Source: Acidimicrobiales bacterium (GTDB lineage Bacteria > Actinomycetota > Acidimicrobiia > Acidimicrobiales > Iamiaceae). From it: a stretch of 37,682 bases of DNA. The stretch lies in contig JAOBWM010000172.1 of NCBI GenBank assembly GCA_025463365.1, positions 1 to 37,682 of the forward strand, read 5' to 3'. Below, one piece after another: positions 1 to 37,682 of this stretch (position 1 is its first letter; the number at the start of each line of letters is the position of its first letter). The notes below the pieces were generated by a model. The model did no database searches and was not told the origin of the DNA. It saw nothing but the letters and a program-made list of their open reading frames with translations. The translations under genes were made by a program, and so were the position numbers.

Positions 1-2
1 TC

Positions 3-1817
3 TCGTCCTTCGTCGCCGTCGGCAACAAGGCCGACGTGTCGAGCAACGACCTCCTCCGCTACTGGCAGGACGATCCCGAGACCGACGTGGTCATGTGCTA
101 CCTGGAGTCCTTCGGCAACCCCTCGACCTTCTCACGCACCGCCCGCGCCCTCTCGAAGCGCAAGCCGGTGGTGGCCGTGAAGGTCGGCGGCGAAGTGGCC
201 GACCATTGGGACGAACCTGACCTCTGGCCGCCTGACGCCACGGCGGCTGCCCTCTTGGAACAGACGGGCATCATCCGCGTCGACAACCTCACGCAGATGC
301 TCCACACGGCGAGCGCCCTGGCCGACCAACCGCTGCCGCTGGGCAACCGGGTCGCCGTGGTCACGAACTCCTGGGGGCCGGCGTGGCTGGCCACCGATGC
401 GTTGCGGGCGTCGGGGCTCGAACCCGCCGATCCCGTGGATCTCTCCAACGAGGCCGATCCCAGCCGGTTCACCGACGCCCTCACCGCGGTCTACGCCGAC
501 GACACGATCGACGCCGTCCTGGTGATCTATGCACCGGCCCTGCGAGGTCGCTACCAGGCTGTCGCCGGCGCCATCCTCGAGGCTGCGGCCGGTCCGGGAG
601 CGGTCACGACCGTGGCGTGCATGCTGGGCGAGCACCGACCGGGCCTCCTGCGCGACGACCGGGTCCGCGTGCCGGAGTTCCCGTTCCCCGAGGAAGCGGC
701 CCAAGCCCTCGGCCGACTGGCCGGCTACGCCGGCTGGCGCGCCCAGCCGGCCGGCACGCTCACCGAGCTCCCCGCCGACGAGGCCCGCCACGCCCGCGCC
801 CTCGCCACCGCCTGGCTCCACGCCGACGATGCCGCTGATTCCGATTCCGGTGGCGGTGCCGATGCGGGTGCCGATGCCGATGCGGGTGTCGACGCTGCGG
901 CCAGTCGATCCAAGGTGCGGGTTGCCCCCGAGCCGCAGCGGGAACCGGATCCCGCCGACGATGCCGTCGACGCGTCGTCCGGTCCCCCGTCGCGGACCGA
1001 CGCTTCGAGGGCCGTAGATCCTGGATCGGCGAGCGATGGCAGCGCGGTGGTCGATCCGACGTTCGCCTCGGAGGACGATGCCGCTGCGGTCCCGTCCGCA
1101 TGGGGCCCGGCCCGGATCGAGCCCGCTCCGGTCCATCCGAGCGCGGCCCGTCCGCGCTGGCTCGGCCCGCTCGAGGCGGCCGAACTCCTCGCGCCGGCAG
1201 GGATCGGTCCCGTCGACCAGGCCCTGGCGAGCAACGTCGACGAGGCCGTTGCTGCGGCCCGGTCCCTCGGCTATCCGGTGGCGTTGAAGGCATCGGGGTT
1301 GTCGCGGCTGTCGAAGACGGAGGCGGGCGGCGTCTCGCTCGACGTACACGGCGACGACGAGGTCCGCGACGCCTATGCCCGCATGTGCGACCTGCTCGGC
1401 GATGCCATGAATCCCGCGGTCGTCCAGGTGATGGTGCCCGAAGGTGTCGAGTGCCGCGTCGGCGTCTTCCGCCATGCCGTGCTCGGCGACGTGATGACCC
1501 TCGGTCCCGGCGGCGCGGTGGCCGAGCGCGTCTCGGGCGAGGCCATGCGCATCCTGCCGCTCACCGACGCCGATGCGGACCGCCTCATCGATGCCTCGGT
1601 CGTCGGCCCGCTCCTCGACGAGCAGGGTCCGCGAGCCCGTACCGCCCTGGCCGACCTGCTGGTCCGGTTGGCATCGCTCGCGGACGCCGTCCCCGAGATC
1701 GCAGCCGTGCGCCTCAACCCGGTCTTGGTGGCCGGCGCCACGGCATCCATCACCGACGTCGCCCTCGCCCTCGCACCCTTCACCCCCGACACCCGCCCAC
1801 CCGTCCGTCGCCTCTGA
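3..1817 (+). CDS. Acyl-CoA synthetase (NDP-forming), 5'-truncated by window edge
   Basis: The frame is open to the left edge, so this is the 3' part (about 604 residues) of a larger gene; the N-terminal CoA-binding Rossmann domain must lie outside. Residues 1-75 and 115-255 match the two succinyl-CoA-ligase-like pieces (LGNKADVSSNDLL, TDVVMCYLESFGNP, NRVAVVTNSWGPA). Residues 385-600 match the fused ATP-grasp domain (GYPVALKASGL, SKTEAGGVSLDV, VRLNPVLV). The family makes acyl-CoA from an acid, CoA and ATP, or acts as a regulatory relative. Two things are odd. The usual phospho-histidine stretch (SGR..AG..A..SHTGAL) after AVK is replaced by GGEVADHWDEPDLWPPD. A roughly 110-residue Asp/Ala/Gly/Pro-rich linker (about 275-385) separates the halves. 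The family is sure; catalytic activity is uncertain. Confidence 0.9.
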   Translation, partial: SSFVAVGNKADVSSNDLLRYWQDDPETDVVMCYLESFGNPSTFSRTARALSKRKPVVAVKVGGEVADHWDEPDLWPPDATAAALLEQTGIIRVDNLTQMLHTASALADQPLPLGNRVAVVTNSWGPAWLATDALRASGLEPADPVDLSNEADPSRFTDALTAVYADDTIDAVLVIYAPALRGRYQAVAGAILEAAAGPGAVTTVACMLGEHRPGLLRDDRVRVPEFPFPEEAAQALGRLAGYAGWRAQPAGTLTELPADEARHARALATAWLHADDAADSDSGGGADAGADADAGVDAAASRSKVRVAPEPQREPDPADDAVDASSGPPSRTDASRAVDPGSASDGSAVVDPTFASEDDAAAVPSAWGPARIEPAPVHPSAARPRWLGPLEAAELLAPAGIGPVDQALASNVDEAVAAARSLGYPVALKASGLSRLSKTEAGGVSLDVHGDDEVRDAYARMCDLLGDAMNPAVVQVMVPEGVECRVGVFRHAVLGDVMTLGPGGAVAERVSGEAMRILPLTDADADRLIDASVVGPLLDEQGPRARTALADLLVRLASLADAVPEIAAVRLNPVLVAGATASITDVALALAPFTPDTRPPVRRL

Positions 1818-1892
1818 CCGCCGCCGCAACCGATCCGATCCGACCCCTCCGCCGCCGGAACCTGCCCAATCTGCCGCAAGCCTCTCTCTCGC

Positions 1893-2080
1893 TTCTGAGC
1901 GCTCTGTGTCGCATGGGTGCGACGCCCGGCGCTCAGAACCGGGGTGGTTGGCTGACCTCTCGCTTCTGAGCGCTCTGCGTCGCATGGGCGCGACGCCCGG
2001 CGCTCAGAACCGGGGTGGTGGCTGCACCAATCGCTTCTGAGCGCCCTGTGTCGCGTGCGTGCGACGCCAGGCGCTCAAAA
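1893..2080. repeat. Three tandem 46-nt hairpin repeats (cluster A), 71-bp period
   Basis: Copies start at 1893, 1964 and 2035, exactly 71 bp apart. Each is a 46-nt imperfect palindrome: outer arm TTCTGAGCGC / GCGCTCAGAA, inner arm GTCGC / GCGAC, and a 6-nt loop (ATGGGT, ATGGGC or GTGCGT). The 25-nt spacers are also related (CGGGGTGGT.GGCT). Copy 3 ends in CTCAAAA instead of CTCAGAA. The cluster fills the 346-bp gap between two plus-strand genes, and I see no gene in it. The same element recurs at 4353-4678. There is no U-run after the stem, so it is not a textbook terminator. Confidence 0.9.
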
Positions 2081-2163
2081 GGGGGCGCGGTGGGATGGCA
2101 CACCGAGGATCCAGAGATAAGGAGAGGGGCTGAGTGTCACCCCCTCTGGGCATGATCTGAGCC

Positions 2164-3132
2164 ATGGATCCGGCGAAGCGGTTGGCGATCGACCACGTGG
2201 CGAGCAGCCAGTTCGGCCACATCACGCGTCTGCAGTTGGCCGATTGCGACGTGCATCGGTCGACGGTGGACCGTTGGCTCCGCTCGGGCGCCCTGGTTCG
2301 GGCCGGGACACGCACGTTCCGATTGGCGGGGGTGCCGACCTCGGCGCAGGGATGCGTGGCGGCGGCGTGCATCGACACGAACGGCGTGGCCTCGCACTGG
2401 TCCGCGGCTTGGCTCCACGGACTCGTCTCTGATCTGCGAGCGATCGATGTCACGGTTCCGAAGGGGTCGAGCAGCGCGCGGGGTGCGGCGCCGGTCCGGA
2501 TCGGTGCTCGAGACGTTCGGGTGCACACGTCGACCAGCGTCCCCTTGGACGACATCCTGATCGTTCGGGGCGTGCAAACCATGAGCGTCGCCCGGACCTT
2601 GATGGGGCTGGCCGCGATGGTGCCGATCGAGCTCGACGAGGCCGCGCTCCTCGCCATCGTCTCGACGGCCGTCGATGACCGGAAGGCATCGGATCCGTGG
2701 CTCTGGTGGCTCCTGGCCCGGCGCCGGTGTCGAGGTCGCAATGGGGTGCTCGCCCTCGAGGCTGCGCTGGCCGAGCGTGCTCGCCTCGGGCCCACGGAGA
2801 GTTGGCTCGAGCGGGAGTTCCTGCGGGTGCTCGAGGCCAACGGCGTGCCCTTGCCCCGCACCCAGCGGGTCATCCGGCGGGCCGGACGCTTCGCCGCCAG
2901 GGTGGACTGCTCCTACGACGACGAAGATCTGATCGTCGAGGCACTCGGGTACGCGTTCCATCGCTCGAGGGAGCAGATGGCGGCCGACGTTCGTCGGATC
3001 AACGAGCTGCAACTCGGCGGGCGAACCGTGCTGCAGTTCACGACCTCGCAGATCGTGGAACAGCCCGTCTGGGTCGCTCGCACGGTGCACGAGCACTTGC
3101 TCGCTCGACGCGCTCGGTCCGGTGCGGCATGA
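2164..3132 (+). CDS. AbiEi-antitoxin-like / DUF559 (Vsr-fold) protein
   Basis: This protein has 322 residues. The N-terminal 60 residues (HVASSQFGHITRLQLADC, STVDRWLRSGALVRAG) look like the winged-helix domain of the type IV AbiEi antitoxin family. The C-terminus, about 210-300, has the layout of the DUF559/very-short-patch-repair nuclease fold: ESWLEREFLRVLEANG, RVDCSYDDEDLIVEALGYAFH, then an Arg/Asn helix. The usual E.DG centre reads VEALG, so the second acidic residue is missing and nuclease activity is doubtful. No AbiEii-type nucleotidyltransferase toxin is adjacent. Such orphan proteins are common in actinobacteria and their role is not established. The ATG at 2164 is preceded by CATGAT seven bases upstream, close to the leaderless pattern seen at other genes here. 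The stop lies 22 bp from the end of the convergent acyl-CoA dehydrogenase. Confidence 0.8.
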   Translation: MDPAKRLAIDHVASSQFGHITRLQLADCDVHRSTVDRWLRSGALVRAGTRTFRLAGVPTSAQGCVAAACIDTNGVASHWSAAWLHGLVSDLRAIDVTVPKGSSSARGAAPVRIGARDVRVHTSTSVPLDDILIVRGVQTMSVARTLMGLAAMVPIELDEAALLAIVSTAVDDRKASDPWLWWLLARRRCRGRNGVLALEAALAERARLGPTESWLEREFLRVLEANGVPLPRTQRVIRRAGRFAARVDCSYDDEDLIVEALGYAFHRSREQMAADVRRINELQLGGRTVLQFTTSQIVEQPVWVARTVHEHLLARRARSGAA

Positions 3133-3154
3133 GCGGAGTTCGGCTGCCGTCGGA

Positions 3155-4291
3155 TCATGCCCTCGGAAGACCCAGCAGTCGGTCGGCCACGATCGTGCGG
3201 AGGATCTGCGTGGTCCCGCCCATCAGGGTGTACGCCGGGGCGTAGACGAGGTTTCGGGCCACGCGGAAGGCAAGGTCGTCGGCACTGGGCTCAGTGGGCG
3301 ACCATGCCTGCGCACGCGCGCCGAGCACCCGCCCGCAGAACGTGGCCACCCGCTGCTCGTGCTCGGTGCACGCGGTCTTGGCGGCGGCGGAGAACTGTTG
3401 TGGGGCCTGCCCGACCACCTCTCTCAGGACGAGCAGCCGCCCGATCCGATAGCCGGACTCGATGGCCGCGAGCTCCTGGCGCATCCTCGGATCCGATCGG
3501 TCTACGAACGGGAGGCAATCGAGGTACATCCGACGATTGCTGACGAGGCGATCGATGCCGCCCCGCTCATGCTCCATCTGGCGCATCACCTGGCGGAACG
3601 AGCCGTTCGGCTCGCCGATCAGGTGGTCGGCGGGCACGTGGACGTCGTCGAAGGTCACCTCGCAGAAGTGGCGATCTCCGGTCTGGTCGACGATTGGTCG
3701 CACGTCGATGCCCGGCAAGGTCATGTCGACCACGAGCTCGGACAGGCCGGCGTGGGGCTTGGCAGTGGGGTCGGTGCGGGCGATCAGGTAGCACCAGTCG
3801 GCGACCGCGGCCCCGCTGGTCCAGACCTTGGTCCCGGTGACGCGCCACCCGCCGGCGGGATCCGGCGTTGCTCGCGTGCGCAGGGAGGCCACGTCGGAGC
3901 CGGCGTCGGGCTCGCTCATGCCGATGCACCACGTGTCAGTGCCCGCAAGGATCCCGGGAAGCCAACGCTCCTGCTGCGCGCTCGAGCCGAACTGGAGCAA
4001 CGTCGGCCCGATCTGGCGGTCGGCGAAGTAGCACGAGGCCAGCGGCGCCCCCTCGGAGATGAGCGCCTCGAACACGACGAACCGCTCCAGCGCCGGACGG
4101 CCGCCGCCGCCGACGGCCGTCGGCCACGTCATCCCCAGCCACGATCGCCGGGCGAGCTCGAGCGCGAGGTCAGGATCGTGCCCGACCAACCAGCCGTCCT
4201 CGCGGATCGGCCGCCGATCCGCTGCGGCCCGACCGACCGCGGTGGCTTCCCTGGCCAATGCCAGCAGCGAGGGGTCGAGCCGGAATTCCAT
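3155..4291 (-). CDS. Acyl-CoA dehydrogenase
   Basis: This 378-residue flavoenzyme would oxidise an acyl-CoA to the 2-enoyl-CoA. The FAD/substrate motif MSEPDAGSDVASLRTRA lies near residues 120-136, followed by VTGTKVWTSGA. The C-terminus (LMGGTTQILRTIVADRLLG, about 355-373) is the usual FAD-contacting segment. The MCAD-type catalytic Glu position (YEGT) reads GGT. A Glu in MEHERGGIDR may serve instead, as in isovaleryl-CoA-type enzymes; that is an inference. I chose the ATG at 4291 over an upstream one at 4372 because the protein then has normal family length and TAGGTT (plus strand 4300-4305) stands 8 nt before it, the leaderless pattern. The upstream choice would also run into the hairpin cluster. 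No partner acyl-CoA gene is adjacent, so the substrate cannot be named. Confidence 0.93.
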   Translation of the reverse strand: MEFRLDPSLLALAREATAVGRAAADRRPIREDGWLVGHDPDLALELARRSWLGMTWPTAVGGGGRPALERFVVFEALISEGAPLASCYFADRQIGPTLLQFGSSAQQERWLPGILAGTDTWCIGMSEPDAGSDVASLRTRATPDPAGGWRVTGTKVWTSGAAVADWCYLIARTDPTAKPHAGLSELVVDMTLPGIDVRPIVDQTGDRHFCEVTFDDVHVPADHLIGEPNGSFRQVMRQMEHERGGIDRLVSNRRMYLDCLPFVDRSDPRMRQELAAIESGYRIGRLLVLREVVGQAPQQFSAAAKTACTEHEQRVATFCGRVLGARAQAWSPTEPSADDLAFRVARNLVYAPAYTLMGGTTQILRTIVADRLLGLPRA

Positions 4292-4352
4292 GTCGGCCGA
4301 ACCTAGCCAGGCCCTCCCCGTCGATGGCCAGCGGTCAATCGGTCGCAGTCCG

Positions 4353-4678
4353 TTCCGAGCGCCCCGTGTCACATGGGTGCGACGTGGGCCGCTCGGAAAC
4401 CGCAGTCGGGTGGTCTGGCGGTTGGCGGGGGGCGCGTCGTTTCTGAGCGGCCTGTGTCGCGTGGGTGCGACGTGGGCCGCTCAGAAACCGCATCGGGGTG
4501 GTCTGGCGGGTAGCTCTGGGTGGCGGGTCGTTTCTGAGCGGTCTGTGTCGCGTGGGTGCGACGTGGGCCGCTCAGAAACCGCAGCGGGGTGGTCTGGCGG
4601 TTGGGGGTTGGGTGTTGGGTGGCCGCGACGTTTCTGGGCGGTCTGTGTCGCGTGGGTGCGACGTGGGCCGCTCAGAAA
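4353..4678. repeat. Four hairpin repeats (cluster B), same family as cluster A
   Basis: 46-nt cores start at 4353, 4441, 4532 and 4632. Copies 2 and 3 have perfect 12-bp outer arms GTTTCTGAGCGG / CCGCTCAGAAAC. Copy 1 carries a double change, TTCCGAG with CTCGGAA, that preserves pairing. Copy 4 has TTTCTGGGCGG, a G.U-compatible change. The inner arm GTCGC / GCGAC with loop GTGGGT is kept in copies 2-4; copy 1 has GTCAC. Spacing is 88, 91 and 100 bp, unlike the regular cluster A. The cluster sits between the divergent acyl-CoA dehydrogenase and quinone oxidoreductase genes, in an otherwise gene-free 523-bp gap. Confidence 0.9.
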
Positions 4679-4760
4679 GGGGGAGAACGGCGGCACGGGA
4701 GAGGGGCCGGTGGGGGAACGGGCGCTGGGCGGACGGGCGGGCACGGGGCCTCGTCTGATG

Positions 4761-4791
4761 GCTGACGACGGAGGGGCGGTCGGTCGTCAGC
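4761..4791. promoter_or_regulatory. Inverted repeat upstream of quinone oxidoreductase
   Basis: GCTGACGAC (4761-4769) and GTCGTCAGC (4783-4791) are perfect 9-bp inverted arms with a 13-bp spacer. They lie just upstream of the putative -10 TAGGGT (4803-4808). The half-site CTGACGAC also occurs in the motifs at 14398 and 32776. An operator role is inferred; isolated arms of this size also arise by chance in GC-rich DNA. Confidence 0.45.
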
Positions 4792-4802
4792 GGGCGCGCT
4801 CG

Positions 4803-4808
4803 TAGGGT
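4803..4808 (+). promoter_or_regulatory. Putative -10 box of a leaderless transcript
   Basis: TAGGGT ends 6 nt before the ATG at 4815. This TANNNT-N6-9-start arrangement recurs at about ten genes in the window. No -35 box is clear. Confidence 0.5.
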
Positions 4809-4814
4809 GCGGGG

Positions 4815-5804
4815 ATGCGTGCCGTGGTGCTGACCGAGTACGGGGACCCCGAAGTCCTGACCCTGACCGATGTCCCCGACCCGGAGCCGGGTCCTGAGGA
4901 GGTGCTGGTGGAGATCACCGCCACGGCCCTCAACCGGGCCGACCTCCTGCAACGCATGGGGTTCTACCCCGAGCCGGGGCCGAAGAAGGCCCACGAGATC
5001 CCTGGGATGGAGCTGTCCGGCCGGGTGGTGGCGATCGGCTCCCGGGTGGCCGACCGGGCCGTGGGCGACGAGGTCATGGGCATCGTGAGCGGCGGCGCCT
5101 ACGCCGACCGCATCACGGTCCACGAGCGCCAACTGCTCCCGGTCCCGGCCGGCATCGCGATGGCGGACGCCGCTGCCATCCCCGAGGTCGGCATCACCGC
5201 CCACGACGCCCTCGTCGTCCAAGGCGGCCTGCGCTCGGGCGGATGGGCGCTCGTCCACGCTGGTGGGTCGGGTGTCGGCTCCATGGCGGTGCAGATCGTC
5301 AAGGCCATGGGAGCCCGCGTGATCACCACCGTGTCGGCCAAGAAGGTCGATGCGGTCCGCGCTCTCGGGGCCGACGTCGTGGTCGACTACGGCACCGACG
5401 ACTTCGTGGACGCCGTGCGGGACGCAACCCGCGGCCGCGGCGTCGACACGGTGCTCGACGTGGTGGGCGGCGACTACCTGGCCCGAAACGTCACGGCCAT
5501 CCGCATCGGCGGCACGATCGTCCAGGTGGGCGTCATGGGTGGCGGCCGGTCGTCGTTCGATGTCGCCTCGCTGCTTCCCAAGCGAGCCCACCTGATCGGC
5601 ACGATGCTCCGCTCGCGGGCCCTCGAGGAGAAGGTGCTCGCCACCCGGCGCTTCGGCGCAGAGGTGGTCCCCGCGATCGAAGCCGGCCTCGTGCGGCCGA
5701 TCATCGACCGCCGGTTCGCGCTGGCCGACATCGCGGCCGCCCACGCCTACATGGAGAGCAACGCCAACGTCGGCAAGATCGTCATCGACGTCGCTGGGGC
5801 CTGA
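4815..5804 (+). CDS. NAD(P)H quinone oxidoreductase, PIG3/zeta-crystallin-like MDR family
   Basis: This 329-residue medium-chain dehydrogenase/reductase is zinc-free and probably reduces quinones or enones with NADPH. It opens with MRAVVLTEYGDPEVL and the GroES-like half (EVLVEITATALNRADLLQR, GMELSGRVVAIG). The Rossmann nucleotide-binding turn HAGGSGVGSMAVQ follows near residues 147-160, then VDTVLDVVGGDY. NRADLLQR..G.YP is the signature of the PIG3 (TP53I3-like) subgroup. Length matches the family. The ATG is preceded by TAGGGT at 6 nt. The TGA stop is itself the first unit of the downstream TGAG array, and the next gene is convergent. Confidence 0.93.
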   Translation: MRAVVLTEYGDPEVLTLTDVPDPEPGPEEVLVEITATALNRADLLQRMGFYPEPGPKKAHEIPGMELSGRVVAIGSRVADRAVGDEVMGIVSGGAYADRITVHERQLLPVPAGIAMADAAAIPEVGITAHDALVVQGGLRSGGWALVHAGGSGVGSMAVQIVKAMGARVITTVSAKKVDAVRALGADVVVDYGTDDFVDAVRDATRGRGVDTVLDVVGGDYLARNVTAIRIGGTIVQVGVMGGGRSSFDVASLLPKRAHLIGTMLRSRALEEKVLATRRFGAEVVPAIEAGLVRPIIDRRFALADIAAAHAYMESNANVGKIVIDVAGA

Positions 5805-6110
5805 GCCCGGCCCGGTCTGAGGCTGAGCCCGGCCCGGACCGGCTCGGGGTGAGTCCGGCCCGGTTTGAGTCCGGCCCGGCCCGGTTCGGCGTGAGTCCGG
5901 CCCGGTCTGAGTCCTGCCCGGTCTGAGCCCGGTCCGGTCTGAGGCTGAGGCCGGCCCGGTCCGGAGCCCGGCCCGGTCTGAGCCCGGTCTGAGTCCGGTC
6001 CGGCTCGGCGTGAGTCCGGCCCGGTCTGAGCCCGGTCCGGTGCGGTCTGAGTCCGACCTGAGCCCGGCCCGGTCTGCGCTGAGTCCGACCCGAGCCCGGC
6101 CCGGGCCGAC
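5802..6110. repeat. Nested TGAG/CCGG tandem array
   Basis: From 5802 on, TGAG recurs with unit lengths 16, 6, 26, 16, 26, 16, 16, 16, 6, 33, 11, 21, 16, 21, 11 and 21. All but the 33 equal 1+5n; the 33 contains a unit that lost its T. Within units the building block is a 5-mer of the form YCCGG. A typical 16-mer is TGAGTCCGGCCCGGTC. The array degenerates into CCGG-rich DNA up to about 6150. It fills the 350-bp gap between two convergent genes. I see no gene or simple terminator in it. Confidence 0.88.
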
Positions 6111-6154
6111 CTGGGCCCGGGCCGTCGGCTCGGCCCGGCCCGGCCGGAGTCTGG

Positions 6155-6622
6155 TCAGGTGTCGGCGAGCTCGGGCGGGAAGCCGCCGGTGGAGATGGGG
6201 CCCCAGCGGTCGATCGAGATCCGGATGAGCGACTTGCCCTGCTCGACCATCGCGGCGCGGTACTCGTCCCAGTCGGGGTGTTCACCGGAGATGCACCGGA
6301 AGTAGTCGACCAGCCCCTCGAGCGCCTCGGGCAGGTCGAGCACCTCGGCGGTCCCGTCGATCTGCACGTACGGGCCGTTCCACTCGTCGGAGTGGATCAC
6401 GACCGAGACCTGAGGCTCCCGGCGGATGTTGGCGACCTTGGCGCGCTGCGGGTACGTGGCGACCACGATGCGGCCCTCGTCGTCCACCCCGCTCGTGACC
6501 GGGCCCAGCTGCGGCCGGCCATCGCGGCGAACGGTCGACAGGGTGGCGTGGTGCCGGGGTCGGATGAAGTCGAGCAGTTCGTCGCGCTCGACGCGGGCGG
6601 TGGTGGCGATGGAACGGGCCAT
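6155..6622 (-). CDS. PPOX-class F420-dependent oxidoreductase family protein
   Basis: This 155-residue split-barrel flavin/F420-binding protein belongs to the pyridoxamine-oxidase-like fold. Family features are HHATLSTVRRDGRPQLGPV near the start, then GRIVVATYPQRAKVANIRREPQVSV, then YVQIDGTAEVLD. This matches the group annotated as PPOX class F420-dependent oxidoreductases. The substrate cannot be read from sequence. I chose the ATG at 6622 rather than 6640 because ACCCTA at 6630-6635 (TAGGGT on the coding strand) stands 7 nt before it, and the protein then begins with the usual short helix. It lies 27 bp downstream of the acyltransferase gene on the same strand but probably has its own promoter. 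Confidence 0.88.
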   Translation of the reverse strand: MARSIATTARVERDELLDFIRPRHHATLSTVRRDGRPQLGPVTSGVDDEGRIVVATYPQRAKVANIRREPQVSVVIHSDEWNGPYVQIDGTAEVLDLPEALEGLVDYFRCISGEHPDWDEYRAAMVEQGKSLIRISIDRWGPISTGGFPPELADT

Positions 6623-6649
6623 GCGATCGACCCTACCCATGCCCCGATC

Positions 6650-8674
6650 TCAGGTCAGGGCCTGGTTGACGAGGAGCGGACCGAGGTAGTCGGCGGCGAG
6701 GCGGAGCGCGGCGGGCGGGCTCCAATGGACGCCGTCGGGACGGGTGGCGTGGTCGGTCGCCAGGCCGACGCCATCGAGCCAGCCGGTGACGTCGGCCAGC
6801 CGTACGTGGGCCGGGTCGGCGCGGGCGAGCCGGGCCATCGCGTCGTGCAGGACCTGGTGGCGCGCCGGCTCCTCCTGGGGCGAGTGCACCGGGTTCCAGT
6901 ACGGGTTGGCCAACGGCTCCCGCACGAGGACCACCCGGGGGGCGCCGGCCCCGACGGCCGCACGAGTGACCGCACCGACGTCCCGCTCGATCCGGTGCCG
7001 GTAGTCGGCGTCCAGGGGTCCTTCGACCGGCCCGCCAGGCCAGCGCCGGTTCGCGGTCTCCCACGACGTCATGAGGACGACGACGTCGGGGCGCAGGTCG
7101 GTCACCTTGGCGGGGATCTCCTCGGTCGCATAGCCCCGGCACGAGGGCGGGATCGTGACCTCGCCTTCCGGGAACACCCGGACCCCGTCGAGCACCAGGC
7201 CGCAGCCCGGGGCGGCGGCCACGGTCACCTGCGCGAGCTTCGGATGGCCGGCGGCCCACTCCGACAGCCCGTTGCCGGTGGCCTCCGCGGTGGAGTCGCC
7301 GAGGACGAGGATCCGGACCGGGCGCGAGGGGAGCGGGGCGGCCAGGACCGCGGGCGGGGGAGCGCCGTCGGGTGGGACGTCGGCCCTTCCCCCCGCGAGG
7401 CGGAGGGGCTCGACCGGGCCGACGGTGATGGCGGCGTCGGGGTTGGCGTCGCCGGTCGCCAACGCCGGCCCGGCGGTCGACGGGAGGAGCACGGCGACCA
7501 GGACAAGCACGGCCGACAGGCCGAGCGCCGGTACGAGGGTCTGGATCGGCCCCCACCGTGCCCGGCGCACCGGGCGCTCGAGCACGAAGTACGAGGCGGT
7601 CGCGGCGACAGCCGTCGCCCCGAGCCGCACGACCAGCAGCCCAGCTCCACCGAAGCCCACCCGCCCCTCGTCGAGAAGGGCGAAGATCGGCCAGTGGTAG
7701 AGGTACAGCCCGTAGCTCACGACGCCGGCGAGGACGAGCGGCCGCCACGAGAGCAACCCGCGAAGCGGTCCGTCGGCTTGGAGCCCGAGCAGGAGCACGG
7801 CGGTGACGATCGACAGGAGCGGCAGCCAGCCTTGGTATGCCGGCCCGCTGCCAGACGGGAACCGCCAGCACGCCAGCGCGATCGCCGCCAAGCACAACGG
7901 GGCCACCGTCCGGGCCCAGCGGGGCACCCGACCGTCGGCCACGAGGGCGGCCGCCACCGCCCCGGTGAGGATCTCGCCGACTCGAGCCGGCGTGGCCCAG
8001 TAGGCGGCGTCGGGCCCCCAGACCCGGGCGATCACCGGTGCCGCCACCACGAACAGGACCGTCGGGACGGCGACGACCGACACGATCGATGCCCGCCGCT
8101 TCCGTGCCAGCGCGGCGAGCCCGGCGAAGGTCACGGGCCACAACCAGTAGAACTGCTCCTCGATGGCCAGCGACCAGTAGTGGTCGAGCGGGTTGACCCG
8201 CCCGTTGGCCTGGGAGAAGAGGTCGGCATAGCTCGACCCCCCGGCGAGCTTGGCCCAGTTGAAGACCTGGAGCGCTGCTGCGACGAGGTCACGGCGGAGG
8301 TGGACCACGCCGTCGAACCCGCCGACGGCCGCCACCGCCGACACCGCGAGCAGGCACACGGCCGATGCGGGCAGCAGTCGCCGGGCGCGGCGGGCATAGA
8401 ACGCCGGCGCGTCGACGCGACCCGTGCGGTCGTGCTCGCCGATCAACAGGCTCGTGATCAAGAAGCCCGACAACGTGAAGAACACCGAGACGCCGACGTA
8501 ACCACCGCGCATCCATCGGACCTGTCCGTGGAACAGCAGGACGGCGATGACCGCCAGCCCTCGCAGACCGTCGAGTGCGGGCTGGTAGGCGAAGGCGCGC
8601 CCGCCGGCCCGGCTGCGGACCTCCGAAGCCGGAGCGCTGTCCGCGTCGTCCTCGTCGACGGAGGCCGTGCCCAC
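6650..8674 (-). CDS. Acyltransferase 3 (OafA-like) with C-terminal SGNH domain
   Basis: About 674 residues. Residues 25-370 form a multi-pass membrane acyltransferase-3 domain (YQPALDGLRGLAVIAVLLFH, FFTLSGFLITSLLI, RRARRLLPAS, YWSLAIEEQFY). A periplasm-facing SGNH hydrolase-like domain follows, with the GDS block VLGDSTAEATGNGL near 456 and the D..H block PDGVHWSP near 645. Such fusions O-acetylate surface glycans or lipids. The open frame runs to 8806, but I chose GTG at 8674: its G is shared with the rhomboid stop (TAGTG), so the two genes look translationally coupled, and the extra upstream residues are Arg-rich nonsense overlapping rhomboid. The partner glycan is unknown; no polysaccharide cluster is nearby. 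Confidence 0.92.
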   Translation of the reverse strand: MGTASVDEDDADSAPASEVRSRAGGRAFAYQPALDGLRGLAVIAVLLFHGQVRWMRGGYVGVSVFFTLSGFLITSLLIGEHDRTGRVDAPAFYARRARRLLPASAVCLLAVSAVAAVGGFDGVVHLRRDLVAAALQVFNWAKLAGGSSYADLFSQANGRVNPLDHYWSLAIEEQFYWLWPVTFAGLAALARKRRASIVSVVAVPTVLFVVAAPVIARVWGPDAAYWATPARVGEILTGAVAAALVADGRVPRWARTVAPLCLAAIALACWRFPSGSGPAYQGWLPLLSIVTAVLLLGLQADGPLRGLLSWRPLVLAGVVSYGLYLYHWPIFALLDEGRVGFGGAGLLVVRLGATAVAATASYFVLERPVRRARWGPIQTLVPALGLSAVLVLVAVLLPSTAGPALATGDANPDAAITVGPVEPLRLAGGRADVPPDGAPPPAVLAAPLPSRPVRILVLGDSTAEATGNGLSEWAAGHPKLAQVTVAAAPGCGLVLDGVRVFPEGEVTIPPSCRGYATEEIPAKVTDLRPDVVVLMTSWETANRRWPGGPVEGPLDADYRHRIERDVGAVTRAAVGAGAPRVVLVREPLANPYWNPVHSPQEEPARHQVLHDAMARLARADPAHVRLADVTGWLDGVGLATDHATRPDGVHWSPPAALRLAADYLGPLLVNQALT

Positions 8675-9474
8675 TAGAACGCGGCCCAGGTCCGCAGGGC
8701 GGCGTCGGCATCGTGCGCCTCGGCGCGCCGACGCACGCTGGGGAGCCGGGTGAGGGCGAGCGCGGCGACGAACCCGAAGCCCATCCCGACGGCATGGGCC
8801 TGCCACGCCACGCCCTTGTCCGGCGTGAAGAACTGGGTCACGAAGAACAGTCCGAGCACCACCGCAGCCGGAAGGTAGACGAGCTGCACCGTCCCCGCGT
8901 AGAGGGCGGTGAGGACCTTGCCGCGCGGGTGGAAGACGAGGTACGCGCCCATCGCGGCCGCGATGGCACCGGACGCGCCGAAGGCAGGGCCGCCGCTGTG
9001 CAGCTTGGATGCCACGTACCCGAGATCGGCCACGACACCGCCCACGAGGTAGAAGACGAGGAACCCCAACCGCCCCAGGCGGTCCTCGACGTTGTTGCCG
9101 AACACCCAGAGGAACAGCATGTTCCCGCCGATGTGGAGCAGGCTGGCGTGGATGAACATGCTGGTGAGGAGCGTGAGGTAGACGGCCTTGTGGGCCGGGA
9201 GCGGCGCGCCGTCGCGGCGGGGACAGTCTGCCGGTTGGGTGATGCGCTCGGAACCGCTCGCGATCTCACAAGGGACCGTGCCCCACTTGTAGGCGAACAC
9301 CGCCCGCTCGTTCGAGCGACGGACGGCCTCGAAGCTGTGGTCGCTCTGGCGCGGCGGGTTCTGGTAGGCCGACGGCTGCACGAACAAGAAGACGACCACG
9401 TTCACGATGATCAGCAGGACGGTGACCCACGGGAACCGTCGCGTGGCCTCGTCGTCGCGGAGGGGGAGCGCCAC
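8674..9474 (-). CDS. Rhomboid family intramembrane serine protease
   Basis: This 266-residue membrane protein has a first transmembrane helix at residues 16-32 (VTVLLIIVNVVVFLFV), then an extracytoplasmic loop, then the rhomboid core HASLLHIGGNMLFLWVFG. The nucleophile is the Ser in GASGAIAAAMG (about 163-173), and the partner His is in AHAVGMGFGF (about 222-231). Both catalytic residues are therefore present. It would cleave transmembrane segments of other proteins within the membrane. The GTG start lies 3 nt after the RDD-gene stop, and the stop overlaps the start of the acyltransferase gene by one base, so the three genes behave as an operon. The substrate is unknown; the adjacent membrane proteins are possible clients, which is conjecture. 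Confidence 0.94.
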   Translation of the reverse strand: MALPLRDDEATRRFPWVTVLLIIVNVVVFLFVQPSAYQNPPRQSDHSFEAVRRSNERAVFAYKWGTVPCEIASGSERITQPADCPRRDGAPLPAHKAVYLTLLTSMFIHASLLHIGGNMLFLWVFGNNVEDRLGRLGFLVFYLVGGVVADLGYVASKLHSGGPAFGASGAIAAAMGAYLVFHPRGKVLTALYAGTVQLVYLPAAVVLGLFFVTQFFTPDKGVAWQAHAVGMGFGFVAALALTRLPSVRRRAEAHDADAALRTWAAF

Positions 9475-9477
9475 GGG

Positions 9478-10694
9478 TCAGCCGGCCCGACCGAGCCGCA
9501 CGGCGATGGTCCGCTGCCGCTGGGCCTCCGGGTCCATCCGAGGATCTGCCACCACGATCGTGCGCCCCAAGCGGTCGTGCAGCCCGCGCCCGGTGTCGGA
9601 GAACCGCATCATCACCACGCTGATGCCGAGCAAGGGCCACAGGAGCGGGACGTAGAGCAAGAGGCCGAGGCTGATGGCCCGCGCCGCGGCCCGCCCGGGA
9701 CCGGGTGCTTCGCCGGTGCGCCGATCGACCACCACCAGCCCGGCCAGGACGTGACCAGCCGTGGCGGCCCGGCGATGCAGCCGGCGTGCCTCGTCGACGC
9801 TGAACGCGGCGACCCACACCGCCGTGGCCACCGCCAGCAGGAGGAGCGTGCTGCCCGAACCGGTGACGACGGCCGCAACGAGGGCCAAGATCCCGGCGAG
9901 CGCGGCAAGCGCGGGGCTGTCGCTCAGGCGCCGCAGCCGGGCCCGCACCCGGACGTCGGTGTCGGCGACGCGTCCGAGCGTCGTGAAGCGTGGCCGGTGG
10001 GCCCCGTCCGTGTAGCCCGGGAGGTCCCGGGTGCGGATGGGGAGGGTGACGCCGTCGGGGACGACCATGGTCCCCGCGGCGCGATCGGCCGGCCCGCGGC
10101 GAAGGGGATCATCGAAGATCTGGGCCGGGCCCGAGATCGACGCGATCAGCACGACCGCGGCCGCGGTCATCCGGGCGATCGTGCTGGCGGCACTCCCGTC
10201 GCCAAGCGGGGCGACCAGCAGTGCGAGGGAACCGATGGCCCCGACGACCGTGGTCGCGGTGACCGCCACGTCGGCGGCGGCCCGGCGGGCGGCGTGAGCC
10301 AGCGTGGGGCGGTCGGTCGAATCGAGGGCGATCACGCGGAGCTCGACGGCCCGTTTGCCGGGCGTCGTCCCGAACGCGGCGACGGTGAGCGCCTCGTAGA
10401 CGAACATGATCACCAGGGCGATCGCCAGGCCGGCGATGGGCCGATCGTGCAAGCGCACCACGCTCAGCACGATCCCGATCGCCACCCCGGCGAGGATCAG
10501 GTCGATGATGCGGGCGCCGACCCGGGGTCCCAGGGGCGCGACCGGGCCTCGGGGGATCGGTGGGAGCGCCATCGTTCCCCAGCCGTGGCCCCACGCGGGT
10601 GGGGGAGGCGGCCCCATCGGGCCGGCCGCAGGGGCGCCCCAGCCGCCGTACCCATGAGGAGGCGCGGGCGGCCAGGGAGGCCCTTGGGGCTGCG

Positions 10695-10698
<4 letters not shown>
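9478..10698 (-). CDS. Membrane protein with two tandem RDD domains
   Basis: About 406 residues if started at CTG 10698, or 379 from ATG 10617. Domain 1 has RVGARIIDLILAGV, FGTTPGKRAVELRVI and DPLRRGPADRAAGTMVV. Domain 2 repeats the order with DEARRLHRRAATAGHVLAG, LVVVDRRTG and RGLHDRLGRTIVV. RDD proteins are membrane proteins, some linked to ion exchange; most are unassigned. Upstream of ATG 10617 the same frame reads TQPQGPPWPPAPPHGYGG, a Pro/Gly-rich N-terminus typical of actinobacterial RDD proteins. The frame is open back to a stop at 10729-10731 with no ATG, GTG or TTG; the only start-like codon is the CTG whose bases overlap the citrate synthase stop (CTGA). The start is therefore unresolved. 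It is followed by rhomboid after 3 nt. Confidence 0.85.
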
Positions 10699-11963
<1,265 letters not shown>

Positions 11964-12010
11964 GTCCTCGTACCTGCCTCTTCGTCGTCTGTCTCGCTAC
12001 GGCCGGGTCG

Positions 12011-12994
12011 TCACCGGTGAACCTCCGGCCGTGCGTCCGCCGTCGATGGTACCGGCCGGTCCGGGTGGCGGTTGACGGTGGCGGGTGCCGGGAAGTGCAG
12101 GCCTGGTCGTTGAGGCACCTCGTCCAGGATGACCTGGCGCAGCACATCGATGGTGGCGCGGGCCGGCGCGGCGAGGCGACCGCGCCTCGGGGTGGCCAAC
12201 CCGACGGCGCGCGGGGTCGTGCCGTGGAGGGAGACCGTGCGCCAGGTGCCGTCGGTCCACTCGACGATGGCACTGGCCGGGAGGATGGCCGCGCCGAACC
12301 CTTGGTACGCCAGCGATGCGAGCAGCCGCATGCCGTCGACCTCGGCTTGGGGCGTGAGCGTGATCCCGACGCGTGCCGCATCGGCGTCGAGGTCGTCTCG
12401 GAACCCGGTGCCCGGAGGCTCCAGTAGGAGCGGCACCCCGGCCAGCTGCTCGAGCCCGATCGCCCGTTCCTTGGCGAGCGAGTGCCCCTCGGCGACCAGC
12501 ACCACGTGCTCCTCGTCGAACAGGACCTCGGTCTCCACGTCGGGGTCCGTGGCGGGCAGGTTGATCACGGCGAGGTCGAGGCTCCCGGCCGCGAGTTGGG
12601 GCACGAGGCTGGTCGTGGTGGCGTCGACGATGACCAAGCGGATCTTGGGGTGCGCCTCGGCCAGCTCGCTCAGCAGCATCGGGACCAGCCAGCGGCCGGT
12701 GGTGCCGATGACGCCGAGGCGCACGTTGCCGGAGATCTCCCCGAGCGACGAGGCCACATCGGCCGTCAGCGCCTCCAACTCGGCCTGGATGCGGCGCGCC
12801 CGTCCGACGACCAGCTCACCTGCTTCGGTCAGCAGGCCCGTGGAGCGGTCGACGAGCGAGGTCCCGAGCTCGCGCTCCAGCCGGGCGATGTGCGTCGACA
12901 CGTTGGACTGCACCGTGTGCAGAGCCCGGGCCGCGGCGGAGAAGCTGTGGTGGTCGGCCACTGCGGTCACGGCGGCGAGCTGGCGGAGGTCCAT
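12011..12994 (-). CDS. LysR-family transcriptional regulator
   Basis: This 327-residue regulator has the LysR helix-turn-helix at residues 1-60 (MDLRQLAAVTAV, SFSAAARALHTVQSNVSTHI, LERELGTSLVDR), followed by a periplasmic-binding-fold effector domain (GNVRLGVIGTTGRW, LDLAVINLPA). The effector is unknown. It starts at ATG 12994 with GGAGAG as a good ribosome-binding site. It precedes citrate synthase by 47 bp on the same strand, so it may be co-transcribed with gltA and could sense a carbon-metabolism intermediate; this is inferred from position only. Two CAACTGTT direct repeats 22 bp apart and a flanking 9-bp inverted repeat lie in its upstream region and are candidate autoregulatory sites. 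Confidence 0.93.
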   Translation of the reverse strand: MDLRQLAAVTAVADHHSFSAAARALHTVQSNVSTHIARLERELGTSLVDRSTGLLTEAGELVVGRARRIQAELEALTADVASSLGEISGNVRLGVIGTTGRWLVPMLLSELAEAHPKIRLVIVDATTTSLVPQLAAGSLDLAVINLPATDPDVETEVLFDEEHVVLVAEGHSLAKERAIGLEQLAGVPLLLEPPGTGFRDDLDADAARVGITLTPQAEVDGMRLLASLAYQGFGAAILPASAIVEWTDGTWRTVSLHGTTPRAVGLATPRRGRLAAPARATIDVLRQVILDEVPQRPGLHFPAPATVNRHPDRPVPSTADARPEVHR

Positions 12995-13000
12995 CGCTCT

Positions 13001-13060
13001 CCATGATGACAGGTATCGGCAACAACTGTTGGACAGATCGCTTGCAACTGTTCATCATGG
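13001..13060. promoter_or_regulatory. Candidate LysR-regulator binding region
   Basis: CCATGATGA (13001-13009) and TCATCATGG (13052-13060) form a perfect 9-bp inverted pair. Inside are two direct CAACTGTT copies (13023-13030 and 13045-13052), 22 bp or two helical turns apart; the first extends to the near-palindrome CAACTGTTG. The stretch is more AT-rich than its surroundings and lies directly before the LysR gene, a usual site for LysR autoregulation. The left arm reaches the gene's ribosome-binding site. Confidence 0.5.
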
Positions 13061-13146
13061 GAAGCACAAAGAACGCCGAGGCGTACCGGTCCCCCTCCGG
13101 AACCTCGAGCGCCGGTCGTGCGGTTCCCCTGCCGCACAGACCCCAA

Positions 13147-13178
13147 CGAAGCGCCGGCCTCCCCTGGCCGGCGCTTCG
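13147..13178. terminator. Strong GC hairpin, probable terminator
   Basis: CGAAGCGCCGGCC and GGCCGGCGCTTCG pair perfectly over 13 bp with loop TCCCCT. It lies just downstream, in the minus direction, of the gene ending at 13234 and before the LysR promoter region. On the minus strand it is followed by GTTGGGGTCTGT, only moderately U-rich. A smaller hairpin (GTGCGG/CCGCAC, 13118-13137) follows. No other feature is seen in the 239-bp gap apart from the LysR sites. Confidence 0.6.
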
Positions 13179-13233
13179 CCGTTCCCTGCCGGCTCGGTGC
13201 CGCTCGGGCTCGTCGGCGGCCGCCCGGTCCGGC

Positions 13234-14349
13234 CTATGGGGCGACGGAGCCGTAGTCGGCGAAGTTGCTGGGATCATGGCGGCCGAAGGTCCCGTGCTCG
13301 AAGAGGCCCCAGCCTTCCTGGCCGTCGAGGGTGGCCCGGGCGACGTGGTCGAGGAGGCCGAACGGGATCATCCCGGCGACCTCTGGCGCGTTGAGGTCGA
13401 GGTCGACGCCCTCCACCCAGTCCCGGCCTCGCCAGGAGCCGTGGGCCCAGGTGGGGTCGCCGCCGTAGCCCGTGCCCGCGTTCAGGGCCACGAAGCCCCG
13501 CGACTCGACCTCGAGCGTCAGCGGGGTCCCGTCGGCCTCGGTGAGGTGGATCGTCGCGCCCGTCGGCTCGCGCGTGCCGGAGCGGTAGTGCACCTCGACG
13601 CGCGGCCAGCCGAGCTGCTCGGGTCGGCGTCCCGAGTCCGCCGGCCAGACCCGCACGGCGTCGTTGAGGACGCGGTGCCCATCGGGGTCCTCCTGCACGA
13701 TCACGACGATGGCGAAGTCGTCGAAGCGCAGCGGGACGTAGAGCCACCAGAACCCTTCGATGGGCTCGTCGGCGTTGCGGCCGGGCGGCTCGGGCTCGCC
13801 GACCGGACGGATGCCCCAGGAGCGGTCGCGACTCCCGAGCCAGCGGTCCGGGGTCACCGCGTGGGTGGTCCCGTCGACGCGCAGCTCGCCCTCCCAGCTG
13901 CCCATCTGGGCGAAGCGCTGGGCGTCCAGGATGACGCGACGGCCCGAGCGCCAGCGGTGCGGCTCCTCGTCGACGGCGGGGAAGGAGGCCTGCCAGGTCA
14001 GGTCGAAGCCCACGCCGTGGTCGTCGCCGTCGCACGTGAACCGCAGGCGCTCCAGCGGGTCGATGATCTCGAGGCGGAACGGGCCCACCGCGGGGTGCAG
14101 GCGGTCGTGGCCGTCGAGGGCATCGGCGGCTCGCACGGTGACCTGGCGATCGCCGACGCGGACGGTCGCGTAGGCGTCGATCACGCCGAGGTTCGGATAG
14201 ATGCCGAGGCCGGTCACGAGGAACGGCTCTCCAGTGCGTCCGTGGGCGTTGAAGTAGCACCGGTCGTAGGCGTTGCGATCAGAGCTGACCACGTCGCCCA
14301 TGGACAGCGGGGCCTGGTGGATCGGGAACTCGTCGAGGGGGTGGGGCAC
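13234..14349 (-). CDS. Conserved protein of unknown function, beta-rich (DUF7064/7065-like?)
   Basis: I do not securely recognise this 371-residue protein. It is rich in Trp, Gly and Asp and reads like a two-lobed beta-barrel (AttH/lipocalin-like) protein: GLGIYPNLGVIDAYATV, TPDRWLGSRDRSWGIRP, GFWWLYVPLRFDDFAIVV, WAHGSWRGRDWVEGV. The RSWGIR and GFWW..VP pattern resembles proteins carried as DUF7064/DUF7065 in actinobacteria and often found near lipid or sterol genes; that assignment is from memory. No signal peptide is visible. I chose GTG at 14349 because GAGG precedes it by about 7 nt. The open frame extends to 14754 but that part overlaps the divergent HAD-PlsC gene. An operator-like motif lies between the two. 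Confidence 0.75.
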   Translation of the reverse strand: MPHPLDEFPIHQAPLSMGDVVSSDRNAYDRCYFNAHGRTGEPFLVTGLGIYPNLGVIDAYATVRVGDRQVTVRAADALDGHDRLHPAVGPFRLEIIDPLERLRFTCDGDDHGVGFDLTWQASFPAVDEEPHRWRSGRRVILDAQRFAQMGSWEGELRVDGTTHAVTPDRWLGSRDRSWGIRPVGEPEPPGRNADEPIEGFWWLYVPLRFDDFAIVVIVQEDPDGHRVLNDAVRVWPADSGRRPEQLGWPRVEVHYRSGTREPTGATIHLTEADGTPLTLEVESRGFVALNAGTGYGGDPTWAHGSWRGRDWVEGVDLDLNAPEVAGMIPFGLLDHVARATLDGQEGWGLFEHGTFGRHDPSNFADYGSVAP

Positions 14350-14397
14350 GGGGACCTCGGAGGGAGCGACGGCGGGTGGCGCAGCGTCCCCCGAATC

Positions 14398-14421
14398 TGA
14401 CGACCCGTCAAAAAGTGACGG
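14398..14421. promoter_or_regulatory. Operator-like motif between divergent genes
   Basis: TGACG (14398-14402), CGTCA (14406-14410) and TGACG (14416-14420) form three alternating half-sites. The core TCTGACGACCCGTCA (14396-14410) matches TCTGACGACATGTCA at 32775-32789 in all but two positions. It lies in the 112-bp gap between the unknown protein and HAD-PlsC, upstream of the putative -10 TAGGCT (14447-14452). Confidence 0.5.
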
Positions 14422-14461
14422 CGCGGCCGAGCCGGCGGGCGGGCCGTAGGCTCGCCGACCG

Positions 14462-15880
14462 ATGGAGCCCGCCGCCTTTTTCGACCTGGACCGGACGTTG
14501 CTGACCGGGGCGAGTGGGCCCATGTTCAGCACGATGCTGAAGCGGGTCGGGCTCCTGCCGGACCGCTCCATTCCCGGCGAGGGACTGGTCTTCAAGTTCT
14601 TCGACGTGGTGGGCGAGACCCTGCCCAGCATGTTCTTCACCCGGCAGATGGCTCGGGCGGCATCGGGCTGGGACCGCTCGCTGGTGCAGGAGGCCGGGCG
14701 TCTGGCGGCCGACCGGCTGGTCGACGAGGTCCCCGGCTTCGCCAAGGCGCTCATCGCCCGTCATCACGGCGAAGGCCGCCGCGTCGTCATGGCGACCACC
14801 TCGCCCTACGACCTCGTGCACCCGTTGGCCGAAGCCCTCGGCCTCGACGACGTGATCGCCACCCGGTACGGCGAGGCGTCCGGTCGCTACGACGGCACGA
14901 TCGACGGCTTCTTCGTCTGGGGCCCGGGCAAGCTGGCAGCCGTGCGGGCGTGGGCAGGGGACCATGGCGTCGACGTCGCCCGGAGCTACGCCTACTCGGA
15001 CTCCATCTACGACCTGCCGCTGCTGTCGGCGGTGAAGTTCCCGACCGCGGTCAACCCCGATCCGCGGCTGCGGGTGGTGGCGGCCTTGCGCCGCTGGCCG
15101 AGCCAGTTCCTCGACGTGCCCGAAGGCGTGCCGAAGTTCGCCGGCATCGAGCCGCAGCGGGCGCTGCAGATGCTGGCTCGACCCGGGCTGTTCCCATGGG
15201 TCCGCTTCGACATCGACGGCACCGACCTCATCCCGAAGCACGGTCCGGTGATCCTCGTCGGCAACCACCGCTCCTACTTCGATCCGCTCGCCATCGGCTT
15301 CACCCTCGCCAAGGCCGGCCGCCCGGTCCGGTTCCTCGGCAAGAAGGAGGTGTTCGACGCCCCGGTCGTGGGCCAGATCACCGCCGCGCTCGGGGGCATC
15401 CGGGTCGAACGCGGATCGGGCTCCGACGAACCGCTCGCGGCGGCCGCCGATGCACTCGCGGCCGGCGAAGCCGTCGCGCTCATGCCGCAGGGCACGATCC
15501 CGCGCGGCCGGGCCTTCTTCGATCCGGAGCTGAAGGGTCGGTGGGGTGCCGCCAAGTTGGCCGCCATGACCAAGGCGCCCGTGGTGCCGATCGGCCTGTG
15601 GGGGACCGAACAGGTGTGGCCCCGCAACGCGCGCACCCCCAACGTGATGGCGGTGGGGCATCCGCCCACCGTGCGGATCCGGGTGGGCGCGCCAGTCGAC
15701 CTGAAGTACCGGAGCACGGACGCCGACACCAAGCGGATCATGGCCGCCCTCGTCGACCTCCTACCCGAGGAAGCTCGCGTGCACCGCGAGCCGACGCCAG
15801 AGGAGCTGGCCCGCAGCCTGCCGGCGAGCTACAAGGGCGATCCCGACGCCGAGGTCGATCGCCGTCCCGGGAGGGACTGA
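14462..15880 (+). CDS. HAD-IB hydrolase fused to PlsC-type 1-acylglycerol-3-phosphate acyltransferase
   Basis: This 472-residue bifunctional protein is probably a phospholipid enzyme. Residues 1-200 are a HAD-superfamily IB phosphatase-like domain: FFDLDRTLL (nucleophile Asp), VVMATTSP and YSDSIYDLPLL. Residues about 235-450 are a PlsC/LPLAT acyltransferase: GNHRSYFDPLA (NHxxxxD near 267) and LMPQGTIPRG (the usual EGTR block, here PQGT). Such fusions are widespread in mycobacteria and relatives and are thought to act in lysophosphatidate acylation or remodelling. Start at ATG 14462, with TAGGCT 9 nt before it and no clear ribosome-binding site, so it is perhaps leaderless. It is divergent from the unknown protein and ends 19 bp from the convergent lipoprotein gene. 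Confidence 0.93.
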   Translation: MEPAAFFDLDRTLLTGASGPMFSTMLKRVGLLPDRSIPGEGLVFKFFDVVGETLPSMFFTRQMARAASGWDRSLVQEAGRLAADRLVDEVPGFAKALIARHHGEGRRVVMATTSPYDLVHPLAEALGLDDVIATRYGEASGRYDGTIDGFFVWGPGKLAAVRAWAGDHGVDVARSYAYSDSIYDLPLLSAVKFPTAVNPDPRLRVVAALRRWPSQFLDVPEGVPKFAGIEPQRALQMLARPGLFPWVRFDIDGTDLIPKHGPVILVGNHRSYFDPLAIGFTLAKAGRPVRFLGKKEVFDAPVVGQITAALGGIRVERGSGSDEPLAAAADALAAGEAVALMPQGTIPRGRAFFDPELKGRWGAAKLAAMTKAPVVPIGLWGTEQVWPRNARTPNVMAVGHPPTVRIRVGAPVDLKYRSTDADTKRIMAALVDLLPEEARVHREPTPEELARSLPASYKGDPDAEVDRRPGRD

Positions 15881-15899
15881 TCGGCGCTGGGTCGGTGGA

Positions 15900-16340
15900 T
15901 CAGTCTCCGCCGGGGAGCCCGCCGGCGAGATCGCTGAACGACACGTGGCACTTCGACATGAGCCCCTGGATCTTCGTGTAGTCGAAGTTGCCGCTATCGC
16001 TCGGATCGGTCAGGCCGAGATCCTCGTAGCCCTTGGCGAGACACTCTGCCTGCTTCTTGGTGAGCCCGACCGCGATGAACCCCTGTACCAGCGAGTCGTG
16101 GATGTCGGGGATGCCCGAGCCGAGCGTCGTGTCGGTGGATCCGCCGTCGGTCGAGGTCGTGGCGTCGGTGGTATCGGTCGTGCCGGAGCCCGTCGAGTCG
16201 GTCGTGGTCGGCTGGGCTGAATCCGGGCCGGGGGTCGCCGTGTCGACGCTGTCGTCGGCCTTCACCCCACAGCCGGCGACCAGCAGGGCCACGAGCCCGA
16301 TGGAGGCGACGAGGACACGCATCGACGAGGAGCGGGGCAT
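15900..16340 (-). CDS. Small Thr/Ser/Asp-rich lipoprotein of unknown function
   Basis: This 146-residue secreted protein begins with a lipoprotein signal peptide (MRVLVASIGLVALLVAGC), the lipobox being LVAGC with Cys at 24. A roughly 50-residue Thr/Ser/Asp/Gly-rich low-complexity linker follows. The globular C-terminus (DSLVQGFIAVGLTKKQAECL, GLMSKCHVSFSDL) has two Cys that could form a disulfide. This small helical domain recurs in actinobacterial lipoproteins of no known function; I do not assign a role. The ATG at 16340 is supported by TAGGCT on the coding strand (plus 16347-16352) 6 nt upstream, the leaderless pattern. It is convergent with HAD-PlsC and lies 25 bp downstream of the coiled-coil gene. 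Confidence 0.8.
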   Translation of the reverse strand: MPRSSSMRVLVASIGLVALLVAGCGVKADDSVDTATPGPDSAQPTTTDSTGSGTTDTTDATTSTDGGSTDTTLGSGIPDIHDSLVQGFIAVGLTKKQAECLAKGYEDLGLTDPSDSGNFDYTKIQGLMSKCHVSFSDLAGGLPGGD

Positions 16341-16365
16341 GGCGCGAGCCTAGGTGGGACGGCCG

Positions 16366-16938
16366 TCAGGTGTCGGTTGGTCCGTCGGCCTCGACCACCG
16401 GTTCGGGCGTGGGCGCTGCCTCGGCCACCGGCTCGGGCTCGGGCGTTGGCGCTGACTCGGCCACCGGTTGGGGTTCCGGCTCCGGCGCGGCCTCGGGTTC
16501 GGGCTCCTCGGCAGCTTCGACCGTCTCTGGCTCGGTCGCGGCCTCGGTCGACTCGGGCTCCGCGTCGGCGACGGCCTCGGTGCCTTCGGGTTCACCCTCG
16601 GGCTCGACCTCGGGAGCCGGGGCGGGGGCCCAGTCCGGTGCTTCGCCGGTCTCGGCGGCCACGACCGCGGCCAGGGCGGCCTTGTACGTCTCGTCGGCCG
16701 CGGCGCGTTGCTCGGCGGTGGCTCGTTCGTTGCCGCGCAGCCGCTTGACCTCGGCCGCCGCAGTCTCCTTGGCCGCGACGAGCTTGGTCTGCTCCTCGGC
16801 AGCCCGGCGCTCGTCGCGCGCCGCCTTCTTGGCCGCGCTGGCGTTGCGCTCCTCGGTGCGGACCCATTCGGCGAACAGGGCAAGATCGGGGTCCACGGTG
16901 CCTCCGGTGGCGGTGTTGGGTGTGGGCGACGCGGCCAT
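16366..16938 (-). CDS. Coiled-coil protein with acidic Pro/Glu/Ala tail, coupled to aconitase
   Basis: This 190-residue hypothetical protein has a charged helical N-terminal half (FAEWVRTEERNASAAKKAAR, KETAAAEVKRLRGNE), very likely a coiled coil to about residue 95. From about 105 on it is a disordered Pro-Glu-Ala tail with repeats of the form PEPEPVAEAAPTPEP. It has no signal peptide, so it is probably cytosolic. The ATG overlaps the aconitase stop by one base (TGATG), strong evidence of translational coupling. Function is unknown. Repetitive tails like this can inflate ORF calls, but the coupled start and the non-repetitive N-terminus support a real gene. Confidence 0.75.
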   Translation of the reverse strand: MAASPTPNTATGGTVDPDLALFAEWVRTEERNASAAKKAARDERRAAEEQTKLVAAKETAAAEVKRLRGNERATAEQRAAADETYKAALAAVVAAETGEAPDWAPAPAPEVEPEGEPEGTEAVADAEPESTEAATEPETVEAAEEPEPEAAPEPEPQPVAESAPTPEPEPVAEAAPTPEPVVEADGPTDT

Positions 16939-19217
16939 CAGTTGGACGCGGCGCGCTGGCGGATGATGTTCAACGCGCCGCCGGCGCGGAACCAGGAGAT
17001 CTGCTCGTCGTTCATGGTGTGGTTGGTCTCGAACGCGACGGTCGTGCCGTCGGGCTTCACGATCTCGGAGTACACCGGCTTGCCGGGCGCGAGGTCGGCG
17101 AGACCGAGGAAGGACAGCTTGTCGTCCTCTTCGATCTGGTCGTACACGCTCGGGTCGGCGAAGGTGAGCGGCAGGACGCCTTGCTTCTTGAGGTTGGTCT
17201 CGTGGATGCGGGCGAAGCTGCGCACGAGGATCGCCTTGGCCCCGCGGTACCGGGGTTCCATGGCGGCGTGCTCGCGTGAGGAGCCCTCGCCGTAGTTCTC
17301 ATCGCCCACCGCCACCCACGACACGCCGGCCTCGTGGAGGTGCTTGGCGATGTCGGGGAACGGCTTGGTCTCGCCGTCGAGTGGGTCCTTCCCGGTGCCG
17401 TCGGCCTCGGTGTAGGCGTTGATCACGCCGGCGAACAGGTTGCCGGAGATGTTCTCGAGGTGGCCGCGGTACTTGAGCCACTTGCCGGCCATGGAGATGT
17501 GGTCGGTGGTGCACTTGCCGTAGGCCTTGAGGAGGACCGGCAGCTCGACGAAGTCCTTGCCGTCCCAGGCGGGGAAGGGCTCGAGCAGCTGGAGCCGATC
17601 CGAAGTGGGGGATACGACGACGTCGATGCCCGTGCGATCGTCGGGAGGGGCCACGAACGTGTCCTCGCCGGGGTCGAAGCCCTGCTCGGGCAGGCGGATG
17701 CCGACCGGCTCGTCGAGCTTCACGGCTTCGCCGTCCTCGGTCGTGAGCGTGTCGGTGATCGGGTTGAAGTCGAGGCGGCCGGCGAGCGCCATGGCGATCA
17801 CCGTGTCGGGCGACGTGACGAAGCTCAACGTGTTCGCCGAGCCGTCGTTGCGCTTGGGGAAGTTGCGGTTGTAGCTGTTGACGATCGTGTTCACCGTCGA
17901 CGGGTCCATGTCCGGACGGGCCCACTGGCCGATGCACGGGCCGCAGGCGTTGGCGAGCACCTCGCCGCCGATGGCCTCGAGGTCGGCAAGGAGACCGTCG
18001 CGCTCGATCGTGGCTCGAACCTGTTCGGAGCCCGGGGTGATGAGGAGCTTGGTCTTGGCCTTGAGGCCCTTCGCCGATGCCTGGCGAGCGATGGACGCAG
18101 CTCGGGTGATGTCCTCGTAGGACGAGTTGGTGCACGAGCCGATGAGAGCGGCGGAGATCTCGATGGGCCACCCCTTGTCGGCGGCGTCGGCACCGATCTC
18201 GGAGACCTTGTGGGCGTAGTCGGGGGAGTGGGGACCGTTGATCAGCGGCGCCAGCGTGGCGAGGTCGATCTCGATCACCTGGTCGTAGAAGTCCGCGGGG
18301 TGCTCGTAGACCTCGGGGTCAGGGCGGAGGTGCTCGGCCACGCCCCTCGCGGCGTCGGCGATCGCTTCGCGGCGCGTGGCGCGGAGGTAGGCGTCCATGC
18401 TCTCGTCGTAGGCGAAGACCGACGTGGTGGCACCGATCTCGGCGCCCATGTTGCAGATGGTGGCCTTGCCGGTGGCCGAGATGCTCTCGGCGCCGGGGCC
18501 GAAGTACTCGACGATGGCGCCGGTGCCGCCCTTCACCGTCAGGATGCGGGCGACCTCGAGGATGATGTCCTTGGGCGAGCTCCAGCCCGAGAGGGACCCG
18601 GTGAGGTGGACGCCGATGACCTTCGGGAACCGCACGTTGAACGGGTAGCCGGTCATCACGTCGACGGCATCCGCGCCGCCCACGCCGATGGCCACCATGC
18701 CCAGCCCCCCGGCGTTCGGGGTGTGGCTGTCGGTGCCGATCATCATTCCGCCTGGGAACGCGTACTGCTCCAGGACGACCTGGTGGATGATCCCCGAGCC
18801 TGGCTTCCAGAACCCGATCCCGTACTTGGCCGCCACGCTCTCGAGGAAGTCGTAGACCTCCTTGTTGGTGTCGATCGCGACGCCGAGGTCGATGGTGGCG
18901 CCGACCTTGGCCTGGATCAGGTGATCGCAGTGCACCGTGGTGGGGGTGGCGACCTCGGGCAGGCCGGCGGTCATGAACTGCAGCAGCGCCATCTGGGCGG
19001 TGGCGTCCTGCATGGCGATGCGGTCGGGGTCGAAGTCGGTGTAGCTCACCGAGCGCTCGAGGCCGCCCACGGCGGGATCGCGGAGGTGGTTGAGGAGGAT
19101 CTTCTCAGTCAGCGTGAGCGGCGTGCCGAGGCGCTCCCGTCCGGTGGCGACGCGCTCGGAAAGCTTGGCGTAGGCCGCTTCGACGAGCTCGATCGGGGTG
19201 GTGGCGGTCGCGGCCAT
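16938..19217 (-). CDS. acn: Aconitate hydratase, mitochondrial-type
   Basis: This 759-residue 4Fe-4S enzyme converts citrate to isocitrate. The [4Fe-4S] ligand cysteines are in [12 protein letters not shown] (about 356) and [10 protein letters not shown] (about 423-426). Other family blocks are [27 protein letters not shown] and the swivel-domain [11 protein letters not shown]. Length and blocks fit the mitochondrial-type aconitases rather than the roughly 900-residue AcnA/IRP type. The ATG at 19217 has an excellent Shine-Dalgarno, GAGGTGAT, 5 nt upstream, so I reject the open-frame extension to 19739, which overlaps the divergent regulator gene. The GntR-family gene starts 73 bp away on the other strand and is the obvious candidate regulator. 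The coiled-coil gene is coupled at the 3' end. Confidence 0.97.
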
Positions 19218-19281
19218 GGGAATCACCTCGGTGGTGGGAGGGACGGGGTTCCTGCCCGGCTGCTTGCGCCGGGAGTCAAAG

Positions 19282-19293
19282 CATACAACTATG
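19282..19293. promoter_or_regulatory. Candidate operator at the acn/GntR divergent promoter
   Basis: CATA (19282-19285) and TATG (19290-19293) form a short inverted repeat spaced by CAAC, in an AT-rich spot of the 73-bp gap and overlapping the GntR start codon. GntR/HutC regulators often bind short AT-rich palindromes at such places. The evidence is weak because the arms are only 4 bp. Confidence 0.35.
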
Positions 19294-20067
19294 AGACAAG
19301 TGCGCACGATCCGGTACCGCGACATCGCGGACGACCTCCGCCGTCGGGTGGCCGACGGGGAGTTCCACACCGGTCGCCTGCTGCCGTCGGAGTCGGAGCT
19401 GTCCGGATCGTACAGCGCCTCCCGTGTCACGATCCGCAAGGCGCTCGAGGCGCTCCGTGACGACGGGATGGTCGATTCCCGGCAGGGCTTCGGGTGGTTC
19501 GTGGCCCGGCCCACGGTGCGCCAGCCACTGGCCCGGCTGGTCACCATCGAGGCCCAGCTGGAGGCCGAGGGCCGGGTGTCGGAGCGGCACATCCTCGACT
19601 TTGCGTTCGTCCCCCCGCCCGAAGCCGTGGCCGCGGTGCTCGGCCCGGGTCGGGTGCTGGAGGTGCGCCGGGTGAACCTCGCCGACGGCGAACCCTTCGC
19701 GCGGGTGACCGTGTGGTGCCCCGAGGCGCTGGGGGCCACGCTGAGCCGCGACCAGGTCCAGCGCCACTCGTTCTACGACCTGCTCGACGTCGAGTTCGGG
19801 GGCGCCACCCAGACCATCGGTGCCGACGACGCCTCGCCCGAAGACGCCGAGATCCTGCTCGTCCCGGTCGGCGCACCGGTGCTCGTGTGCCGCCGCGTCA
19901 CCACCGACGAGACCGGCACGCCCGTGCTCATCGGCCAGTACGTGTTCCCCGCGCACCGCACCGAGTTCACGGTGGCGCTGGCGCCTCCGATCGAGCCGTC
20001 GATCGCCCCGAGCGGTCTCCGCCTCCGAGGGGATGCTGGTCAGCGCGGTGCGAGCGTCAACGAGTAG
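19291..20067 (+). CDS. GntR-family regulator, HutC/UTRA type
   Basis: This 258-residue regulator has a GntR winged helix at residues 5-70 ([57 protein letters not shown]), then a UTRA effector domain to about 240 ([31 protein letters not shown]). UTRA domains bind small metabolites such as sugars or acids; the ligand here is unknown. It is divergent from aconitase with a 73-bp gap, so it likely controls acn, itself, or both. I chose ATG 19291. TACAAC just before it could instead serve as a -10 giving a leaderless GTG start at 19300 (VRTIRYRDI), which would lose only three residues. Its last 28 nt overlap the convergent GH5 gene. Confidence 0.92.
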
Positions 20068-21596
20068 CGCGTCGCCGTCGGTCGGGCGACCAGGTACCAA
20101 CCGCCGTCGACCTTCGTGAAGGTGGGCTTGGCCAAGCCCGTGAGGTGCGGCGCGGGCCGCGTGCGTCCGGGCACCCAGACCACGAGGTCAGAGCCGCGCC
20201 GGACCGCGGTGGCCCGGCCCGCCAGCGACAGGGCCCCGGTCGCGGGATCCGACGCGACCTTCGTGAGTTGGCCGGGAGCGGACCGCGCGTAGGCGCGCCC
20301 GACGACCCGCAAGAAGGCCTCGTTCGGCGTCGAGGTGTCAGCCGGACAGGTGGTGACGGTCAGGTGGTACTGCTTGCCGGTGAAGCGGCCCCCTGGGGAG
20401 CCGACGGTGTGCGGATCGCCGCAGCGCTGGCGCCACTGCCACTCGGCACTGCCCGCGAGGTGCTCGTCCTCGGCCTTCGCGAACCGGGTGAGGACGTCGA
20501 GGCTCTCGGCGTCCTTGCCGAACACGCCGTACTCACCGATCCACAGCGGCCATCCGCGCTCGGCCGCGGTCGACGCGCTGACACCGAAGGTGGCCTCGGT
20601 CGTGAGGATCTTGGTGATGACCTCGCCGTAGTTGTGCGGCGCGAACACGATGTTCGGGTCGTCGGGCTTGCCCATGACCGGCATCGTCCCGCCGAGCGGG
20701 TACAGCACGATCGGTTCCAGGAACAGGAGGTGGTGGAAGCCGCCCCGCTCGTGGGCCTCGGCCCGCCGGATCGCACGGGTCAGATCGACCGTCAGCTCCG
20801 TGTATCGCTGCGTCGACTCATCGTCGGGCAGCACCTTGTTCGGCTCGTTCATGAGGTCGTAGCCCGCCACCGCCGGGTCGGTGGCGAAGGCGGCCGCGAC
20901 CTTGGCGACGGTGGCCACGTACGCATCGCGGATGCCGTCGCGGTTCCGGTAGAAGTTGGTGAACGCGGTGGTCACCGCGGCGGCGCCCTCCCGATACCCC
21001 TCGGGGCGGCACGTGCTGGCGCCGTCGGTGACGGTGGCCCACTGCGGTGCCCCGTCCCACCCGATCGCCGGAACCAAGCCCTTCGCACAGCTGACGCCTT
21101 TCGGGCTGGCGATGAACTTGCCCCACGCGTCCTGGTGGAAGTCGATCACGGTGTACATGCCACGACGCTGGGCCGAGTTGACGGCGGACCGGACCTGGGC
21201 CAGGTAGCGCTCGTCGAACGCGCCGCGCTCGGGCTCGAAGCGGGACCACGACACGATGAGCCGGACGACCGAGAAGCCATGGGCGGCCATGGCGTCCCAG
21301 TCGGCTGCGGTGGGGCGCTTGGTCGGCACCAGCTTCGGGTCGGCTTGGTCGTAGTCGCCCAGTGCGTTCAGGTTGGCGCCTCGGAGGATGATCTCGCGGC
21401 CCTGGCGGTCGACGATGCGAGACCGGTCGGTGGCTCGAGCCACGGACAGCGCGGTCAACGTGCGCAACGGCGGCGGCGCGATCGATGCGGCAGCTGGATC
21501 CTCGATCGAGTGCGAGCAGGCGGCCAGCATCGCCGTCGAGAGCGCCACCACCGCCCACGCCGCGAGCCGCTGCCTTCGCCCCCATCGGTTCCCCAT
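20040..21596 (-). CDS. Glycoside hydrolase family 5 lipoprotein (endoglycoceramidase-like)
   Basis: This 518-residue exported enzyme has a signal peptide with lipobox (ALSTAMLAAC, Cys about 27). The GH5 TIM barrel has ILRGANLNALGDYDQ, GFSVVRLIVSWSRFEPERG, YTVIDFHQDAWGKF, the acid/base Glu in GYDLMNEPNK (about 249) and the nucleophile Glu in WIGEYGVFGKD (about 352). DFHQD and the DYDQADPK opening resemble bacterial endoglycoceramidases rather than cellulases; that points to glycolipid substrates but is inference. A beta-sandwich-like C-terminal region follows (about 430-518). ATG 21596 has TACCCT on the coding strand 8 nt upstream. The alpha/beta-hydrolase gene is divergent, 36 bp away. Confidence 0.9.
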   Translation of the reverse strand: MGNRWGRRQRLAAWAVVALSTAMLAACSHSIEDPAAASIAPPPLRTLTALSVARATDRSRIVDRQGREIILRGANLNALGDYDQADPKLVPTKRPTAADWDAMAAHGFSVVRLIVSWSRFEPERGAFDERYLAQVRSAVNSAQRRGMYTVIDFHQDAWGKFIASPKGVSCAKGLVPAIGWDGAPQWATVTDGASTCRPEGYREGAAAVTTAFTNFYRNRDGIRDAYVATVAKVAAAFATDPAVAGYDLMNEPNKVLPDDESTQRYTELTVDLTRAIRRAEAHERGGFHHLLFLEPIVLYPLGGTMPVMGKPDDPNIVFAPHNYGEVITKILTTEATFGVSASTAAERGWPLWIGEYGVFGKDAESLDVLTRFAKAEDEHLAGSAEWQWRQRCGDPHTVGSPGGRFTGKQYHLTVTTCPADTSTPNEAFLRVVGRAYARSAPGQLTKVASDPATGALSLAGRATAVRRGSDLVVWVPGRTRPAPHLTGLAKPTFTKVDGGWYLVARPTATRYSLTLAPR

Positions 21597-21632
21597 GGGC
21601 GCGAAGGGTAGGCGAGCGGGAAGAATGGACGG

Positions 21633-22922
21633 ATGACCAGGAGCACCCCCGCGCCCACGAGCACCGCCGGCCGCAACTACCTCGCGTCCGCGGTGGTCGG
21701 CGCGCTGAACACGGCCAACGCCCGCAAGCCCCTCGAGCGCACGGGCCGGGCCGGGGTGTTGGCGTTCTTCCCCGGGTGGATCACATCGGAGCTGCCGCTC
21801 CACACGATGGCGTGGCAAGGGCTCGCCACGGCAGTGTGGATCCGCAAGGGTGCCCTCCGGTCGAAGGCGGGCTGGACCGGACTCGGGCTCACGGCGGCGT
21901 CCTGGGCCGGGCTCCTCCAGATCTGGAAGCAGTCGACCGAGGCCGGCGAGGTGTTCGACCAGGCGTTGCGTGAGGGCCTCGGCGACGAGCTCGACGCGGG
22001 CGAGTCGCCGATGGCGCCCGACGAAGCCGTGGAGCTCACCCGACGCCGGATCGCCAGTGGACCGCTCACGCGGTGGCGCAAGCGGTACGTCAAGGACGGC
22101 AACCTCTCCTACGGCGACGCCGGCCGGCGCAACCAGCTCGACATCTGGAAGCGGCCCGATCTGCCGGCCGGAGCCAAGGCCCCCGTGCTGATCCAGGTGC
22201 ACGGCGGGGCCTGGGTGATCGGCAACAAGAACCAGCAGGCGATGCCGCTCATGGCCCACATGGCCGACCGCGGGTGGGTCTGCGTGTCGATCAACTACCG
22301 GCTCAGCCCGCGGGCCACGTGGCCCGATCACATCGTCGACGTGAAGCGGGCCATCGCGTGGGTGAAGGCCAACATCGACCAGTACGGCGGCGACCCCGAC
22401 TACGTGGCCATCACGGGCGGCTCGGCGGGCGGCCACCTCTCGTCGCTGGCCGCATTGAGCGCCAACGAGCCGGCGTTCCAGCCGGGCTTCGAGCAGGCCG
22501 ACACCTCGGTCGTCGCCGCGGTGCCGTTCTACGGGGTCTACGACTGGACCAACCGTGACGGCACCGGCCGCGCCGACATGGAGGACATGCTCGCCCGGAT
22601 CGTCCTCAAGTCGAAGCTGGCCGACGCCCGCGACGTGTGGAACCAGGCCTCCACGATGAGCTGGGTCGGGCCCGATGCGCCGCCGTTCTTCGTGATCCAC
22701 GGGAGCAACGACACGCTGGTCCCGGTCGAGCAGGCCCGGTCGTTCGTGGCCATGCTTCGGGCCGAGAGCAAGAATCCGGTCGCGTACGCCGAGCTGCCCG
22801 GCGCCCAGCACGCGTTCGAGATCTTCGACTCGCCCCGGACCTTGTTCACGGCATCGGCCGTCCACCGCTTCCTCGAGGCCATCCGCGTCCGCGACGGCCA
22901 CGAGGACCACACGCCCGACTGA
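21633..22922 (+). CDS. Alpha/beta hydrolase, hormone-sensitive-lipase-type esterase
   Basis: This 429-residue protein has a hydrophobic N-terminal region, residues 45-105 (AGVLAFFPGWITSE, LTAASWAGLLQI), that may associate with membrane, as in mycobacterial LipC-like esterases. The catalytic domain has the oxyanion block QVHGGAWVIGN (about 189), the nucleophile in GGSAGGHLSS (about 262), the Asp in HGSNDTLVP (about 357) and the His in AQHAFEIF (about 392). It therefore has a complete Ser-Asp-His triad. It likely hydrolyses short or medium acyl esters; the physiological substrate is unknown. It is divergent from the GH5 glycolipid-type hydrolase with only 36 bp between, so the two may share a control region and act on related lipids. 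Confidence 0.92.
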   Translation: MTRSTPAPTSTAGRNYLASAVVGALNTANARKPLERTGRAGVLAFFPGWITSELPLHTMAWQGLATAVWIRKGALRSKAGWTGLGLTAASWAGLLQIWKQSTEAGEVFDQALREGLGDELDAGESPMAPDEAVELTRRRIASGPLTRWRKRYVKDGNLSYGDAGRRNQLDIWKRPDLPAGAKAPVLIQVHGGAWVIGNKNQQAMPLMAHMADRGWVCVSINYRLSPRATWPDHIVDVKRAIAWVKANIDQYGGDPDYVAITGGSAGGHLSSLAALSANEPAFQPGFEQADTSVVAAVPFYGVYDWTNRDGTGRADMEDMLARIVLKSKLADARDVWNQASTMSWVGPDAPPFFVIHGSNDTLVPVEQARSFVAMLRAESKNPVAYAELPGAQHAFEIFDSPRTLFTASAVHRFLEAIRVRDGHEDHTPD

Positions 22923-23052
22923 GCCTCGGTCGCCCGGACGACGCCACCCTCGGGGGACCGGCTACGGCCGTTGCAACGGAGCGTCTCGTGATCAGCGCTC
23001 CGGTCCGCTCTGAGGCGCGCTCCCGGCTGGGTCGAGGTGGTAGCCACTCCCC

Positions 23053-24915
23053 ATGTCTCCCTCGCCGACGTCGCCGTCCGAGCGCCACGTCCTCGTCGCC
23101 CAGACCGCGGCCACCGTCTCGTCCCTCCCGGTGGCGGTGGGTGAGCACGTCGCCGCCGGCGCCGTGCTCGTCGTCCTCGAGGTCATGAAGATGGAGCACC
23201 CGATGCACGCGCCAGCACCCGGTCGGCTGGCTGAGATCGCCGTCGCCGAGGGCGATGCCGTGAGGGCCGGACAGGAGCTGGCCGTGTTCGTCAGCGAGGC
23301 CGCGCCCGCTCCCGCCGGCGTGGTCTCGGGCGAGGAGCCGACCCAGGTGCCCCATGCGGAGCGTGCCGACCTGGCCGAGCTCCGGCGGCGCCGCGCGCTG
23401 CTGGACGACGCGGCGCGGCCCGAGGCGGTCGCCAAGCGGCACGGTCGGGGGCAGCGGACCGCCCGGGAGAACGTCGCCGACCTGTGCGACGCCGACTCGT
23501 TCCAGGAGTACGGCGGGTTCGCGTTCGCGGCCCAGGAGAACCGGCGCGATCGTGCCGAGCTGGAGGCCCGGACGCCGGCCGACGGCCTGATCACCGGGAT
23601 CGGCCGGGTCAACACCGACCTGGTGGGGGAGGACAGCGCATCCGTGGCGGTGGTCGCGTACGACTACACGGTCCTCGCCGGTACCCAGGGCCAGCGCAAC
23701 CACGCCAAGAAGGACCGGATCTTCGAGGTGGTGGAGCGGCTGCGGCTCCCCGTCGTGCTCTTCGCCGAGGGCGGCGGAGGTCGGCCCGGCGACACGGACA
23801 TGCCGGTGATCGCCGGCCTCGACACCCGGGCCTTCGAGCACTTCGCCAAGCTGTCCGGCCTCGTGCCCACGGTCGGGATCGGTGTCGGCCGGGTCTTTGC
23901 CGGCAACGCCGCGCTCCTCGGCTGCTGCGACACGGTGATCGCCACCGCCGACTCGAACATCGGGATGGGTGGCCCGGCCATGATCGAGGGCGGCGGCCTC
24001 GGTCAGTTCCGGCCCGAGGACATCGGCCCGATCGGCGTGCAGGTCACCAACGGGGTCGTCGACCTGGCGGCCGCGGACGAGGTGGAAGCGGTGGCGCTGG
24101 CCAAGCGGTACCTCTCGTACTTCCAGGGCCGGGTGGCACCAGGGATCGCGCCGGACCAGGACCTGTTGCGGAAGATGGTCCCCGAGCACCGCAAGACCAT
24201 CTACGACGTGCGCCGTGTGATCGACGGGCTGGCCGACGAGGGCTCGGTCCTCGAGCTGCGCGGCGGCTTCGGTGCTGGCATCGTCACCGCGCTGGTCCGC
24301 CTGGAGGGTCGACCGCTCGGGCTGATCGCCAACGACCCGGCCGTGCTCGGCGGGGCCATCGATGCCGACGCCGCGGACAAGGCAGCCCGGTTCCTGCAGC
24401 TGTGCGACGGCCACGACCTCCCAGTCGTGTCCCTGTGCGACACGCCGGGCTTCATGGTCGGTCCCGATGCCGAGCAGACCGCCCAGGTCCGCCGCTTCTC
24501 CCGCTTGTTCGTGACCGGCGCGTCGATCACCGTCCCGCTCGTCACCGTCGTGTTGCGCAAGGGCTACGGCCTCGGCGCCCAAGCCATGGCCGGCGGCAGC
24601 TTCCGTGCTCCGCTGGCCACCCTCTCCTGGCCGACCGGCGAGTTCGGCGGCATGGGACTCGAGGGCGCCGTGCGCCTCGGGTTCCGGCGCGAGCTCGAGG
24701 CCATCGAGGACCCCGACGAGCGGGCCAAGGCGTTCGACTCGATGGTCGAGGCCGCGTACCGTCACGGCCAGGCGTTGAACATGGCGGCCCACCTCGAGAT
24801 CGACGACGTCATCGATCCCGCCGAGACCCGAAGCCGCATCCTGGGGATCCTCGCCGCTGCTCCCGAACCCGCGCCGCGAACCGGCAGGAAGCGTCCCGGC
24901 ATCGACCCCTGGTGA
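23053..24915 (+). CDS. Acyl-CoA carboxylase: N-terminal biotinyl domain fused to carboxyltransferase
   Basis: This 620-residue protein starts with a biotinyl/BCCP domain: VLEVMKMEHPMHAP (biotinyl Lys about 46) and the second half GRLAEIAVAEGDAVRAG. From about residue 105 to 600 it is a complete acyl-CoA carboxyltransferase (both halves): NVADLCDADSFQEYGGF, YDYTVLAGTQGQRNHAKK, GPAMIEGGGLG, LRGGFGAGIVTALVRLEG and CDTPGFMVGPDAEQ. No biotin carboxylase domain or neighbour is present, so it must use a BC encoded elsewhere. Usually BCCP is fused to BC, not CT, in actinobacteria, so this arrangement is notable. The acyl-CoA substrate is not deducible. GAGGTGG lies about 15 nt before ATG 23053. The gene ends 27 bp from the convergent DUF2817 gene. 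Confidence 0.92.
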   Translation: MSPSPTSPSERHVLVAQTAATVSSLPVAVGEHVAAGAVLVVLEVMKMEHPMHAPAPGRLAEIAVAEGDAVRAGQELAVFVSEAAPAPAGVVSGEEPTQVPHAERADLAELRRRRALLDDAARPEAVAKRHGRGQRTARENVADLCDADSFQEYGGFAFAAQENRRDRAELEARTPADGLITGIGRVNTDLVGEDSASVAVVAYDYTVLAGTQGQRNHAKKDRIFEVVERLRLPVVLFAEGGGGRPGDTDMPVIAGLDTRAFEHFAKLSGLVPTVGIGVGRVFAGNAALLGCCDTVIATADSNIGMGGPAMIEGGGLGQFRPEDIGPIGVQVTNGVVDLAAADEVEAVALAKRYLSYFQGRVAPGIAPDQDLLRKMVPEHRKTIYDVRRVIDGLADEGSVLELRGGFGAGIVTALVRLEGRPLGLIANDPAVLGGAIDADAADKAARFLQLCDGHDLPVVSLCDTPGFMVGPDAEQTAQVRRFSRLFVTGASITVPLVTVVLRKGYGLGAQAMAGGSFRAPLATLSWPTGEFGGMGLEGAVRLGFRRELEAIEDPDERAKAFDSMVEAAYRHGQALNMAAHLEIDDVIDPAETRSRILGILAAAPEPAPRTGRKRPGIDPW

Positions 24916-24942
24916 GGGCGCCGACCGTGCCGGGGCTGGCGT

Positions 24943-26019
24943 TCAGCCCAGCAGTTCGAGGCTGCGGGCCAGGACCCCGTCGAAGCAGTCGTAGACCGTG
25001 TCGGCCCACGCCGGATCGTCGGGGGCGAAGGCGGCGCGCAGGTCGGCCTTGATCGGGGTGGCATCCGCGCCGGTTGGATCTCCGTGGTTGTGCAGCCAGT
25101 TGTCGGCCCGCAGGGCCTGCAGCACCGTGATGCTGTCGACGGTGCCCCACTCCAACGCGACGGCGGAGACCTCCGCCGGCTCGAGCCACTTCGTGACGGC
25201 CGCCATCCACTCGCCGTTGAGCTCGGCCGACACCGAGTCGCCGCCACCGTTCGACGCGACGCGGTCACCCCACCACGCCTTGGCCCGCTCGAACGGCTCC
25301 GAGCCGGGTGCTTCGTTGGTGATGAGCTCGACCTCGCCCCACGCGCCGAGGCCGGTGTGGAGGTCGAGCATGACGACCCGATCGGCGCCGGTGAGCCGGT
25401 CCTCGACGAACGCGCGCATGATCCGGTGGGACCGCACCGGTTCGGTTCCGCCGTAGAACACGCCGTCGGGATGGCCGTACTGGCCGCCGCTCACGGCGGC
25501 CTGGATCGCGTCCCAGCCGTTGATCTCGGCCCAATCGACCAGGGCTGTCCCCGTGGCGGCCTGGGTCTCGGAGCTCCAGTCCGATGGCGCCAGCACGGCG
25601 GCCAGCTCGTCGTACCCCTCGTTGCGGGGCGGGGCGTGGAGGTCGGCGAAGTTGCGGTTGACGTCGACGTTGTCCTCGTTGACCCGGCGCACCCATGCGA
25701 ACCCGTACGGGTTGAAGGCATGGAGGAAGACGAGGGCAAGGCCCTCGGGCAGCAGGGGCGCCGGGTTGGATTCCAGCCAGCGGGACTGGCACATCGAGCC
25801 CGCGTAGCCCTCGACGCCATGGGTGCCCGACACCACGAGGATGACGCGATCGGGATCGGCCGGGCCGAGCCACGCGACGTCGATCGCCAGCTCCTCACCG
25901 GTCGGGCCGAGGTCCGGGAACGGATGGTGGTCCAGGGTCGCGCCGGCCGACCCGGCCGCGGCCAGGAACCGGGCCCGCGCCGTCAGGTAGTCGGGCGCCA
26001 ACCGCCCCGCGTCGCTCAC
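24943..26019 (-). CDS. DUF2817 protein, M14 carboxypeptidase-like
   Basis: This 358-residue protein has the metal-site pattern of the M14/DUF2817 zinc-carboxypeptidase fold. The first His and Glu are in VVSGTHGVEGYAGS (about 58-72). NPYGFAWVRRVNEDN and VDVNRNFADL follow, the latter being the M14-type Arg/Asn substrate-clamp region. The second His is in VMLDLHTGLGAWG (about 216), and a later Glu in AVALEWGTV (about 288) may be the catalytic base. It has no signal peptide, so it is probably cytosolic; the substrate is unknown. I chose GTG 26019 because TAGCGT on the coding strand (plus 26027-26032) is 7 nt upstream. The frame upstream to 26124 overlaps the divergent amidohydrolase start and is unlikely. 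Confidence 0.85.
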   Translation of the reverse strand: MSDAGRLAPDYLTARARFLAAAGSAGATLDHHPFPDLGPTGEELAIDVAWLGPADPDRVILVVSGTHGVEGYAGSMCQSRWLESNPAPLLPEGLALVFLHAFNPYGFAWVRRVNEDNVDVNRNFADLHAPPRNEGYDELAAVLAPSDWSSETQAATGTALVDWAEINGWDAIQAAVSGGQYGHPDGVFYGGTEPVRSHRIMRAFVEDRLTGADRVVMLDLHTGLGAWGEVELITNEAPGSEPFERAKAWWGDRVASNGGGDSVSAELNGEWMAAVTKWLEPAEVSAVALEWGTVDSITVLQALRADNWLHNHGDPTGADATPIKADLRAAFAPDDPAWADTVYDCFDGVLARSLELLG

Positions 26020-26077
26020 CTCGGTGACGCTACCGGCGCGCCGTTGCCGAAGCAGGGATCGCTCGGCGTCGTCGCGG

Positions 26078-26083
26078 TAGGTT
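26078..26083 (+). promoter_or_regulatory. Putative -10 box with leader and Shine-Dalgarno
   Basis: TAGGTT, followed by about 34 nt to the GTG at 26118 with AAGGGG at 26106-26111 as ribosome-binding site. It contrasts with the leaderless starts elsewhere and with the divergent DUF2817 gene. Confidence 0.4.
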
Positions 26084-26117
26084 CGGCCCCCGCAGGACTC
26101 GCAGCAAGGGGACGCGC

Positions 26118-27848
26118 GTGGCACACGATCTGGTGATCAGGGGCGGCTCGGTCGTGGACGGGACCGGCGCACCGGCCCGGACGGCGGACGTCGCCATCGA
26201 CGACGGGGTCGTCTCCGAGGTCGGCCGGGTGGACGGTCGGGGCACGACCGAGGTCGATGCGGACGGTGCGCTCGTCGCCCCCGGCTGGGTCGACATCCAC
26301 AGCCACTACGACGGCCAGGCCACCTGGGACGAGGAGCTGGCCCCCAGCTCGTGGCACGGCGTCACGACCCTCGTCATGGGCAACTGCGGTGTGGGCTTCG
26401 CGCCCGCCCGCCCCGACCGCCGGGACTGGCTGATCGGCTTGATGGAGGGAGTCGAGGACATCCCCGGGTCCGCCCTCGCCGAGGGGATCACCTGGGAGTG
26501 GGAGACGTTCCCCGAGTACCTCGACGCCCTCGATCGCAAGCGCTGGACGGTCGACCTCGGGACCCAGGTGGCCCACGGCGCGGTTCGGGCCTACGTGATG
26601 GGCGAGCGCGGCGCCCGCAACGAGGCAGCCACCCCCGAGGACATCGAGGCGATGGCCGAGGTGGTCCGGGCCGCGATCGTCGCCGGGGCCTTGGGGTTCT
26701 CGACGAGCCGCACCATCGCCCACCGCGCCATCGACGGCGAGCCGGTGCCCGGGACCTACGCCGCCGAGGACGAGCTCTTCGGCATCGGTGCGGTGCTGGG
26801 CGAGCTCGGCACCGGCGTGTTCGAGCTGGCCCCCACGGGGGTGGCCGGCGAGGACGTGGTGGCCCCGATGCGCGAGGTCGAGTGGATGCGGCGGCTCGCC
26901 AAGGCCGTGGGCCGACCGGTCACGTTCGCCCTGCTGCAGGTCGATCCGGCTCCTGGACTGTGGCGGGAGATGATGGATGAGTCGGCGGCCGCCTTCGCCG
27001 AAGGGGTCGCGCTCGTGCCGCAGGTGGCCGGCCGCCCGACCGGGCTCCTCTCGGGGTTCGAGACGACGTTCTGCTTCCTCGACGCCGTTCCGGCCTACCA
27101 GGCGATCGCCGGGCGCTCGCTCCAGGAGAAGGTCGCCTACCTCCGGACTGCCGAAGGCCGGGACGCGGTCGTCGGCTGGGATCCCGATCCCGCCACCGCC
27201 GCGCAGCTCGCCCATGCCGCCCTGAGCACCTACCTGCTCGGCGATCCGCCCGACTACGAACCGGGCCCGGAGGCGACGCTGACCGCGGTGGCGGCGCGCG
27301 AGGGTCGGTCGCTGGTGGAGGTCGCCCTGGACGCCATGCTCGCCGACGGTGGTCGCGGGCTGCTCTACCTGCCGATCCTCAACTACAGCGACGGCCACTC
27401 CGATGCGACGCGGGAGATGATCCTCCATCCCGCCGCCGTCCTCGGCCTGGCCGATGGCGGCGCCCACGTCGGCACGATCTGCGATGCCTCGATGCCCACG
27501 TGGATGCTCACGCACTGGGTGCGCGATCGCACCCGCGGCGAACGGCTCCCGCTCGAGCTCGTCGTGCAGCGCCAGACCCGCGACACCGCCCGCCTCTACG
27601 GGCTGGGCGACCGCGGCGTGCTCGTCCCCGGTGCGGTGGGCGACGCCAACGTGATCGACCTCGACCGGCTCCGCCTCGGCGTGCCCCGCGTGCACGCCGA
27701 CCTTCCGGCCGGCGGCCGTCGCCTCCTGCAGGACGCGACCGGCTACGTCGCCACGGTGAAGTCGGGTGCAGTGACGTTCCGCGACGGCAAGGCAACCGGC
27801 GAGCTCCCGGGCCGCCTCCTTCGCGGTCCCCGACCACCGGTCGCCTGA
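26118..27848 (+). CDS. D-aminoacylase-type amidohydrolase (N-acyl-D-amino-acid deacylase family)
   Basis: This 576-residue metal-dependent hydrolase has LVIRGGSVVDGTGAPA at the start, the first metal His pair in GWVDIHSHYDGQATWD (about 58), the metal-ligand Cys region in VMGNCGVGFAPARP (about 88), FSTSRTIAHRAIDGEPVPG, and the catalytic Asp in LADGGAHVGTICDASMPTW (about 445). These blocks are typical of the family annotated as N-acyl-D-amino-acid deacylase/D-aminoacylase. Many members have unrelated true substrates, so the substrate is open. GTG 26118 is supported by AAGGGG 6 nt upstream. It ends 10 bp from the convergent Fic gene. Confidence 0.9.
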   Translation: MAHDLVIRGGSVVDGTGAPARTADVAIDDGVVSEVGRVDGRGTTEVDADGALVAPGWVDIHSHYDGQATWDEELAPSSWHGVTTLVMGNCGVGFAPARPDRRDWLIGLMEGVEDIPGSALAEGITWEWETFPEYLDALDRKRWTVDLGTQVAHGAVRAYVMGERGARNEAATPEDIEAMAEVVRAAIVAGALGFSTSRTIAHRAIDGEPVPGTYAAEDELFGIGAVLGELGTGVFELAPTGVAGEDVVAPMREVEWMRRLAKAVGRPVTFALLQVDPAPGLWREMMDESAAAFAEGVALVPQVAGRPTGLLSGFETTFCFLDAVPAYQAIAGRSLQEKVAYLRTAEGRDAVVGWDPDPATAAQLAHAALSTYLLGDPPDYEPGPEATLTAVAAREGRSLVEVALDAMLADGGRGLLYLPILNYSDGHSDATREMILHPAAVLGLADGGAHVGTICDASMPTWMLTHWVRDRTRGERLPLELVVQRQTRDTARLYGLGDRGVLVPGAVGDANVIDLDRLRLGVPRVHADLPAGGRRLLQDATGYVATVKSGAVTFRDGKATGELPGRLLRGPRPPVA

Positions 27849-27858
27849 GCTGCTGCCA

Positions 27859-29145
27859 TCAGGTGCCCTTGACGCGTCGGCCAGCGCGCTGAGCGAAGTG
27901 GTCGAGCGCGTCGAGGACTTCGGTGGCGGCCCACTTGCGGTTGCGGTGGTTGCCGCTCACCTTGGCCAGCACGCCGGCCTCGACGAGAACCTCGATCGCG
28001 CCGTTCGCGCTCGGAGCGCTCACCCCGAGCTCGCGCTGCAGGGTAGGACTGTCGACGACGGGCTGGCGCACGAGCCGGTCCGCCACCCGCCACGCTGTCG
28101 CGCCTCGCCGTGATCGGACCCGCTCGTCCCAACTCGCCCTGATGGCTTCGAGATCGCTCACGAGTCGGCGCCCGTTCGCGACAGCCAGGAACGAGGCGTT
28201 GGCCATCTGCTCCACGATCTCGGCGGGGCGACCCGCGCGGTAGGCGGTCAATGCCTCGAAGTAGGCGTCGGTGTCAGTGAGCAGGCCCGCCGAAACGGGG
28301 ACCGTGACGTTGCGCGTGAGCCGCTTCGAACGCAACACGGCGTGCACGAGCGACCGGCCGGTGCGACCGTTCCCATCGGGGAACGGGTGGATGGTCTCGA
28401 ACTGGGCGTGGGCGACCGCCGTCTGGGCGAGCGCGGGCAGATCGTCTCGTCGCAGGAACTTCACGAGATCGGCCATGGCTGCCGGGACGCGCTCGTGATG
28501 GGGTGGAACGAAGTCCGCCCCATGCGGCCCGTAGTTGTTGCCCTTGATCCAGACCTGCTCGTTGCGCCAGTGCCCGGTCCACTCCGGATGGCGTTGGCCG
28601 AGCAGGGCCTCTTGCATGTCGATGATCGCCTGCTCGTCCAAGTGGTCGGCGAGCCTGATGGCGGCCTCCATCGACCTGGTGTTGGCGACGATCAGGTTGG
28701 CGTTGTGCTTGGACGGGTCTCCCAGCTCAGCGAGCGCGATGGCTTTGGCCGAAGCGGTCAGTTGCTCGATGCGGGAGGACGCGGCGGACTCTGAGCGCAG
28801 CAGCAGCGCGGAGAAGGGGGCAAGCTCGGACCCGAGCTCGGCGTCGAACCGTGCGATCTCGACCGAAGCCTCCTCGGCCAAGGCTGCGATGTCATCGCTG
28901 ATGCCGAGGTCTTCGACCGCCGCGAGGGGCTTCGGGATCGCAGCCAGGTAGGGCCCGGCGTGCTCCCGGAGGTACCTCCTGGGCACGAGCGACGGATCGC
29001 TCGGCCTCCAGGGCCGCTCCTCGTACGAGACGGCCGACCACCCGGGGTCCTCAGAATCACGGGGGCTCGCACCGGCCTCGGGGTCCCCCGAAGACGTGGA
29101 GTGGCCGTCGGCGGCAGTTCCTCGTAGATGTCGCGCTTGGTTCAC
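27859..29145 (-). CDS. Fic-family protein (class II) with C-terminal winged helix
   Basis: This 428-residue protein has the Fic motif ETIHPFPDGNGRTGRSL (about 246-262), complete with catalytic His and the GNGR phosphate-binding loop, so it can probably transfer AMP (or another phosphate-linked group) to a target hydroxyl. An N-terminal inhibitory helix is visible as SAASSRIEQLTAS (about 122-134): the inhibitory Glu is present but the usual following Gly/Asn is Gln. The C-terminus (SPTLQRELGVSAPSANGAIE, LVEAGVLAKVSGNHRNRKW) is a winged helix, common in Fic proteins that regulate their own transcription. Starts GTG 29145 and TTG 29151 are both open; TAAGAT on the coding strand (plus 29154-29159) lies 8 nt before the GTG and favours it. 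No antitoxin gene is adjacent. Confidence 0.9.
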   Translation of the reverse strand: MNQARHLRGTAADGHSTSSGDPEAGASPRDSEDPGWSAVSYEERPWRPSDPSLVPRRYLREHAGPYLAAIPKPLAAVEDLGISDDIAALAEEASVEIARFDAELGSELAPFSALLLRSESAASSRIEQLTASAKAIALAELGDPSKHNANLIVANTRSMEAAIRLADHLDEQAIIDMQEALLGQRHPEWTGHWRNEQVWIKGNNYGPHGADFVPPHHERVPAAMADLVKFLRRDDLPALAQTAVAHAQFETIHPFPDGNGRTGRSLVHAVLRSKRLTRNVTVPVSAGLLTDTDAYFEALTAYRAGRPAEIVEQMANASFLAVANGRRLVSDLEAIRASWDERVRSRRGATAWRVADRLVRQPVVDSPTLQRELGVSAPSANGAIEVLVEAGVLAKVSGNHRNRKWAATEVLDALDHFAQRAGRRVKGT

Positions 29146-29155
29146 GACCAATCAT

Positions 29156-29189
29156 CTTAGTAAGGGTTATGGGCAGAAGCTTTACTTAG
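29156..29189. promoter_or_regulatory. AT-rich inverted repeat upstream of the Fic gene
   Basis: CTTAGTAAGG (29156-29165) and CTTTACTTAG (29180-29189) are inverted copies with 8 of 10 positions pairing and a 14-bp spacer. The first contains the palindrome CTTAGTAAG and overlaps the putative Fic -10. This island is the most AT-rich spot for kilobases around and may be the operator for the Fic winged helix. Confidence 0.45.
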
Positions 29190-29247
29190 GGCGCCGCGGC
29201 GGCCACGCTTGTCGGGACCCTCGTTCACCCCACCCTCGGGAGCACTC

Positions 29248-30090
29248 GTGCGCCGCCTCGCTTGCCTCATCACGTTCGTCGCGATCACCGTCGCTGCCCT
29301 GGCGGGGTGCAGCTCGTCGGGGAGCGACGGGGCCGCCCGGTCGGACGGAGGGAAGACGGGGTCGACCACGACGGTCATCGCCAAGACCGGCCCCGTGCCG
29401 ATCTCGATCCTCGTGAGCAACGACGACGGGTACCAGGCCGATGGGATCGACACCCTCGTCGAAGCACTCCGCAAGGTCGACGGCGTGACGGTCACCGTCG
29501 TGGCCCCGCTCACCCAGCAGAGCGGCCAGGGCGGCAAGACCACGGCGGGCAAGCTCGCCGTCACCGACGTGAAGCTGAAGAGCGGGTATGCCGCAAAGGC
29601 GGTCGACGGCCATCCGGCCGACGCGATCCGCGTGGCCGTCGACGAGCTCGGGATCCGGCCGGACGTGGTGATCAGCGGCATCAACGAAGGCCAGAACCTC
29701 GGTCCGGCCGTGAACCTGTCGGGCACGGTGGGGGCAGCGCGAGCCGCGGCAGCCCGGAAGATCCCCGCCCTCGCCACCAGTGCCGGAAACGGCGCGCCCT
29801 CGGATTACGCCGCCTCGGTGCCGTTCGTGCTCGACTGGCTCGACGAGCACCGAGCCGCGCTGTCGGCCGGCACGGGCCCGGTCACCATCGAGAACCTCAA
29901 CGTGCCCACCTGTTCGACCGGCCGGGTGCGGGGGCTCGCCGAGGTGCCGGCGCAGCTTGGCGGCGACGTGCTCGCGGCGCTCGGACGCGGCGATTGCGGC
30001 TCGAAGGTGCCGCTGGCCGGCCTCCACGACGACGTTGCCGCGTTCCTCGCCGGCTACGCCACCCTGGACCAGATCCCAAACACCGCCTGA
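29248..30090 (+). CDS. SurE-like 5'/3'-nucleotidase with lipoprotein signal peptide
   Basis: This 280-residue protein has the SurE phosphatase fold: metal-site ILVSNDDGYQADGI (about 53-66), then VTVVAPLTQQSGQGG, VDGHPADAIRVAVDELG and DVVISGINEGQNLG (about 141-154) followed by LSGTVGAARAAA. SurE enzymes dephosphorylate nucleotides and are normally cytosolic. Here the N-terminus (LACLITFVAITVAALAGC) is a lipoprotein signal with Cys at 21, followed by a Ser/Gly/Thr-rich linker, so the protein should be outside the membrane. The usual C-terminal part is short and divergent. I chose GTG 29248 because GGGAG stands 5-6 nt upstream, and the extra residues from 29209 would spoil the signal peptide. 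It is divergent from Fic, and the PAS-EAL gene follows after 93 bp. Confidence 0.9.
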   Translation: MRRLACLITFVAITVAALAGCSSSGSDGAARSDGGKTGSTTTVIAKTGPVPISILVSNDDGYQADGIDTLVEALRKVDGVTVTVVAPLTQQSGQGGKTTAGKLAVTDVKLKSGYAAKAVDGHPADAIRVAVDELGIRPDVVISGINEGQNLGPAVNLSGTVGAARAAAARKIPALATSAGNGAPSDYAASVPFVLDWLDEHRAALSAGTGPVTIENLNVPTCSTGRVRGLAEVPAQLGGDVLAALGRGDCGSKVPLAGLHDDVAAFLAGYATLDQIPNTA

Positions 30091-30183
30091 GCGGGACCCC
30101 TCCCGCGGGGAGATCGCCACGGAACGCGGTGGGAATCTCACGTTCGGCGTTTGCAAACCGGGTGATTTGGGCACTTTGGTGAC

Positions 30184-31902
30184 ATGTCACGGACGCGGGT
30201 GCCCGGTCGAGATCTCCAGGAACAGCTCGACCTCACGGAGGAGGCGCTCCTCGAATCCGAGCGGCGGTACCGGCTGCTCGCGGCCAACGGGACCGACATG
30301 GTGCTGCGGGCGACCATGGATGGCCTCATCACCTACGTCTCGCCGTCGGTCACCGACGTGCTCGGGCTCGATGCCCGGGACCTGATCGACACGCCGGCGA
30401 TCGACCTGATCCATCCCGACGACCAAGCCCGCGCCCTCGCCGCCATGGGCGAGCCGCTGTCGTTGCGGAGCGCCGAGCCGTCGCGGTTCATCTGCCGATC
30501 GAAGGGTGCGGGTGGGAGGTGGATCTGGACCGAGACGTCGACTCGGCCCATCATCGACCGGGCCTCGGGTGAGTTCGTCGAGATGCAGAGCTCGATCCGC
30601 GACATCACCGAGGAGGTCGAGGCCCGCAACCAGCTCTGGCGCAGCGAACAGCGGTTCCGTGCCGCGGTGGCCAGCTCACCGTCGCCGATCGCGGTCGCCG
30701 GCCTCGACCACCACGTCGTGGTCGTGAACCGGGCCATGGCGGCCTTCCTCGGCTGCGAGGCCACCGCCCTCGAGGGCACGGACTGGCGGACGTGGGTCGA
30801 CGACGCCGATCGACTGCTCCACGTCCCCGGCAACGTCTTGAGCGCCGCGGCGCAGGTGGGCCATCCGCTCGACCTCCGCTTCCCCCGGGCCGACGGCCCG
30901 GTCCGCTGGGGCCGCGTCACCGTGTCAGCCCTCGATCCCGATCCCGACCCCGCCGCCCCCGAAGGCTGGCTGATCCAGATCCAAGACGTCACCGGCGAGC
31001 GCCGCCGGAGCGAGCTGGTCGAACGCCACAAGCTCACCGACGGCCTGGCTGCTCGGCTCCGGCGCCAGCACACCGATGCACTGGTCGGCGATGCCCTGCG
31101 GTGGGGATGGCTGCGCCTCTACTACCAGCCCATCGTCGACCTGGCCTCCGGGCGGGTGGTCGGCCACGAAGCGCTCCTCCGCATCGACCACCCCACCGAT
31201 GGCGTCTTGATGCCGGGGTCGTTCCTTGGGTTCGCCGAGGACAGCGACGTGATGTTGCCGCTCGGCCGCTGGGTGATCGAGGAGGCCGTCCGGCGGACGG
31301 GCATCCGGTGGGCCAGCGGGCTCGAGACCTGGGTGGCCGTCAACGTCGCCGGCGCCCAGCTGATCGCCGACGACCTCACCGGGGTCGTCGGGCCGGCGCT
31401 GGCTGCGGCGGGGCTTCCTGCCGCGGCTCTGCACATCGAGGTCACCGAGAGCACGGACCTGCTGCCCGAGGGACGGGGACGAGCCGAGGTGACTCGGCTG
31501 CACGCCCTGGGTTGTCCCATCTGGCTCGACGACTTCGGAACCGGCTTCTCCTCGTTCAGCTACATCCGGTTGCTGCCCGTCAGCGGGCTCAAGCTGGACC
31601 GCAGCTTCGTGACCGAGGTGGGCGAGGTGCCGGCTTCGACCGCGATCATCGCCTCGACGGTCACCCTGGCGCGAGCCCTCGGACTGGAGGTCGTGGCCGA
31701 AGGCGTCGAGAGCGACCGCCAGGCGGCCGAGCTGGTGGCGATGGGATGTGATGCCGCCCAGGGCTTCCTCTACGGCCGGGCCGAGCCGGACCCGTTGCTC
31801 GCGGTCGGCGTCGGTCAGTACGGCCAGGGGAACGGCGACCAGTCTGCCGGGCGCTTCTCGAGGAACGAGTCCCTGCCCTCGGCGGCTTCGTCGGTCCCGT
31901 AG
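30184..31902 (+). CDS. PAS-PAS-EAL cyclic-di-GMP phosphodiesterase
   Basis: This 572-residue soluble signalling protein has two PAS domains, about 25-140 (LITYVSPSVTDVLGLDA, PC motif SIRDITEEVEARNQL) and 150-270 (AVNR-type core VVVVNRAMAAFLGCE, IQIQDVTGERRR). A C-terminal EAL domain spans about 300-545. Its catalytic set looks complete: GHEALLRI (about 328), VAVNVAG, IEVTES, IWLDDFGTGFSSFSYI (about 446), LKLDRSF, VVAEGVES (about 504) and AAQGFLYGR. No GGDEF domain is present, so it should degrade c-di-GMP in response to a PAS-sensed cue. No transmembrane segment is visible. It begins near a GTGACATGTCAC palindrome spanning the start codon. The last 88 nt overlap the 3' end of convergent menB. 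Confidence 0.93.
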   Translation: MSRTRVPGRDLQEQLDLTEEALLESERRYRLLAANGTDMVLRATMDGLITYVSPSVTDVLGLDARDLIDTPAIDLIHPDDQARALAAMGEPLSLRSAEPSRFICRSKGAGGRWIWTETSTRPIIDRASGEFVEMQSSIRDITEEVEARNQLWRSEQRFRAAVASSPSPIAVAGLDHHVVVVNRAMAAFLGCEATALEGTDWRTWVDDADRLLHVPGNVLSAAAQVGHPLDLRFPRADGPVRWGRVTVSALDPDPDPAAPEGWLIQIQDVTGERRRSELVERHKLTDGLAARLRRQHTDALVGDALRWGWLRLYYQPIVDLASGRVVGHEALLRIDHPTDGVLMPGSFLGFAEDSDVMLPLGRWVIEEAVRRTGIRWASGLETWVAVNVAGAQLIADDLTGVVGPALAAAGLPAAALHIEVTESTDLLPEGRGRAEVTRLHALGCPIWLDDFGTGFSSFSYIRLLPVSGLKLDRSFVTEVGEVPASTAIIASTVTLARALGLEVVAEGVESDRQAAELVAMGCDAAQGFLYGRAEPDPLLAVGVGQYGQGNGDQSAGRFSRNESLPSAASSVP

Positions 31903-32738
31903 GCGAGGCGGGTGGCCTCGCCCGCGAACACCTGCTGGCCGACGAGGCCGTCGTCGATCAGGTTGAACGAGAACTTCAGCATCCGCTGCGCCGTGGGGCT
32001 CTTGCCCATGATCTTGCGGGCCCACTCCAGCCCGACGACCTCGAGCTGGTCGTGGTCGACGACCGCGTTCACCATGCCCATGCGGTGCGCGTCCTCGGCG
32101 GTGTAGGTGTCGCCCAGGAAGAAGATCTCACGGGCGAACTTCTGGCCCACCTGGCGGGCGAGGTAGGCCGACCCGAAGCCGCCGTCGAAGCTGGCCACGT
32201 CCGCATCGGTCTGGCGGAAGCGGGCGTGCTCGCGGCTGGCGATGGTGAGGTCGGCGACCACGTGGAGGCTGTGCCCGCCGCCGGCAGCCCAGCCTGGTAC
32301 GAGGCACACCACGATCTTGGGCATCGTGCGGATCAGCCGCTGGACCTCGAGGATGTGCAGCCGACCGGAGCGGGCCGGGTCGATGCTCTCGGCGGTGTCG
32401 CCCTCGGCGTAGCGGTAGCCGTCCTTGCCCCGGATGCGCTGGTCGCCGCCCGAGCAGAACGCCCAGCCGCCGTCCTTGGGCGAAGGCCCGTTGCCGGTGA
32501 GGAGCACGCACCCGACGTCGCTCGACTGCCGGGCGTGGTCGAGGACCCTGTACAGCTCGTCGACGGTGGAGGGACGGAACGCGTTGCGGATCTCCGGGCG
32601 GTCGAAGGCCACGCGCACGGCGCCCAGCCCGACGGCGCGGTGGTAGGTGATGTCGGTGAGGCCCTCGAAGCCGGCGACGGGCTCCCAGGCGGTCGGGTCG
32701 AAGATCTCCGAGACGGTGGGAGGGGAGGTGGTGCTCAC
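31815..32738 (-). CDS. menB: 1,4-dihydroxy-2-naphthoyl-CoA synthase
   Basis: This 307-residue crotonase-family enzyme closes the second ring of menaquinone from o-succinylbenzoyl-CoA. Diagnostic blocks are WAFCSGGDQRIRG, GWAAGGGHSLHVVADLTIAS, RQTDADVASFDGGFGSAYLA and the C-terminal FLEKRPADWSPFPWPY. The QTDADV Asp (about 177) marks the bicarbonate-independent type, as in Mycobacterium, rather than the Gly-containing E. coli type. No other men gene is in the window. The GTG at 32738 has TAGCCT on the coding strand (plus 32746-32751) 7 nt upstream. The SnoaL-like gene is divergent, 61 bp away, with a palindromic operator-like site between. The 3' end overlaps the PAS-EAL gene. Confidence 0.97.
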   Translation of the reverse strand: MSTTSPPTVSEIFDPTAWEPVAGFEGLTDITYHRAVGLGAVRVAFDRPEIRNAFRPSTVDELYRVLDHARQSSDVGCVLLTGNGPSPKDGGWAFCSGGDQRIRGKDGYRYAEGDTAESIDPARSGRLHILEVQRLIRTMPKIVVCLVPGWAAGGGHSLHVVADLTIASREHARFRQTDADVASFDGGFGSAYLARQVGQKFAREIFFLGDTYTAEDAHRMGMVNAVVDHDQLEVVGLEWARKIMGKSPTAQRMLKFSFNLIDDGLVGQQVFAGEATRLAYGTDEAAEGRDSFLEKRPADWSPFPWPY

Positions 32739-32773
32739 GGCGCCGAGGCTACCGACCGGACCTCGCGCACGGT

Positions 32774-32792
32774 TTCTGACGACATGTCAGAA
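32774..32792. promoter_or_regulatory. 19-bp palindrome between menB and SnoaL-like gene
   Basis: TTCTGAC (32774-32780) and GTCAGAA (32786-32792) pair perfectly around GACAT. It abuts CAGAAT (32788-32793), a -10-like box 6 nt before the SnoaL-like ATG, and lies about 23 bp upstream of the menB -10. The core TCTGACGACATGTCA is nearly the same as at 14396-14410. It looks like a repressor (perhaps TetR-type) operator. Confidence 0.55.
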
Positions 32793-32799
32793 TCCCGCC

Positions 32800-33267
32800 A
32801 TGGATGCCGACGACCTTGTGACCTTCCGCCAGCTCGAGGAGCTCAAGTACCGCTACGTGCGCGCCCTCGACACGAAGGATTGGGACGTGTTCGCGTCGTG
32901 CTTCACCGACGACGCCACCGCGGTCTACGGCGATCGGATCAGCTTCACCGGGCCCGACCAGATCGTCGACTACATGCGAACCAACCTCGGTACGAACATG
33001 ATCACGGTCCACCAGGTGCACCACCCCGAGTTCACCGTCGACGGCGATGCGGCCACCGGCCGCTGGTCGTTGATGGACCGCGTGATCATGACCGACTACC
33101 GCCTCCTGCTCGACGGGGCCTCCCTCTACGACGACCGCTACCGCCGCGGTTCGGACGGCGAGTGGCGCATCGCCCACACCGGCTACGTCCGTGTGTACGA
33201 ACAGATGGTCTCGTTCGACGATGTGCCGTCGTTCAACCTCACCGCCAACATGTGGAAGACCGCCTGA
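32800..33267 (+). CDS. SnoaL-like / NTF2-fold protein
   Basis: This 155-residue protein has the SnoaL/scytalone-dehydratase-like cone fold: FRQLEELKYRYVRALDTKDW, VFASCFTDDATAVYGD, VHQVHHPEFTVDGDAATGRW, then SLYDDRYRRGSDGEWRIAHT. The His pair in the middle and the Asp near DTKDWD are typical active-site positions. Members act as dehydratases, isomerases or small-ligand binders; the substrate is not deducible. I chose ATG 32800 over the upstream frame to 32647 because the latter would run into menB and across the palindrome, and because CAGAAT lies 6 nt before this ATG. It is divergent from menB and probably co-regulated through the shared palindrome; it ends 40 bp from convergent Ada-AlkA. Confidence 0.88.
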   Translation: MDADDLVTFRQLEELKYRYVRALDTKDWDVFASCFTDDATAVYGDRISFTGPDQIVDYMRTNLGTNMITVHQVHHPEFTVDGDAATGRWSLMDRVIMTDYRLLLDGASLYDDRYRRGSDGEWRIAHTGYVRVYEQMVSFDDVPSFNLTANMWKTA

Positions 33268-33307
33268 TCGCCGGCTCGAGGTGGGCAGCGTCACCGTCGC
33301 GTGCAGC

Positions 33308-34840
33308 TCAGCTGAGCGAGGCCCAGAGGTGGTGGAGGGCGTAGCTGCGCCAGGGGCGCCAGGCGGAGGCCAGCTCGGCGGCCGCTTTGGGGCCCGCGGG
33401 GCCACCGAGTCCGGCGAGGCCGTGGAGCACGCCGAGGTCGGTGGAGAGGAACACGTCGGGGTCGCCGAGGGCGCGCATGGCGACGTACTGCGCCGTCCAC
33501 GGTCCGATCCCTCTGATGGCGAGCAGCGTGGCCTCGACCTCGTTCCGGTCGGCGCCGGGATCGAGGGAGATCGTTCCCTCGGCGACGAGCCCCAGCGCGG
33601 TGGTGAGCGCCTGGCCGCGGGATCGGGGCATCGGCAGCGACTCGGGATCGATCGCGGCGAGCCGATCGGCCGACGGGAACGCGTGGGTCAGCGCTGAGGT
33701 GACGAGCCCGTCGGGGAGCGGGGCGCCGAGCTCGGCGGCGATGCGGCCGGCGATCGTCCGGGCCCCGACCACGGAGACCTGCTGGCCGACGATCGCCCGC
33801 ACGAGGAGCTCGGCCCCGGACACGACGCCAGGTGACCGTCGCCCCGGCATCGATGCCACGAGCGGGCCGAGCAGGGCGTCGGCTCCGAGCAGTTCGTCGA
33901 TCGAGTCCGGGTCCGCATCGAGGTCGAGGAGGCGGCGGCACCGCTCGACCGCAGGCCCCAGATCCCGGAGGTCCGAGAGCAACAGCTGGGCCGAGACGTG
34001 GTCCTCGGCGGGGGAGAGGGCGACGGTGGCCGGCCCGTTGGGGAGGTCGAGCACGCGCCGGTAGGTGCCGTCGGCGTCGATCCCCTCCACGCCCGGGATC
34101 GCCCGCAGCCCGAGGAACGCGATCACCTGGTCGCCGGCGAACGGCGGTCGGGTCGCGAGGCGCAGCGAGATGGGCACCGGCCCGGCGGTTCCGGTCTCGC
34201 CGACGCCGACGCCGACGCCCGCAACGGCGGCCCGCGCTCCCGAGCGGCCGCGCCGGATCGCGGTCGAGCGGTCGGCCCGCAGCACGGTCGGGTTGGCGCC
34301 GAAGACCTCGCGCACCGTGTCGTTGAACTGGCGGATGCTGGCGAAGCCAGACGCGAAGGCGATCTCGGTGAAGGGGAGCGCGGTGGTCTCGATGAGGATC
34401 CTGGCGGTCTGGGCCCGGCGGGCGCGGGCGAGGGCGATGGGCCCGGCACCGAGCTCGGTCACCAGCAGGCGGTGCAGGTGGCGCTCGCTCACGGCCAACC
34501 GGCGAGCGAGCCCGCCGACGCCCTCCCGGTCGACGAGCCCGTCGTTCACGAGGGCCATGGCCCGGCCGGCCAGGTCGGCGCGCACGTTCCACTCCGGCGA
34601 GCCGGGGGCGGTGTCGGGCCGGCAGCGGCGGCAGGCCCGGAACCCCTCGTGCTGCGCGGCCGCGGCGGTCCGGTAGAAGCGGACGTTGGCGCGGCGAGGC
34701 GTCGTGGCCGGGCAGCTCGGGCGGCAGAAGATCCCCGTGGAGGTGACCCCGACGAAGAACCAGCCGTCGAACCGGGCGTCCCTGCTGCTCACGGCGCGGT
34801 AGCAGCGCTCCTCGTCCTCGATCACCGCGGGTTCGATCAC
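33308..34840 (-). CDS. alkA: Ada-AlkA fusion: methylphosphotriester sensor, AraC-type HTH and 3-methyladenine DNA glycosylase II
   Basis: This 510-residue DNA alkylation repair protein opens with the Ada N-terminal zinc domain: FCRPSC (about 37-42) and FRACRRC (about 67-73) supply four Cys, one of which takes the methyl group from DNA phosphotriesters. An AraC-type DNA-binding region follows (LARRLAVSERHLHRLL, FTEIAFASGFASIRQFND, about 105-165), then AlkA from about 205. The glycosylase has VRAIVGQQVSVVGART, the helix-hairpin-helix IRGIGPWTAQYVAMRALG, and the catalytic Asp within DVFLSTDLGV (about 463-472). The architecture matches the mycobacterial Ada/AlkA protein. GTG 34840 gives normal length (IEPAVIEDEERCYRAV). 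The frame extends to 35014 but that overlaps the small gene at 34962. No ogt-like gene is adjacent. Confidence 0.94.
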   Translation of the reverse strand: MIEPAVIEDEERCYRAVSSRDARFDGWFFVGVTSTGIFCRPSCPATTPRRANVRFYRTAAAAQHEGFRACRRCRPDTAPGSPEWNVRADLAGRAMALVNDGLVDREGVGGLARRLAVSERHLHRLLVTELGAGPIALARARRAQTARILIETTALPFTEIAFASGFASIRQFNDTVREVFGANPTVLRADRSTAIRRGRSGARAAVAGVGVGVGETGTAGPVPISLRLATRPPFAGDQVIAFLGLRAIPGVEGIDADGTYRRVLDLPNGPATVALSPAEDHVSAQLLLSDLRDLGPAVERCRRLLDLDADPDSIDELLGADALLGPLVASMPGRRSPGVVSGAELLVRAIVGQQVSVVGARTIAGRIAAELGAPLPDGLVTSALTHAFPSADRLAAIDPESLPMPRSRGQALTTALGLVAEGTISLDPGADRNEVEATLLAIRGIGPWTAQYVAMRALGDPDVFLSTDLGVLHGLAGLGGPAGPKAAAELASAWRPWRSYALHHLWASLS

Positions 34841-34948
34841 GGGCCCATGGTGGACCAATCGGCGCGATGAGACCAGCGGGAATCGGACAGGGCAGCAAGG
34901 TCCGCGGATCGCTGGAAAAGGGTCCACGATCCGCTCGCGCGCCACCCG

Positions 34949-34954
34949 TACGCT
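34949..34954 (+). promoter_or_regulatory. Putative -10 box of a leaderless transcript
   Basis: TACGCT ends 7 nt before the ATG at 34962, and no Shine-Dalgarno sequence fits the gap. It supports the small gene being real. Confidence 0.45.
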
Positions 34955-34961
34955 GGAACCC

Positions 34962-35180
34962 ATGTTCGAGGATGAACCGAAGACGGGCCCGGCCGACGTC
35001 TCTCGCACCCTCACCGACGCGATGGAGCGAGCCGGCGTGCACCCGGCCTACGTGGCCGCCGTTCGTCGCTGCGGGTTCGTCTACACCCAGGAGAACGCCC
35101 ACTCCTTGACCGCCGATCAGGTCGATCGGTGGAACCAGGCGCTCGACGAATGGTTCGCGGACCACCCCGACGCCCCCTGA
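34962..35180 (+). CDS. Small hypothetical protein (72 residues)
   Basis: This 72-residue acidic, helical protein reads MFEDEPKTGPADV, then LTDAMERAGVHPAYVAAVRR, CGFVYTQENAHSLTADQVDR and a helical WNQALDEWFADHP end. Composition is ordinary rather than Arg/Pro-rich, unlike shadow frames here, and a TACGCT box stands 7 nt upstream, so I judge it real. It has no signal peptide or metal motif (a single Cys). I do not recognise the family and assign no function. It is divergent from Ada-AlkA (121 bp gap) and precedes the helicase leader. Confidence 0.7.
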   Translation: MFEDEPKTGPADVSRTLTDAMERAGVHPAYVAAVRRCGFVYTQENAHSLTADQVDRWNQALDEWFADHPDAP

Positions 35181-35420
35181 CGGTTTGGGGAACGGGCGTT
35201 CGTTCGCCTATCCTCACTGGGTCGGTCAGTGCGGGCCTTGCCCGTGCGATCGGACAGCGATCTCGATTTGTGGGGGACGCCGCGAGGCGGACCCCGGGCC
35301 CAACGTGGGCCGCCGGTCCGTCCGGCAGGTGCGGGAGATGGCTGTCACCGGTGCAAGACACCGGGCCCGCCCCTGAACCCACGAATCGGTGCCTGCGGGC
35401 ACCAGGAGATCGCAACCCCA
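35181..35420 (+). promoter_or_regulatory. Long structured 5' leader of DEAD-box helicase gene
   Basis: This 240-nt gap has no convincing ORF. It contains a possible promoter (TATCCT at 35209-35214) and three GC hairpins: GGCCCA/TGGGCC with loop ACG (35297-35311), CCGGTG/CACCGG with loop CAAGA (35348-35364), and GGTGCC/GGCACC with loop TGCG (35388-35403). The last abuts the Shine-Dalgarno AGGAGAT (35404-35410). Long structured leaders are known for cold-inducible helicase mRNAs, so post-transcriptional control is plausible; this is an inference. Confidence 0.5.
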
Positions 35421-37166
35421 ATGAGCAAGACCTTCGCCTCCCTCGGCGTCCCCGAAGCCATCGCGCGCTCGCTCGCCAAACGCGGCATCACCGAGCCGTT
35501 CCCGATCCAGGCGGCCACCATCCCTGACGGCCTCGCCGGCCGCGACCTCACCGGCAAGGCTCCCACCGGGTCCGGCAAGACGATCGCCTTCGGCATCCCG
35601 ATGGTGGCTCGCGTCAAGCGCGCCAACCCGAAGCGCCCCAAGGGCCTCGTGCTCGCCCCCACCCGCGAGCTCGCCCTCCAGGTGGCCGACGAGCTGCGCG
35701 CCATGAGCGGCGACCTCCGCGTCCTCGCCGTCTACGGCGGCGCCGGCATCGAGCCCCAGATCAAGCAGCTGCGCGCCGGCGTCGACATCGTGGTCGCCTG
35801 CCCGGGCCGCCTGCTCGACCTGATGGAACGCCGCGCCTGCGACCTGCGCGACGTCTCGTTCGCCGTCATCGACGAGGCCGACCGGATGGCCGACATGGGC
35901 TTCCTTCCCGACGTCCGCCGGATCCTCGACGAGACCGCCGAGCAGCGCCAGACGGTGCTGTTCTCCGCCACCCTCGACGGCGCCGTCGACCAGCTGGTGA
36001 AGCACTACCAACATGATCCGGTCGTGCACGAGATGCCCGACGAGCAAGCCGGCGACATCAAGCACCACTTCTGGGTCAGCGAGCGCCACGACCGCGTCGC
36101 CCTCCTCGCCCAGATCGTCGACCGCACGGGCCCGACCATCGTCTTCTGCCGCACCAAGCACGGTTCGGACCGCGTGGCCCGCCAGCTCGGCACCGCCGGC
36201 GTCAAGGCCGCCGCCATCCACGGCAACCGCAGCCAGGCCCAGCGCGAGCGGGCACTGCGGGCCTTCCACAACGGTGAGGTCGCCGCCCTCGTCGCCACCG
36301 ACGTCGCCGCCCGCGGCATCCACGTCGAGGGCGTCACGTGCGTCGTCCACTACGACATCCCGGCCGATCACAAGGACTACATCCACCGCTCGGGCCGCAC
36401 TGGTCGCGCCGGGGGCGACGGCACGGTCGTCGCGCTGCTCGACAAGGCCCAGCGCAAGGACGCGGTGAAGCTCAAGAAGGCCGCCGGCGTTGGCGACGTG
36501 GAGATCGACGTACCGGACGTGGACAGCCTCCCCGAAGGTGCGCAGCAGGCCTTCCGCAAGCCGAAGGCCCGTGACCGGGTCCGCCCCGAGCGCGCCGAGC
36601 GGCCCGCTGGACGTGCGGAGCGACCAGCTCGCGCCGAGCGCCCAGCCCGCGACGACCGTCCGGCGCGTGACGACCGCCCGGCACGGTCGAACCGGCCGAA
36701 GCCCGAGGCGAAGCGCTCGGAGTGGCGCAGCGACGATCGGCCCAGCCGCCCGCGCGCCGAGCGCCCCGACCGCGCCGAGCGTGCCGATCGGGTCGACCGC
36801 GACGATCGGGCGGCGCGTGCGCAGGCCCGCAACGAGTCGCCGTCATCGACCAACCGGGCCGAGCGCCGCAAGGGCCAGTTCACCGAATCGGAGCGACGGG
36901 CGAAGGCCGAAGCCAACGAGCGGGCCGAGGGTGGTCGTGAAGGTCGCGGCGGACGCAGCGAGCGTCCGGCGCGCAGCGGTCGCCCGGCGAGCAGCCGCGA
37001 CGATGCGCGAGTGCTCCCCGCCGGCACGGCCGGCAGCGACAAGGTCCGCCCGAGCGGTGCGTCGCGCCGCAAGGCCAAGCGCGACGTCCTCGTCGCCGCC
37101 GGCGAGGACGTCCCGCGCAGCAAGAAGCGCCGCAGCGGCAAGCCCCGCCCGGCCGCCGCTCGCTGA
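35421..37166 (+). CDS. DEAD-box ATP-dependent RNA helicase with long basic/acidic tail
   Basis: This 581-residue helicase of the RhlE/DeaD type has the Q motif (FASLGVPEAIARSLAKRGIT, PFPIQAATIP), Walker A KAPTGSGKT (about 46-54), APTRELALQ, the DEAD box VIDEADRMADMGF (about 149-161), SAT in VLFSATLDG (about 182), ATDVAARGIHV and HRSGRTGRAG (about 322-331). It unwinds RNA duplexes, for example in ribosome assembly or mRNA decay. From about residue 380 to the end is a low-complexity Arg/Asp/Glu/Pro tail with repeats such as RPARDDRPARDDRPAR, probably disordered and RNA-binding, finishing with a Lys/Arg cluster. ATG 35421 has AGGAGAT about 10 nt upstream. The frame extends to 35229, but that part is the structured leader. 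Confidence 0.95.
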   Translation: MSKTFASLGVPEAIARSLAKRGITEPFPIQAATIPDGLAGRDLTGKAPTGSGKTIAFGIPMVARVKRANPKRPKGLVLAPTRELALQVADELRAMSGDLRVLAVYGGAGIEPQIKQLRAGVDIVVACPGRLLDLMERRACDLRDVSFAVIDEADRMADMGFLPDVRRILDETAEQRQTVLFSATLDGAVDQLVKHYQHDPVVHEMPDEQAGDIKHHFWVSERHDRVALLAQIVDRTGPTIVFCRTKHGSDRVARQLGTAGVKAAAIHGNRSQAQRERALRAFHNGEVAALVATDVAARGIHVEGVTCVVHYDIPADHKDYIHRSGRTGRAGGDGTVVALLDKAQRKDAVKLKKAAGVGDVEIDVPDVDSLPEGAQQAFRKPKARDRVRPERAERPAGRAERPARAERPARDDRPARDDRPARSNRPKPEAKRSEWRSDDRPSRPRAERPDRAERADRVDRDDRAARAQARNESPSSTNRAERRKGQFTESERRAKAEANERAEGGREGRGGRSERPARSGRPASSRDDARVLPAGTAGSDKVRPSGASRRKAKRDVLVAAGEDVPRSKKRRSGKPRPAAAR

Positions 37167-37178
37167 TCGGTCGTCCGG

Positions 37179-37194
37179 CCGGTCGTCCGACCGG
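37179..37194. terminator. Hairpin downstream of the helicase gene
   Basis: CCGGTC and GACCGG pair with loop GTCC 13 nt after the helicase stop, within a GGTCGTCCG-rich stretch. There is no U-tract, so terminator activity is uncertain. Confidence 0.35.
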
Positions 37195-37237
37195 TCGCCC
37201 GAACGGCTGAGCCGGAGCACGCTCGGCCGCCGTGTCC

Positions 37238-37243
37238 TAGCGT
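37238..37243 (+). promoter_or_regulatory. Putative -10 box of the secreted protease gene
   Basis: TAGCGT, about 45 nt before ATG 37289. AGGAGAAG (37272-37279) serves as ribosome-binding site, so this transcript would be leadered. Confidence 0.4.
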
Positions 37244-37288
37244 CGGCCGGCGTCGGGGGGAGTTCCTCACCAGGAGAAGCTCCCGAAC

Positions 37289-37682
37289 ATGAAGCGTTCC
37301 CCGCTCCCAGCAGGCCTGGCGGCCGTCGTCCTCGTCGCCGCCGGTCTGGCCTTCGTCGGCGCGCCGGCCCTCGGTCGTCCCGTCCAGATGGACCGGTCGT
37401 CCAGGTCGACCGCGGTGTCGACGGCGTCGACCACGGACACCTACGTCGTGCTCGTCCGCGACGCGTCTTCGGAGGCGGCGGCTCGCCGCGCCGTGGCCGT
37501 CGCCGGCGGAACGGTGGTCGAGGCCAACGCCGGCATCGGCACGCTCACCGTCGAAGCGCCGGTGTCCACGTTCGTGGCCGCCGTTCGCTCGGAGCCAGGG
37601 ATCAGCGGCGTCGCCGCGAGCCGCGCCATCGGCCACAGCCCCGACGTGCCGGCGCGCCACGACCTCGTCGAGCACGAGGGAA
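37289..37682 (+). CDS. Secreted subtilisin-like protease precursor (N-terminal part, runs off the window)
   Basis: The frame from ATG 37289 stays open to the right edge (131 residues). AGGAGAAG lies 9 nt upstream. Residues 1-30 form a signal peptide (MKRSPLPAGLAAVVLVAAGL, then FVGAPALG), with no lipobox. Residues about 50-117 match the inhibitor I9 propeptide of S8 proteases: DTYVVLVRDASSEAAARRAV, AGGTVVEANAGIGTLTVEAP and FVAAVRSEPGISGVAASRAI. The catalytic domain would follow outside the window. The family call rests on the propeptide alone, so another I9-containing secreted protein is possible. Confidence 0.8.
   Translation, partial: MKRSPLPAGLAAVVLVAAGLAFVGAPALGRPVQMDRSSRSTAVSTASTTDTYVVLVRDASSEAAARRAVAVAGGTVVEANAGIGTLTVEAPVSTFVAAVRSEPGISGVAASRAIGHSPDVPARHDLVEHEG

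Follow-up and report, generated by a model that had tools for sequence, protein, structure and literature searches.

The window analysed here, 37,682 nucleotides of contig JAOBWM010000172.1 from an Acidimicrobiales bacterium, carries two intergenic clusters of 46-nt hairpin elements, and the nuclease gene between those clusters, which the initial annotation had left unlinked to the repeats, is their partner (Table 1). That this gene and the repeat belong together is well supported, and we consider it probable that they constitute a REP-like, two-part selfish system in which the hairpins are DNA sites of a nuclease unrelated to the RAYT enzymes. More tentatively, they could represent a new class of REP-like selfish DNA, found widely across the Acidimicrobiia and in other classes of the phylum, in which AbiEi/Vsr fusion proteins home through, and multiply, private 46-bp dyad sites.

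Table 1. Hairpin elements, partner gene and protein domains in the window.
Feature	Coordinates	Strand	Basis
Hairpin A1, 46 nt	1893..1938	+	Located, RNA-folded, covariance-model match
Hairpin A2, 46 nt	1964..2009	+	Located, RNA-folded, covariance-model match
Hairpin A3, 46 nt, single arm pair broken	2035..2080	+	Located, RNA-folded, covariance-model match
Partner gene, 322 aa, AbiEi-type DNA-binding part and Vsr/DUF559-type nuclease domain	2164..3132	+	Homology, fold, bracketed homologues
AbiEi-like part, residues 1-206	2164..2781	+	6y8q_A, Z 12.7, rmsd 4.5, 187 aligned
Nuclease domain, residues 211-317	2794..3114	+	Fold match and residues invariant in homologues
Hairpin B1, 46 nt, degenerate	4353..4398	+	Located, RNA-folded, covariance-model match
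Hairpin B2, 46 nt	4441..4486	+	Located, RNA-folded, covariance-model match
Hairpin B3, 46 nt	4532..4577	+	Located, RNA-folded, covariance-model match
Hairpin B4, 46 nt	4632..4677	+	Located, RNA-folded, covariance-model match

Hairpin elements in the window

The positions and the constant length originally given for the seven elements are confirmed, and the RNA folds of all seven beat those of shuffled sequences (z between -3.7 and -8.4; no more than one shuffle in 200 was as good). Folding also bears out the near-continuous hairpin proposed for B2 and B3 with wobble pairs, and B4 forms one likewise once G.U pairs are allowed. The GTCGC motif ascribed to every copy reads GTCAC in B1, the variable arm pair of B1 is a C.C mismatch, and A3 has lost one arm pair where its 3' end reads GCTCAAAA.

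Selection on the fold had been argued from covariation among the window copies. Within this genome (G000) the covariation of 23 copies is not above chance (score 0.063, compared with 0.074 for shuffled copies), and in six of the 23 the bases of the arm pair that varies most do not pair, but between species the signal is strong: among 18 copies 95.5% of cells are paired versus 69.3% in shuffles, with scores of 0.663 and 0.166. Left out of alignment A6 were the L089 element, which is 43 nt long, and three relatives of 46 nt whose register differs (two from L091, L098). Because the stems covary between species, the conclusion that the fold is selected is retained.

Copies in the genome and its congeners

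The covariance-model search of this genome and its relatives that had been suggested as a check places the family at 82 distinct places in 31 sites of G000, far beyond the window's seven, which are among them. Ten of 11 congeners have no match and the remaining one has a single 43-nt relative. The arrays contain as many as six tandem copies, direct and not alternating, and 27 of 28 are clear of called genes; the remaining case is probably an artefact of the gene caller. In G000 the topA-tmk junction holds four copies and measures 407 nt, compared with -1, 3, 11, 51 and 54 nt in five congeners, a contrast that points to insertion of the array. Their dispersal, intergenic location and species specificity make a REP-like mobile repeat the best of the three identities first suggested, although the partner is not RAYT-like. 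A RAYT-like transposase had been proposed as the thing to look for. The Y1 transposase family to which RAYTs belong (PF01797) is missing from G000, and of 13 genomes with the element 10 lack it, the complete G013 among them, and we rejected it as the partner; the 46-nt element was found beside none of eight Y1 loci in three genomes.

Hairpins of the same plan in other species

Other Acidimicrobiia contain hairpins built to the same plan, mostly 46 nt long, with TTCT/AGAA feet and 70-71-nt spacing, whose stems are different. Outside the TTCT...AGAA feet there is a C at -3 in 85-95% and a G at +3 in 80-95% of copies (three genomes). A strict pattern with the G000 stem has no match in 84,980 species, a set from which the G000 records themselves are possibly excluded. 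Among the 126 matches listed for a pairing-free pattern (TTCT-N15-CRTGGGTG-N15-AGAA), Acidimicrobiia supply the three with the best pairing, and a fourth match from this class ranks level with two others at 8 pairs. A class-wide search with model R2, scoring 14 candidate places per genome, has matches in at least 17 of 395 genomes; those in G281 and G371 look like chance.

Mismatches in the keto-loop strand are more often G.T than A.C, whether counted as per-locus events (34 vs 18) or per genome and position (20 vs 14), in a tally that includes the 47-nt L074:2661, probably a chance palindrome. This excess leans towards a folded single strand over double-stranded sites, although the tilt is mild and not decisive.

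The partner gene and its product

The partner gene is located between the two hairpin clusters and its neighbours encode an ATP-grasp/CoA-ligase and an acyl-CoA dehydrogenase; no AbiEii nucleotidyltransferase toxin gene adjoins it. Residues 213-317 of the product match the folds of the homing endonuclease I-Bth0305I (3r3p, Z 12.8) and of Vsr (1cw0, Z 10.6), and E216, D248, E259 and H266 are invariant in 29 of 29 homologues, with D275 present in 26. AbiEi models of PADLOC, filed there under phage defence, match the protein (E 1.2e-15), and Pfam AbiEi_4 and DUF559 both score below cut-off. The homologous genes are free-standing between ordinary genes and do not reside in introns, inteins or insertions in host genes.

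Pairing of genes and hairpins

Matching hairpins are present on both sides of the gene at 29 of 51 homologue places versus four of 639 control intervals (Fisher p 4e-33), taking flanking hairpins within 500 nt at a similarity of at least 0.75. The other 22 homologues fall short of this similarity, and looser thresholds raise the G000 control, to 16/208 at 0.70 and 56/208 at 0.65. The window locus is itself not bracketed within 500 nt, its second array lying beyond the acyl-CoA dehydrogenase gene. Paralogues within one genome have differing stems, as in G000 (L331, L350, L359, L378, L415), G013 (L332, L349, L358) and G015 (L333, L347, L357, L293). A first comparison of AbiEi-type genes with the repeat seemed negative because the paralogues do not lie near copies of the window stem; the association turned positive once other stems were allowed. 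Read from the combined comparisons, eight of 12 dispersed families have the stem of a nuclease gene resident in the same genome. Divergence of protein and stem is weakly correlated for the wHTH part (Mantel r 0.20, p 0.043, with four tests uncorrected) and not significantly so for the other parts. Each gene has a stem of its own, multiplication of the repeat is seen in one species, and the residues of the nuclease site are conserved.

Proposed mechanism and alternative explanations

The hairpin is likely to be a protein-binding palindrome, so that this part of an earlier suggestion survives and the cruciform form that went with it is kept as an alternative only. We propose that the autonomous part of the system would be the gene for the AbiEi-type and Vsr/EDxHD-type fusion nuclease, with arrays of its own palindromic site on either side, and that the non-autonomous part would be this site where it has spread between genes in short tandem arrays. 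The protein may recognise the 46-bp palindrome in its double-stranded form, probably through two half-sites of 23 bp in the way AbiEi contacts its operator, or alternatively as an extruded hairpin. It would then cut at the palindrome or at a target, and repair would copy arrays to new places and lengthen them. We infer in this way that the nuclease mobilises the repeats, in a manner resembling REP/RAYT with an unrelated enzyme.

It is unlikely that the protein is simply an autoregulator with the palindromes as its operators, the dispersed arrays being a regulon or decoys that arose via slippage and the nuclease having a separate role. In PMC7319586 AbiEi is described as binding inverted repeats of 23 bp in pairs, and AbiEi-like proteins as autoregulating through such repeats, and the element length of 46 is twice 23; element spacings are also clustered, with 20 non-modal spacings favouring a period of about 9.3 (p 0.002). 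However, at 10.5 bp the resultant length reaches just 0.33, so that phasing on the DNA helix is not established, arrays occur downstream of the gene too, and about 30 sites adjoin unrelated genes, seven of them between convergent genes. Operators would also leave the species-specific multiplication and the invariant nuclease residues unexplained.

Movement of the repeats in trans by another enzyme, such as an unrecognised transposase, with the nuclease genes as hitchhikers settling in the arrays, is quite unlikely. Four of the 12 dispersed families (G016 GAGGCG, G234 TTGAGG, G013 GAGTGC and G013 GGCGCG) are without a matching gene that we could find, and at 14 bracketed loci no constant orientation of the upstream array to the downstream one emerges, direct comparison being better at some and inverted at others, seemingly unlike transposon ends. 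Nevertheless, the 25 most frequent Pfam families of the 73 neighbour proteins in relatives, and of the 85 in G000, show no other recurrent neighbour and are ordinary, and hitchhiking does not explain the private stems of paralogues in the same genome.

A role in transcripts as a structured RNA, one of the original suggestions, or as a transcription terminator is poorly supported and very improbable. The folds are very stable, and convergent gene contexts of G000 arrays outnumber divergent ones (7 vs 3), but between co-directional genes (n=13) array direction is the same in seven and opposite in six, showing no bias; no T-run follows the hairpins in the sequences read, and an Rfam search of the whole window gave no match at the gathering score. 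We have rejected the terminator and riboswitch readings on the lack of direction bias and of Rfam matches, and neither sits easily with up to six tandem copies or with the same junctions being empty in congeners. The idea that the nuclease attacks DNA with or without the site and that the palindromes mark self or titrate it, as in an addiction or defence module, draws on the phage-defence models matching the protein and on the restriction/Vsr type of its nuclease domain, and is the least credible of all, there being no adjoining toxin partner gene and titration requiring no expansion to some 80 copies.

Implications

Few small repeats are as common in bacteria as the REP-like ones. The only dedicated enzymes described for them in the literature consulted are Y1 HUH transposases, and for some REP families no enzyme is known (PMC3733652). 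If the two-part nuclease system is real, an unrelated nuclease with its own palindromes would be a second, independent route to such repeats, and REP-like families would have arisen at least twice, from unrelated enzymes. The pairing would explain orphan palindrome arrays in actinobacteria, make the spread of REP-like sites testable with a new enzyme, and provide a function hypothesis for AbiEi_4/DUF559 genes, homologues of which are present in 90 of 296 genomes sampled across the phylum; thousands of natural pairs of a nuclease and a long palindromic target would be on offer.

Comparison with known systems

In the open-licence literature we found no paper that connects palindromic repeats with DUF559 or Vsr-like proteins, nor anything joining AbiEi with DUF559, and the pairing of gene and palindrome looks undescribed there. 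The closest parallel is with the REP/RAYT systems (TnpA_REP, REPtrons), which in PMC8266576 and PMC3733652 comprise high-copy intergenic palindromes with species-differing stems and repeats flanking the enzyme gene. The dispersed, high-copy palindromes described here (82 places, 31 sites) are similar, and the flanking of an enzyme gene (29/51 vs 4/639) is alike in form although the gene superfamily differs. Here the enzyme is an AbiEi plus Vsr-type nuclease and not a Y1 HUH protein, the feet are TTCT/AGAA with C and G three bases outside instead of GTAG or CGTC, and array copies are direct whereas theirs alternate. The CGTC-tagged REPs are treated in PMC3733652 as REP-like palindromes without a known dedicated transposase; the elements here lack the CGTC tag and have a dedicated gene.

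Residues 1-206 share the fold of AbiEi antitoxins and Rv2827c, and the protein differs from these in its extra nuclease domain, in the missing toxin gene, and in having sites that flank its gene on both sides and are dispersed through the genome. The nuclease domain resembles I-Bth0305I (EDxHD), which according to PMC3943268 forms a dimer on a target almost 60 bp long, and Vsr, in fold and in its acidic and histidine residues. Unlike either of these, it is encoded by a free-standing intergenic gene, is bracketed by palindrome arrays, and is fused to an AbiEi-type DNA-binding part.

Palindromic elements in the window and its genome

The initial annotation described seven copies of a 46-nt nested hairpin in two clusters, and the two clusters together do contain seven palindromic elements of this length, which fold far better than shuffled sequence. 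The described architecture holds overall, the exceptions being B1, with GTCAC and a C.C mismatch, and A3, with one arm pair broken; the compensatory change claimed between copies is no higher than chance within this genome (G000). A covariance model built from 23 copies and run on the 4.31-Mb genome extends the family to at least 82 distinct places at 31 sites, a floor that includes the weak C84 match, because 149 of the 150 scored candidates matched.

Coordinates of the features discussed
Feature	Sequence	Coordinates	Remarks
Cluster A (A1-A3)	window	1893-2080
Partner gene	window	2164-3132
Cluster B (B1-B4)	window	4353-4677
Degenerate tandem repeats	window	5805-6000 and beyond	GGCCCGGTCTGAG-like unit, after zinc-type dehydrogenase gene
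Copy in called open frame	L073 (G000)	4092-4137
Two elements at topA-tmk junction	L392 (G004)	2147-2273
Perfect hairpin	L231 (G144)	1035-1073	TTGTGCAG-type, no nuclease gene near
Palindrome beside AbiEi/DUF559 paralogue	L352 (G144)	1385-1437	resembled by the L231 hairpin

Of the finder hits kept, 76 of 78 are 46 nt long. The arrays contain one to six copies, in one direction almost throughout, and are intergenic (28 contexts: 7 convergent, 3 divergent, 13 co-directional and 5 unclassified), with no preference of array direction relative to gene direction in G000 (7 same, 6 opposite). One copy, at L073, falls inside an open frame called at 998 aa; the protein sequence read from that part is of low complexity, and the frame is probably a gene-caller artefact. 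Adjacent spacings below 200 are 68-71 in 26 of 50 cases, and the others group at 80-82 (7), 88-91 (6), 96-100 (4) and 107-111 (4), with three larger; among these three, the spacing of 137 includes a copy missed by the finder, and that of 184 begins at a chance palindrome. The 20 non-modal spacings fit a period of about 9.3 (p 0.002) rather than 10.5.

Multiplication is specific to species: at E 1e-4 the G000 stem matches nothing in 10 of 11 congeners, and the sole match, in G002, is 43 nt long. In G000, topA and tmk (Pfam naming) are 407 nt apart with four copies in the gap, an insertion into a formerly short junction; the corresponding gap in congeners measures -1 (G009), 3 (G005), 11 (G002), 51 (G010), 54 (G011), 113 (G003) and 155 nt (G004), and topA was not found beside tmk in two more. 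The G004 junction contains two 46-nt elements with another stem, 81 nt apart, so this site has received arrays at least twice, with different stems.

Elements with a shared layout in other species

Weak matches in another genus proved to be elements that share this layout but differ in their stems. When 18 copies from different species, some of which came from a pairing-rewarding model, are aligned, the TTCT and AGAA feet are invariant, the loop is approximately TGGGT and the stems vary, with 95.5% of cells paired (69.3% in shuffles) and a covariation score of 0.663 (0.166 in shuffles). A pairing-free pattern search supports this result independently, the three best-paired among the 126 matches listed being from Acidimicrobiia. 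There are two large families in G015 (GTCGCG and GAGCCA), and one each in G016 (GAGGCG), G144 (47 nt) and G102 (48 nt). Spacings in relatives are 70-71 in 38 of 44 cases and 59-60 in four. Three genomes also show conservation of C at -3 and of G at +3, so the repeat unit may be 52 bp. Four pairs of loci (L068/L322, L074/L321, L226/L301 and L075/L311) have arrays at matching ends of orthologous genes in two different genera, with a separate stem in each genus, reflecting either insertion hotspots or in-place exchange of one stem for another.

A nuclease gene paired with the palindrome

Comparison of element loci between genomes placed homologues of the window partner gene at 4 of 34 G015 loci, and a protein search found 51 homologue places in 16 genomes. 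Gene and repeat are paired: by the TTCT/AGAA finder, elements flank both sides of 11 of 15 homologues of at least 40% identity, counting the window, whose second array sits past the next gene. A feet-free test, for similar palindromes no more than 500 nt away on each side of the gene, is passed at 0.75 by 29 of 51 homologue places versus 4 of 639 random intervals (2/208 G000 loci, 1/56 loci of Y1, the RAYT-type transposase, and 1/375 other bacteria; Fisher p 4e-33), at 0.70 by 33 versus 19, and at 0.65 by 36 versus 74. The window locus and L341 fail it, though both have elements on each side. In a second set of 30 loci, from a G234 homologue searched against 296 genomes of the phylum, seven pass, and L376 and L385 among these come from other classes.

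More distant AbiEi/DUF559 homologues (L344, L416, L418, L419, L420, L425, L431, L360, L372 and L385) have near-identical 34-50-nt palindromes on both sides, mostly without the TTCT/AGAA feet, so the pairing of gene and palindrome extends beyond the 46-nt family.

At E 1 or better, Pfam finds AbiEi_4 in nine and DUF559 in all ten homologues tested, several matches, the window protein's among them, being under curated cut-offs; the AbiEi models of PADLOC match the window protein (E 1.2e-15). In the predicted structure of this protein (mean pLDDT 91.9), residues 1-206 resemble AbiEi (6y8q; Z 12.7, rmsd 4.5, 187 aligned) and residues 213-317 resemble I-Bth0305I (3r3p; Z 12.8, rmsd 2.3, 96 aligned), followed among nuclease-domain matches by Vsr (1cw0, Z 10.6). 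Nuclease residues are kept: all 29 homologues have E216, D248, E259 and H266, and 26 have D275; the profile puts E216 and D248 opposite acidic residues of Vsr. AbiEi is described as binding two 23-bp inverted repeats separated by 3 bp, and for the pairs bound by Rv2827c the separation is 13 bp (PMC7319586); a 46-bp element would equal two abutting 23-bp half-sites.

Private stems

Stems differ between paralogues of a single genome. In G000 the window gene has GAGCGC, C149 has TTGTGT, and C166, C151 and C54 have unrelated palindromes; the paralogue stems are GTCGCG, GAGCCA, GGCGCG and GACCGC in G015, and GAGGCA, CGGTAC and GGTCTG in G013. Among 12 dispersed families (those with at least two copies located elsewhere than at such a gene; G014, ambiguous, is left out), reading by eye found a same-stem nuclease gene in the same genome for eight: GAGCGC (G000), GTCGCG and GAGCCA (G015), GAGGCA and GGTCTG (G013), TTGTG (G144), TGCGTC (G138) and GGTCCG (G102). 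No such gene was found for the other four, GAGTGC and GGCGCG (G013), GAGGCG (G016) and TTGAGG (G234). Divergence of the stem correlates weakly with that of the protein, with r 0.20 (p 0.043) for the wHTH part and p 0.11 for the whole protein.

Proposed mechanism and relation to known systems

We propose that the AbiEi-like part recognises the palindrome, that the Vsr-like part cuts, and that repair would copy the arrays. As to the form seen by the protein, the excess of G.T among mismatches (34 to 18 per-locus events) leans towards an extruded hairpin, and the 2 x 23 match towards a double-stranded dyad.

The window gene is not part of an AbiE pair, because there is no toxin gene beside it, and our literature search found no description of such a nuclease-palindrome system. 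A look for a RAYT-like transposase had been suggested, but neither the Y1 enzyme nor the GTAG or CGTC tag was found here, and identity with the REP/RAYT systems (REPtrons) is rejected; the likeness to REPtrons, as we read it, lies in the way of working.
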